This document shows positions 1 through 64,000 of a DNA stretch of 64,000 nt, in pieces. The notes beneath the pieces are model-generated. The model did no database searches, had not been told where the DNA came from, and was given only the letters and a program-made list of their open reading frames with translations. This DNA comes from Ailurus styani (taxonomy: Eukaryota > Chordata > Mammalia > Carnivora > Ailuridae), in NCBI GenBank assembly GCA_002007465.1, contig LNAC01000753.1, positions 313,213 through 377,212 on the forward strand, written 5' to 3'. The position numbers and the translations under genes were made by a program. Every line of letters starts with the position of its first letter. Positions within the stretch are counted from its first letter, which is position 1.

Positions 1-165
1 GAGGAGGGAGGCAGGAGGAGGAAGATGGGAGACGGGAGGAGGGAGGAGGGAGGTGGGAGGAAGGAGACAGGAGGCGGGAGGCAGGAGGCAGGAGGAGGGC
101 GGTGGGAGGAGGAAAGAAGGAGGAAAGAGACAGGAGGAGGGAGGAGGGAGGTGGGAGGCGTCCTC
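1..165. repeat. purine-rich GGGAGGA-type minisatellite
   Basis: Nearly every base is A or G, in irregular units of GGGAGG, GGAGGA and GGCAGGA. The array runs off the left edge, so its full length is unknown. The many G-runs on one strand could form G-quadruplex or triplex structures. Short ORFs rich in Gly, Arg and Glu across it are composition artefacts. Confidence 0.85.
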
Positions 166-780
166 CGTGACAGAGTCGGGGAGAACCCTGAGCTGCTATT
201 ACTGGTTGAGAGGACCATGTGTGGGTAGACTTCTCAGCTAGTCCCCCAAGTCCTCAGCAGTGCTACTCGCCTGGTGGACTACTGGATGTTTTTGAAGAAC
301 TCACAAAAACGCGGAAGAGCCCTGGAGCTGACACAGCCGTGGTGTCTCGGGCCCCAGGCCTCCTGTGCCTGGGCCCGGCCCACGGGGCCACGTTCGCCAG
401 GTGGGTAAGCGCGCCTGGACACACGCCCAGGACCGATGCAGGGAAACAGGCAGCAGCAGAGTCCCAGGGTTACTGTGAGGTGGTGGAATCACGCGGGAAT
501 GATTTTACTTCCGTTTACCTGATTTCCTTAAGTTTTCCAAAATGTTCTTACATTTTGTTCTTAAAATGTAAATGTTTTAAGTGGCTGAAGGCTACTCAGC
601 CACTTAGTCTCCTAATGACAACGCTGCGTGGAGCCCTGGGCGTTGGGCCTGGGTCACGGCGAGGCGCGCGGAGCTCGCTGTCCCACGGCCATCGCACAGG
701 GCGCCCCGGACAATGCGGCTCGCAGGGCACACGGCGCAGAGAGATATGGGGGAAGAGTGGTCGGCCCTAAGAAGCGAGGA
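166..780. other. CpG-rich single-copy stretch, no gene seen
   Basis: CpG clusters occur at about 340-430 and 625-770, separated by an AT-rich part (about 500-610) that holds a perfect 11-bp hairpin. A 183-residue plus-strand ORF crosses the stretch, but it spans both composition types and matches nothing I recognise. The CpG clusters could be a weak island or the product of GC-biased substitution. Confidence 0.4.
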
Positions 781-1140
781 GACTCTGACCCAGGCTACAA
801 CACGGATGAACCTGGAGGACGCTGCGCGGAGCGAAATACGCCAGTCGCGAAAGGACAAGTACTGTGTGATCCCACTTATCTGACGTGTCGAGAGGAGTGG
901 AGTGGACAGGAAGCAGAACGGTGGCCGCCAGGGACTGGGGGAGGGGAACGGGAGTTAGTGTTTCATGGGGACAGAGTCTCAGTCTGGAAAACGAGAAAGA
1001 TCTAGAGATGGAGGGAGTGATGGCTGCACGACAGTGCAAGTGCGCTTAATGCCGCTCGACCATACACTTAGAAATGGTTAAAATGGTAAATTTTATGTTA
1101 TGTGCATCTTACCATGATTTAAAAAAACAAAAACAAAAAC
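780..1140 (+). mobile_element. L1 3'-end fragment, 5'-truncated
   Basis: The order of blocks matches the 3' end of old carnivore L1 elements: 'ACACGGATGAACCT', a G-rich 'GGCCGCCAGGGACTGGGGGA' block, 'TTTCATGGGGACAGAGT', then 'TACACTTAGAAATGGTTAAAATGGTAAATTT' split over the final unit, and an A/C-rich tail near 1120-1145. A better preserved copy of the same segment lies at 42110-42836. Compared with that copy, many positions here are G or C, often creating CpG. Confidence 0.75.
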
Positions 1141-4100
1141 GAAAACGCACAATGCTGGAACCCAATAAATCCCTCAGAAGGAGAAAAGGTCAGGGGAGCA
1201 TTTCTCCCGACTCTGCAGCGATGCTGGATAAATACACAAGTGGTTCATCTCATCTTTCCTCCGGCAGGTGGGAAGCAGAAAAGCTAAAACGTTTCCATTA
1301 GCATCTGCGGCAATTCACACCGGGATGGAGGCTCTATTACCCATTTCGCCATTCCCGTGTCATTCATCTTTGCGTGAACGCGAGCAATTTCTGTTGTGAG
1401 AAATCAACTGTCTCGGGTAATGACGCGGCAGTGGGCAGGGCAGGAGAAGACACGGCGACAGATGGGGTGGGGGGGTACCTCCCAAACAAGCCCAGATGTA
1501 ATCGGCACTCCCCCTTCTCCACTCTCTCCCCTTACGTGTCTCTCTGAGGCCTCACCCCCCTTACACACCGTTATAATGGAACACGAGAATGACACCACGG
1601 TTTCAGAAAGGCAAGAAAGAAAATCTGTTCTCGAAGGACACGTCACCGTCTGAAGGACGAGAGCTCCCTAGGAAGGGCCTTGTCCCCAGCTGGCCTCAGA
1701 GACAGACCTGGGCCTTTCCACCCGATCCGGCCTCTGTTCTTCACCCTCCTGGATCACCGGGCATCCTGCCTGCTAATCTCATCAGTCAAATCGAGAGAGG
1801 AGGGGAGGTGGGAGGGATGATTACCCAGAGAGACTCATTTTTCAGAGCAGAAAGCTTTTTCTGTACCCAGGGGGGGAGAAGAGATAAAATTCGTCTCCAT
1901 CAGATTTTCAAAAAAACCCCAAAAAACAACAACAACAAAAAAAATTTGACATTCTGTTTGAAACTACACTTTGAAAATCAGCACCAAAGAGAAACTTCAG
2001 GGTCTGCAATGGAAAGAATTGGTCCCGGAACCTTAGGGTCAAAGGCCTTCCACTCCAGACGTGAATCTGCGAGGAGGGAGGCGAGAACGCAAAGACGTAT
2101 TCCCACCCCACCTCCAAGGCAGTGTGACTGGAGACCCTAATCTGGGAAGAGAGACTGAAAGGCAACAGAAAGAGTGACAGCAACAGAATCAAGGACTCTC
2201 AGAGATTGAAAGAGTCTCTGTTTCACACAGAAGGAAAATGGAACTGCAAAACGGTCACTATTTTTCTAAGGCCGGACACCTGGGGCTGGTGCTGAGTCCC
2301 GAGCCCCAGGGCCCGGCTCAGGGTGCTGTCCTGTCCTTGTCCCCAAGCCCTGTGCATCTCGAAGACCTCTCTCACATTCTAGCTGCTATGCGGCCACTAT
2401 CTCAGAAATGGCAGAAACACCGGGAAGAGGACATGGGGAGAGCTAGCCCAACATGCTCAGGAGGTGCCAAATCTTGCAGGTCCTCCTCAACTTCTAGAAA
2501 GCCATCGTCTGAGAAGAATGTGTCTACCTGAGAATGCTGAGCTCCCTCCCTGAAGCCAGCGGACTCCTTGGCAGCCCGGGGGATTAGCAGGACTCTCCCC
2601 ATGAGCGTGACCATGGCCTTCTCCGCAGGGGGCCAGGAAACCCACCTGGGGGAGCAAAGGACACAAAGCACTCCCTCCTTTCTTCGGCGAACTGGAACTG
2701 TCGGACTTGTAAGCTGCCTATGGTGCAGATCAGGTGCGGCTCCGTGGAGGGAGACGGAGGAGTCACTGAGTGACTGCTGGGTTTAGGGAGCTTCCACAGA
2801 AGGATTCCTGGCCAGCATGACCTGAGTGAGGTCAAGAGCAGCCCGCGTCACAACCATGCCCAGTCTCCCTGATGACAGCGGGATCTAAATAAACGGAAGG
2901 GAGAGACGATGCTGACTAGACCTCTCCCCTCAATTCCCAGACCTCCTTCATGGACGGGGTTTTGACTGGAGAACTTGGGGTGGAAATCACAGGTCTCTAA
3001 AAGGCAAATGTCGGACAGGGTTGTTTATGAATTCAGCTACTGGCATTCACCTTGCTGCTGGCATTCACTCCCACACAGCGCTCACAGAAACCTTCTCAGC
3101 TGTGCTCTGGCTCAGGGCACAGCTTGGTCCGTGTACCTCAAGCGCCCCGAATCTACTCCTGGAACGTGTGTGACTGTGCTTCCAACAGACCCTCACCTCC
3201 AGGCCTCCCCTCAGCCATGGCTACTTGGCTGGCATGTTTTATTGAAATTCCAGATTCTACTTGAAAGTAGGCTGGGCTGGGACAGGAAATTGAGCTAAAA
3301 CAATAACCTGGCCACTGTTGACCCAAGAGCAGAGGTGTCCAAAGAGGGGCCACGTAAGACACGCTTCCAGGGTAAAGAAACGGTAGAGATTTCCAAGTAT
3401 TTTTCCTAGTCCTTTTTACTACCATATTTAAAATATGCTTTGGAATGCATCAATAGATTAGAGTGGTAATATGTGTTTAATCTAGGAGTATTTGAAGATA
3501 CGCCGAGGAACAGAGATCTATACTCAAAATATTTTTTGCTAATAGGGTGTTTGGCCAAAGAAGTTGGCGCCACTGCCGGGGGGACGCCACTGCTGTCTTT
3601 ACTCCTGCTCCTCCATCGGTCAGCGGGTTTTGCGGCCGCGCTGGAAGACAACAGGCTCCTATATTCAGCTTCATAGGAGGAGAAGACACGCTGCCTCCTC
3701 CCACCCATCTGTCTACAACTGCTAGATATCCAACACCTAGAACACGGGAAGCTACTGAGTTCTGAGCAACCCACTTTACACAGTGGCAAGTGCGATGAAC
3801 AGTGGTTCCTTGCAGACCACAAAATTCTGGAAGCGCCCATCATTCTTGCGGAAAACAGGCTTCTTAACCAGAGCAAAATAACTCCTAAAGGAAAAACTCA
3901 TGTGTATGCTGATTTAGTGAGAAAAAAGGTCACAACGAAAACAGATAACGTCCTTTGGCAAAATAAAAGGATGTGGTGCCTTCATCAAGAGTTATAGGTA
4001 ATAACTCAGAAACAAAAGGAAACTCGGTACGTTCCTAGCCATGAAGAAAATCAACGGTATAACAGCTGAAGACGTGAGAGCCAGAGTCAATACCACAGTG

Positions 4101-4225
4101 AGCTGATTTTAACTAGAGTGCGACTCCTACTAGTAACATCTAGGATTCGCCCCTAAGATGGCTTCCCCTCCCTCTCCATATATGTTTTAAAACCCACTAG
4201 AACATCTGTTTCACAGGGAGTCTCT
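1141..4225. other. unannotated single-copy sequence
   Basis: No recognisable gene or young repeat is seen in about 3.1 kb. An A/C-rich simple stretch lies near 1914-1945. Around 3550-3660 there is a small GC-rich patch with GGCGCC and a NotI-like GCGGCCGC. ORFs on both strands are short and mutually overlapping. Confidence 0.4.
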
Positions 4226-4400
4226 CATTAATCCACGCAGTAGAAGCATATCCTATTATTATAATAAAGAAAAGCTTATTAGCTAAGTATTCTATTCAGA
4301 TGCTCCCCACTGCGTGGGTAACGCCTGTTTTACATAGGAAGGAACTGTAGCTCAGGCTGCATGACTCACCCAGGAGTTGGGGAAGAAGAGAGGGGGCCAC
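4226..4400 (-). repeat. MIR-like fragment (weak)
   Basis: The blocks 'CTGTTTTACATAGGAAGGAACTG', 'AGCTCAGGCTGCATGACTCACC' and the preceding AT-rich part resemble reverse-orientation MIR (tRNA-derived ancient SINE), but divergence is high. Assignment is by pattern only. Confidence 0.35.
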
Positions 4401-5566
4401 CCTAACAGACACATCTAATGTGAGCACATACACATTCCCGTCTAGGGCACCTGGGACAATGGGAAGGGTGTAGACAAAGGACAGCCTATTCTTCCCCGGC
4501 CTGATGCTTAACCAACCTCGGTAAGAAACACGAATATATGAACTCTTCATCACCAACAAAGTAGAAATTCCATGAACCAACTTCCATTTTCTGGTCCAGT
4601 GTGTGAAGAGCTTGGAAGTCATCAATCCACCCTAATAATAAGCAAAAAGCTGAACACAAGGCAAAAAATCAACGACTCTTCTTAGCTCACTCAGAGAAGT
4701 GAGATCATAGAGGCCCCTGCTACCCCCAAAACTGGAGAGACCAACAGGTGAATATGGAGAATCACAACCTACTGGAGCAACAAGCTCTGGGGGAACCTTG
4801 TCTGGACAATGAACCCTGAGCTGGAGTGGATGAACAGCCGGAAGTCACCACGGACGAGCCCGACAGATAAAGACTCCAGGGGCATTGGCTACAGACAGGC
4901 TCCCATACCTCTGTGAGTTTTACCTCTGGGAGCTTCACGAGGTGTCTCATCGTGAATAATGAGAGACAGATCCCTTCGTCCTTCCAGCCAGGGGAGAAGA
5001 AAAAGAATCATTTTGAAATCTGCCAGAGCATTCTGTTCTTAGCAAGGTCTTCCCTCAAGGGAAACCATTCTCCCACAGCTAACCTATTGGGAGTTTATCA
5101 GAGCCTAACCAACCTGGGAAAAGGGACATACTCAAATCCAGCCTGCCCCTAGCCTTCTACATGGAGGAAGGGAAACAGTCCTTTTTAATCACCTCTGGCC
5201 ACCCTGTCTCACCTCTGTGGGAGAGAAACTGAGAAGCATTTGTGAAGGTGACAGCCCGGGGCACAGACCTATCATAGGACTATAGAATGTAACTATAGTT
5301 ATAGAACTAGTATGTAGTATATAACTAGAATATAACTAATAACATCTAGGATGTAACTAGTATGTAATGTTTGAATTACATACTCTCCTCCCTCTAGAAC
5401 TTAACACCACACCACTAAAGGCCTATTTACTGGAGTTCCTTTTACCCAGCATATCATACCCAGTGTTGAAGAAAAACTTACAAGGCATACTAAAAGGCGA
5501 AAAACGCAGTGTGAAGAGACAAAGAGGCAAAAAACATAGTTTGAAGAGACAAAGCAAGACTCAGAT

Positions 5567-5812
5567 ATGGCAGGGATGTTGGAATTATTATACCAGGAAT
5601 TTAAAACAACTATTATTAATATGTTAAAAGCTATAATGGAAAAAGTAAACAACATGGAAGGACAAATAAATAATATAAACAGAGAGATAAAAATGCTCAT
5701 AAAAAATCATAAAGAATTACTGGAGATCAAACACTGCAACAGAAATGAAATGAAGAATGGTTCTGATGGACTCAGTAGTAAACTAGGCACAGCTGACGGA
5801 AGAATCTTTTAG
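5567..5812 (+). pseudogene. L1 ORF1p remnant (coiled-coil part)
   Basis: The 81-residue frame begins MAGMLELL and contains 'NMLKAIMEKVNNMEGQINN' and 'NREIKMLIKNHKELLEIK', a heptad-like Leu/Ile/Met pattern typical of the N-terminal coiled coil of L1 ORF1p, the RNA-binding trimeric chaperone of LINE-1. A complete ORF1p is several hundred residues, so this is a fragment. The frame stops at 5812 and ORF1-like sequence continues in broken frames downstream to about 6480. It is non-functional. Confidence 0.7.
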
Positions 5813-6956
5813 TCCGAGGATAAGATAGTAGAAACTTCCAAATAGAAAAGCAAAGATTAAAAAAAAAAGAAAAGAAAAAAACCTGAAAAAAATCAGAACA
5901 GAGTATCCAAGAAATGTTGGGCAACTACCAAAAGTGTACATACACATGTAATGGGAATACCAGAATGAGAAGAAAGAGAGACAGGAATAAAAGAATTATT
6001 CAAAGTGATAATGACTGAGAATTTCCTCAAATTAATGTCAGATTACCAAAACATAGCTCCCAGAAACTCATACAACACCAAGCAGAATAAATAACAAAAA
6101 CAAAAAAACAAACAAACGCAAAACATAAAAACAAAAACTATACCTAGACATAGCATATTCAAACTGTAGAAAATTGATAATTAAAAAAAGAAAAACTCTT
6201 GAAAGAAGACAGAGGGGGGGAAAACAGCTTTAGAGAAACAAAGATTAGAAGTCTATCCAACTTCTCATAAACCACGCAAGCAAGAAGAGAGTGGAATGAA
6301 ATATCTTAAGTGCTGATAGAAAAAAAAAAAAAGCCAACCTAGAATTCTATACTCTGTGAAAATAATCTTCAAAAGTGAAGGAGAAATAAAGACTTTCCCA
6401 GACAAAAATGGAGGCAACATGTTGCCAGTAGACCTGCCTTGCAAAAACTATTAAAAGAAGCTCTTCAGAGAGAAGGAAAATGATAGAGGGCAGAAACTCA
6501 GATCTCCATAACGAATGTAAGAACATCAGAGAAGGAATAAGTGATGGTAAAATGATGACTCTAGTTTTCTTACTCTTAATTTATCTAATAGATAACAGTT
6601 TGTTCAAAATAATAATAGCAACAATGTATTTGATTACATATGCTTATATATATGTTTATGTACACACATATATGTGAAGTGAATTACAACAATGATATAA
6701 GCAATGGGAGGGAAGAATTCTTAATATTTTGTTATAAGATACACTAACCGTGAAGAGGGCTAGTGCTATTTCAAATTAGACTTGGATTAGTTGTAAAGAC
6801 ATATTGCGAACTCTAAGGCAACCACTAAAACAAAGGGAAAAAATAGGAGAGAAAAATGGAATCATGTAAAATGCTCAATGAAAGCTATGGAAAGCAGAAG
6901 AAAGTGTAGAAGACAAAAATAAGAACAGAACAAGGGCAAGTAATAGAGTAATAAAT

Positions 6957-7110
6957 ATGGTAAATATCAATACAGCTGTATTAATAACAACTTTAAATGA
7001 CAATGGTCTAAATACACCAATTAAAAAACAGAGACTGTCAGAATAGATAAAAAAAAATAAGACCCAAGAGACTGTATGTTATCTACAAGAAATCTACTTT
7101 CAAAACAGAA
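6957..7110 (+). pseudogene. L1 ORF2p endonuclease start, truncated by deletion
   Basis: Around 6987-7031 the translation reads TTLNDNGLNTPIKKQ, followed by a 'KIRPKRL/CLSTRNLL'-like stretch in shifted frames. This corresponds to the beginning of the L1 apurinic/apyrimidinic-type endonuclease, whose intact form has a LN-x-NGLN motif carrying a catalytic Asn. Shortly after 'CTACAAGAAATCTACTTTC' the sequence jumps into reverse-transcriptase-region sequence (from about 7110), so most of the endonuclease and the linker is missing. Confidence 0.65.
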
Positions 7111-8850
7111 AGCACTGAGCCCAGATGGGTTCACTGGTGAAATCTACCAAATATTTAAGGAACCATACTAATTCTCTACCATCTTCTTCAAAATATAGAC
7201 ACAGAGGGAATACTTCCTAACTCATTCTATGAAGCTAGCATTACCCTAATAAAAAAACCAGACAAGGATATTACAAGAAAATAACAAACCAGTATCTCTT
7301 ATGAATACAGATGTAAAAATCAACAAAATATTAGCAAATTGAATCCAACAATGTGTAAAAAGAATTAAAATTTATCTTACGTATGCAAGGCTAGTTCAAC
7401 ATGTGAAAATCAATTAATGTAATCCCCTTGACAAAATCCAACTCATTCATAATAAAAACTCTCAGCAAACTAGGAACAGAAAGAATACTTCTTCAGCTTG
7501 ATAAAGAACATCTACAAAAAAAACCTAGAGCTAACTTCATACTTAACGGTGAGAAAATAGAAGCTTTCCTGCTAAGACCAGAAATATGGGAAGGATGTGT
7601 ACCACTTTCCAACATCATACTAGAAGTCCCAGTTAATGCAATAAGACAATGAAACAAAAAGTATAATATAGATTAAGAAGGAAGATGTTTGTAGATGATA
7701 TGACTATCTATGTAGAAAACCTGAAAGAATCAAAAACTCCTAGAACTAATAAGTAATTACAACAAGGCTGCAGGATACAGGGTTAATAAACAAAAGCCAA
7801 TTGTTTTCTTATCTATGAACAATGAACAAGGGGAATTTGAAATTAAAAGTACAATACCATTTACTTTAGTGCCCCCCAAATATAAATACTTCAGTATATA
7901 TCTAACAAAATAGGCACAAAATTTATATGAGCAAAACTCTAAAACTGATGATAAAAAGAACTTTAAATAAATGGAAAGATATTCCACGTCCATAGGTAGG
8001 AAGCCTCAATATTGTCAAGATGTCCATTCTTACCATCTTGATCTATAAATCTGAAACAATCTAAATGAAAATACCAGAAAGTTTTCTGTAGGTATCAACA
8101 GATTCTAAAGTATGTGAAAGGCAACAAACAAACAAACAAACCGAATATCCAACACAACATTAAAGAGAAAGAACAAAGTTGGAGGACTGATGTTAACCAA
8201 ATTCAAGAATTACCATAAAGTAATCAAGACAGTATAGTACTGGGAAAAGAAAAGGCTAATAGAGAAATGGAACAGAATAGAGAGCCCAGAAATGGACCCA
8301 CATAAATAGAGTCAACTGATCTTTGGCAAAGGAGCAAAGGCAATACAATGAGGCAAAGATAGTCTTTCCAACAAATGGTGCTGGAACAAGTGGACAACCA
8401 CATGCAATCAATCAATCAATCTAGACACAAAACTTATAACCTTCTCAAAAAATTTACTCAAAATGGATCACAGGCCCAAATACAAGACCAAATTATTATA
8501 AGACTCCTGAGACATAATATAGGAAAAAAAACCTAGGTGATCTTTGGTATGGCTATGACTTTTTAAATAAAACATCATAGGCATGATCTATGAAAGAACT
8601 GACAAAGCTAACCCTATTTAAAATTAAAATTTCTGTTTTGGGAAAGACACTATAAAGAAAATGAGAAGACAAGCCAAAGACAGAAAAAATATTTGCAAAC
8701 GACATATATGATGGAGGGCTGTTATCCAAAATATATAGAGTGTTTAAAATTCAGCAAGGAAATGAGCAATCCACTTTAAATAAATGGGTGAAAGACCTGA
8801 ACAGACACCTCCCCAAAGAAGCTAAACAGAGGGTAAATGAATATATTAAA
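7110..8850 (+). pseudogene. L1 ORF2p reverse transcriptase and C-terminus, broken
   Basis: The segment opens with codons for 'SPDGFTGEIYQIF', the usual entry into the L1 reverse transcriptase. The frame at 7428-7652 contains 'LGTER', 'LDKEHLQKKPRANFILNGEK' and 'GCVPLSNIILEV'. At 7685-7699 it encodes MFVDDM, the catalytic motif that is normally FADD in LINE-1; the Ala-to-Val change and the surrounding stops show decay. Downstream pieces to about 8850 match the C-terminal third (for example a LNRHLPKEA-like end near 8800). No frame is open for more than about 75 codons. Confidence 0.75.
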
Positions 8851-9259
8851 AAACTCAGATTCATATATTAGGGAAATGCACATTTAAACAATGAGATTCT
8901 ACTTCCCACCTATTATAATAACCTAAATTAAAAACACTGACAACACCAAATGCTGCCGAAGACATGGAAAAACTGGTGGGAATGCAAAATGGGACAGCCA
9001 CTTTGGAAGACAGTTTGGTAGTTCCCTACAACACTACACAGGGTCTTACTATATGGTCCAGGAGTCTTACTCCTCGGTATTTACCCAAATGAACTGAAAA
9101 TGTACATCTATACAAAAACCTACACATAGCTCTTTACAGCAGTTCTATTCACAACTGCCAAAGCTTAGAAGCAACCAAGATGTCCTTCAGTAGGTGAATG
9201 GATAAACTGTGGCCCATTCAGACGACAGAATACTGTTCAGTGATAAGAACAAACACACC

Positions 9260-9465
9260 GGGGTGCCTGGGTGGCTCAGTCATTAAGCGGCTGCCTTCGG
9301 CTCAGGTCATGATCCCAGGGTCCTGGGATCGAGTCCCACATCGGGCTCCCTCCTCAGCAGGAAGACTGGTTCTCCCTCTCTCACTCCCCCTGCTTGTGTT
9401 CCCTTGCTCGCTAGCTCTCTCTCTGTCAAGTAAATAAATAAAATCTTAAAAAAAAAAAAAAAAAA
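9260..9465 (+). mobile_element. CAN-SINE 1, inserted in the L1
   Basis: It starts GGGGTGCCTGGGTGGCTCAG (tRNA-Lys-derived head with pol III A box), has a B-box-like GGGATCGAGTCCC, a CT-rich region, AAATAAATAAAATCTT and a poly-A tail. Target-site duplications GAACAAAYACACC flank it at 9247-9259 and 9466-9478; the two copies differ at one base. Confidence 0.95.
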
Positions 9466-9985
9466 GAACAAATACACCAACAAGCCACGAAAAGACATGG
9501 AGGAACCTTCATTATGTATTACTAAGTGAGACAAGCCAACCTGAAAAGGCAACACACTGTATGATTCTAACTATATGACATTCTGGAAAAGGCAAAACTA
9601 TGGAGACGGGAAAAGGATCCGTGGTTGTCACGAACTGGGGGGAGGGTGGGCTGAATAGTTGGAACACGGAGGATATTTAGGGCAGTGAAGCAATTCCATA
9701 GGATCCTGTGATGATGGACACATGTCCCTATACATTTGTTAAAACCCACCGAATGTACACCACCAAGAGTGAATCCTAATGTGAACTATGGACTCTGGGT
9801 GACTGTGATGAGCCAATGCTGGTACCCTGATTGTGGCCATGGACCACTCTGCTGGGGCACATTGGCGGTTGGGGAGGTACACATGCGTACGGCCAGGAGG
9901 GATATGGGAATCTCTGTCCTTTCTGCACAATTTTGCTGTGAACCTAAAACTGCTCTAAAAACTAGTCTTTTAAAAAAATTTATGA

Positions 9986-10699
9986 ACCGATATATTATCC
10001 CATGTTTTCTATTTTATTCTATTTTTTTTTCTTTCAGCAAATTCTGGTCATCTCCTAGTAAACTTATTTCACCACCCACTAATGGGCTGGAAGGAAGTCC
10101 CCTCAAAATTGCTATAAGGGCAGTGTTTCCAGCGGCCCTATGAAACCCATTTTCTATCCCGCAGGCTCCAGAGATGCCAAAGCCACGTTCAGCTCATTCA
10201 CAGTTTCTGAGCAAGAGGACTTCCCAGCCACCAGCCCAAGGCCGGACAGGTCCCCAGGGGGCTGCTGCAGTACCTGGAGGGAGGGTCTCCATGCTCTGTG
10301 CTTTCTCATCCCCGTTGCTGTGATGAAGGTCTTTCTTTTTAATTGGGTCAATCTCATTCCAGTCCTCCTAGGGGGAACAAAGACACCAAATTAGTTGATC
10401 AGTTTTTCAAGCACAACTGCATTCACCAGTTCAATCGACAGTAAGTGGTAGGATGCCAGTGGGCCCCGGGGAGGCAAATGATGAGGGAGAGAGAATTCCC
10501 GGCTCCAGGACCTGCATCCCAGGACTTCTCAGACGGTGGAGATGTGAGGGGAGAAAAGTGTGGGAGTGACCTTTTCCAAGGAAGGATTTTCACTTCCCTC
10601 TTCATTTTATATTTGTGTTCCCTATCTTTGGTAAGGAAATACTCCAGAAATTCCCAGGGCTCTGTGGCTCTGCGAAGGTAGGGAAGGGAGATGGGGAAA
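9986..10699. other. unannotated sequence with splice-acceptor-like tract
   Basis: A long pyrimidine tract followed by CAG ends at 10038, resembling a splice acceptor, but the downstream frame closes after a few codons and no donor with coding sequence was found. No repeats were recognised. Confidence 0.3.
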
Positions 10700-12130
10700 G
10701 TAGATTAAATAAAATAATTCAATAGCGGTTAAATTAAAGCCATTAAAATCAGGGTAGCTCTCCAGACATCTTAAGATGGTTTAAGGACACCCTAGGACCC
10801 AATTCTCCCTCCAGGCCCCTCAGAGCCCTCCTCTCAGGTTGCTAAATGATTTAATTCCACTGAGTAACAGTGGAGGGAGGAGGAAGGACCAGCCAAGCTT
10901 TTCCTAGGGCTTACTCTAATAAGACTGCCAATGGAACAGAGCTGTAAATTAAGGGTTTAATGCGAAATCAGAATAAGATATAAGCTCTGGCAGAATTTAT
11001 TCAGCTCATCTGCACAAACAATTTACTCTAATCCATCAACATTAAATCAAACTAAAAAACATCTCCATGACCACAGAGCTAAATATATTTTGCAACCACT
11101 TGGAATCTGGTTTCTGCGAATCAAGTAAGAAAGGCTTCTGTATATAACCCAGATCAGAAATGTCCCATGGCTAGTCGTTTTCCTACAGAGATCGGGAGAT
11201 GGTCGACTGGCCATTCTCTCAAGCAGAGGCTGTCTGCATGACCTGCAGCATTAAGTCTTCCCCTGGGGGACACCCGACCAGTTCCAAATAGGTCTGTCTG
11301 GCTAGCATTCCTCTAGCTAGCATTGCGCACGCTGCGTGTTGTGCAAAAGCTGACCACTGGAGACATTTTGGCTCTTCAAAATGTAAAGTGAGATCTTCAA
11401 GGGGGGCAATTCTCCGGGGCTGGGCCAAATCAGACATTTTTCCCAAATGCAACTTGCTTTGCCAATAATCTGCATTTTTACTCAAGTGGTACGGTAATTC
11501 AAGAGAAACCGTGCCTAAGCTTCCTCCCTCGTGAGGCCAGCTCTTCCTTCAGCTGCTTCTACAGTGATGCAGCTGGGTTGGTCACCACTGGAAATGATGG
11601 TGGGGGCACCCGGGAGGATGACCCCACTGCCGAAAGAGCGGGCTGGTGAGGAACCCTCCTGTGCCTTGGCAGTCCTGGCCCTGCCCAGCTGTCTCAAGGC
11701 CTCAGCCCTTCAAGTGGCCCAAGTGCCGGGACTTTTGAAGATATTATCCTGCATTTTAACAAAGATATTAAAATGCATCTGTGTCCCAATTTAAGTATTT
11801 TTTGCTGCAGATCTTTCTTCAAAGGTATTTATAATTTGGCTTTTGAGATTATCTGGTTAAAAATAAACTTTCAGTTTACTATCGGCAACGGTAGCGAGCT
11901 TAGCGAATGCATAGGAGGGAGACAATCTAACCTACAGCCTTGACGATATACGGAAACATGCGAATACGAATTCAGTAAGTAATGAAGTAACCAGAGTCAC
12001 GCTGTGCAGACTTTTAATTAAGCATTATTAATTCTTACTTTGCAGCTCGCTTGTAGCATTTTGTGGCTAATTGTTTCCCCCACAGGCATTATTACACTGG
12101 CTAATGGATCAAACCATTTAACCTTGTACC
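10700..12130. other. AT-rich repeat-free block, candidate conserved non-coding element
   Basis: No recognisable transposon interrupts 1.4 kb. It is rich in homeodomain-type ATTA/TAAT cores, for example TTTTAATTAAGCATTATTAA near 12013-12032 and TTAATTCC near 10851. A minus-strand 88-residue ORF (11219-11485) lies inside but has no recognised domain. Conservation cannot be measured here, so the enhancer reading is inference. Confidence 0.35.
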
Positions 12131-12783
12131 TGAACAAAATCAAAAGTGGAATTTGCTGATGGGGCCGGTGCCTTCCTTTCTACACGTGAGAACCAAGGCA
12201 TCAGCTATACCGTCAACAGACTCGACACTGAGGCAGGTCGACCATCCATGTTTTTGCAGAAAAGAAATGCTTCCTTCTCCCCACAGGCATGACTGACTAG
12301 TCCATGTGCAACACTCCTTGACCTCCCTCCCCGCTGCCAATCCACAAGCCCACCACAAAACTAAAGTGGGAGCCCAGGACGTGCCGAGTGGCTAAGTCCT
12401 GAGCAGGTGAAATGATGCTAAGTGCCACTGACGGATCCCCACTCCTCACCACGTGTTCTCATCCTGGCCACATCCACCTGGGCTGCTTACAAGTCCGATT
12501 GCACGACGGGGATGTGGAAGGTCGGCGAGCCAAAGCGGTTTGCCCATGCAGGTGACACAGTGACTAAGAAGCTAAAGGTGGCTTCTTCTCAATCAGGACT
12601 CGGTTTAAACCAAGTGACAAGAGCCTGAGTCTCACAGGGTCCCCAAAATCTAGGAGGTCTTTCTCAAAGGACTCTTGTATTCTGGACTCCTGAGTCAAAA
12701 CCTGCGAATGGCCATGGGAAGCACCTGCTCCTAGAGGCAAGTAAGGAGCAGGAGGAGAAAAGGAGGACCCGCCGAGGCTGCGA

Positions 12784-12995
12784 ACACTTAGGGTGCTTGG
12801 GAGGTGCCGAGCCCCATTCTAGACACTGCACACACACCAATCTTCCTTACGGTGCTCTTTTTTAGCCCCATTTTACAGATGAGGAAGTTGAGGCACTGTG
12901 AACTTACATAGCACAAAGGACACAGCAAGGCTAGATTTGAACCTCAGGGATGCAGTATTGATTCCGTGGTCGTAACCGTTCTACTGTACTACCTT
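12784..12995 (-). repeat. MIR SINE fragment
   Basis: The core 'CCCCATTTTACAGATGAGGA', followed by 'GTTGAGGCACTGTGAACTTA' and 'GATTTGAACCTCAGG', is the reverse complement of the MIR consensus. It is an ancient tRNA-derived SINE shared by mammals. Confidence 0.85.
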
Positions 12996-13379
12996 TAGAT
13001 AAAATATCTTCCCCCTCCACCAACCAGATAGACACAAGTAAAGCAACACGACGTATTAACCATTCATCTCAGGATATGTCTGATCATTGCAAATTCCTGA
13101 TTGTTCAGGATCACTGATTGGATTCACTGCCTGCGACAGCAGCTGCTCGTGTAGGACCTGCCACCTGTCAACGGCTCACCCTTCCAGACACTTGTCACGT
13201 TCCCCTCTTTTTGCGAAACCCTGACCCATGGCCTTTGCTGGATGGAAGAAGGTCCCCAGCGACACGGCGGGGACCAGGCAGCTTCACCTTGGCCAAGCGT
13301 GCCCAATGGGACGCAGACAAGCATCCAACAATGACAGCACGGTGTCACAGGCCCTGAAGACTGGGGGCGGGGCACGCTG
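12996..13379. other. unannotated sequence
   Basis: Mixed-composition sequence with no recognised gene, RNA or repeat. Confidence 0.3.
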
Positions 13380-14320
13380 ACAGGAGTGTCAAGAAGGCTC
13401 TGAGAAGCCTGTGTGCCAGAAGTGACACCTTGGCAGAGATCTGAGGAGATCAAGAACTGACCCGGCAAGATGAAATGATGGGCGTCGGGGAGATGAAGGT
13501 TGTGGTGGAGGGAACACCACAGAAGACAGAAAACAGACACAGGAGTGGAAAACACTGCTTTGGCTGCAGTGTAGAGAGCAGATGGAGGGGACCGAAGAGG
13601 GGCCGGGGGGCCCGGAGGGCAATGCAGCAAGGGACCGTGGTGAGCTGGCTCGAATCCGGGTCGTAGAGATGCGGACAGGAGGCCGGCACAGCTGTGGGGC
13701 AGGCATTGGAAGGGGAGAGCAAGAAGGAAGGAAGGTTGCAGGTTTCCCACCGGGACGTTTCAGACAGAGGGGCGCTCCTGCTACGGACCCCGAGAAAGTG
13801 GTGGGTGGGGTAAGGAGTGGCACCGGGAAAGACAGGCGAGTCCGTCCGGGAAATGTTGGGGTTACTGCGAGATACCAAGAGGAGGTATCTGGCAAACACG
13901 GAAGACACACGGCTGCAGCTCCGGAAAGGTGGGAGACAGTCGAAGCCGGGGTGAGCTTGTGAGAGCACCCAGGGAGGGGTGGGCTGTGAGGGAACAGATC
14001 CCGGGCCGGGGGGAGATGCCAGCACGTTAGGGGCGGGCAGCACCCACGGCACGTTGGGAAGAGCCGGGGCCCAGAAGCTGGAGCCTCGGGTTCTAGCCGC
14101 GGGTCTGAGGGAGCCACCAGCCTCTGTCCATGGGGCCACCAGGCTAAGGTCGCGACGGCCCCGCTTGCCCTCGCATTCCCGGGGACCAGATGCAGCCAGC
14201 ACTTTCTTGCGCTCTCTACCTATTACACATAGGTCTGGTATCCAAAAGCACTTGAGGTCCCTGGAGCGCAGGAGGGCCTTGTCACGTTTCTTGCGTATCC
14301 CCCGGGGCACCAAGTGTGGG
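13380..14320 (+). repeat. GC-rich purine-biased stretch, possibly an ancient repeat
   Basis: The plus strand is G/A-biased. Phrases such as 'GGCTGCAGTGTAGAGAGCAG', 'GAGATACCAAGAGGAGGTAT' and 'GGCAGGCATTGGAAGG' resemble an old mammalian interspersed element whose family I cannot name. The purine bias leaves few stops on the minus strand, producing ORFs of 208, 242 and 287 residues that overlap each other in different frames. Those ORFs are Pro/Ser/Leu-rich and lack any domain, so I treat them as non-coding. Confidence 0.3.
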
Positions 14321-14709
14321 CCTGGTCTTCTGTTAGTTGCCTAACAACAAACAGAGTTGAAAAAAAAATCCCCACGCTCCTTACTCAGATTGATTTGACT
14401 GGCTTCGCCCACTCTGCAGAGGAAGCGTTTCAAGACAACTCCCGCCATACATCTGCATACATTAGGAGACTTATTTACACCAGCGGAGGCTCATTTCACA
14501 GGGGAAACGCGCAGGATGTAAACACGTGGAGGGGCCTCTCGTGCCCAGGACCCACTGGCAGCCAGGATGTGCTACTGATCTGTTTGTTTGTTCCCTGGTA
14601 AGAGCAAATGATGAGGTGACAGACAGGTCCTCTTCTTAGTGGCAAGGATAAACGGCTGAGCTCAGAGGAGTAATGATGTGGTTGGACGCTGGGTCAGAAG
14701 TTGCAGGGA

Positions 14710-14906
14710 GGGGTGCCTGGGTGGCTCAGTGGGTTAAAGCCTCTGCCTTTGCGTCAGGTCACGATCTCAGGATCCTGGGTTCGAGTCCCGCATCTGACTC
14801 TCTGCTCAGCAGGGAGCCTGCTTCCTCCTCTCTCTCTGCCTGCCTCTCTGCCTACTTGTGATCTCTCTCTGTCAAATAAATAAATAAAATCTTAAAAAAA
14901 AAAAGA
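14710..14906 (+). mobile_element. CAN-SINE 2 (mustelid type)
   Basis: Full-length copy: head GGGGTGCCTGGGTGGCTCAG, B box GGGTTCGAGTCCC close to the tRNA consensus, CTGCCTACTTGTGATC body, AAATAAATAAAATCTT and poly-A. It is flanked by exact 14-bp duplications AGAAGTTGCAGGGA (14696-14709 and 14907-14920), which indicates a young insertion. Confidence 0.97.
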
Positions 14907-14920
14907 AGAAGTTGCAGGGA

Positions 14921-15329
14921 ATTCAAAGCCCAAGATCTGGTGAGCCTGCCTCAATTCCCCAGGCTGCGGCCCCATCTCTGCACCGTCCCTCCTGCCCTCC
15001 ACCCTCCGAGGGGGGCTGTCGGCACCGAACGCATAGTGACTAACCCACGGACAGCCTGTGGTGCTAGCCAACGAGGACAGAGTGGGCTTGGTGGTTCTGG
15101 CCCAACACTGGATCCTGCCGGGGAAGTTGAAGTGAGGTCTGCCAACCAGATCACCAATTGCGGAGCGGGGAGGAAGCTGTGGTCCCTGCTTGACTTTCCC
15201 ATTTGGAGCACATTTTGAGAAAGACCTGGAGAGCCTCACCTGCGGCATGAGAAGGTCTGGCCCCTTAGATGGCCTTTGAGCCAGAGAGCAAACTCACTTT
15301 CCTGTCCTCCTACCTACTGACTGACCTGA
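14921..15329. other. unannotated GC-rich sequence
   Basis: No gene or repeat recognised. ORFs occur on both strands at similar length, which argues against coding. Confidence 0.3.
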
Positions 15330-15745
15330 GCTGTCAGCTTGCTGTTATTCATATTTGAATCAGGCAAGTTTTCGTAGTCTTTAGAAGCTCCAGATAAGCA
15401 CTTTGACCACATTGCTCTTACAAATGTGTACAACAGAAGCAGTCTGTTATTACCTGAAGCACAAACGGAATTAAATCAGCCGGGAGAGAGATCAGATGGA
15501 AGTAAATGACTGAGTGATGTCTATTTATCTACCGTAATTAGAGAGTACAACAGCCAAAATTCATCCTGTTGCCAAGAAGATAAAAGAACAAGTTTTAATA
15601 AAATGGTGTTCTTTTCAGAAATAGTAGATCCAAGAGGTTGGTTGATTGAGTAGTTACGAAAATTAATTAAGTGTAAATATAGCTCTAGTTATTAAAAGAC
15701 TATTCCCAGTCTGATCTATCTCTGTTCAAAAACAAGAAGAGATAA
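15330..15745. other. AT-rich repeat-free block, candidate conserved non-coding element
   Basis: The stretch lies between GC-richer sequence, contains several TAATTA/ATTA cores (for example AAAATTAATTAAG near 15659-15671 and CCGTAATTAGAG near 15531) and shows no transposon signature. No coding frame is evident. Function is inferred from composition only. Confidence 0.3.
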
Positions 15746-15954
15746 ATACTAAGTGGGCTTGGCCTTTGCCAGAGATAGGTGTCACTGTGTGGAGGGGGGT
15801 GAGGAGGCACAAAGGCCAGTGGAGGGGGAGCAGAGAGGGTCAGCTGGTCCCGAGAGCAGCCTTTCACGTACGATCAGATTGCCATCAGCTTGTTCAGGGC
15901 ACTGTTGCCTCCCTGTGTCTCGTCCCAGGTGAGAAAAGCAACCCAGAAGGGCTA

Positions 15955-16440
15955 AGTGACTTATCGTGTTATCAACCACTGCAAAACAAGTTCCCTTCAA
16001 ACTGAGAGGCTTGAAACAAGGAACATTCATTATTTCCCACGGCTTCTGAGAGTCGAGAATCTGGGTGGTTCTGGGTCATGGTCCCTCAGGAGGATTCAGT
16101 TAAGATGTCAGCCAGGGCTGCCACCGTCTTAGGGTCCGACTGGGCCGAGGGGCTGCTCCCATAACTGTGCACTCACATGGCTGCTGGCTGGTGGCCACAG
16201 TTCCTTACCACAGAGTCGCGCACGGGGCTGCTTGAGTGCCCGCACAACATGGCAGCCGGCCTCCCCCCGAGTAAGAGGTCTGAGAAGAGAGGAAGGCTGG
16301 GGGAGACAGACAGAGGGAGAGAGGCAGACACCAGGGCTCCTTTCACAGCTTAGTCCTGGAAACCAGCACATTCTGCTGACTCAGAGCACATCACTGTGTC
16401 CAGCCCATAGTCAAGGGGAGAAGAATTAGATCCCACATTT
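15955..16440 (+). repeat. ancient interspersed repeat, family not assigned
   Basis: The order of phrases 'ACCACTGCAAAACAAGTTCC', 'GAGAGGCTTGAAACAA', 'CATTCATTATTTCCCACGG', 'GGTGGCCACAGTTCC' and a closing stretch 'CAAGGGGAGAAGAATTAGA' recalls a widespread old mammalian element that reads 'AAACTTAGTGGCTTAAAACA' in better copies. The family name cannot be given without a library search. Confidence 0.45.
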
Positions 16441-16520
16441 TGAGAAAAAGACTGCCAAAGAATCAGTGAGCACATTCTAAAACCAGTACGTGTGTCAGTG
16501 CCTAAGACTGGGAGTGGCAG

Positions 16521-16717
16521 GGGCGCCTGGGTGGCTCAGTGGGTTAAAGCCTCTGCCTTCGGCTCAGGTCACGATCTCAGGGTCCTGGGATCAAGCCCCG
16601 CATCAGGCTCCCTGCTCGGCGGGGAGACTGCTTCCTCCTCTCCCTCTGCCTGCCTCTGCCTACTTGCAATCTCTCTCTCTCTGTCAAATAAATAAATAAA
16701 ATCTTAAAAAAAAAAAA
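16521..16717 (+). mobile_element. CAN-SINE 3 (mustelid type)
   Basis: Full-length head GGGCGCCTGGGTGGCTCAG, B-box region, CTCT-rich part, AAATAAATAAAATCTT and poly-A. Exact 17-bp duplications AAGACTGGGAGTGGCAG at 16504-16520 and 16718-16734 mark a recent insertion. Confidence 0.97.
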
Positions 16718-16734
16718 AAGACTGGGAGTGGCAG

Positions 16735-17877
16735 AGATGAGGACAGAATATTCTGTGGGGAGACAGAAGACTGCTGCGACCCAGTCCGTCAGTTACCCCC
16801 ACATGGGAGCCATGAGGGGACGGGAGTCCAAGAGATGAGTCACAGAAGGGTCAGGTCAGTCCAGTAAAAATTGTTACTTCATCTCACATTGACTTCTTGT
16901 CTACAGTCCAATATAAAGACTAATACCACTTGTAGTAACACGCTTGAATCATGAACCACCACTGAAGTAAACATGCTTACACACGTAAAATAGATGATAA
17001 AGGTCGGGGCATACTGCGGACTCAGCAGAGGCTGTCTTCATAAATTTTAAATGGCTAACATTGTATTTGTTAACAGAGATAAAAATATCACGGTAGAAAG
17101 AAAAAAAAATAAATAGGTTGTTTTTAATCTCCCGTTACCGAAATATATTTTGTCACTGTTAAATTATTTCAGCCGACTAGACCATATGCTCAGAGGCAGA
17201 TTAAGTAACCAAAAATACCATCTGAATGACTACTTGATTTTTTTCCTCATCAACTGTCTACTTTCCACTGTTATTTAATGACTGTTTAGCGATCACCACC
17301 ACCACAACCAATCCGTACAGCAATATTCGAGTTCTGGCGGGGGGCAGGGAGAAGCCAGGTTGCCAGATCTCTTAGAAAGATGTGATCATTTATATTTCCA
17401 CAGCCCACTGACACTGAAAACTAACTAAATTGTTTACTTGAAAGCAAATTTTTTAAAGAGCAGACAGTTTCCTGCTAAAGACCTCTCATACCCCAGGCAT
17501 TCTCACTATGAAGTGATCCACAGAGGGACAGGAGGACTATTTACTGTTTCTAATTCTTCGGGGTGGGTATCCCACCAGATCAACACAGAGGAATAGTTCC
17601 TAGGTCTTCTTATGAGAGGATGAAAAATCCTGCTGATATAAGGTGTCACTACTGAATATTTACTTTCCAAATAGGGTGTGTGACCCATTAATAAAATGGT
17701 AATGTAATTTTGACTCACTGGGAAACAGAATGCTCAGGGAAAGCCTCCTTGACCAAACTTCGGTTAAAATCAGAAACCTCTACCCTACAAACACCGACAT
17801 GTATGCACTTGTAAAAGAGATGGTTTCTAGAACACTGTATATCAACTGTACTTAGATAATAATTTCTTTTTAAATCA
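16735..17877. other. unannotated AT-rich sequence
   Basis: No gene, RNA or transposon recognised. An A-run is present at 17100-17115. Several stretches are AT-rich and free of repeats. Confidence 0.35.
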
Positions 17878-17887
17878 AAGCAATGAG

Positions 17888-18073
17888 TGGCTCAGTTGGT
17901 TAAGTGGCTGCCTTTGGCTCAGGTCATGATCCTGAAATCCCAGGATCAAGTCCTGCATCGGGCTCCCTACTCAGCGGGAAGTCTGCTTCTCCCTCTGACC
18001 CTCCCCCCTCTCATGTTCTCTTTCTGTCTCATTCTCTCTCTCTCAAATAAATAAATAAAATCCTAAAAAAAAG
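17888..18073 (+). mobile_element. CAN-SINE 4, slightly 5'-truncated
   Basis: It begins at TGGCTCAGTTGGTTAAG, lacking about the first 10 bases of the head, yet is flanked by duplications AAAGCAATGAG (about 17877-17887 and 18074-18084). The truncation therefore happened during integration. Body and AAATAAATAAAATCCT tail are intact. Confidence 0.92.
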
Positions 18074-18427
18074 AAAGCAATGAGACATGAAAATAACTGG
18101 TGTGGGGTGGGGGGAGATTTCTGTTTCTAAATAACAGTTCCCAGTGAAGGCAACAACTTAAGATGAACAGTGTTCTCCTCCCTCCTGATCGTCATCAGAA
18201 TAGGAAGGGGACATAATATAGAGACCAGCTGGCTCAGTCATTCAACCATTTCTGAATACGCATTTTGTGCACAGACACCAATGAGAATCCCTGACGTCCT
18301 ATTTCATTGCTTGGGGAGAGCAAGTCAAACAAGCTGGAAGAGGAGGAAAAGCTCAGGGGACCTTCCAAAGGCAGCCTCCTGACAGTTTCCATAACCTTTA
18401 TTCAGGTAAGTATCAAAAGAAAGGAAG

Positions 18428-18630
18428 GGGGCGCCTGGGTGGCTCAGTCAGTTAAGCATCTGCCTTCAGCTCAGGTCATGATCTCAGAATCCTGGATCAA
18501 GTCCTGCATCGGGCTCCCTGCTCCATGAGGAGTCTGCTTCTCCCTCTCCCTCTGCCACTGCCCACTACTAGTGTTCTCTTGTGCTCTCTCTCTTTCTCTC
18601 CCTCTGCCAAATAAATAAAAATAAAATCTT

Positions 18631-18632
<2 letters not shown>
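18428..18632 (+). mobile_element. CAN-SINE 5
   Basis: Full head GGGCGCCTGGGTGGCTCAGT, CTGCTTCTCCCTCTCCCTC body and AAATAAAAATAAAATCTT. The poly-A tail has been replaced by a long GA array. A likely short target duplication is GA(A/G)AGGAAGG on both sides. Confidence 0.93.

Positions 18633-18689
<57 letters not shown>
18632..18689. repeat. (GA)n microsatellite in a SINE tail
   Basis: About 29 uninterrupted AG units follow directly after ATCTTT of CAN-SINE 5. Growth from the SINE tail is the usual origin. The length makes it a likely polymorphic locus. Confidence 0.97.
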
Positions 18690-18692
<3 letters not shown>

Positions 18693-19790
18693 GGGTTTAA
18701 GAATCAGGATCTGGGTAGAGCGGCAACGGGAGAAACAAGACAGAAAGGCCAAGTCTCCCGGCTTACTCCAAGGCCTGGTCCTAGCCCCAGCTTGGGGATG
18801 AGATCCAGCTTGGGCATTTTCTAGAAGCTCCCCAGGCAGCTGTAGTGCATAGTCAGGGTTGAGAACCACTGGCTTCACTGAGGTACTTAAAAGTTTGTCC
18901 CATTCATTTCTCTAACTGAGTTCATGAAACTCAATGCTGCTAAAACGGAGGGGGCAAATTTCTACTGCAGATTCAAGTCACAGGCTGCTTCATACATAAT
19001 CACTTGCTCGCAAATAAAGAAATACATTATGATAAAGGTCACTGCTTTATTCATTGTACAGTGGAGTCTCAGAAAATGTGGGCTGGTGAGAAATACTGTG
19101 GGGCTGCTCATTATTTGGGAGCTATAACGATCAACTGTACTGAAGTCATGAGTTAGAATAACATTGCTTTTTATCCTCTGTTATTTAGCTTTTCTAACGT
19201 GCAGAGGGCCAGGTGTGCCACCCTGCACACTCACTCCATACACGGCCAGTCAACTGCCTTAATTTAGTCAAAATCTTCTCGTTTAAATCCCCCTGGCCAC
19301 GTGCAGATGAAATGTCCTTTGGAGACCCTGCCTGCTCAGTCCAGACATTCTAGAACCTGAGATGCGACGAGGAAAGGTCTGGGATGGGTCACGGGCAGGG
19401 CAAACTGACCCTGGTCTATCTCTATCACCTCGGGCAACTCAGGGCCTCGGGTTTCCAATACGCAACATAGAAATTTAACAAGTCCTCTATCCCATCCCAT
19501 GAAATGTAACAGGGCTCCAATGGACTGTAGGGCAAGTCCAAGGTGTCTACAAGTTAGACACCAAGTCTCACTACTGAGAACATCACAGTTGCCTTCTTCC
19601 AATCAGAGAGACCTGCCTTCGCCCCTCTTTTTCCTTACATTACTCAGGCTACTGAATGTCCTCCTTCCGTCCCACCAATAGCTTATTCACTGACTTGTTA
19701 ACATGTAGACATGTTACTTCTGTGGTCTCCCTTCCCTAAACCCTAAACCTCAGTCTCATCACGAGGAAGACACACTAGATAAACCCCAAA
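18690..19790. other. unannotated sequence
   Basis: No gene recognised. A possible weak MIR-like patch lies at about 19380-19470 ('CACCTCGGGCAACTCAGGGCC'). Other short ORFs are not distinctive. Confidence 0.3.
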
Positions 19791-19794
19791 TGCA

Positions 19795-20205
19795 GGATAT
19801 TTTTACCAAATCCTTGATGGGGACTCCTCAAAACCATCAAGGTCATCAAAAGCAAGGAAGGCTGAGGACCGTCATGGCCCAGGGGAGCCAAAAAACATCG
19901 GACAATCCAACATAATGTGGGATCTGGACAGATACTGGAAAAGAGAAAGGACATCAAGGAAAAACTCAAGAAATCTGAATAAAGTAGGGACTTCAGTTTA
20001 TAATAATGTATCAGTATCGGTTAATTATAATGCATGTACTAATATGAGATACTAATTTGAGATCGTCATCACAGGAGAAACTGGGTACAGGGTGTATGAC
20101 AGTCTCTGCACTTGTGTTCCTGGTTGTTTTTTTGTTTTGTTTTGTTGTTGTTGGGTTTTTTTGGCAAATCTGAAACTCTTCTAGAAAAATAGTTTAAAAA
20201 AATCT
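19795..20205 (+). mobile_element. old L1-type 3' end
   Basis: Phrases 'AAACCATCAAGGTCATCAAA', 'AGCAAGGAAGGCTGAGGACC', 'GGAGAAACTGGGTACAGGGT' and 'AAATCTGAAACTCTTCTAGAA' followed by an A-run match a common old mammalian 3'-end repeat of L1 type. A T/G simple stretch (20120-20162) interrupts it. Confidence 0.6.
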
Positions 20206-20974
20206 TAAACTGAATGTGTGCATAAATCTTATTTACATAAAAGGAAAATAATTACATTAAACACTCCTGGTTCAACATCTGTCAACTATGTATTTCTAGG
20301 GTGTCTGTCAATTTTTAAGAGCAATTTTAACTCCACTCCCTCTCCCTGCAGGGAGCTAAGGTGTGAATCTCTTGATAAATGCTGATTTTAAAGCCAATTT
20401 TTGCAATGAGACACAGAGCCCAGGAGCAATCTATTTCACACCACAATTCTCTTTTCAAGAGCAATCAATCCACCCTAAACTCCCATGCTCACAGTAGATG
20501 ACCAAAGCAGTAGGTGGCCCAGAGCAAGGGGGGGGGGGCCACAAGGCAGGCTATTAACATGCAGCTTTTTCTCATTCCTGCTTCTAAGTAAGAGTTTATG
20601 AAGCCAGACGGCTCTCGGGCCAGGTCATAAACATTCCTGAATGCAAGAGCAGCAGGCCTCTTAATAGAGAGGCACAGGCCGGCAGAATTAGAGCCCACAA
20701 GTTAGCTGAGCACCTGCTATTTTAAGGAGCCGTTTATGGCCTCATTTTTTATCACTTGACCTCATTCTACCTCTTTCTTCCTATAAACAGAGAAATAGCT
20801 TCTCCTATTTAGGGGAGAGGGAGTCTCAGACAAAGCCCCTTCTTCACGGCTGCTCTCTTTCTTGTTCCGCAATTTTCAATGTTAGTTGAAGCAGGTTCTC
20901 TTACTTTAGAGACAGGATGAACTGCAGCAACTTTGACAAGAAAATGTCTTTTTTACAAAAAGAAAATTTATTTT
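20206..20974. other. unannotated sequence
   Basis: No gene seen. The stretch is AT-rich and repeat-poor, with a run of nine or more G at 20530-20539. Confidence 0.3.
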
Positions 20975-20983
20975 AGAAAATTA

Positions 20984-21176
20984 CTGGGGTGCCCGGGTGG
21001 CTCAGTCAGTTAAGCGTCTGACTCTTGACTTTGGCTCAGGTCATGATCAGGGTCGTGGGATCAAGCCCATCTGGGTCTGTACTCCGAGGAGTCTGCTTGA
21101 GATTCTCTCTCTCCCTCTCCCTCTGCCCCTCCCCCTGCTCACGCACTCATTCCCTAAATTAAATCTGAAAAACACC
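20984..21176 (+). mobile_element. CAN-SINE 6 (older subfamily)
   Basis: Head GGTGCCCGGGTGGCTCAGTC is followed by TTAAGCGTCTGACTCTTGAC, the older carnivore SINE form rather than the mustelid type. Tail is degraded (AAATTAAATCTGAAAAAC). Flanking AGAAAATTA duplications are seen at 20975-20983 and 21177-21185. Confidence 0.92.
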
Positions 21177-21333
21177 AGAAAATTATTCCCCCCGTGATTT
21201 TTGCAAAGATCAGCTGTATATTAAAGTTAGGAATCCTGATTCTCGGTCGATGAGAAAAAAGCGGGAAGAGAAAGGGTGAGCAGGTGGGCGGCATGGCACG
21301 GTGTGGAGCAGCCGATAGGGACAGACAGGTGGC

Positions 21334-21353
21334 NCCAAGACCCCCCCCCCCCC
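21334..21353. other. ambiguous base next to a poly-C run
   Basis: The only N of the window is at 21334, seven bases before a run of 13 C (21341-21353). This points to an unresolved or poorly read position in the assembly. It also breaks the translation of minus-strand ORFs there. Confidence 0.95.
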
Positions 21354-22635
21354 GCCTCTACGTTCCACACCCCCACCGGCCCACTTTCCCCCACTGCGAT
21401 GGCCACCAGGACCCCTCCAAACCTGGCAGCACAGTGACGGTGTGTTGATACCCTGGCGGACTTGCTTGCCCACTTTGCTTCAGACTGGGCGTCTATCAGG
21501 TCTCGCAGAATCACGCCCCAATGCGCCCCTGTCATCAGTAGGTGCCGCCCATTGGTCCATTTCTGAGTAAACCCCTCCCACTGGGGGCCCAAGGCCCCTA
21601 CCATTGGTTCCTTCCTTGCTCAGGTCTGTAACCAGGGGAGCCAGAACTCTCTTAGGGGACAGTTTCCCCGTGGACATCAGATCCGTTTTGAAGGGCATCT
21701 CCAGGAGAAAAGTGAGTCCTAGAATGATATGCTAAGGGCTCCAAGGGGGTCCGGGGTTAGAAAGTAAACAGAAAATTTGAAATTGTGTTTCCCACCCCAC
21801 CCCCTTATGGAATCACAGTCATCAGTCAGAAATCGCCGGTAGCCTAGCCCTGGTACAGCTGGCCAGGTGTGAGCGGGAGGGACTCTCTCCAACTAAAGCC
21901 TCGCCCCGCACCAAGGACGGTGGGCCTTCTTCTCTTCGCTGACTCCTCCTGACTGCCCAGCGAGCCGATACAGCCATTCTGCCCCCAGCCCGAGGGTCCC
22001 CTTACAGGACAGTCCCCGTGCCCCTCGACGGGAATTCTCTCAGTCCAAGCACAACTGAGATTCCCATTCCCTTTTCTCTGGGCCAGTTAAATTCAGAGGG
22101 ATCTGGATGGTGGAAGAAGGAAAGCAGCAGAGAAGTGAGGGGAGAGGAGGAGGGTTCCCCAAAGGGAAAGAAGGGGAGGGAATCCAAGCCCAGCACACCT
22201 CCACGACCAATGCCAAGGCTGGGCAACCCGAAGGCCGAGGAAGGACATGTTTGGAAAAGATATCATAATTCAGGTCAAGAATAGTAGGTAGATGATGGGG
22301 ACCCACCTGGGTCTTTTTAGAAAATCCATGACTGTGCAGAGACACCACATGTGAGGCACAGCTCGGAAGACACATGTCACGGGCCGGGAAGGAAAATAAG
22401 CCCAAGAGCATTTCAGTGAGATGGTGGGGAGGAGGTTACTTAGGAGGTTTCTAACAAATGAGTAACAGCAAATGGGAAAGACACAGCATTTACCTTGATG
22501 AATTTAAAATCTACTGCTCTCATTAACAGTCTCTTCATCTGGGGTTCGATGCCCCCCTGCCTGCCCTATGAGCATCCCCCCAAAACCCTAGAATGGTTGC
22601 CTGAATCTGCTTTTCTCATCAGGCTCTCATTTTAT
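21354..22635. other. unannotated GC-rich sequence
   Basis: Short ORFs overlap on both strands. No gene or clear repeat was recognised. Confidence 0.3.
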
Positions 22636-22639
22636 TAAT

Positions 22640-22740
22640 CCCGAGTTTTTTGTTCACAAGGCATTTGTAAGAACGGAACACCGCTGTCCATCATTAGCCC
22701 ATTTTATAGATAAGCAAACACATGGGGAAAGGTGGTTGAT
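22640..22740 (-). repeat. MIR fragment
   Basis: 'AGCCCATTTTATAGATAAGC' with 'AAACACATGGGGAAAGG' corresponds to the reverse complement of the central MIR region. It is short and diverged. Confidence 0.6.
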
Positions 22741-23179
22741 GGGGGACCCCTACAGCCTGCTCCCAAACTGTGTTTTTTCCCAGAGCTCCAGGCTCTTTTC
22801 TTAGGAGGTTGTTTCCATCAGATCACAGAAGCCACGCGGAGTGTTCATATCCATACCCTGGTGTGAGGGACTATGCAGCAAGACTCCGTTCCCAAGGACA
22901 GGGAAAGCCCAGCCCAGCACGTTCCATGGGGGCGGGTTGCTTCCGGAGCCTCCCTCCCTCCTGTGTTCTGTCCCGGGACAGGACAGACAGCTCTGGTCAA
23001 GGACAAGTTGTTTGATCCCTCGACCTCTGTCACATTTATTTACACGTTCATTCTCTGCCTCCAACAGCTGGGACACTTTCCACGCTATTCCAGTATGTGG
23101 TATTACAACATGGGCTGCAAATGTCCCACTCTCTTCTTAAAGAGCAAAAAGAGAGTGTAAATTAGTTCAACCTGACTGG
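22741..23179. other. unannotated sequence
   Basis: GC-variable sequence with ORFs on both strands of similar length. Nothing recognised. Confidence 0.3.
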
Positions 23180-23665
23180 GAAGCAACTGGGCACCACACA
23201 TCAAGGACTAGGAAGACACTTATAACCTTTAAGCTGAGAAATCGCATGTCTGTGAGCATATCCTAATGAACTCACCCAGAATAAGCAACAAATCTTATGC
23301 ACGAATGTTGTAGCATTGTTTCTAAGAAAAAAAAGAAAAGAATGTATTCACCAATAAGAGATTGGTTAAATTATGTTATAGCCCTCAAGAGAATATTATG
23401 CAACCATTAAAAATTATAATTATAAGGATCACACAGCCATAAGCAAATGCTTATAATATGTTAAACGAAAAAGCAGGAAACTAAATTTTATGTACACAAT
23501 GAAACAACCATATAAAACTACGTAGCCATATGGATTAGCTTGGAATGAAACGCACTAAAATAAAACTGGTTGTGTTAGAGTGAAGAATAATGAGTTTTGT
23601 CTCCACTTCTCAAACTTTCTGTCATGTTTTTAAATTACCTTCATGAATAATAAATTTAAACACAC
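23180..23665 (+). mobile_element. old L1 3'-end fragment
   Basis: 'CCAATAAGAGATTGGTTAAATTATG', 'AATATTATGCAACCATTAAAA' and the region with 'GCAGGAAACTAAATTTTATGTACA' follow the order of a medium-old L1 3' end. It ends in an A-rich and CA-rich tail (23655-23669). Confidence 0.75.
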
Positions 23666-23743
23666 ACACGCTGAGGTTGGAACTTCAAACCTACGCACTA
23701 TTTCACATCAGTAAAGGCACTGTGGCAGTTGTCTTTTCTCTGG

Positions 23744-23794
23744 CCAAAGGGTACGGATGTCACCCAAAGGGTATGGATGTCACCCAAAGGGTCT
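23744..23794. repeat. 20-bp tandem repeat, about 2.5 copies
   Basis: CCAAAGGGTAYGGATGTCAC occurs at 23744-23763 and 23764-23783, differing at one base, with a partial third copy from 23784. Confidence 0.9.
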
Positions 23795-24016
23795 AGGGAA
23801 ACCTCCGGGGGCATGGGAACTGTTCCTAGAAATGCTTTCAAGGTGTGAGGTCAACACACTATTCTAGAAAAGCCCGGGAGGTCTTCTCTCATTCAATTTC
23901 AGAAAATTACAATCTTACACTAATATTTCATTTCAAAGGCTGCTTTGCCTACTCACATTCTTTATCTCATTTAATCATAATGGGAAAGTTGGGGAGAAGG
24001 TGAGCTGCTGCAGGGG

Positions 24017-24180
24017 GCTCAGGCTTTGCAGACAAATTCAGATTCCTGCTCTGGAGCTCACAGCAATAGGAAATCGTGTTTTCCACCCACCGCGATGTTG
24101 CAAGAATTAAATGAGATAATGTGCATGATGACAATGATGTTGCTAAGGTCTGACACACAGTAGGTTCTCGATAAAAAGTG
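24017..24180 (+). repeat. MIR fragment
   Basis: Forward MIR order: 'TTCAGATTCCTGCTCTGGAG', then 'AAGAATTAAATGAGATAATG' and 'GACACACAGTAGGTTCTCGATAAA'. Confidence 0.75.
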
Positions 24181-25315
24181 AGGCACAAGAAATCACCTGA
24201 GTTATCCAAGACCCCATAGTTACTGAAAACCAGTCACAAGCTTTCTGTCCACTGCAGACCTGCAGAGTCTGTGGGATTTAGGAATGGCCATCAAGCTGTG
24301 CCAACTTCACAGAATTCATTCCAAGTGGTGCTTGTAGACGGCCTCTACTGCACACTGAGGCACACTGGGGTCTGAGAAATTAACACTCTCTCGACATAGG
24401 TTTTTTTTTTTTTATTGCTGTATTCCAAAGAGCCTGTTGACCTGCTAATTTACTCTCTGTAGGCCAAAGATTCATGTGCCCATTGTGTTCAAAACAAGAA
24501 AGAACTAGATGCAAATCCAGGTTCTAGAACTTTATAAATGATCCATCTCTCTAATTCTCAGTGGCATTATCCAGAATGCTAGCCTCCGAGAGGTTCAGAG
24601 CAAGTGTCCCTAAACACAGCAGACACTCAGATACAGAAGTCTCATCAGAACACCTTGAGGATGTGGTGGACCAGATGTAGGAAGTGCCGGAAGGAACGCA
24701 CTAGAAAGTTGGCTGGCTTATGTGGTTGCGACAAACGGCCAAGTTCATCTGAGTCAAATCAAGCAGGACATGCAAACTCACTTTCATTCCTGTGTACACA
24801 AGCTTAGGCAATAGTACTAGAACGCTGAGGCTTACCAGCAAAACCAATGAACTGGGAGTGCCAGGAATTCTTAACTTTTTAAGTAATTTTCCTAGTGGGT
24901 CTTACCAAAGGTTTCTAACCCATCTTCTTCCAAAAAGGTCTGGGTAACTTAACACAAAAGACCTAAGGAGCAACACAAAGGAGTTGGGACACGGAGACTG
25001 AGGAAATGCGGAAGCAAGATGCTGTGGTCGACTTGAATTTCAACTCTGAGCTTCCCAGGGACAGAAGTAAAAGGAGTAATAGGAACAAGAACTAGGGTGT
25101 AATGAGCATCCGTCACGAGCCAGAAAAAATGGGTGCAAGGAACCTGTCCAAGGCAAAACGGCACGTGATCGAGTCAGCGTCTCCAATAAGCCCAGAACCA
25201 ACGGCTACCCTTCAACGGACTGCATTTTCAGCTCCCAGCCGAATTTCTGGGGCAAAATCCTAAATCGGTCATGAAAGTCATGGATCTGAGAAACAGACTG
25301 CGGTGGATGACACAG
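24181..25315. other. unannotated sequence upstream of the CpG island
   Basis: A T-run lies at 24401-24413. No gene or repeat was recognised with confidence. Confidence 0.3.
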
Positions 25316-25319
25316 GGCT

Positions 25320-25720
25320 GTGCTTCTCGGCTCCTCCTCCCGCGGCAGCTGGAGGAAAAGGGCCCGCCCCTCGGGGCCGCTGGGCGTGACCCTGTGATAC
25401 CCTCCGGCCAATCGGATGCCCGCAACCACGAGGCAAGGGGCGGGGCTTGTCCGGGTTGCGCCTGTACGTGTCCTCTCAGGACACAGCCCGGGAGCCACCG
25501 CGCCATTGGGCTCCTGGCACTTCCACCTGGCCATCTGGAAGCTGAGACGCCCCAGGCCCCAGCCAGCAGTATGGCGGGACGCGTGAGTGCGGCCGTCCTG
25601 GACCGGCCGGCCAACGAGCCGTCACTGCCCTGCAGGGACACACGTGAGCCCTGGACGCGGACCCAGCGGCAGCCACACCGCCCCAGTCCCACGGGCCGTC
25701 GGGGTCATAAATCATTCCTG
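25320..25720 (+). promoter_or_regulatory. CpG island, candidate promoter and first exon
   Basis: By eye about 36 CpG dinucleotides occur in roughly 390 bp of GC-rich sequence, against a CpG-poor surround. It holds CCAAT (25408-25412), an inverted CCAAT as ATTGG (25505-25509), and a GC box GGGGCGGGGC (about 25436-25445); no TATA box is seen. At 25571 an ATG with A at -3 and G at +4 reads Met-Ala-Gly-Arg and then meets GTGAGT at 25583, a near-consensus splice donor. A second donor-like GTGAGC follows at 25644. CCAAT plus GC box without TATA is typical of housekeeping promoters. No downstream exon was identified, so the gene, if any, is unknown; a non-coding transcript is equally possible. Confidence 0.6.
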
Positions 25721-26044
25721 TTTAGGCCCCCACTCGGCAACAGATGACAGACAAGGATGTGGACCGAAATAATACAGGAAATCCTCGATGACGGCTGACA
25801 GAAAACAGGAAGCGATTTTCCATGGCTGTTGCCCATAAAAACCGTGGGAGCACGACATGGAAGGGCAGTCCAGTCACAGGAGTCTACGTGGGGCAAAACC
25901 CCTACCGTCCACGCGGTCGGGCCCAACAGCCCCACTTTACACATTCTGCATGCCCTCGAGTCAACATAAAAAAGGATTTGGGAGAGCCGGGTAGCAGCAG
26001 GGCTGAAAGAGTTTCTGAGCTTTCGGAAGCCATCTCTGATAAAG

Positions 26045-26365
26045 CCGATTTATTCATTTAACGAGTTTGTTTGTGAGTGCTTACTATAGGCCAGGTCCTT
26101 CGCTAGCTAGTAGAGATGGAGAGGTGACTGGGATGGTCAGGGCCTGTCCTCGAGAATATCGCATGGTATTCCTGCTGAGTACACGCTGTGCGCTGGGACT
26201 GTGGGCACATCTACGGCCCCCCTAAGGCTCAGCTCTTGTCTGAAGAATGAGGACAGCAGTGGATGGTCACCATGCGGGATTTCTTGCTATAATGCCTGAT
26301 GCATACCACGTATTCAGTTACATTACTATTGTTATTAGTACTGCTATTAATACTGCAGTCCTGAA
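26045..26365. repeat. ancient MIR/L2-class repeat pieces
   Basis: 'AGTGCTTACTATAGGCCAGG' (26077-26096) resembles the common 'GCACTTACTATGTGCCAGG' motif of ancient repeats. 'GTCTGAAGAATGAGGACAG' to 'TTACATTACTATTGTTATTA' (26237-26338) reads as a forward MIR 3' part. Boundaries are unclear. Confidence 0.5.
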
Positions 26366-26450
26366 ATGAATACAATATCCCTTTGCTGTGATATGGAAGG
26401 TGGGCTGGAAAAGTCTTCAGTGGGAGGAAGTGAGGAGGGACTTTAAGAAT

Positions 26451-26654
26451 TTTTTTTTTAAGATTTTACTTATTTGACAGAGAGAGAGAGAGAGAGAGAG
26501 ATCACAAGTAGGCAGAGAGGCAGGCAGAGAGAGAGGAGGAAGCAGGCTCCCCACTTGAGCAGAGAGCTGGATGCGGGGCTCGATCCCAGGACCCTGAGAT
26601 CATGACCTGAGCCAAAGGCAGAGGCTTTAACCCACTGAGCCACCCAGGTGCCCC
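26451..26654 (-). mobile_element. CAN-SINE 7 (mustelid type), nested
   Basis: Reverse-orientation full copy: T-run, AAGATTTTACTTATTTGAC, GA tract, CAAGTAGGCAGAGAGG and terminal GAGCCACCCAGGTGCCCC. AAGAAT occurs on both sides (26445-26450 and 26655-26660), and these bases lie in the tail of the older CAN-SINE 8. Confidence 0.93.
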
Positions 26655-26660
26655 AAGAAT

Positions 26661-26687
26661 ATTTTTTAAAAATATATTTATTTATTT

Positions 26688-26722
<35 letters not shown>

Positions 26723-26877
26723 TGAGCACAAGCAGGGGGTGCTGCAGGCAGAGGGAGGGGGAGAAGCAGGGTCCCTACTGAGCAGTCAGCCCAATGAAGG
26801 GCCTCGATCCCAGGACTCTGGGATCATGACCCAAGCCAAAGACAGATGCTTAACCAACTGAGCCACCCAGGTGCTCC
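26661..26877 (-). mobile_element. CAN-SINE 8 (older), host of SINE 7
   Basis: Reverse-orientation copy with ATATTTATTTATTTGACAG, a long GA tract and GAGCCACCCAGGTGCTCC. Its duplications AGGAGGGACTTT lie at 26433-26444 and 26878-26889, outside both SINEs, which shows that SINE 8 came first and SINE 7 then entered its tail. Confidence 0.93.
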
Positions 26878-26892
26878 AGGAGGGACTTTTAG

Positions 26893-27999
26893 ATGACGGT
26901 GGTCATCCTGGAGAAAAGAGATGAAGGTCTGACCAGTGAACAGAGGCTTAGGACACTGGCCCAGAAGACAGGGAAGAAGCACCTGGGTGGGCGGCTCCTA
27001 GAAACAGAACATACCCCAAGGGTTGGGACTTCAGCCTCCCCCTCCTCCAAAACTCTTGGTAGTCATTCTGGGTCAAAAGTCAGGAATGGAAGGCATGTCT
27101 GCCAACTCCTCCTGGGAATAAACTGGCAAACAGGCCTTGGCCAAAGGCTTCAGAAAGCTGGCACACCCCCAGGATTCTGGTTCCCCAAAGGCATCTTGGT
27201 CTGCAAGGTCCCTGATGAAAAAGGAATGAAGGGAACGGGAAAAGCACTGTGGCCAGAGCCGACATGCCTGCAGGTGGTGGGGAGGCTCTGCGTTTCCGTC
27301 CTGGAGCTGACCAATATTCGCCTGGCCCTGCTCCGCATGAGACATCCAATTCCCAGTCTTCATATGTTCAGTGGTGCAGCCCACCCCATCAGAACCAAGA
27401 TGGCCCTGGGCGATCTGGCACACCCTGAGGCCACGGCATGCCCCACCACTCCCTGCGGACTTGGTGTATGGTCCTTAGGCTGGCCACAGCAGCATGGAGC
27501 CCGAGGGCCACATGCTCAGCAAAGTGACCGTCCCTTTCCCACTGGGGAAAGTCTGGCCCACGTGGTCCCAAGTTAGACTACAGTTTCAAATGTCTTCTTC
27601 AGACCCGGCTGAAATGCAAAACAGGGATGCCAATAAAGAAACAAAATAATTCAGTGAACTTCTCTTGCTGATCCCCTCCCCCAAGTCTCACAATGAATAT
27701 CTCCTTTCTTACCCTCCTAAAAACTCAAGGGAGCGCTCAACATCTCGAGAGAAGCCAGTGGAAGGCCTTGGCATCAATGTGCAAATACAAGTTATGCGCA
27801 TTGGACGCTTCTGTGGAGGCAGAAGCAACCAGTAGGAGAAGAGAAGACGGTTCCCTGCGTAAATAAAACATCACATCGGCAGCAGCCAAAAGCGCAGGGG
27901 GGCTGGTGCTCCGCCTGCCTGGACTGGGGGAGCTCGCGCGTTCACAGACGAGTGAGACAGCGTGCTTCGGATAAAGCTCTCTTTCAACCCCGGCTTTCT
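26893..27999. other. unannotated sequence with a 227-residue ORF
   Basis: The longest single plus-strand ORF (26893-27576) begins three bases after the SINE 8 target duplication and runs in mixed composition. It shows no signal peptide, repeat or known domain, and minus-strand ORFs of 116 and 89 residues overlap it. I do not call it a gene. Confidence 0.3.
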
Positions 28000-28170
28000 G
28001 TCCCATGGGAAGGCAGTGTCAGCACCCTCGGCAGACACACGGGGTCGGCCCCTTCACCCACTTCGGCGCAGGATGCGAGAACACACGCACGCCGGGCATC
28101 CGCGCGCCAGGGGCTGGGGCACCTCGCAGAACCGCCGCCTCCGAGGCTGGCTCTCTGTGTGGCTGCTTGC
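28000..28170. other. CpG-rich patch
   Basis: CpG is locally frequent (for example CATCCGCGCGCCAGG at about 28098-28112). Length is too short to call an island, and no core promoter motif was found. Confidence 0.4.
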
Positions 28171-28869
28171 TCGCAGCTCTGTTTGGACACGAACAAAGCC
28201 GTCAGACAGCATTCTTCCCACCAACCTGGAGGCTGACGGTACCAAATTTTGATGTGCGTGAGGACGGCAAAACGCAAGAGCTCCGGAGGGAGAGTCAACC
28301 GGACTTGGTTCCCCTGGAGGGAGAGATGGTGGGAAGCCTTCCCATAGGCCAGGCCAGCTGCCGGCCGCTTCTGCTCTCCTGTGCAGAGGGGGTGATCTCT
28401 GGCTGAAAATACTCTCCAGCGCACCCACCGGCTCAGGAGGCAAAGTCTGGGAGGGTCACTGGAGGCCTTAGCCTTTCGTTTTTCCAAAACAAAAGTTCCT
28501 GGCTTCCTACCTTAGTGACCCCATCTCTAGAGCAGGCAGCATGTGTTAGCGACGGCCTCAAGCCCCTCTCTACAATCCCTCGGCAGATCCACTGTGTGCT
28601 GAAGAAACACATGGGCCTCTGGCCAGGCCCTTATCCGTCCCCAGAGCAACCCCCAAATGCCACCATCACCCTGCCCCACCTCCTGGGTAGTCCTGAAGGC
28701 TCACCATTTTACCTCTCTCAGCTACAAACACTTTCAGTGGCCCTGCAGCCAGGCTCCACTCTACCCGCCCAGCTTCTTTCTCACTGACCACCCCCCCCCC
28801 AAGCTGCCCAATTCCGGGCCTGTTCCAGCAGGTTCTCGCAGTCCCCTGACTTGGCTCATGATTCGTTTT

Positions 28870-29460
28870 CAATTTAGGCGCCATTTACATCCAGCGAAAT
28901 TCACTCTAGTGTGCAGCTCTGTGAGTTGGGGCCATTGCACACATTCGTGACCCACCGCCACGAGCAAGATAGAGAGCATTTGTGTCACCCACAGAATCCC
29001 CCTGTGAACCTTAACTTGGCCCTCCCCCTGGGCACCTCCTGATCAGCCTTCTGTCTCTGTATCTTTGCCTTTCTAGAACATGACATTGAGTGACATCATA
29101 CAGTCAGTGGCCTTCTGGGTACTACCACCGCTCTTCCTTAACAATGGTACCACAGCTCACCCACCCGTCCTCCAGCTGAGGGGCAGCCAAGTCGTTTCCA
29201 GTGTGGGGCAAGTACGAATGAAGCCATCGTGAATTCTGTGAGCACATACATTTCCACTTCCCTTGGAGAACTCTCTATGCGGGATGGCTGGGTGGGCTTC
29301 GGAGCACGTGCTGACCTTTATAAGAGACTGCTCATCCATTTTCCAAACTGGTTGCCCCGTTTTGCCTTCCCACCAACAACATGAGAATTCCAGTTGCTCT
29401 GTAGCCTTGCCAGTACTTGGTATTACCATTTTGGTTTTTTATGAAGTCTACACAGGCGTA
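28870..29460 (-). mobile_element. very old L1 fragment, antisense
   Basis: Reverse-strand L1 landmarks appear in order: 'CCATTTACATCCAGCGAAATTC', 'GAGCAAGATAGAGAGCATTT', 'TGACATCATACAGTCAGTGG', 'ATGAAGCCATCGTGAATTC', 'CTTCCCACCAACAACATGAG' and 'CCTTGCCAGTACTTGGTATT'. They match the antisense of the L1 ORF2 end and 3' region. Divergence is high. Confidence 0.75.
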
Positions 29461-29485
29461 CATGACATGATGCAGCTTTTCTATT

Positions 29486-29650
29486 CCCTGTCATGACACT
29501 TACTCTGTGCCAGGCTCCACGCTCTGTGGCTCACACCCACCTTGGTCAATGCTCATTCCAACTCTGCACAGGAACTTCTTGTATTTTCTGTGCTTTTACA
29601 TGCAGAACTTAAGGTGGCACTTGATCTAGGGTCACATGATTACAAAGTTC
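29486..29650 (-). repeat. MIR fragment
   Basis: 'ACACTTACTCTGTGCCAGGC' followed by 'GGAACTTCTTGTATTTTCTG' and 'GATCTAGGGTCACATGATTA' fits reverse MIR. Confidence 0.7.
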
Positions 29651-29689
29651 ATAGGCTTAAATAAGCTCTCTCCTAGGATGACCTTATTT

Positions 29690-29870
29690 ATGCCTTCACG
29701 GATTCCCTGCCAGCTTCTGGGTTCTGGCTCAAATTTTACCTCCTGTGTGACAGTTTCTCCAAATCATAACATAACGCAGCCCAGTCTGACCTTGCCCTCT
29801 ATTGTACTTGATCGATTCCCTAACTATTGCACTTATCTCCAGTGAGAGAACCAAAGTATTCTTCAAATAA
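29690..29870 (+). repeat. L2 3'-end fragment
   Basis: 'GGCTCAAATTTTACCTCCTG', 'GACAGTTTCTCCAAATC' and 'CTATTGCACTTATC' follow the order of the LINE-2 3' end. Confidence 0.65.
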
Positions 29871-32335
29871 CTCCTGTTTCTTGTCTCCCAAACAGGAATG
29901 TTCAGTGTCCTGAGGCCAATAGGACTGCTTTTCAACCTCTATGTCTCAGGCACTGATTGAAATGGGTCCGAACATGTAGGAAGTGTCTGGAAACTTAGGA
30001 AGGAGGTGTGCTGTAAAAAACAGACAACACCGCTTGTGTGTCTCCACGTTCCCATAGTGCTTTACACAGCCACGACCGGCAGGCCGCATTCTGCCCTCCC
30101 CTGGAGACCAGAGAGTTAAGGTAGCTTAGGTTCAGAAGCTATGAAAGGTTACGGGTCAAGGTAAAGTACATCTCCCCACCTCCACAAAACTTACCATAAA
30201 CAGATCCATGACAAGTGAGAATAAAACATCCAGGGTCTGGGAAACAGGGCGAAAATCATTGGTGACATCGTGAAAGAAGAATGAGTTTTAGGAAACAAAC
30301 ATTGAAGGCAAAAGAAACACAAGATGGAGCCTCTTGAGTTAATTAACCAATTAACATTCTAGCAGGGACAAGGAAACTTCTTAGGATGACAATGCAAACT
30401 TGAGCTAAAGCCAGAAGAGATCCTAAACTAACACAGCAGGCCTCAGCCATGTAAGTGGAAGCTGCTGGAAAGTAGCCACACCTGGAGGCCCATCAGCAGA
30501 CTCAGCCAGCTCCTCACCGGCCTGACCCCACCGTGTTCCTTTCCCCACCAGATTCAGGAGCCCGGTCTTTGCTATAAATCCACCTCTGTCTCCCCGCTGC
30601 TCCCTCCCCCTTCCCCAACCCCAGCCCCCTGTCATCCCCACACCACCCAGAGGCGAGACCTACATGCTGTCTGGTCAGCATCTCAAACCAATGACCCCAC
30701 ATCTTAGAGAACTAAAGCCTTGTCTTCACCCACAGAAAGTTCCCGGTCACCTTTGCCTCCTCCCTCCCCGCACCCCAACCTTTGTGTCCCAAGGGCCCTA
30801 CCCCAGTGCGGCTCACACGACTCTGGCCACCCACAGAGCCAGGGAGCCCAAGCTTGTGGCATGAATGCCACGGTGTCTCCCGACCTGACTCTCAACGCTT
30901 CCCTCTTCCCTCCACGTGTAAGCCACGGAGGAATCTGCCCTTTTGAAGCACCACTTCATCCTCTGCTCAGAGCCCGAGAGCAAACTCTGTGGCCACTGGT
31001 GTTTCGCCTCTTAGAACCCTCAGGGCCTTCTCTTGATCTGGCCCCTGATCTACGCTCTCTTGGTCAGCACTCTGTCCTCTGGGAGACTGGGCGATTCTCA
31101 ACCTTTTGTGACTTCCTCTGTCTGTGCTCTTCACTTGGGAATCCAGTCTAGGGTCTATAATCACTCTTTCTCTTGAAAACGGTCTTCAGATCACAAAAGC
31201 GTCAGACCCACCAAAGCCTGGCTCTGCCCATCGGACTGTGCTGGGAGAGTCCTGCCTGGTTGCCACCAGGCCCAGGGACAAGACCCCGTGCGGCCATACA
31301 CCCTACTCTTGTACCCCCATCGTAACACGTGGGGTGGGGGGACCTTAATGACTTATCCCCACACATTCCAATTCCTGATCCGTTTTTGAAGTTCCTGGAA
31401 TAAGCTAACGTGTCTTTTTCTTAAACATGTGAGTTAATGGCCGCTCTTTAAAAGCCCCTGTTGAGTTGTATGCCACTTACTGGTTCAGGGACAGCCCAGC
31501 TAAAGCACTGACTGGGAGTGAGAGGTGGGCTCTGACGAGGAAGGCAGGGGGGCGCCGCTCTCCCACCGGGCAGAGGCAGCGGGCCCAACCGCAGAGACCA
31601 GACAGAGACTCTGGACAGAGACCAGAGGCAGCAGGAGAGGGAGACAGAGACAGTCAGAGCTCAGCATGCACGGCTTCGAGAATCCTCAGGCAGAAATGAG
31701 AGGATACTCACCCCACCCAGATGTGGGGGAAAGTGACACTCCTTGACAGGAGGGGACCCACGAATCCAGGAAACTGCCTGGAAGCCAGCCACAGGCTCCA
31801 CACCGAAACTCAAGTACTTTAAAAGTGAGTGGAGAGCCAGCCCTACCTGGAAGGGCCCTGACGTTTGGAAAAGAAAGCCCCAAACCCGGACTCCACCCAG
31901 CCCAGTCTCTGAGTCCGAATTTCCCCATTTTATAAAGACACCATCCATATACAAAATAAGGTCACATTCCGAGGTAATGGGGGTCCAGATTCATCGTATC
32001 TTTTTTGAGGGGACGCCTCTAATCCCACTTCTTCCCCAGAGATTTCACAGCGGGGGCAGTACATAAAAAGACCCAGATACCTCTCACTCAGCTGCTGATT
32101 TCCCCACTGACTGTAGCTATCTGTTCACATTCCCCCTGACTCAAGACCATTCCCCAAAAAGGCCGGCAAGCATCGGCTCTGTACCACGAAGGGAGAGCTG
32201 GTGCAGAGGTCAGCGAGCTAAAGGCCTGTGGTCCTGCTCTAGGAAGAGCTCATCCGCTGTGGAGAAAAACTCACCCACCGTGTGACTAAGGGCCCACATC
32301 TTGATTCGAAGCACAGGCAGCTTGATTTCTAACAG
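29871..32335. other. unannotated sequence
   Basis: About 2.5 kb with no recognised gene or confident repeat. Pyrimidine-rich blocks at 30570-30640 and 30740-30780 give Pro/Ser-rich ORFs on both strands. Confidence 0.3.
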
Positions 32336-32625
32336 GGCTGAACGGTGAAATATTTAAAACGTACAAAATATACATTCCCGCACACAACGGGGTAAGTTCT
32401 TCGCATAACAGCTCAACAGACACTCTGATTATGCAAGCTCTTTTCAAAAAGTGTCGAGCCTCCAAGAAGCTAATCTGATGGAGACTTATTATGCTCTCCA
32501 AATAATGGGTGAAAAAAGAAACCATTTCTGAGTCTTTATGAGATAGACGCCCAGGCAGACAGGCCCACACAATCAATCCGCACAGAAGTTGGTAAGACGC
32601 CTGGACACCAGTAGCTTTTACGAAC
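32336..32625. other. AT-rich repeat-free block, candidate conserved element
   Basis: It has low CpG, several ATTA/ATTATG cores and no transposon motif, and it sits between GC-rich flanks. A minus-strand ORF of 120 residues spans it without a recognised domain. Conservation is untested. Confidence 0.25.
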
Positions 32626-33800
32626 GTATCAATTCCACCAGACTCCACTGAAGGCAGGAGAGGGGGTGTTCAGGGCCGCCGGCTGGAGCCTCCCCCCCCG
32701 CCCCCTGGGGCCCCGCGGCCTCCTGCGGGCTGCTGGCGTGCCAGGAGGGCTGGGGGAGCAGAACAATGGCTGTGATCCATCTCGTGGGAGCAGGGAGCAG
32801 GGCCACGGCCAGACGGGCTGAGCTCACTGAGTCTGACAAAAGGAACTTTTCACAACCGAGACCTTTGGGGTTGCAGTAATGAAAAGACAGCAGGGGTGCG
32901 GGACCGGGAGGGCACTTTGGGGACTGGTGATTGGCGAATTGAGAAGGCGTCCTCAGCCAAAACAGGACGCTCTCTGCAAAGTATTTTCCGAAAGGACTGG
33001 GTAAATGAACACCGAGGTCACTGCAACAAACTGGTCTTGACGTAGAGAGCATCACAGGGATGTTTTCTCTAAGACACGAAGGCGTGCTTATTGTGACGTT
33101 AGGAAAAAGAAAGATGGCTCGATCTTTAAAGTGTTAAGGGATGAGCCCTCATGAATTGCTCTTTAGGGAGCTTGTCAAATCTGACTACAGAAATACTCCC
33201 CTACATAAGAAAACTAGAACTGGCGATTGGCGAGGATCTACCTCGCATCCCGGGCGTGGCACTGAGCATATCTGTTTTCATTATCTGTTTTCATTTGACC
33301 TCCTTGAAATGTACTCAGAGACTGACTGCGCTGGAGTCAGGTCGCCAAGTATTAAATTCTACCCACAGTGGTGAACAAGCAAACCGAAGGCGCGTGGAGA
33401 TGGGAGTGATTTCTCTGTCCCAAGCCAGAGTCACGCACAAGGCAGTGAAACGGGTAACAGGGTAAGAAGGCGAAGCCTGGGAATGCGAACCAAGGTGGGC
33501 AATGCACCATCCGGGTGGGGTGCCTGGGAGCCGGGGACCGGCGCTGCAGGGAGATGTGGGGGAGGGGCAGGCAGAAGGGGACCGTGCCCCCGAAGATGAG
33601 TGATTTAGGAGAAGCATGTGACAATGATGCTCGTCTGGTCACACTTACCCAAAACACGAGTATGTGTTCGAAACCAGATTAGATTGGCGAGCTCCTTCCC
33701 TCTCCCCAAGTCTTTCCCCTTATTCCTTCCTGTCTATGCACTAGCCCAGCAGTTTCAACCAGAAGAAGTAAATTGGATGTAGAGACCCAGTACACAATTC
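32626..33800. other. unannotated sequence with a C-rich tract
   Basis: C-rich CCTCCCCCCCCGCCCCCTGG at about 32690-32709 may form an i-motif or, on the other strand, a quadruplex. No gene recognised. Confidence 0.3.
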
Positions 33801-33807
33801 ATGTGTT

Positions 33808-33870
33808 TGTATATATACTATAGATTTATACACACACACACATGCATACACATCCATATATACGTAACAA
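33808..33870. repeat. TA/CA-rich simple repeat
   Basis: Alternating purine-pyrimidine sequence: ATATATACTATAG, then TACACACACACACATGCATACACA and ATATATACG. It has Z-DNA and slippage potential. Confidence 0.85.
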
Positions 33871-34924
33871 GTTTTAAACAATACTACCTACTTTACTATA
33901 TGGGGCGTGCTCCGGTATCTTCTATTTAAGTTTTCTTTGAAAAACTGATGCCACCCTCCTAAAGTAGTTTCATGATCTGCTTTATGGGTTGTAACTTAAA
34001 ATCTGAAAAACCTTGCCCTGGCCTTGACAGGAGTCCTGTTCAAGATTCCGGCCTGGTGCCAGGTACACTTACGGGCCACAGGTTCAAGCCTGAGTCCAAG
34101 AAGTAAAAGGGAGACCCGCAGCCCAGACCCTCTGAGGGCCTTCTTTTTGTTCACCTGCAGCTGAGAACACAGACGCAGTCCTGGGGCTGTGCTGTCCTTC
34201 CTCACGCCTGCGCGGCAGGAGCAGGGCCGAGGAGGAAAGGGACCCCAGGAGAAGGCAATCCTGAGTGGAGCAGAGAACCAGAACTCCTCCTTCTCCCAGA
34301 GCCACACCAGGCAGGATGGGTGGTCAGGGTCTCAGTGCTTTATTAAGGAAACACAGGCCCTGCACTACCTGTCTAGCATCTGAGGGCTCCGAGGGCAGCT
34401 TCCGTTTCTGGCTGGGCCATGCCCACTGGCCTCCTGGAGGCACCTAGATGGACAAGCCCCACCTTTCTCACCACCCTTGCCTGGACCTAACCATGCAGCC
34501 CTGCACCTGAACAGAAACAGAGCAGGAGCTGCAAGCAGAAGGCTCTACTGGAACCCATCCTCCAGCGTCCTGCCTCCCAGAGGCTGCAGGGACATGAGGA
34601 ATGGGGAGGGAGAGGAAGGCCACAGGGACCAACCACCCAGGGCTCTGGCCAGATCACGATGCTGCCAAAGCTACCAAATCTGATCCAAGAGGCCACACAG
34701 AACTCAGGTAGTAGAACTGAAATGGAAAAGAGGTGAATGACATCACACAAAAGCACAAAACACGCCTGCACTCCTGCGGCATCCATCCCGGCCCTAAGAG
34801 TTGCAACCCGCCCCCCCCCCCAACTGGGGGTTCTGTGAGTCGCTCTGGGACTACAAAGCTAGATTCCTCAGGAGGAAAGGCAAAGACGGGTTCCTGGGCG
34901 CTCCGAAGACAGGCAGCAGGCGTC
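33871..34924. other. unannotated sequence
   Basis: No gene or confident repeat. A C-run of 11 occurs at 34810-34820. Confidence 0.3.
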
Positions 34925-35075
34925 CATCCCAAAAACTCAACCAGAGGCGAGCGGCAGAGGCCCCATTGGAAGGCCAAGCCCCTGGATGGGAAGACGGCCG
35001 TTCTCGCGCCTCCTGCCATCTTGGAAGGCTGAGGAGAGGGCGGTACGTGCTCTTCCGGAAGGCCCGGCACCGCAG
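34925..35075 (-). promoter_or_regulatory. candidate minus-strand start region (YY1, ETS and CCAAT motifs)
   Basis: Read on the minus strand, an ETS-type TTCCGGAAGAG (35049-35059) lies about 35 bp upstream of CCAAGATGGCAGGAGG, a YY1-type site overlapping an ATG (codon at 35019-35017) with A at -3 and G at +4. A CCAAT box follows at 34965-34969. The region is CpG-rich. From this ATG an open frame of about 121 codons (Met-Ala-Gly-Gly-Ala-Arg start) continues to 34654. YY1 sites over the start codon occur in many mammalian promoters. The frame has no known domain, so only the regulatory motif cluster is supported. Confidence 0.35.
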
Positions 35076-37480
35076 CAGCTCGACGGGGGTGCCCTGGGCA
35101 GAATTATAAGTACAGCTTCGAGTTTCAAAACGAGACAAGAAAAGAAAAGAGAAGAAGAGTTCCGACGCCACCGTACAGGGGGAAAGGCTTCTCTGTAAGA
35201 AAGGGTTTTGCAACAGAAGAGATTAGACTTTCCTTTCAGAATAAAGTAAGATATGCACCCTTCCCCAATTCCCAACTCAAACTCCAGTGGAGACATTCTC
35301 TTTTCTGGGGAGGCTGTTGACAAAAACAAAGCAGAAGAAAAGAGGAGGCTTGAAGTTGCTGTTTCAGTCTATCTTCTAAAAGTAGCTTTCAGAAATAGGT
35401 TCAAAAGTTTAAAAAAAAAAGAAGTAGAAAAAAAGGGATTTTTGTTTGTTTTATCCAAACATAAGTTTCTGGGAGCAAATATGCCACCTTGGGAGATGTA
35501 TGAAATATTGCCTTTTATTTCAAGCCTGTGAAGTCTCTTCTGGGTGTTCTATCTCAGGCTTCCTTTGGTGAAACAAAGGAGTGAGTCTTCTGTACACAGA
35601 AACAGCAGCACATCCTGGTGGGCGGGCTGCCCAGACCCCAAATGAACTGGTGAGTCCCTGGCTCCACAGTCCAGGAAGGGGGAGCAAGCCGGCAGGGCCC
35701 GGTTGGCTGGCTCCCCGAGCCCAGGCAGCCAGCCCCATCCCGGGGGCCGGCACACTGTGTGGCCAGCACTCTGCGTGATGGCATAATTAGGGACGGCGCA
35801 GGCACGATGGGAAGTGGGGGGTGAGGATTAAATCCGAGGCCCCCCTGCGCATCAGGATGGATTGCTCTAACGGCCACTAGAGCGGCTCGCTGGACTAACT
35901 CAATGACATGCTCCAGACACAAAATCCTAAGAGGCAGGAGAGCCTGGAAGGCGGTTTCGTGGGTGTTTCATCACACCACGCTATTCCACAGGGAACAGCA
36001 CTTGGCTGCAATTTCCCACTCTGGACGAGGAATTCTTCAATACACCTGTCGGTGTATAGTTACATGGCTGAGATGTAAAACAACAAAACCCAAATAATGC
36101 CCATCGTCCGCCCCGTTCAGCCAGCCAGGGCGGCCCACGGAGCACGGTGCACACACACGCGTGAGCCAAGTGGCGTTCCCAGTCCTCTAAACTGACAAGG
36201 ATCCTCAAACTTGGGCCGCAGTCCACTGCGCCAAGGGATTCCTGCATGCCCCGTCACGACAGTGGCCCATCCCAGAATCGCTACGAAGGAGAGGGCATGT
36301 GTTCAGCTCGGAAACCTCCCTCCCCGCAACACCAGACCCGAGGATCACCATAATCACAGAGGGTCCCAACCACAGGGCTGTGCACACATGGCGGGCCCCA
36401 GAAGCCTGCAATTAGGCAGCAGCCCAGGCCGGTGCTCCGCAGCCCTCAGCGGCCGGGTGCTGACTCCGTGCCACAAGACGACCTCAGGAGCCGAGTACAG
36501 CAGCTGCAGCTCCTGCAACCAGACGACCAAGACTCAGCCTTCGAGGGAGTGAGGCACATCCTTCCAGAGAGACATGCAGGAACAAGGCATCGGGCCGTCT
36601 CGGCAGCAGGGAGGGGGCCCCGGGGGGGCTCTCCCAGTCCGGCAGGCCCTGAGGGGCACCCGACTCCACCATCACAGAGACTGGACTGAAATGGTCCAGA
36701 TCTCAAGAAGGCCCCTGGAGGGGATCAGGGTCCCGGATGTCAGCCCCGGGAGAAAAGGACCTGGTTACTGTGTGCTCTCCCGCTGAGTGAGCACTGGGCC
36801 TGTGCTCTCTCGGTTGATCTGGCTGTCAGGGGGGTAGGGGGGCAGCCTTCACGTGCGGGCAGGTGCTTCTGCCAGCTGGGTCAGTGCCTCTGTCTTTAAG
36901 ACTCAGAGCCTAAAACGGGGGCTGTGTGTGTGTGGGGGGTGGTCCTGTGTCCGCTGGGCTGGACACAAACCTAGCTGAGCCGAAGGGCTACACCTGTACT
37001 TATTACGCTCAACAACTGTCTGAAGGGTCGGCAGGTGGAAGAGTTTCAGAAACAAACTGGGTGACCCACGGGGTGGTGGCCGCTGTGAAGACCCGGGACA
37101 CGTGCCTCCCTCCATCCAAGCACTTTGTATAAAGGCCTCCACTGAACACACGCCCCTCAGAATACCGCTCGATCCAAGCTCCCGATGAAGCAGAGGCAGG
37201 AGCCTCCCGTGCAAGGGAGGAGGTGTCAGGGGCAGGAGGAGGCAGCCTCTCCCAACAGTGACTCCCAAAGCCTCAGCCCCTGCCGGGGGTGCAGCAAGCT
37301 CCTCAGCTGGCAAGGGCTCCGCTGGAAGAGAGGAGGGCCCCTCGAGAGAGGAGGGAGGGAGAGACGAGGGACCATGGGGCCAGGAAAGGGGAACCAGCCC
37401 TCTGTCCCGCCCTCCCTGTCACCCCCAGCACTGCCGCCGCCCCCGGTTCTTCGGACTCTGCCTCCCATTTCTTTGGCTCC
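35076..37480. other. unannotated GC-variable sequence
   Basis: No gene or confident repeat in about 2.4 kb. G-runs at 36600-36630 and 36830-36845 and a short GT stretch at 36924-36935 are visible. Confidence 0.3.
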
Positions 37481-37832
37481 AGCCCCTCCCTCCTAACGGC
37501 CCACCTGCCTCAGGCCTGGGGTCCCGCCCCTCCCACACAGTGCTGCCAGGAGAACGTTCCAGCCATACGCTACTCACGGCGCAGTTCCAACCTTACCCCC
37601 GCCCTCCAAGGCTTCCGCGGCAGCGTGAGCTACAGCAGCTCCCTGACCTGCTATCACATTTTCACACACCGGCCCCCGCCCCCAGCATGGACCACACCTC
37701 CGGCTCAGGCCTGGTCACACTGCCTCGCAATCAACTATTCTGGTGCCTTTCCTTCTCCTAAAAACACCAGCTCCCTGACCGCAGGGTTAGCTCCACGCCA
37801 CAGCCAGCGTGTGCTGCACGCACAGTAGGAGC
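37480..37832 (+). repeat. L2 3'-end fragment
   Basis: 'ACCAGCTCCCTGACCGCAGG' and 'GTGTGCTGCACGCACAGTAGG' match the LINE-2 3' end pattern 'agctccttgagggcagg ... gcacatagtagg'. The upstream pyrimidine-rich part fits the preceding L2 region but is diverged and GC-shifted. Confidence 0.5.
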
Positions 37833-39097
37833 GGACCCAAAGTGTAAGGCGCGGTGGAATGCCAAGGCCACGTACGCCTGCTTTCACCTCAGCCTGGCTG
37901 GAAAGGGAGAGAGGCGACAGCCTCCAATCAACGCTTGCAACGGAAAGGGAGCTCTTTCTCAGAGTGAGGACAGATCCTGAGCCACGATTAAGTCATTAAT
38001 AAGAAATACTGGACAAGGAGGGGTGGTCGTGTGTACCCGTGAACCGCTGTGGTCAAGTTCTCAGCCTGTGGCTGGAGACGGGACTCAGGACCCCACCGCG
38101 GCCCGGCGACCCTGCTCCTCCAGGGCTCCCCAGCCAGTCACGGGAAAGAGGGTGGGCAAAAATAACCAGCCTGCCTTTCTCGGTTTCTCATGCCTGACTC
38201 CAAAGAGCAGAGGTACAATGACTGTCTTTTTAACTCCCAGCTCAGGAGGAAGAAGGAAAAAGTGCTTATTTTTAGCCCAGCCCCAAACCGTAAACATCTA
38301 CAAATCAATAAGGAGCAAAGGAGAAGAAAGAAATCTCACAAGAGATCAGAACTGGAACCAAACCTGGAGGAGCACAGCCACCTGGGCAGTGACTGCCTGG
38401 AGCGGCCTGGACAGGGACTGGCCCGTCTTCCCTCTTCTCTCGATAACTAATCTCAGGATAATGAAAACTCATGCCCTAGGCTTTTGAAAACACACACACG
38501 TCCCGGAGGAGCTGGGCAAGTGGGGAGGAAAAAGGGCAGAGTGTGAACTCCTGTTTCCTCTGTCATTAAGTCATTTACAGAGACCTCGTTCCCAGCGTGA
38601 TCCTTCCAAGTCCAAACAGAGCCACTGCCACCGAGACGAGAGCTGGTCCTCTGTGTCGTGTCCCAGCGGGGCCTGCAGACACCACCCCACTACCTCCGGT
38701 GCCCACTACTCAGGGGCAGCCCCCAGCCCCCACATGCCGCGCACATGCTCCGTGCCATGGGGGGTGGCTGTCCACGCTAGCTATGAAGCAGAATTTTTGT
38801 TTTTGTCTTTTTTTCTTAACATGTCAATGCCTAAGCCCCAACCTGGGGAACTGAATAGCTGAGTCCAAGCGTCCCCAGGGGCTTCCGGGGTCCCTGCGAG
38901 CCACTGACTTGGGCTGCATTTTCTCACCCACCACCAAAGTGTTTTAAAAACAAAATGCAAAGGGAACTAGAGACTGGCTTCGAATACCAGACAAACAGGG
39001 AACTGATGTGCACAGAAGATCGGGCTTCCACGAGAAACCACCTTCAAGGCCTGGGCCTGACCCAGAGTCTCGGAAGCTCTGGGAGCCCAGGGCAGGG
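37833..39097. other. unannotated sequence
   Basis: No gene or confident repeat recognised. Confidence 0.3.
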
Positions 39098-39215
39098 GCT
39101 TAAAATGTGGATTTCAGAACCCACCCTTTCCCCCAGGGATTCTGATTCAGAGGGTCTAGACTGGAATCAGCCGGTTCTCAAGCAGCACTGGGCCACTCTG
39201 AGAAATGGTGGTCTG
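39098..39215 (-). repeat. MER5A-like DNA transposon fragment
   Basis: 'GGGATTCTGATTCAGAGGGTCTAG' with an upstream 'AAAATGTGGATTTCAGAACC' and a downstream 'GGTTCTCAAGCAGCACTGGG' resembles MER5A, a short non-autonomous hAT-Charlie element. Orientation is tentative. Confidence 0.5.
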
Positions 39216-39714
39216 AGGACAATCTTGGTAGTAAGACAGAAGGAGGATAATGAGGAAGAAGTCTGCAGAAGCACCAGCAGAGCAGACACCCTGACTTCGG
39301 AGGGGCTGCCGTGGAGCTGCTGGGCGCTCAGCCCCCCTCTCCCTGCTTTGGGAGGTTATCAAGCAAAGGGAGCCCGACCTCACTCAGAGAACTCTCCCGA
39401 AGGCCTGTGGGGAGATAGCCGAAGGTTGCCAAAGGTAAACTGAGTCGCCTCCCCTCCCTGTTTGGAAGCCAGGATTTCACAAACGCTCACCATAACCTCT
39501 GCCCTGAATCAGCCAGCTCCTCTGAGGGCGTCTGACACCTTCTAAATGCAGCTTTTCTCTGTCCTCTACTCCCCCCCCCCCCCGTGAGAATAGGGACACA
39601 AGCCAGTGGTACTTCCTTTGAAGTAAGCATCACAAGGAGGAAAACAATGTCTGGGATTTGCTTGAAACTACAGCAGCAAAAAAAAAAAAAAAAGTGCATA
39701 TAAGATGAGACAAA

Positions 39715-39812
39715 TGGGGCACAGTGAAATCCCAGTGACTACCGACAAGGTAGATGGTACACAGTTCATTCCATCTACTTCTGCAGGTTTTTCATAATAA
39801 AAAAAAATTTAA
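39715..39812 (+). mobile_element. possible L1 3' tail
   Basis: 'GGTACACAGTTCATTCCATC' to 'TTTTTCATAATAAAAAAAAATT' resembles the last bases of an old L1 with its A-tail. It is short and uncertain. Confidence 0.35.
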
Positions 39813-39839
39813 GAAAAATTACTGAAAGTCTATATATTT

Positions 39840-39859
39840 ATTATGATCATGATCATAAT
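39840..39859. other. perfect 20-bp palindrome
   Basis: ATTATGATCATGATCATAAT reads identically on both strands. It contains two TGATCA units. Confidence 0.95.
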
Positions 39860-42100
39860 TCTCGTGGCAAGGAACAGAGACCATAGGGAGGCCACTGGAT
39901 CTGTGGTCACTTGGAAATATACAAGTGACCCCAAGCGTCCTGGTCTGAAGCTACTGTCCCCCTATAATTATTAACTCTCCTTCGCTTTCACCCCTGAAAG
40001 CTCCCAGGACCCTGCATGCAGTCACTCCAGACAGAGGAACAATGAGCCTGTGGTAACAGGGCTATGTCTTTGAAACGTGGCCCAAAAGCAGCATAGTAAC
40101 ATTTACTCCCCTGACCTGCTCTAAATCATGATCTGGGTCAAAATACTGACCCAGATCTGCTTCCACACACCTCCTCGCTGCAGGCACCAGGCTGCAAAGC
40201 ATTCATGGGCAATGCTTTTGGAAGCTGAGCCTGTTTCTGCAGATTTCAGAGGCACTGTTGTGTTTGAAAGGGCGCTATTTTAAAACTGATTAAGATTCAA
40301 AGGTTAGCAATTAAAGCCATTAAAAACAAAACTCTCGGTATCTGACAAATGCCCAAATGACAGGAGGAACATCATCTGGGAGAAACAAAATGAGCCATTT
40401 ATCGCTGGACACGGTGACAGTCAAAGGCTGCCCGAAAGAAACGTCAAGGAACAGCTGTTGCAGCTGGAAAGTCTGGTCATCTTACGGATGACACCCACGT
40501 GGTATCACAGATAAAGACAGCCCTAACACCCTCTGAATTATCAGAGCAGCAACAGAGGCCTGGGAAAACCAGGGACTTCAATAAGGGTGTGGGACTGACA
40601 CTTTCCCACACGAAAACCATATGCTGCATAAAGCCAAGGAAAAACAGACAGCATTCAGGGCCGACGAACTCTTTCTCCTTGGTCCCCTCTGCATCTGTCA
40701 CATCTCTTTACAGAGCAACAGCGGCATTCACAGAAAAGGCAGCTGGCCTCCGTGGCAGGTTCCTGATGTAATGTCAGGGTGATCTGAAGGGTGGGAGCCA
40801 GCATGCTAAGTGTACGTACCTACCGGCACACACCCACACTGCTGTTGCTTCCAACTTGCCTCATGATCCAGTTTCTGCATTTCATTCCTACTGCTGCTGC
40901 TACAACAGATGGACATATGGACAGGGGGCCCCTCTGCATCTCTTACCAGAAAATAACTACCTGCCACAGAGCCAGTCACATGGCCTCTTCCCCTGAGTTT
41001 TCAGATGTGGACATCGGAAGCCAGGAGAGGCGGGACCCAGTCCAGGTCACGATGTCCACTGGTAGGTAACGAGCCAGAGAGTGCCCCAGTGGCCCGATTC
41101 CTAGGGTCCACTGTTAGAAAAGACTCCAGGATTCTGCCTCTGGATGCAGGCTCCAGGAATACCAGAAGCCAAACTGAGCAAGCACCATTCTCTCTGCCAG
41201 CTGCTCACACACCGGCAGCCCTCCAGCCCTCTCCTCTAAAACTAGCTGGGCCTTGGGACTGGCCTGCTTGCACACTGGGGCTCTGAATAGTAGCCACTGT
41301 TGGGACTCAGCAGGGGATTCCCCACCTCCTCCCAGTACACATACAAGCTGATCCATAGGTTGGCTTAAGATGAACATTAAAAGGATAATTTCTCAGTGAG
41401 TATTCAGAGAAAAACCATGAAAAACAGCCTACCTAGCCACCCAGGTGAGGCAGGGGGATGAGAGAGAAGTAGCCGACCGTAAGTATCAAGACAGCATCAG
41501 CGAATGAGCAAATGTATTTTATTAAGGGATTGAATTGAACAGGCAATGCCCAGTTTATAAAAGTCACATTGGAGACCCCTAGATTCACCAGAAGCCTGGC
41601 CGACCTTCACATCCCTGCCTCCTCTGCCTTTTCTTGTCCCCTGCAGGGGCTCCTGATCTCGCAAGAGTCCAGCCCCTTGGACTGACACGAACACCAAGTA
41701 TAATGATTTTCCAAGTTCCAAGTATCAACTGACAGAAAACTAAAAATGTTTATAGTCCCTTTGAAATCACTTGCCAAAAAACAAGGAGAGGACCTGTTAT
41801 GACAGTGGGAAATATGAGGAAGAGGAGACTTACCCCATTCTGCCACCTAGACGTGGCCCCGAGGTCACTTACGGCGCTGCCTGTCCCCTTTAGCAGGTGG
41901 CCCTGAGGAAGGGCGTGTGTTGCCGTCTGTCTCAGGGTCTCCCCTCAGCTTCCTTGTCCATAAACTTAAATGACACAAATCACTTAGCCAGGTCTATGGA
42001 GCATTTAGGAGGCTTGGTGCCCTTTATAAGGGTCAACTTGTTCAATTCTCTTAACAACCCAAGGTCAAAAAGCAAAGTAAGTCTATCAGGATTTAAAAAA
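39860..42100. other. unannotated sequence including an AT-rich block
   Basis: The part at about 40250-40420 is AT-rich with TTAAAACTGATTAAG and ATTAAAGCCATTAAAA and no transposon motif, which makes it a weak candidate conserved element. Elsewhere nothing is recognised. Confidence 0.3.
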
Positions 42101-42109
42101 AAATGAAAA

Positions 42110-42836
42110 AAACAAAAAACAAAGAAAACACACAAATAACAAACCCATAAAATAACAAGTGTGGGGAAGGATGTAGAGAAATGAGGAGATGGAGCCCCTG
42201 TGCACTGTTGATGGGAATGCAAAATGGTGCAACCGTTAAGGAAGACAGGCTGGTAGTTCCTCAAAAAATGAAAAGGAGAATTACCAGATGATCCAGCAAC
42301 CCCACTTCTGAGTAGACCCAAAAGAATGGAAAGCAGAAATCTGAACAGATACTCATATACCTGTGCTCACGGCAGCTGAGCCAAAATAGTAGATCAAGTG
42401 TCCACCTACAGATGAATGGATCAACAATCATGATACATACATACAGTGCGACTCTCCTAAAAGGGAAAAAAATTCTGGCACATGCTACGACACGGATGAA
42501 CCCTCAGGACATCACACAAGTGACATAAGCCAATTACACAAGGACAAATACCCTTATGATTCCACTTATGTGGAGTTCCTAAAGGTAGCCAAATTTCTAG
42601 AGACAGAACGTAGAATGGCGGCGGCCAGAGGCTGGGGGGAGGGGGGGAAGGGGAGTCAGTGTCTCATGGGGACAGAATTATAGTTTGGGATGATGAAAAA
42701 GTTCTGGAGGTGGGCGGTGGTAATGGTTGTACAACAGTGTGAATGTTCTTAATGCCACTTAACCGTACACTTAAAAATGGTTAAGATGGCAAAGTTTATG
42801 TTTTATATATTTTACTACAATTAAAAAAATTGTTTT
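42110..42836 (+). mobile_element. L1 3'-end fragment, 5'-truncated
   Basis: It carries the end of ORF2 and the 3' region: 'GTGCACTGTTGATGGGAATG', 'CCAGATGATCCAGCAACCCC', 'ACACGGATGAACCCTCAGG', 'GGGGACAGAATTATAGTTTGG', 'AACCGTACACTTAAAAATGG' and an A-rich end near 42822-42836. An A/C-rich stretch (42090-42140) precedes it. Same family as the fragment at 780-1140. Confidence 0.85.
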
Positions 42837-43904
42837 TAAGCAAAGTAAGGAGCACAGCCAGTGTCTGAAGCCTGCGTCTGGACCTGAAGCCTGGGGCTTC
42901 AAATGACGGGTAAGGCCCCTTCTTGCAGTGGTAATGGCCAGACCCCAATGATACACTGTTGAAATACTGTGAACGTTTCTGAAACAAATCAGCTCCTCCA
43001 ATTCTCCCACGGGGTGACCCAATTCACACGTGAAAAAAACCCATCATCTGTTTTCATGGTTTTAAGAATCTTTATTACATGGCTCAGCATTCTTATTTAG
43101 CTCGTGGTTTGTTCCAAAATATACACATTTGCAAGGAATGCTGACATTTTCCCAGAATGACACAAAACCCATGGAACAAGGAAAGAGCTCTTCCAAAACC
43201 ACAAAGGACCCAGGAAAGCGGAGGTCTCATTTTTTTTTCTTCCCCTTAATACCATCATTTGGTAATCAGAAAGAAGATCCTCTGCGTACATTTTAATACT
43301 GTGCAAGTGGGTTGTATAAAGGCACATGCTATCGGAGTCACTGTATTTTGCTTTATGCTAAATGATTTAGACAATTCATTTACCACTGAGATGCACACAG
43401 GCCTCTCCCTGAGGAGACAGGGAAGGGGACCGACGAGGAGAGTTTGTAAACAAGATGATGTCTAAACACTGACACAGACAGAATCAGGCGTAGGAGGGGA
43501 AGGGATGGAACTGTAACGTATTTGCAAAAAAGCCTCCCGCCGTGGAAGTGAGCCACACGAGGAAACCCAGGCCACAGACAGATGCACCTCTCGTCGGAAG
43601 GAACACACACGGAGAAGAAAAAGCACGCAGACTTCCACGCAAACGCCGTGACTCTGCAGATGTGCCACTTAGACCCTGGTTTACCGAAATGTTCTCAACA
43701 GCACATCTACCCGTGCTTAAACATCACCTAATTTCCTCATTTACATATAAAATTTCCTAAGTGTTCACCTAAATTTCCTCATTTAAATATAAAAACTCAG
43801 AGACGGGGATGAATCTACCTGCTTTAGACAGCGAGGAAAGGGAAGCTCAAGGGAAGTGGTGACTGCCGGCGATCAGCGGTCAGTAGTGGCTAGAAAGAGC
43901 CAGA
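42837..43904. other. unannotated sequence with a local duplication
   Basis: No gene recognised. CACCTAATTTCCTCATTTA at 43725 recurs at 43766 as an imperfect 41-bp-period direct repeat. Confidence 0.4.
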
Positions 43905-44012
43905 AGCTTCTAGCTGGTCTCAGCAGACCGTAACTCCCTGGAGAGCAGCTGCAGGGCGCGGCGCCCTGGGCCCCGGTCCCCAGCAGGTGCTTGTTCAATA
44001 GCTGACGTGGTG
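43905..44012 (+). repeat. L2 3'-end fragment
   Basis: 'AGACCGTAACTCCCTGGAGA', 'CCCCAGCAGGTGCTTGTTCAATA' follow the LINE-2 3' end, with GC-shifted bases between. Confidence 0.55.
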
Positions 44013-45842
44013 GGGCGGGGGCGGGGCCGCAGCCAGGGGACATTGGAGAGATGCAAGCAGTGACAAGCAAGGTCACTTCTTTCCACCAGACTGTCACTGA
44101 ACACAATCCAAGGAGAAAACGGTCAAAGGGATGGGGGTAAGAGGGTCGGGATGAAGCCCAGCAACATGTAAAACAAATGAGAATGAAAAAGCTAGGGAAT
44201 AATAACACCATTTAAAGTCTTGAAGGAAATCTTTATTTCTAACATAGAGTCAACAGAAGTCTAAGGAGAAGGGGTTTTGATTTTCAATAATGAAGGAAAA
44301 TCGAAGCTAAACCACATACAATTGCAACTTTGAGCCAAATCCTACTTTCTCTCGATTCTGCCCTCTTTTCAGTGTGTTTAGTAAACAGGGCTGCAGTCTA
44401 GACCCGGGCACGTCCAGAAAGCCCAGCGGACAGCATGGTGGTGGCAGGGCGCTGGAGTCTGGCAGTGGGCTCTCACCCTGGAGCTAGGAGCATTCAAACG
44501 AGGGGCCACGACCCTCCTCCTGCCAATGATTCAGTAATTCACAGCTGCTCCTCGGCCTTGGAAGAGCAAGGAAGTCCCCCCTCGCTGCCAGAACCGCGCC
44601 GGCACCCTCGCGGGTGGTAGCAGGTGAGGAGGCGTGAGACCCACTCCCCAGCCTCGGCACCTGGCCGCGAGCCGCCGGGTGACGGCGCCGAGCACGGCGT
44701 GAGTCAGACATGGACTTGGCTCCCAGCGAGATCCTCCTGCTGCGTCTGCCACGTCCACGTCCACGCAGGCTTTCTGCCGTGCAGCACAGACCCAGCCCAC
44801 ACTCGGTTCCATGATGGAGCCCACGGCAGCAAGGCGGACCACGTGATTCCTCCCCACAAAGCACTCGTGCCTCCTAGCACCCATTCATGCCAGAAGGAGC
44901 AGCACCGTCTGGCTCCACCCAGGAAACCCTGGGGGAGCCCCCTTGTTCCCCTAAGGAAGTGGGCTACAAAACAGAAGCTGCTGGGAGGGCAGCATCAGGC
45001 TTTAGTCTCAACGAAAGGGTCTCTTAACTTAGGGCCAACCCACTGACTACTGACAACTGGCCTCCCCCTGGCCCCGATCTATCCGTCTCACCGCCCCACG
45101 CACACCATCCAAGAATCCCGATGAGAAAGGAAGCCAAGCGAGGAGCCCCAAGAGCCAGGGCCGAAGGTGGGGGGAAAGCAAGCCACGCAGCTTGCTTGAG
45201 GGTTACTGTGTGTTCTTGCTGAACAACCTTGGAGCAGATAATCGACGTTGTCGTTTCTTGCAAAATGACATTCCCAGAAAGCTCCTCCCACTTGTCCCCT
45301 CCAAGTCTTCTGAGGCTATAGACAAGCAGGGGTTTGAAGAGTCTAATAATAGCCTCAAAGCAGAACGCGGCCCCCGTGATTTCCGAAGTGTCTCAGTCAT
45401 GTCCAGCACTCCAGAGAAGAAAACACCTCCCTCTTTAGGGATGAATGTATTTGGGCAGGGGGGATGGTGAGTCCGGCCCGGGGGAGGTCAGGAGGCCACA
45501 CTGAGCTAGAAATCACATCCAGAAGAGAACTCGAGACAGGGCTGATGGGCCCAACTGTACTTTGAAATGCTAGAATAACTGTAAAAAGTACAGTTTGCCA
45601 ACCCAGGCAACAGAGCGCAGACCCTGCTCTCTGCCTCGAGGTCCGTGGCAGGGTCAGCGAAAGAGAGCTGGCGGCCAGACACGACTACTGACGGGGACCC
45701 TGCACAGGAAGACGAAAGAAGCAAATGGATCAGGCTCGGTCCGAAAGGGCACGCAAATGTACATAGAGGCTCTCGACAGAGTGAAACACACATCCATCCC
45801 CTGCACCGCCGTCACCTACAACTTCTAAGAGACGCAAAAAGG
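44013..45842. other. unannotated sequence with CpG-rich patch
   Basis: CpG is frequent at about 44570-44710 and a G-rich GGGGCGGGGGCGGGGCC lies near 44012-44028. ORFs of 117-140 residues overlap on opposite strands. No gene is supported. Confidence 0.35.
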
Positions 45843-46040
45843 AAGGCGACGTTTATGGAGTATCTCGTATACGCCTGAGAATCGGTTCATTTAATTCTCT
45901 TGACAAGGCTCTGGAAAAAAATCTTTTCACCCTCATTTGCTAGAAGAAAAAACCGAGGATCAGAAAGATGGCACTTGTCTCAGATCCCTCAAAGAATAAA
46001 CGGCAGAGAGGGAATTCAAATTCAAAGCCGGACTGCAAAG
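45843..46040 (-). repeat. MIR fragment
   Basis: 'GTTTATGGAGTATCTCGTATACGCC', 'TTCATTTAATTCTCTTGACAA' and 'AAAACCGAGGATCAGAAAGATGG' follow the reverse MIR consensus. Confidence 0.8.
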
Positions 46041-46659
46041 GGTCCTCCCCCCGCCCCCGCCCCTACATCTCAGCCAGGGGACGGGATGAAGGGCTGCTGA
46101 CTTCCACACAGAAGGCAGATGCTGATGGCGTCCGTGGCTTCGGCCTGACAATTCAAAGAAAGACAAGAGGAGGACACCCGGGCTGAATTCAGAGATTCTC
46201 TGTCAGCACAATGGAAATGGAGGATCGCATCTACTCTAAGAAAAGCACCACAAAGGGGAATTACAAAGAGGAAAAACGAGCTTTGGGAATCCGTGCAAGA
46301 TGAAAATTCGGAGCTGCAGAATAAAATATGGGTATGGCAGTGACTTCCTCCGTACTCCTCACACGAGCACCCAAAATCCAGGCCTGCGGCTAGGACACCC
46401 CTCAGGAGAGGCAGGTCCAAACACCAAATGTCATCTGCTCCAAGAGGCATGACTTTTCCCAACCTGACATCTCTGAAATGAAGGGCAGTCTTAAAATTGA
46501 CTGGCAGAACACCTTGGTCACAGTTTTGTTTTGTTTTCTTGGGATTATAAGATACTGGCATCTCTTACAATCCTTAGCACCTAAGATTGAATTTAAAATA
46601 CTGTAATGCTTCGAAATTATGTAACATTTCATTAGTTAACATTTAGAGGAGTCAACACA
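46041..46659. other. unannotated sequence
   Basis: No gene or repeat recognised. A 163-residue minus-strand ORF has no domain and overlaps the MIR. Confidence 0.3.
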
Positions 46660-46835
46660 CTCTCTGTATCAATGATACTTTGTCTCATTTGAGCTTCACA
46701 AGAGGGTAATAAGCCAGATAGGGATTTTAATTCCTGCTCTTCTTAAATAAAAATGGAGAAACTGAGGCAGACTCCTCAGTGGTTTGTTCAAGCAAGCAGC
46801 AGCCCCAAGACCAGACTTGAGTCTTCCTGGAGCCC
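46660..46835 (-). repeat. MIR fragment
   Basis: 'ATTTGAGCTTCACAAGAGGG' and 'AAAATGGAGAAACTGAGGCAG' with 'CAAGACCAGACTTGAGTCTTC' fit reverse MIR. Confidence 0.75.
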
Positions 46836-47365
46836 GGCCCACGGGGAGGAGCCTGGAATTCAAATGCGGACCATGCAGGTCAGGATGCTCCAGGACATGG
46901 GGTGAACTCACTGAGCTCCTCCCCCTCCCCCGGTGCCTCTCCCTCTCTCCCTCACGTGGCCAGGAGGGTGAAGATGCCAACCAGGAGATGTCCCATGAGC
47001 TGATGCGGAGGGAAGAGCTTTGTCGATACAGAGCATCACTGGCGTCCAAAGAGGCTGAGTCAAGGAAACTACCTTCCCCACCCAGCCTGGGACTCCCTCC
47101 ACCTGGCTCCGACCCAGAAGGAAAGGACGATGAGGGAGGGACAGTTAGAAACTGCTTCCCTGGAAATGAAGAAGAAGTGAATGGCTGTCACGCCTGGACC
47201 ACTGCTTAGCTTCCGGGAAGAGAGGGGGAAAGCAACTCAGACTTCCACTTCTCCAAAGTGCTAAATAAATTCAGATGGATGAACAGTTAAACGCAGAAAT
47301 CAAGCAAACAATCCAAACACCAGAAGAACATGTAATTATTATTTATCTGATTTCTAGATGAGAAG
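46836..47365. other. unannotated sequence
   Basis: A plus-strand ORF of 141 residues starts inside the MIR and continues here. Its Met-containing start lies in repeat sequence and no domain is visible, so it is not called. Confidence 0.3.
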
Positions 47366-47369
47366 GGCA

Positions 47370-48060
47370 TGTCTAAGCTTCAAACCAATGGAAGAAACCA
47401 CAGAGGAAAAGAATGAGAATGTAAATGCATAAAGTGAGGTCCTCCCTGTTTAAATAAGACAAGAAAAAAGTCAGGAAAAATATTAGCCCCAGAAATTTGT
47501 AACCCTTATTAAACAGCATACACAAAGTGATGAAAAAACAGGCTACGGAGCCAGTGAACACACACGGGAAACCGTTCAATAGAATTAAAGTACTGAAAAT
47601 GGCAATGTCAACCACCCTTAGGCAAAGAACAAAGATTTTATTTGCAGATGTTAACATTTCCGTGCGGCAAAGGTACAAAAGAGGCTTTTGGTCCAAGCGT
47701 AAACTGGTACAACCTTTCTGGAAAGGAGCTGACAACACCTATCAAAAGCCTTAGCAAGACTCAAACTCTGACCCTGTAATTCCACTCCAGGAATTTATTC
47801 TAAGGAAACAGTGGAAAATGCAGTCAAGGTTTGTACAAAATCATGTTACTGTAAATTAAATGACAGGCAGGGAATTAGGTAGGTAGACTGGGACATACCT
47901 ATACAATCTTCATTAAAAAAACCCTATTCAGGTCATGTAAAAATACTTAATGATGAATTGTTAAAATTTTCAAGTAAGGAAAAAGAAAAACCTAATATGT
48001 TATGATCTCAAGTATATTAAGAAACAAAGAGACCGAAATGTAGAAGGAACCATGACCGTG
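47370..48060 (+). mobile_element. old L1 3'-end fragment
   Basis: 'CCTATCAAAAGCCTTAGCAA', 'CCCTGTAATTCCACTCCAGG' and 'AATTTATTCTAAGGAAACAG' are diagnostic of the old L1 3' region, followed by the AT-rich end with 'TGATCTCAAGTATATTAAG'. Confidence 0.75.
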
Positions 48061-49265
48061 TTGTTTGTACAAATGGGTTCTATATTACTTCTTCCTGCTT
48101 CCTATGCTCTTCTGGAGTTTTAGCGTGAACGTGCAACAGCTCTAGAATGTGGGGGGCGGGGGGGGGCACGGTAAACACAAAGATTCTCACCCTCTCACCC
48201 CAAAGAAACACAGTTCCAAAGCAAAGGGAAGCGGCACAACAGATACCACACCACTTTGAGAGGTGCTCAGAAGAGAAGCATCTAACACAGCGCGGCTTCC
48301 CTCTACAACAAAATGCTCAAAACGTGTTTTCAATCACTTGCCTAATTCTTTCAACCACTGGCCTGCCCATGATTGAAGAAAAGCACATTTGAGGATTGCC
48401 ATCCTGTACTTCTTTCCAAGACAGTTTGCAGCTCACCATGGCTCACGGTGGTTCCTTCCTAACTTCGGAACTTCACACTTACCAGCAAGACCCAGCCCGG
48501 AAACAAAGGCCAGAGGAGGGGACAAGGCAGGATGAAAGGCAGCTCCACCCCACGGCCATGCCAGGGCGGGGGCGGGCGGGGGCCCAGGATCTACCGCTCC
48601 ATGGGCTTTTCCAGGGTTCCAGAAGCTTCACTGTAGGACCAGGGGGTTGTAAAAACCAGCTCAGAAGAGTCACCCCAGGGACCCCACACCTGGAGTGGAG
48701 AAGTCCCTGAGTTCCCACCTCTCTGGGGCTCGCCCTCCGGCTTTCCACTCCCAGGAGAAACAGAAGGCAGTTGGGTGTGGAGGGAGTGAGGGGCCAGCGC
48801 CTCTGCTGCTCCTGCCCCCATCCACCCAGAGCTCATCCTCCTCCCCGTTAGGTCCACCCATCTCCCTGGCTGCCATCCTGACCCAGTTTGCTGCCTCGCT
48901 GGTGGCCCACAGACTCATGACAGCGATGTAGCCGTCATCAGCCAAGCTTGACCCTCAACACACGGAGCTGTCTCTCAAGACTACCGAACCTGTCTAAGCG
49001 GAAATTCCAGACACTCCGCGGGGCACCGCAGGCAGGGGCGCCCTACCTGGGAGAGAAGACAGGGTCAGCCTTGGCCCCGTCATGCTCCAGATACCGTGTG
49101 GCTCGTGCCGGCTGGCTCCTCAGTGAGCCCCAAACAGCCTCTGCGTGCAAAACAGGTGCACCTTCAGGCAGCCCCCCAGCAGTGGGAGCGACCGCGGGGC
49201 TCCTAGACCCCTCCCAGCTGGGCTCCGGGCACAGTGGAACCTTTGCACAAGTGAACACAAGGCAG
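48061..49265. other. unannotated sequence with quadruplex motif
   Basis: GGGCGGGGGCGGGCGGGGG at about 48564-48582 fits the four-G-run quadruplex rule. A second G-rich GGGGGGCGGGGGGGGGC lies at 48150-48166. No gene recognised. Confidence 0.4.
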
Positions 49266-49400
49266 CATCTAGAAACAAGCATTTAATGAGTGCTTTCTGA
49301 CTGCCAGACCCCGCGGTAAGTGCTTTTCCAAAGCCACTTAATTTACTTAACAAGGAAAGCAACGGGGGCCTCCACTTTGCACCCACATCAACGACAGTGG
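49266..49400 (-). repeat. MIR-class fragment
   Basis: 'AGCATTTAATGAGTGCTTTC', 'CCCGCGGTAAGTGCTTTTCC' and 'ACTTAATTTACTTAACAAGG' resemble reverse MIR with GC-shifted positions. Confidence 0.5.
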
Positions 49401-51475
49401 ACGGTGAGATCACGCACGAGGGGAACACAGGTCAGGAAGCTCCAAGGAGCACACAGGCGGGCAGCCAAGGGGCTGCCCGAAGGAACTTCCCCGAGATGTT
49501 TCTTTCATTTACAGGTGGCAGAAGAAGGTGGCAGGAAAGTAGATCCCAAATATTGGGACACTGTGAGAGGTATTAGAACCAGACTGGTGGGTAACAGCTG
49601 ACTAGAAGCTTCAGAGACAGAGGCTATGTGTTCGGGGGCGGTAGGGAAAATGAGGTCCCCCAGACCTTTCCCCAGGGCGCAGACAACAGCCCGAGGCTGC
49701 AGGGAGTCCCAGCGGGGAGGCGAGGCCTGGCCTCAGGGAGGCCTGCACTGGGACCAACTGGGGGTCACTTTCAGCTCCAAGACCTGATGCTAAGTGAGTC
49801 ACGGAACGAAGGAGCCTGCTCAGTACCAGGGCATGAGGCCGCTCCCGGAGGATACTCGGTGGACTGTCTCCTGTCTCAAAAGATTTAGATTTGTGACTTT
49901 TCTCCCCAAATAGCACACAGGCTAGAGGATAGGAAAGGAAAAGAAGTATTAAGAAATAGAAAAATTCACAGCATATCTGGAGTTAGAATCTGGCTTTAAA
50001 TCCTGGCAACATAATCTATTTTGAGCATGAGACAAGTTTGCTAATTCCTAATGAGCCAGATTAGAAACAGACTACAAACGAACAGCAAACTCATCACAAA
50101 ACTATGAGAGTGCCCAAAATACACGGCATTACTTATGCACCGCGAACAGCGGCCATGTGGCTACCGAGGGAAAACCGTGTGCCGGGTGCTGCAGGAAGGG
50201 TCACGATCATCCAGAAACTCCTCTCCGCGGACTCACCGCAATCCAGACCCGACCAGGGTGCGCAGCTCTGAAGGACGCGGGGGCACGGGGACTCCTGGAC
50301 AGGGAAAGTACAAGGTGCCTGGGATGGAGTCTAGGGGCGCTGACCCAGATTTGGGTAGATGGAGGTTTGAGAAGGCTCTTCTGGGCTGGGGCCTTCAGGG
50401 CACACGGGAGAGTGTGCTCTGGCAGAGGCAAAGAGGGATTTCAGGAGAAGGGGACCTTGGAACACACAAGCGTCCTGAAGATGCTTCCCTGCCAAAGCTC
50501 AGGTACTCTGACCATTCAGGCAAGACGAACCCAGAAAAGAGAAAAGTCTCCCGTAAACATCTTTATCAAAGTCCCTTCTCTGCTCTAAGATAGTTCCTGC
50601 TTTTCTTTCTCAGTCACCTCCCTGCCCAAGAAGCAGTGAGTCGACGGGGACAAACCCAGAAACCAGTGTTTCCAACCCCAGTACAAGAGCCAGCTGAGGA
50701 TCTTTATTTAATAAACGGGACGGATCCCGGACGCCTGGGCGGGTTGAGCACTCGGGGGCAAGAGGCGGGGTGCGAACCATCTCCCAGGGCCGGGGAGGCC
50801 AGCGCTGGGAGCCGCCGCAATCAGCAGACCCGAGCACGTGCGTGACCCCATCAACGCCAGGACGAAGGTTCTGCAGACACCGCTCTTCCCTCTAACCCCA
50901 TGTATGTGCTCTGCAAGTGCACCTGCATTTAGAACAAGCTGCATATGGTGAGTGGGGTGTGAGAGAGCAGCTATAACAGGAGGCCTGTTGGGAAGGCAGG
51001 ACAGATGGCCTCCAATGGGCTGGGAGGGCGCTAAGTCACAGCCGCGCCACACGGTGGCCTTTTGGGGGCCCATATGCTCCCCGCCCCGCTGGCAGCTAGG
51101 AAGGACCCATAGACCATTCCTGCAACCACCAGGCTTGCGGGGAGAACCTCCGGAGAAGGAAGAGAAAAACGGCCCCCGAGGCAAACAGCCCAGCCCTCTC
51201 TGCTCCCGCGGCCCACAAAGGCCATGGGGTTAGTGCACCCACAGAGAGCACGGAGGGCCACAGCTGCCCGCCTTCAGGGCACGCCCACGAGGACGCTGTG
51301 TCTTCGCCTGCAGAGACACTCTACATCACACACCCTGCAAGCCACACGCCGGTAACAAGGAGTAAGTTACAGCACAATTAATGCACACCTGGCAAGAATT
51401 CACAAGCCCAGCGGCGTGCAGGGGGCGGCAGACAAACAGCACGGATGAACTGAGAATGCGGGCACGTCACTGGGG
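49401..51475. other. unannotated GC-rich sequence
   Basis: ORFs of 143-158 residues overlap on both strands at 50135-50593 and 50708-51184. None shows a recognised domain. Confidence 0.3.
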
Positions 51476-51840
51476 ACAATTAAGGGACCCAGCAAGGTGC
51501 TCCAAGAGATTCGATTCTTTTTCAAAAGCCAACTTCTCATGAATTTTCCATCAACCCATCCAGGCCGTCCTCCCGGGCAGCCGGAAGGGGAAAGGCCCCG
51601 AGATGAACAGGGAGAGGTCAGCCGCACAACGCCAGCACGTGGGGCTCACAGTGGGATGCAGGCGGAGCCTCTGACCCCATCCCCCTCTCCAAACGAAGTG
51701 CCGCACGGCACCCCCACAGGAGGGAGCGTTTGTTTTATGGATCTTTCTCAGGCTCTGGCGCTCTGCAAAATATTAACATCCATCCCATTAACCGACCACT
51801 GGGACTATAAAACCCCCAGACTGAGCAATTAGGTTGTGAG
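51476..51840. other. possible conserved non-coding element
   Basis: AT-richer islands ('GATTCGATTCTTTTTCAAAA' and 'GCAAAATATTAACATCCATC') sit in a GC-rich surround without a transposon motif. Conservation is untested. Confidence 0.25.
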
Positions 51841-51864
51841 TTTGCAACCTCAAGGCTGAGGTCT

Positions 51865-52080
51865 GGGAACAAAAGTGAGCCACGTCCGTCCTTCCCGCTC
51901 GCTCCAAGCCCTGAGGGGAAGAGCCGTCAAACCGAGCGGGCCTGGGCGCCAGCCGTCCACTGCTACCCGCCGTCAGCCCATGGCGCTCCGGCCGGCTTCG
52001 GGAAGGCGTCCTGTGGAGGCCACGGAAGCCTGCAGGCTGGCAGCTGAGGCCCCCATCCAACTCCGAGACGGGACGTCTTC
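51865..52080. other. CpG-rich patch
   Basis: CpG is locally frequent (for example CATGGCGCTCCGGCCGGCTTCGG at about 51979). Neither a clear GC box nor CCAAT was seen. A 247-residue plus-strand ORF (51875-52618) begins here, Pro/His-rich and without a domain. Confidence 0.4.
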
Positions 52081-54655
52081 TGGCCTGGCCAGAAGCGTGG
52101 ACACTCATGCGCCGCCCTCACTCCTGCTCTTTGGTGCAGTGGTGCTGACCTGTTTCTACTCACCTTGGGGTGGGGTGGGGGGCCCTCTCCTCCTCGCCCC
52201 AACCCTCTCAAAGCATCAGCACACGTTAGGCCTCAACCACAGCCCCACACAAGCTGAGGTGAAGAGGCACACGGTTCCCCAGTCAACAGGCCCTCGTCCC
52301 GTTCACACCCACCTCCTCGCAGCACCCCAGGACCCCCGGAGCCCACGCCGTCCTCCCCCCAGACTCTCCTCCTCCCTGCACTCTGCGTGGCCCCACGATC
52401 TGGCCCTGCCCATGCCCCTACTCCGGGCTTCGGACTGTGTGCTCCCGCAGCACGGTCCCCACACCCACCCCCCAGAAACCCGGCTCCACTCAGCTCCCCA
52501 TCGTGGGGTCTCTGCAGAATTGAAGGAAGGAAAGACAGATGGGGGAGGGGTGGGGAGACATCAGGAACTCTGCCCAAAACCCCTTCTGGACGGACTGGCA
52601 CACGCATTCCAGTTCTGAAGAAACGATGAAAGAAGCAGGACAAGAGCTGTAAAACCAGCTTCGCGTTTCGCGTAAATGGAAGATCGGGGTATCACTGGAG
52701 GAAGCCCTCAGAACCTGGTCTTCCACCACAAAGTCACCCAGTACCCTTCACGCCACAGTACAATCTCCTCATTGCCTGGAGGCAGCTAACAACCCCGTTC
52801 TCCAGCCTAGCAAAACCTGGGGGTTCTGATGAGATACTCCCACTAGCCCTTCATACGACTTCGGACTTTCTAAAAATGTGACTCGTCTCTCCACAGGTGC
52901 AATATTATAAGACACAAAATGTAAGACACAATCTTGGCCGAAGGACTCACAATCCAAACACAGAAAGTAAACCTTTCATCTCGCACTATTCAATCTGCCT
53001 TTAATTTAAACCATGTGATGCTATCAAACTCCAGCACGGCCTGGCGTGACATCCTCAGGGAGGGGTACCCAGCAAATTCTAGAACTTGGAAAGCACAGAG
53101 ACCTTTTCCCAGTTGTTCTTTCTCCACTGTCCCCCACCACCCTGGGCAGCTTCCCTCCCCACCCCGATCTCAGTTAGTTGGCTTTGCCGAAAGACGTGGT
53201 ATTGTAACTGTGTGACAGGTAAGCACGTCTTCACGGGTAAATGCTCCAAACGGGTACTGACTTCAGACTTTGGCAGCCTTCTCTGGAAGTCTGTTGACTT
53301 CAAACATTTTTCAGCCAACAATGCACAACCAGGCTTGGGAAGCCGTCACATTTAACAAGAAGAAAGAATAACAGCTTGGAGGAGATCAGCTTACATGGCA
53401 CGTCAAGTCGTTTCAACTCTGTCAACAAATAAAGCAAAATAGGAAGGCTGGGCTATGGTCTGTTTGGTTAAGAACAATACTCGTGAAAATGGACATGGTG
53501 CAAAAGAACGCCACGGTCTTCCAGTATTCGTACAATTGACGGAAGAGAGCATAGTAACCCGGATTTAATAACCATACAGCTGGGATCTCAGAGGGAAAGA
53601 CCATATTCTCCAAGGGACCTAAATCCCTAAGACCCCCATTTTGGTTGCTGAATTTATGGGAAGGACTCAGGGCAAAAATCAGTAGAAGGTTCCAATACCC
53701 CTATCCATGCTTTCTCCAAGGACCTGAAGAAATTCGGTGTGTTCTGGAACACAGGGCAGGCACGTTCCCATCTCTTGAAGGAAAACTGCCACCTGCTTCC
53801 TTGAGGTGCCTGGAGCCGTGGGATTACTCCCACTGGCTACACCACAACTTCTTCCCAACACAGTACAACCAGAGAGAGTTCTCATGCCATGGGCAGATTC
53901 TGATAGAACTCTGAATTATATTTTCCTTGCTTTTTAATAATGTTAAACATTCCGCTGGTGACACGGTGTCACAAACCCAGGACAGCCATGGCTTGGGTCA
54001 GAAGGGCTCTTTCGGTAGACAGACAGTTCTACCAGCGATGTTTATCAACAGACCAACACTCTGAATTCTTAAGACTTGGTGAATTGCCCTCTCCTAGTCC
54101 CCATGTTTGCATCAACAATTAAATGAGAAGGAAATAATAAAAATTGACAAGAAAGCACCTCTCCAAACTTGCACTTAGTGGAACTTCATCTAAATCCATG
54201 CTGGATGGTATTTCTGACATTGTACAGATCTGAGAACATCTGTGTTTCTTTTTAAAATCTGAGCTGGGCATGTGAGTAGTTTCGGTGCCACTAGGAGTCC
54301 AAAGGACAGGGACAAAATCTCTAGCTCACCTACATGTTACTCTGGGCATGCTTTAATCACACCGTGAGAGCTGTACTTTGGGGCCTGTCAAGTTCACAAC
54401 TGGACAGAATGACTAAGAAAGCTTTTCTAGTTCATTCTCACAATTTCAGAGTGCTTGCACCGTGTGGGTTTTGGGTTTGGTTTCTGTATCACGCCTTCTA
54501 AGGGTCCAAGTCATTAACAACACTGCGGATGCTGAGAAACAAAAGTTATGATCATGGGGCTAACGTAGACAAAAGAAGGTGATTAAAACATTCTGTTTCC
54601 CACGGTAGAGGAGAAGGGCTTAAGTACACCTGCTTCCTTATAATCTATATGTAAA
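52081..54655. other. unannotated sequence
   Basis: About 2.6 kb with no recognised gene or repeat. A 15-bp perfect inverted repeat GTGACACGGTGTCAC occurs at about 53958-53972. Confidence 0.3.
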
Positions 54656-54660
54656 TCTTA

Positions 54661-54697
54661 TACACACACACACACACACACATACACACACACACAT
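54661..54697. repeat. (CA)n microsatellite
   Basis: About 18 CA units with one TA interruption. Confidence 0.97.
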
Positions 54698-55381
54698 TCC
54701 CCTTCTTGTGTCAGCAGAAAGCCAAGAAGCAAAAAAGGCCTCTAAGAAATGCAGTAAAAGTCTGTCACAACATGGAGTAAGGTAGGACGATCCCAGAGTG
54801 AAAGGCAAAACTGGAAAGTGGTGAGAGGCCAGCTCCCAGAAGCCTGAACCATTCAGGAGTCTAAGCTCAGTGGTGGAGGCAATGTAAATATAGGCACCAC
54901 TGGGTAAAATGGGCTGTTTTCAGATCCAAGAGCTCCTACACCCACCTGTAGTGCAGGCCACCCTTCGAAACAGTCCCCTTGGGAGATCTTTGATCTGCCC
55001 ACGAAGGTGCCATTATGCAAAATATTTCTGGAGCCCTCTAATGGATCGGCTCCCTCCAGAGCCAAAAACATAATTTTCATCCTTGAAGGCATTTGATTTC
55101 TGAAAACAGCTGCTTATCACTCAGATCCCAGAGTGATAAATAGGGCGGTGATCAAGCTCAGTCATCTCATCCTTGGTCAGAAACTCCCGGCAGGTCCTGA
55201 ACATCAAGTGCAGTTTTCGCACATGGCCCTTGAGCCAGCTGTTGATGACAATGAAAGGTGGAGCTCCAACACTGTTTTGAAGATGACAGCATCCGTAAAA
55301 TCAGTGGGCAGCCCCCTCCCAAAACAACATCTTTTTAGATTGCCCCTCCTCTGAACACACCCATACTGATGAGTCTGTTAG
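54698..55381. other. unannotated sequence
   Basis: No gene or repeat recognised. Confidence 0.3.
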
Positions 55382-55391
55382 ATCCAGTCTC

Positions 55392-55590
55392 CCTGCGGCG
55401 CCTGGTGGCTCAGTTAGTTAAGCGTCCTTTGGCTGAGGTCACAATCTTGCCGTCATGGGATTGAGCCCTGCGTCAGGCTCCACGCTCAGTGCAGAGTCGG
55501 CCTGGAAATTTCGCCCTCCTCCTCCCCTCGCCAGCACTCCCTCTCTCTCTCTCTCTCTCAAATAAATAAATAAAATCTAAAAAAAAAAAA
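55392..55590 (+). mobile_element. CAN-SINE 9 (older, diverged)
   Basis: Head GGCGCCTGGTGGCTCAGTTAG and tail AAATAAATAAATAAAATCTA with poly-A, but the body is diverged. ATCCAGTCTC duplications at 55382-55391 and 55591-55600 are intact. Confidence 0.9.
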
Positions 55591-55600
55591 ATCCAGTCTC

Positions 55601-56184
55601 ATGATTTCAGAGCCATCCCTTGATACATCACTGCAATGCATTCCCCAACTTGACATAACCCCAAATAAGTTATTATTAATAAAGCATACCAGGCACTTCG
55701 AGGGCTAATCAAGAAAATCATGACCAACAACCCTGCGGAGACGCTAGCATACCCAGAAGTGGGTACACGCATTACACATGTGTGTGGATAGAGACACACC
55801 CCAGATTTATAGCTCATCCCTGAATCATCTTTAGTGGGTTTATCCTAAATACAGATAATATATTCAATGTTGATAATAGCTAAGACCTTTAAAATCCTCT
55901 CGAGGAAAACACACACGGTGCGACCGTTCACATTCCCTTGCACTGATTGATCGACTGGTTTTCTGGTTGCTCCAGCCTCCCAAGAATAAGAGGGCATTAG
56001 AAAGATAACAACTAAGAAACATAAGACAGAGTGCAAACACAAACACTGACACAGGACTTCCCCAGAACACTTGCTTCCCAAGATAGTACAACTTGAAACT
56101 TGAAAAAGTATCGGTTTCCCAGGTAGACCAGGGTGGGAGAGACGCAGGATCAGTGTGCTGCGACTGGTTTGGGGGCCTCGAGGT
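55601..56184. other. unannotated sequence left of the inverted duplication
   Basis: No gene or repeat recognised in this 580 bp. Confidence 0.3.
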
Positions 56185-56562
56185 TTGGGGTTCGTACTCT
56201 TTAAACCTGATCTAATGCGGAAGGAACTTTTTTTTTTTAAACATCTTATTTATTGACAGAGAGAGAGAGATTACAAGTAGGCAGAGAGGCAGGCAGAGAG
56301 AGAGGAGGAAGCAGGCTCCCTGCCAAGCAGGGAGCCCAATGTGGGGCTCGATCCCAGGACCCTGAGATCATGACCTGAGCTGAAGGCAGAGGCTTAACCC
56401 ACTGAGCCACCCAGGCGCCCCCGGAAGGAACTTTCTTAAGGCAGAGTTGCACCACTGTTTTTCCCACCCAGCTATGAACGAGTCGGTCTATCTGCCTGTG
56501 ACTAACCAAATATACCTGCGAGAATCAACAACTGTCAACCCACACTTGTGGGGCAGAGGTCC
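56185..56562 (-). repeat. left arm of inverted duplication
   Basis: These 378 bp are the reverse complement of 57145-57522 with no indel and two mismatches (56519 and 56544). The arm contains unique sequence on both sides of a complete SINE together with its target duplications, so the whole block was duplicated after the SINE inserted. Homology stops sharply at both ends (56184/57523 and 56563/57144). Confidence 0.95.
56231..56421 (-). mobile_element. CAN-SINE 10 (mustelid type) in left arm
   Basis: Reverse-orientation full copy from an 11-T run to GCCACCCAGGCGCCCC. Target duplications CGGAAGGAACTTT lie at 56218-56230 and 56422-56434. Confidence 0.97.
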
Positions 56563-56768
56563 TCCAGCCCTGTGGTTGGGAAGGAGGCCTCCAGCACTGT
56601 GTCTGAATTCTGACAAGGGCAAAGACAAGGGCAAGGACACCTTTGGCCAGGCTCTGTTTCTACTCTAAGAGAACTCCAGGATCTGTTTTTTATTCTGGGC
56701 AGATGTCCTCTCTCACTGTGATCCTCTTGAAGATGGATGGTGTCCCCTTTAGAACCCGCTAACACTCT

Positions 56769-56790
56769 CTGTGTGTGTGTGTGTGTGTGT
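56769..56790. repeat. (GT)n microsatellite
   Basis: Eleven GT units preceded by CTCT. Confidence 0.95.
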
Positions 56791-56859
56791 CCCTTGGAGG
56801 AGGGTGACATGGAGGGGCGGAGATTTGTGCACTTCGCCATAAAGAAGAACAGCTGGATA

Positions 56860-57065
56860 ACGTCCCAGGCACTGCACCAAGCACTTGCCGTACAGAGTGA
56901 GTCCTCTCCACAGCACTGGGAGGACCCATGCCATCACAGGAGCCACGGTGTGTAGCTCCTGGAAAGGGGATGCTGGGAGGGTAGCAACTTGCTCAAGGTC
57001 ACACAGCGGCAAGGGGGGGAGGGGAGACTGAGAATTTGCACTCAGGTCTCTCAGATCCTAAATGT
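56860..57065 (-). repeat. MIR fragment in the spacer
   Basis: 'CAGGCACTGCACCAAGCACTTG', 'AGCAACTTGCTCAAGGTCAC' and 'ACAGCGGCAAGG' follow the reverse MIR consensus. It shows that the spacer is old mammalian sequence, not newly arrived DNA. Confidence 0.75.
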
Positions 57066-57144
57066 TTGCCCTTCCTTCCTGGACAGTCCCACCTCTTGTA
57101 AACAGCCTGGCTGCCAGGACTTGGCAGGAAGCCACCTTCTTCGT

Positions 57145-57522
57145 GGACCTCTGCCCCACAAGCGTGGGTTGACAGTTGTTGATTCTCACAGGTATATTTG
57201 GTTAGTCACAGGCAGATAGACCGACTCGTTCATAGCTGGGTGGGAAAAACAGTGGTGCAACTCTGCCTTAAGAAAGTTCCTTCCGGGGGCGCCTGGGTGG
57301 CTCAGTGGGTTAAGCCTCTGCCTTCAGCTCAGGTCATGATCTCAGGGTCCTGGGATCGAGCCCCACATTGGGCTCCCTGCTTGGCAGGGAGCCTGCTTCC
57401 TCCTCTCTCTCTGCCTGCCTCTCTGCCTACTTGTAATCTCTCTCTCTCTGTCAATAAATAAGATGTTTAAAAAAAAAAAGTTCCTTCCGCATTAGATCAG
57501 GTTTAAAGAGTACGAACCCCAA
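57145..57522 (+). repeat. right arm of inverted duplication
   Basis: Mirror image of 56185-56562; position p in one arm pairs with 113707-p in the other. CT tract (13 bases) and A-run (11 bases) are the same length in both arms. Only 57163 and 57188 differ. Confidence 0.95.
57286..57476 (+). mobile_element. CAN-SINE 11 in right arm, duplicate of SINE 10
   Basis: Identical to SINE 10 by eye, including tail length and target duplications (AAGTTCCTTCCG on both sides). It was therefore copied as part of the block and is not an independent insertion. Confidence 0.97.
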
Positions 57523-58799
57523 GCCCATCAGGGAAGAGAGGAACTAAAGGGAGGAGAGATCCAGGGAGCTGACACAGGGGCTGAGGCAGAAGCGGAGAAT
57601 GCGAGAGGGGGCACAACAAGGCCATGAAGAGGGGCGCTCGCGGCAGCAGAACAGAGTTGCCCGTCCGTGCGTGAACACCTTGCTGGCGCTTCTTCTGGCG
57701 CCGGGAGCTGCTTCTCTGGTGTTGGGGGTGGGGCTCAGGCCTCCCCGCATCCTCACGGGCCTCTGCCCGCGCGTGGCAGGCCCACGGAGGACCGATGCTC
57801 CCGCAGAAGAGACGGAAGAGTGGGAAGCAGATCCAGATCCGGGGAGTATGAAGGGAGGCAGCTGCGTCCCACCCGGACACCGGCTCTGGCACCCTCCCTG
57901 CTCTCAGATCACCCCTGCACAGGGGGCATCGGGAGACACCTGGTACACGCCCATCGCAGGGAATGCCGTCAACACATCTGGAGAAAGACGGGAGGCCAAA
58001 CCAACGTTAACCGATTTCTAGGCTGGTGTCCACGTCGAAGTTTGCTTATGAGCTGTCCGGGCGATCCAAAAATTAAGTTAGTCACTGGAAATTTTATTTT
58101 CACCAAGGGGTGGAAGCTAGGCCGGTCTGACCTCGCCTGAGACTCAGGTATGTCTGGCCGTGTGTGACGACCTCGGGCCACGGGCACTGGAAAGAAGCTC
58201 ACTGAAGGGGTGTGTGTGTGTGTGTGTGCGCGTGTGTGTGTGTCAGAGAGAAGCTTCCTCTCCCAGGCAGCCTGGAGAAGAGAGGCACGTTGACTCCTGT
58301 GGAGGGAAGGGCAGAAAAGAAGCTAAGGGAGCATTTCTGCATCCAGCTCAGAGCCACGAGGGTCTGGACAGTGGTGTCCAGCTGGCACAGTGCCACTGCA
58401 GGGGAGAGGCGCGTGGGTTCCGTCTAAACACGGAACATCGCGTTCCACAGAGCAGACTCCAGGGATGCGCTGAGAGGACTCAGGCACCAAGAGGGTTTGA
58501 GCTTGGCAGCTCCAGGAGATACACCCTTGGCGGGGACCTCATCCTTCTCAGGAAAAGTTCTGGCCAGGGCCGATTAGGGGACAGGCAACACCCACAAAGC
58601 AGACCGAGACGTACGACATCAAATGGCTGTTCCTGAGCAACAACCCCTGGACCACTTAGAATCAAACGGATAAGACTATGGGAAGAGAAAGAGGTTACCC
58701 TGACTCATGTAATAACCTCATTATAATCCAGGCCAGGAGTGGAGACCTGGAGAAACTCAGGTGGAGCCTTCAGGTGGAAACTTCAGGTGGCACCAACTT
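57523..58799. other. unannotated GC-rich sequence
   Basis: CpG is frequent at about 57620-57800. ORFs of 140-158 residues on the plus strand overlap in two frames and lack domains. Confidence 0.35.
58210..58243. repeat. (GT)n microsatellite
   Basis: About 17 GT units with a GCGC interruption; alternating purine-pyrimidine sequence with Z-DNA potential. Confidence 0.95.
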
Positions 58800-58980
58800 G
58801 GGCGCCGGGGTGGCTCAGTCGGTGAAGCCTCTGCCCTCGGCTCAGGTCATGATCTCAGTGTCCTGGGATCGAGGCCCACACTCGGTTCCCTGCTTGGCAG
58901 GGGAGCCTGCTTCTCCCTCTCCCCGCATCCCCACTCATGCTTGTTTTCTGTCAAATAAATGAAATCTTTAAAAAAAAAAA
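58800..58980 (+). mobile_element. CAN-SINE 12
   Basis: Head GGCGCCGGGGTGGCTCAGTC, B-box region GGGATCGAGGCCC, short CT body, AAATAAATGAAATCTTT and poly-A followed by a GA/GAAA tail (58981-59014). A clear target duplication was not found. Confidence 0.9.
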
Positions 58981-59090
58981 TAGAGAGAGAGAGAAAGAAA
59001 GTAAAAGAAAGAAACCCCTTGCAAACCTGATGGGGCTTTAGTCAGCCAGTGTTTGCACTCAGATGTACTATGTAGCAAGAAAAGCACTGG

Positions 59091-59303
59091 GGTGCCTGGG
59101 TGGCTCAGTGGGTTAAAGCCTCTGCTTTCGGCTCAGGTCATGATCTCAGTGTTCTGGGATCGAGGCCCGCATCGGGCTCTCTGCTTAGCAGGGAGCCTGC
59201 TTCCTCCTCTCCTTGTCTCTCTGCCTGCCTCTCTGCCTACTTGTGATCTCTCTCTCTCTGTGTCAAATAAATAAATAAAATCTTTAAAAAAAAAAAAAAA
59301 AAA
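59091..59303 (+). mobile_element. CAN-SINE 13 (mustelid type)
   Basis: Full-length with AAATAAATAAAATCTTT and a poly-A run of about 20. Exact 14-bp duplications AAGAAAAGCACTGG at 59077-59090 and 59304-59317 indicate youth. Confidence 0.97.
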
Positions 59304-59317
59304 AAGAAAAGCACTGG

Positions 59318-60330
59318 AAGCTAAGCGTCAGAAGGTGGACAAGCCAGATACTGACCCTGGGACACTTATCCCCTCGGGAGCAGAAGGTGTCACGGGGGTA
59401 ACAGATAATTGCAGCGTATGGTGGCAGTACCTGCAAGGGTTATCAGCCAGGTATTAGAAAGCATAAGGAAGGGGCATGAGATGCCAGCTACCCCAGGGCC
59501 CACTCAGTGGCTACAAATACCCCTTCCTAATAAAAGGAACCAAGGCTCTCTGGGAAAATGGCTGATTCCAGGTCTGGAGCAAGAAATGCACAATGTGACC
59601 CCAGAAATCTTCCCATACCAGATAGCCAGAAAGTGATCAAAGGTGACCAGGATCACACCAGAAGGACCTAGAAGCCACCCAGAGAAGGGCTCCTGGAACA
59701 AGGCGAGGATAATGTGAGCGTTAAACAGAATAAAAACTGTAATAAGGGTGCCTGGGTGGCTCAGTTGGTTGGGCGACTGCCTTTGACTCAGGTCATGATG
59801 CCAGAGTCCTGGGATCAAGTCCCACATCGTGCTCCCAGCTCCATAGGGAGTCTGCTTCTCCCTCTGACCTTCTCCCCTCTCATGCTCTCTCTCACTCTCT
59901 CTCTCTCAAATAAATGAATAAAAAAAAAACTTAAAAAATAAAAAATAAAAATAAAACTGTAATAAATTGAAACACGTATTTAAATCCCTGAGGTCATAAT
60001 GATACAAAACCAAATCAAACCAACAAAACACTCAATTGGGTCACAAATGCCTGAAAACCAATAAATGAAAGACAAAGAATAAAGCTGTGTGTGGTCTTTC
60101 CCATATGGACAGCACTCCAAGGTAAGCAGACAGGGGATGAGGAAGCGCTTTCCTTTCTAGAAGTATTCTACCGGGAAATTAAACATGGTTTCCAGAATGA
60201 AAACGCCACGATGCTGTCATCCCCGTCAACTGTCAATGCTGTCATATCCCGGGCACTGAACGGCCACAGCGGCCAACATCACAGAGAGACAACCAGTCGG
60301 CACCATGGGGACACTCACTGAATAGCGTAA
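59318..60330 (+). repeat. possible old L1 3'-UTR-like repeat, split by a SINE
   Basis: 'CCTTCCTAATAAAAGGAACCAAGG', 'CCAGGTCTGGAGCAAGAAATG', 'AGAAAGTGATCAAAGGTGAC', 'GAAGGACCTAGAAGCCACCCAG' and 'AAATTGAAACACGTATTTAAATCC' recall a common old mammalian 3'-end repeat. The family is not assigned with certainty. Confidence 0.4.
59746..59952 (+). mobile_element. CAN-SINE 14
   Basis: Head GGGTGCCTGGGTGGCTCAGT and CTGCTTCTCCCTCTGACC body with a complex A-rich AAAAAATAAAAAATAAAAA tail. Duplications AAAACTGTAATAA at about 59733-59745 and 59953-59965. Confidence 0.95.
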
Positions 60331-61190
60331 CCCCACGTACGATGAACCTTATCTTGCTCACCCTCCCCCAAAATTAAAAATCAAACATCAAACCTGAATC
60401 TGATCATACCTCCAGATCCGAATTCGAATCTGCAGGAAGTCAAGAGCACAAAGGAGCTGCTCACCCCCACCTCGGGGACACAACCAGCAAAACGCAGACT
60501 GTAGAAAAGTGTAGGGAAAACTCCCAGCTCCCTGAACAAACGAATTGCAAAAACAAACCAAGAAATCAAAACCAAACCATGATAAACAAGAGAGACATTT
60601 AAAAAGAGAGAGAGAGAGTGTATGTGTGATTTAGAAGACTTAAAGGCAAATGAATCATCGGGGTGGCTTTATCTAAGTCTTGAGTTAAGAAAAAAACCTA
60701 TAAGATAAATTTGTGACATTTATGAACCAACAGGAAATCTGAACCATTGAATATTTGATGATTTAATAAATGTGCTAATTTTCGATGGTACGATTTATGG
60801 CACTATGAATTATTTTGAGAGCCCTTATGTCTTTGAGAAACAGAGTAAAATACTGACAGAGGAAAACAGTGATTTCTGGGGCCTGCTTGAGAGGGCACAG
60901 GGATGGGGCAAGGCTCCCCTAGGCTGATGGTGGCGGGAGCACGGGGAACAGTATGTGGAGTTCACAATAACATTCTGTCTGCTTGGGTATACTTGAACTT
61001 CTCCACAAGATCTTTTAAATCAGGCTGGACTGAGAAGCAAGGGCCTCCCAGAGGAGGGGAGCTCCAAACCAAGGCTCGCAGGGTGAGGACCCAGGCTGGG
61101 ATGGCGCTGTCACTAAGATGGCACAAGTGAGGGCCCTGAGGCGAGGAGAGGAGGAGCCACCCACGGAGCGAGCTGCCCGCCAGGTGGCCA
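60331..61190. other. unannotated AT-rich to mixed sequence
   Basis: A short GA/GT stretch occurs at 60603-60628. The segment may continue the old L1-like repeat, but no landmark is clear. Confidence 0.3.
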
Positions 61191-61192
61191 CG

Positions 61193-61500
61193 GTCCAAAC
61201 ATGCGTGTCGCCCCCAAATTCATGTTTAAGCCCTAATGCCCCACAGGATGGTGTCAGGAGGCAGGGCCTCGGGAGGTGACTAGGTCATGTTTGGGGCACC
61301 GGCCCCGCAGACGAGACCCAGGCCCTTTCCCGGTGAGGCCGCAGCAAGAAAGAGACCTGAGACACGGCTCTCCCCAGAGCCCGGCCGGGCTGGCACCCCG
61401 ACCTCAGCCCTCCAGCCTGCAGGTCGGTGAGAAGTCCAAGCCCGCTGTTTACCCGGTCTGGGGGGCTTTTGTGGTCGCAGCCTGACCGAGCCACACACAG
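61193..61500 (+). mobile_element. degraded MaLR (MST/MLT1-type) LTR
   Basis: 'CCCCCAAATTCATGTTTAAGCC', 'GGTGTCAGGAGGCAGGGCCTCGGGAGGTGA', 'TAGGTCATG', 'GGCTGGCACCCCGACCTC' and 'CCTCCAGCCTGCAGGTCGGTGAGAA' follow the well-known LTR of ERVL-MaLR elements. The middle part is shorter than in intact copies, and many bases are shifted to G or C. No internal region or second LTR was seen, so it is a solo, decayed LTR without coding capacity. Confidence 0.75.
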
Positions 61501-64000
61501 TCCTTGTGGGCAGGACGGGGGGAAGCTGAGACCCGGGCGAGCTGGGGAAAAAGTCTGGTCACGCACGGCCTTTCCTCCCGGCCGTCAACCCGGGGCTCTG
61601 ATGGGGAGCCCGGCCCCATCGCTCATGATGCCCCTGCAGACAGCGGCCCTGAAGGGGACTAAGATGGAGGGTGTCTCCCCGCCGGAATTCACGCCAACAG
61701 TCCAGGTCACTACGTGTGACGAACCTCCCTCCTGGATGTAAGGCCTGCACACTGGAAATGGAGAAACAACACGGTTGCGCATCCCATTGTTATTAATGTG
61801 ACACCATATGTTTACTGCAAAGATCAAGGGACCAATCCGACCTTCTAGATGCAAAGGTGAGTTGAGGGCACGTTCCCTGGGCCGACTGCACCATTCACAT
61901 CCCAACAAGCTGGCTCGCGGTCAGAGCAGGACTCACCAGGTCAGCGGAGCTGCTACCCGTGTGGTCAGCCCAGCCCGAATTCCGGCGTTCAGGTCCGTAC
62001 AGGGCCTACTGACAGCCAATCACCCTCCTCTCGCTAAGAAACCCCTCCCTCCTCACGACCCCTGAAAAATCAATCTTTCAAAGATAAAGAGGTAATAACA
62101 AGGAAAACGTCTGTCAATCTATTAACTTCAAATGTCTTCCTGAATTTCCCTGAGAAAGAGCCACTTGAGAAAACTCCTTCACAAATAACAGTCTGAAGCC
62201 ACCAGGTGACAGCGGAGAAAGGCCAGAAACGATGACTAGAATGAGGTGTGAAATCGCCAGGAGGCTAAACTGAAAATATTCTGCGTGGTTGGAAAGGAAT
62301 CGGGGTGGCCCAGTTCCCAAAGCCCCGGGTCACTCGGCATGCCGTTCGGGGGCAGGAAGCTCCAACCCCACCTGAATCCAGCTCCGACTTAGAGGAAACC
62401 CACGTCAAAACTGGCTTCCCTTGAAATGAGATTCTGACACCCAAGGCCTCTCACAAAAGGACTTTGCCTCTGTCACATCAAGCGCTGCAGGAAGTTCAAG
62501 TCCGGCATCCCAGGGCCTCACCCCGTCCGTCAGAGCCACAGCCCACGTTGACCCGAGTCCACAAAAAAGAATCAGTGACTTGCCCTTGGCCACAGCGAGG
62601 CGTCTCAGCAGCCCAGGGAAGAGAGCCCCCCCCCCCAAATCAGTGCTCTGACCCCAAGCCCAGGACCATCACTGACCCCTCCCCCGAAAGCACCTTCACA
62701 GAGAACATGACCTTTTATGTAATCAGGCACCAACCAGCTGACATCGCTCGTGGGCTCCGAAGGCAGAGCAAGGAGTTTCTGACACCCCACGTGCTGGCCA
62801 CGTTGGGCAAGTCCCATGGGGCCCCACCTGCCATCACCCCCTCTCAGCTCCTAGAGCCCCACGAGACAACAGGCCGTGCCGTCCACCCCCTTTGCACGCT
62901 GTGTGCGACCCTCCACTAGAACTGCACGTTTGCCCAACTCTCGCCCCAAGATGGTCTTTGGCTGTTCTGTGCGGGGTCCTTGCCCTCAAGGGACGGTCCC
63001 ATCTTCTAGTCCTTCCACCCCTGCCACAGTGCCCTCCCCAGGCCGGTGCACGGTTGCGGCCTCCCGGGGAGGGCAGCTGCGCCCTTTGGCTCCAGGTACC
63101 TACCAGACACAAATGCCAGGCATACGGGGCTGTGAGTGAAAGAGGAGAGAAGGAAAGAGAAAGAGACTGGTACGAAGAAGGCTGGGGCCTGCGAAAAGAG
63201 CATAAAACCCCGCCCCCTCCTCTCCGAGCTGGCCCGATGCAGCCCCAAGCAAAGGTCTGGGTGCCGTCGGCGCGGACCGGACCAGACCATTCCGACGGCC
63301 TCAGCTCCGGGGCTCGCCCCCTGCCACCCACACACTGCGCTCCATGCGTGGTGATTTTGCAGGCAGCTTCCAGGGGTTGAGAGTCAAAAGCCCACATAGA
63401 CAAGAACAGACTGTCCAGCTGCCTCCCAAGCAATGTGGGTGTCAAGCCCCTCGGCAGGCCCCACGGGAAGAACGCCCCACCGAGAAGTGCATGGACGGGC
63501 AGGAAGGAGGGTGCAGAGGACATGTCTCCAGTGTCCCCACGGTCATCGGGGAGGCCTCAGTGGCAGGACAGAACGTGACGATGCTGAGCATTTGGTAAGC
63601 ACGTGAAGACGCCGTGCTCTCCTGGGAAAGACCCTTGCTCAGGGTCTGCTTTTGTCCTGACTCATGGCTAGACCCGGGCCTCCGGGTGCTACCTGCTCCC
63701 CGGGCAAGCGCACAGCAGGTCATCTGCGGTGCAGAGACCCCCAGTGGACAGCCACCCTTCCTGTCTCCCTGCCCACCCCTCCCTCCTCCCTGCACCACCC
63801 TCACAACACGCACCAGGGGGAAGGCTTACACCGACTCACCTGGGAGAGGACTGACGACGAGCTGCCGTGGGCACAGCAGCTAGCCCCGGGCCTCCAGACA
63901 GAGCACGTGCTCCCCGGGCCCGGGCGGCCACCTCCTTCCCCCTCTCCACCTGCCTCCCGGAAGCCAAGGCCAGGGAACGTCCAGCAGAGCTGGAAACAAA
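61501..64000. other. GC-rich unannotated sequence
   Basis: ORFs of 100-229 residues occur on both strands and overlap (for example 62834-63523 minus against 62892-63380 plus). Their reciprocal overlap and Pro/Arg/Ser/Gly-rich composition are what GC-rich non-coding DNA gives. A short AT-rich patch at 61780-61860 with CATTGTTATTAATGTG and AAGATCAAGG is a weak candidate regulatory site. Confidence 0.3.

What the first reader, a model, noticed from the sequence alone, without database searches (positions are those of the whole stretch)
56185..57522. Near-perfect inverted duplication with a 582-bp spacer
Two 378-bp arms are reverse complements without indels, even across an A-run and a CT tract that normally vary in length. 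Each arm includes a mustelid SINE, its target duplications and unique flanks. The block was therefore copied as DNA after the SINE inserted, not by retrotransposition. A template switch in replication is the usual explanation for a short inverted copy placed a few hundred bases away. The structure can extrude a cruciform, invert its spacer, or, if transcribed, fold into a long double-stranded RNA.
Basis: seen in the sequence. Interest (0 to 1): 0.8.

Follow-up and report, generated by a model that had tools for sequence, protein, structure and literature searches.

The report
Recent inverted duplication containing a SINE
A 378-base piece of what looks like carnivore DNA, including an older mobile element, was copied backwards a few hundred bases from its source; this is a neat, probably recent example of a well-known kind of copying error, with no function shown.

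Summary
Arms 56185-56562 and 57145-57522 (378 bp) are reverse complements at 376 of 378 positions, with no indel and a 582-bp spacer. Each arm holds the same CAN-type SINE inside the same 13-bp target-site duplication, plus unique DNA on both sides, so the block was copied as DNA after the SINE inserted. Both mismatches are CpG transitions, one per arm: this fits germline decay after a real duplication and argues against a foldback artefact. Similarity falls to background outside the arms. With assumed rates the event is 0.5-1.3 My old (95% 0.06-4.8), younger than the SINE. The most likely origin is a replicative template switch or fold-back copy. New clue: the left arm, not the right, ends in a 5-bp sequence (GAGGT) also found just outside its outer edge, as expected if the left arm is the copy. 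This is weak (p 0.05-0.15) but predicts an exact empty site. No function is shown: no Rfam match at gathering score, no Pfam match in 10 nearby ORFs. A 582-bp loop makes cruciform extrusion doubtful. No mammalian genome could be searched. A new member of a known kind.

The parts
56185..56562 (+). Left arm (378 bp); weakly favoured as the inserted copy
   Evidence: copy status: (p 0.05-0.15)
57145..57522 (-). Right arm (378 bp), reverse complement of the left arm, 376 of 378 identical
56563..57144 (.). Spacer, 582 bp; its only other match in the window is 17 bp (E 0.006); contains a (TG)n run and a stretch that looks like an ancient MIR (recalled)
56227..56421 (-). CAN-type tRNA-derived SINE in the left arm
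   Evidence: 100% to the copy in the right arm; 71-89% to the 13 other hits in the window
57286..57480 (+). The same SINE in the right arm
56218..56230 (+). SINE target-site duplication, left arm, outer copy (overlaps the T run)
56422..56434 (+). SINE target-site duplication, left arm, inner copy
57273..57285 (-). SINE target-site duplication, right arm, inner copy
57477..57489 (-). SINE target-site duplication, right arm, outer copy (overlaps the A run)
56180..56184 (+). GAGGT just outside the left arm: candidate junction microhomology
56556..56560 (+). GAGGT at the inner end of the left arm: partner of 56180-56184
56519..56519 (.). Arm difference 1: CpG kept in left arm, TpG in right arm (57188)
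56544..56544 (.). Arm difference 2: CpG kept in right arm (57163), CpA in left arm

Best explanation
This is an interspersed inverted duplication. Shown: a 378-bp block of unique DNA, already carrying a SINE with its target-site duplication, exists in two opposite copies 582 bp apart, with sharp edges and two CpG differences. Inferred: in one germline replication or break-repair event, a nascent 3' end switched onto the nearby opposite-sense strand, copied about 378 bp and returned to its own template at a short microhomology, adding the copy without any retrotransposition. Inferred more weakly: the left arm is the copy. The strand paused after ...CCTCGAGGT (56184), copied the right arm from its outer to its inner end, and returned at GAGGT to go on with CCTCCAGCC, so the ancestor read ...CCTCGAGGT|CCTCCAGCC... 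The event is of the order of a million years old and probably neutral (inference). The confidence given is for a real DNA-level inverted duplication by a replicative switch, fold-back routes included; a simple two-switch copy is the favoured form. The left-arm-copy step alone is about 0.6.
For: 376 of 378 identity without indel across an A-run and a CT tract. Same SINE and same 13-bp TSD in both arms, with unique flanks matched too. Ungapped identity outside the arms at background (17 of 60 inward, 16 of 61 outward), so one sharp-edged event. Both differences are CpG transitions, one per arm (chance about 0.00025 if errors were uniform; a post-hoc figure). The SINE differs from the consensus of its four closest window relatives (chosen by eye from 10 aligned) at 12 of 185 scored positions, and from the consensus of all 10 at 17 of 194, against 2 of 378 between the arms, so the duplication is younger than the SINE. 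GAGGT at the left-arm junction. [quoted passage not shown]
Against: No orthologue or read was seen, so direction and date are inferred. The 5-bp junction match is not significant once edge slack is allowed (p 0.05, 0.11, 0.15 for slack 3, 6, 8). The published short-range template-switch scan covers a mutation cluster with 40 nt each side, plus 100 nt (PMC7954356, passages), so a 378-bp copy 582 bp away lies beyond what it surveyed. The two arm differences are the two innermost of 9 CpGs (chance 1 in 36), which could mean that conversion has homogenised the rest and the event is older. A gapped local alignment runs some 50 bases past the inner edge at poor identity with a 12-base gap; I take this as chance but did not test it.
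Confidence: 0.82

Rival explanations
1. Assembly or library foldback artefact: the same molecule was read twice in opposite sense and joined.
For: Foldback reads are a known long-read artefact (PMC12870357, passages); the arms are nearly identical.
Against: [quoted passage not shown] The only two differences are CpG transitions, one in each arm.
Confidence: 0.06
2. Within the replicative class: a fold-back or inverted-triplication (ODIRA-type) intermediate that later resolved to a small inverted copy, rather than a simple two-switch copy.
For: Single-copy spacers and short inverted microhomology are hallmarks of fold-back duplications (PMC3907307, passages); interstitial inverted variants are argued to derive from inverted triplications (PMC10766186, passages).
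Against: No second long non-SINE inverted pair is listed in the window; the described events are mostly far larger. The routes can leave the same final structure, so sequence alone hardly separates them.
Confidence: 0.25
3. Old palindrome kept near-identical by arm-to-arm gene conversion or template-switch homogenisation.
For: Arms of large palindromes and of short IRs can be homogenised (PMC8981503, PMC8604942, search listing only); both differences sit in the innermost 45 bp.
Against: No decayed ungapped similarity beyond the arm edges, which partial conversion of an old palindrome should leave (inference).
Confidence: 0.08
4. Two independent SINE insertions in opposite sense, or a foldback DNA transposon with 378-bp terminal inverted repeats.
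For: Several SINE copies lie nearby.
Against: Same TSD and same unique flanks in both arms; the unique parts of the arm have no other copy in the window; the outer flanks show no target duplication.
Confidence: 0.01

Closest known systems
Interspersed inverted duplication by template switching (four-point model; FoSTeS/MMBIR)
   Same: Reverse-complement copy of nearby DNA, sharp edges, possible short microhomology, return to the original template (inferred).
   Different: Longer (378 bp) and farther (582 bp) than the short-range events surveyed in apes (PMC7954356, passages); ancestral state not seen.
Fold-back inverted duplications of human chromosome ends (PMC3907307)
   Same: Two inverted copies with a single-copy spacer; short microhomology at many junctions.
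   Different: Those are large and lie beside terminal deletions, translocations or rings, with spacers of 766-70,466 bp; here the copy is 378 bp, is followed by at least 6.4 kb of other DNA, and the spacer is 582 bp.
Inverted Alu/SINE pairs
   Same: Opposite SINEs some hundreds of bases apart that could pair in RNA.
   Different: Here the pair arose by DNA duplication, so unique flanks pair too and identity is over 99%; the other 23 inverted pairs listed in this window are 74-98% complementary over 60-174 nt.
CAN-SINE (carnivore tRNA-derived SINE)
   Same: Polypyrimidine tract, AATAAA, A-rich tail and target duplications (layout as described in PMC1634856, passages).
   Different: It is a passenger here, not the agent; its tail has ATGTTT where most window copies have an ATCTT-type end.

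Membership tests
Interspersed inverted duplication | Two reverse-complement copies including non-repeat DNA | tested here: met
Interspersed inverted duplication | Single-copy spacer and unrelated outer flanks | tested here: met
   within the window only (background identity beyond the arms; only a 17-bp other match of the spacer)
Interspersed inverted duplication | Relatives carry an empty site with only one arm | not tested
   The genome search did not complete; the other collections searched are microbial or viral
Template switch / MMBIR | Microhomology at junctions | tested here: inconclusive
   5 bp if the left arm is the copy (p 0.05-0.15), 2-4 bp if the right arm is (p 0.41-0.96)
Fold-back inverted duplication (PMC3907307) | Terminal deletion, translocation or ring beyond the duplication | tested here: inconclusive
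   at least 6.4 kb of other DNA follows the right arm in the window, so no telomere there; a translocation cannot be excluded without an orthologue
DNA transposon with long terminal inverted repeats | Target-site duplication around the outer ends | tested here: not met
   outer flanks ...GAGGT and GCCCATC... differ
DNA transposon with long terminal inverted repeats | Further copies | tested here: inconclusive
   none in the window for the unique arm parts; the genome could not be searched
Gene-converted palindrome | Arms identical while older than their divergence suggests | not testable with these tools
   needs orthologues; no decayed halo
CAN-SINE | Polypyrimidine tract, AATAAA, A-tail, target-site duplication | tested here: met
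   13-bp TSD; layout read by eye against PMC1634856
CAN-SINE | tRNA-derived head with Pol III promoter | not tested
   no tRNA scan or repeat library comparison was run; the label is recall

The most novel reading that the evidence does not exclude
A recent, perhaps still polymorphic, one-step DNA duplication made a >99% matched inverted SINE pair with unique flanks; if it lies in a transcribed intron it is a ready-made long dsRNA (editing or circular-RNA site) that no second retrotransposition was needed to create.
Probability: 0.06. Interest if true: 0.45.

Novelty: new member of a known kind. Interest (0 to 1): 0.27.

Why it matters
It is a clean example of a mid-size (hundreds of bases) inverted templated insertion, a size between the short template switches surveyed in apes and the large inverted variants of medicine. 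It comes with an exact prediction of the empty site, so the mechanism and the ancestral arm can be tested with one PCR or one orthologous sequence. As one neutral-looking event it changes no view of genome evolution.

Tried and rejected
Rejected: two SINE insertions or a foldback transposon (shared TSD and unique flanks); chance; a known RNA family (0 Rfam matches at gathering score in the window); a known protein domain beside it (0 Pfam matches for 10 ORFs at 55.8-58.1 kb at E 0.1; of 10 further ORFs elsewhere in the window, at E 0.01, one DUF1319 match below its cut-off). These 20 ORFs are 20 of the 217 listed; the other 197 were not scanned, and short exons would be missed.

Dropped rows: of the 13 other SINE hits, 10 were aligned (left out: 20986, 55397 and a 42-base fragment at 26662-26703); of those 10, four were chosen by eye for the closest-relative consensus, where columns without a 3-of-4 majority were not scored.

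Led nowhere: pattern scans for arm or junction sequence in viral contigs and genome contigs, and a near search in plasmids, gave 0 matches, as expected for mammalian DNA. Nine literature searches showed no title or abstract start about this locus or a mustelid case like it; this is no proof of absence. An attempt to place an old repeat across an arm edge to find the ancestral arm failed: the MIR-like stretch (recalled, no repeat library, no call) lies inside the spacer.

Full report
Observation. The window holds two arms, 56185-56562 and 57145-57522, that are reverse complements over 378 bp with 376 identities and no indel, 582 bp apart. The repeat finder extends each arm by 3 bp across one more mismatch (56184/57523). 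The longest exact run is 334. In 10 first-order Markov windows of the same size the longest perfect inverted repeat within 2 kb was 12-16 nt. Of 24 inverted pairs of at least 60 nt listed in the window, the other 23 lie in, or within some 13 bases of, SINE copies (compared by eye), so this pair is alone in containing long unique DNA.

Anatomy. Each arm is outer unique DNA (33 bp), the 13-bp target-site duplication, a SINE in antisense (left) or sense (right), the second target-site duplication, and 128 bp of inner unique DNA. The unique parts match nothing else in the window. The 582-bp spacer has one other match of 17 bp (E 0.006), and the flanks tested (55900-56181, 57526-57800) have none. 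Ungapped identity outside the arms is at background: 17 of 60 inward, 16 of 61 outward. A gapped local alignment runs about 50 bases past the inner edge at poor identity, taken as chance but not tested.

The two differences. At 56519 the left arm keeps CG where the right has TG; at 56544 the right arm keeps CG where the left has CA. Both are CpG transitions, one per arm. If two differences were errors spread evenly over sites and bases, both being CpG transitions has a chance of about 0.00025 (post hoc). This is what germline methylation decay gives after a real duplication, and it weighs against a foldback artefact. [quoted passage not shown] It does not replace reads from the animal.

Age. 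With assumed (recalled) mammalian rates of 1.5-3.5 per billion sites per year and CpG sites 8-12 times faster, two differences give point estimates of 0.5-1.3 My; the 95% ranges together span 0.06-4.8 My. The SINE differs from the consensus of its four closest relatives in the window at 12 of 185 scored positions; those four differ from the same consensus at 5 of 188, 6 of 190, 9 of 191 and 5 of 192, being part of it. Against the consensus of all 10 aligned copies it is 17 of 194. Against 2 of 378 between the arms, the SINE is older than the duplication. Some SINE differences lie in a poorly aligned tail, so the SINE figure is rough. Against a simple date: the two differing CpGs are the two innermost of nine (1 in 36), a hint of possible homogenisation of the outer part.

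Which arm is the copy. If an insertion returned at a microhomology, the copy should end with letters that also stand just before its start. For the left arm there is GAGGT at 56180-56184 and at 56556-56560; for the right arm only 2-4 bp. Among 4000 random placements per setting a match of 5 or more arose at rates 0.05, 0.11 and 0.15 for edge slack 3, 6 and 8. This is a lean, not a proof. It makes the outer mismatch at 56184 part of the flank, and it predicts an exact empty site (printed).

Mechanism. The most likely origin is a replicative template switch or a break-repair copy using nearby opposite-sense DNA, with return to the original template (inference). In great apes short-range template switches are widespread and often leave perfect inverted repeats, but that survey covered each mutation cluster with 40 nt each side, plus 100 nt (PMC7954356, passages). 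[quoted passage not shown] they lie beside terminal deletions, translocations or rings, while here at least 6.4 kb of other DNA follows the right arm. Interstitial inverted variants have also been derived from inverted triplications (PMC10766186, passages). The present sequence cannot separate these closely related routes.

Consequences. As RNA the region folds into one long duplex, MFE -1027.6 kcal/mol over 1338 nt (no shuffles at this length), but nothing shows that it is transcribed. Rfam gave 0 matches at gathering score in the window and Pfam gave 0 for 10 nearby ORFs. Cruciform extrusion is doubtful: in double-stranded DNA a spacer increase from 12 to 100 bp cut IR-induced recombination 300-fold. 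Against that, in wild-type yeast even a 30-kb spacer stayed above the spontaneous rearrangement rate, and widely spaced repeats interact readily in long single-stranded DNA (PMC10164571, passages). Spacer inversion was not testable.

Limits. The tool that might hold the window's own genome did not answer in six tries. The other collections searched are microbial or viral; they gave no match. Species, read support, orthologues and polymorphism are therefore open.

Verdict. It is a new member of a known kind of rearrangement.

Noticed in passing
26450-26877: Two CAN-type SINEs in the same (minus) orientation almost head to tail (26450-26654 and 26704-26877), perhaps one inserted beside or into the tail of the other.
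   Followed up: no
55397-59929: Cluster of SINE copies around the finding (hits at 55397, 58800, 59089, 59746, besides the two in the arms).
   Followed up: partly
56850-57080: Stretch in the spacer that looks like an ancient MIR element (recalled; no repeat library to test it), which would mean that the spacer is old. Coordinates approximate.
   Followed up: no
56770-56790 and 58210-58243: Two (TG)n/(GT)n runs within 1.5 kb, candidate polymorphic microsatellites.
   Followed up: no
5540-5812: ORF whose letters resemble the coiled coil of a LINE-1 ORF1 protein (recalled); Pfam gave only a DUF1319 match below its cut-off.
   Followed up: partly
21334: The only ambiguous base (N) in the window.
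   Followed up: no
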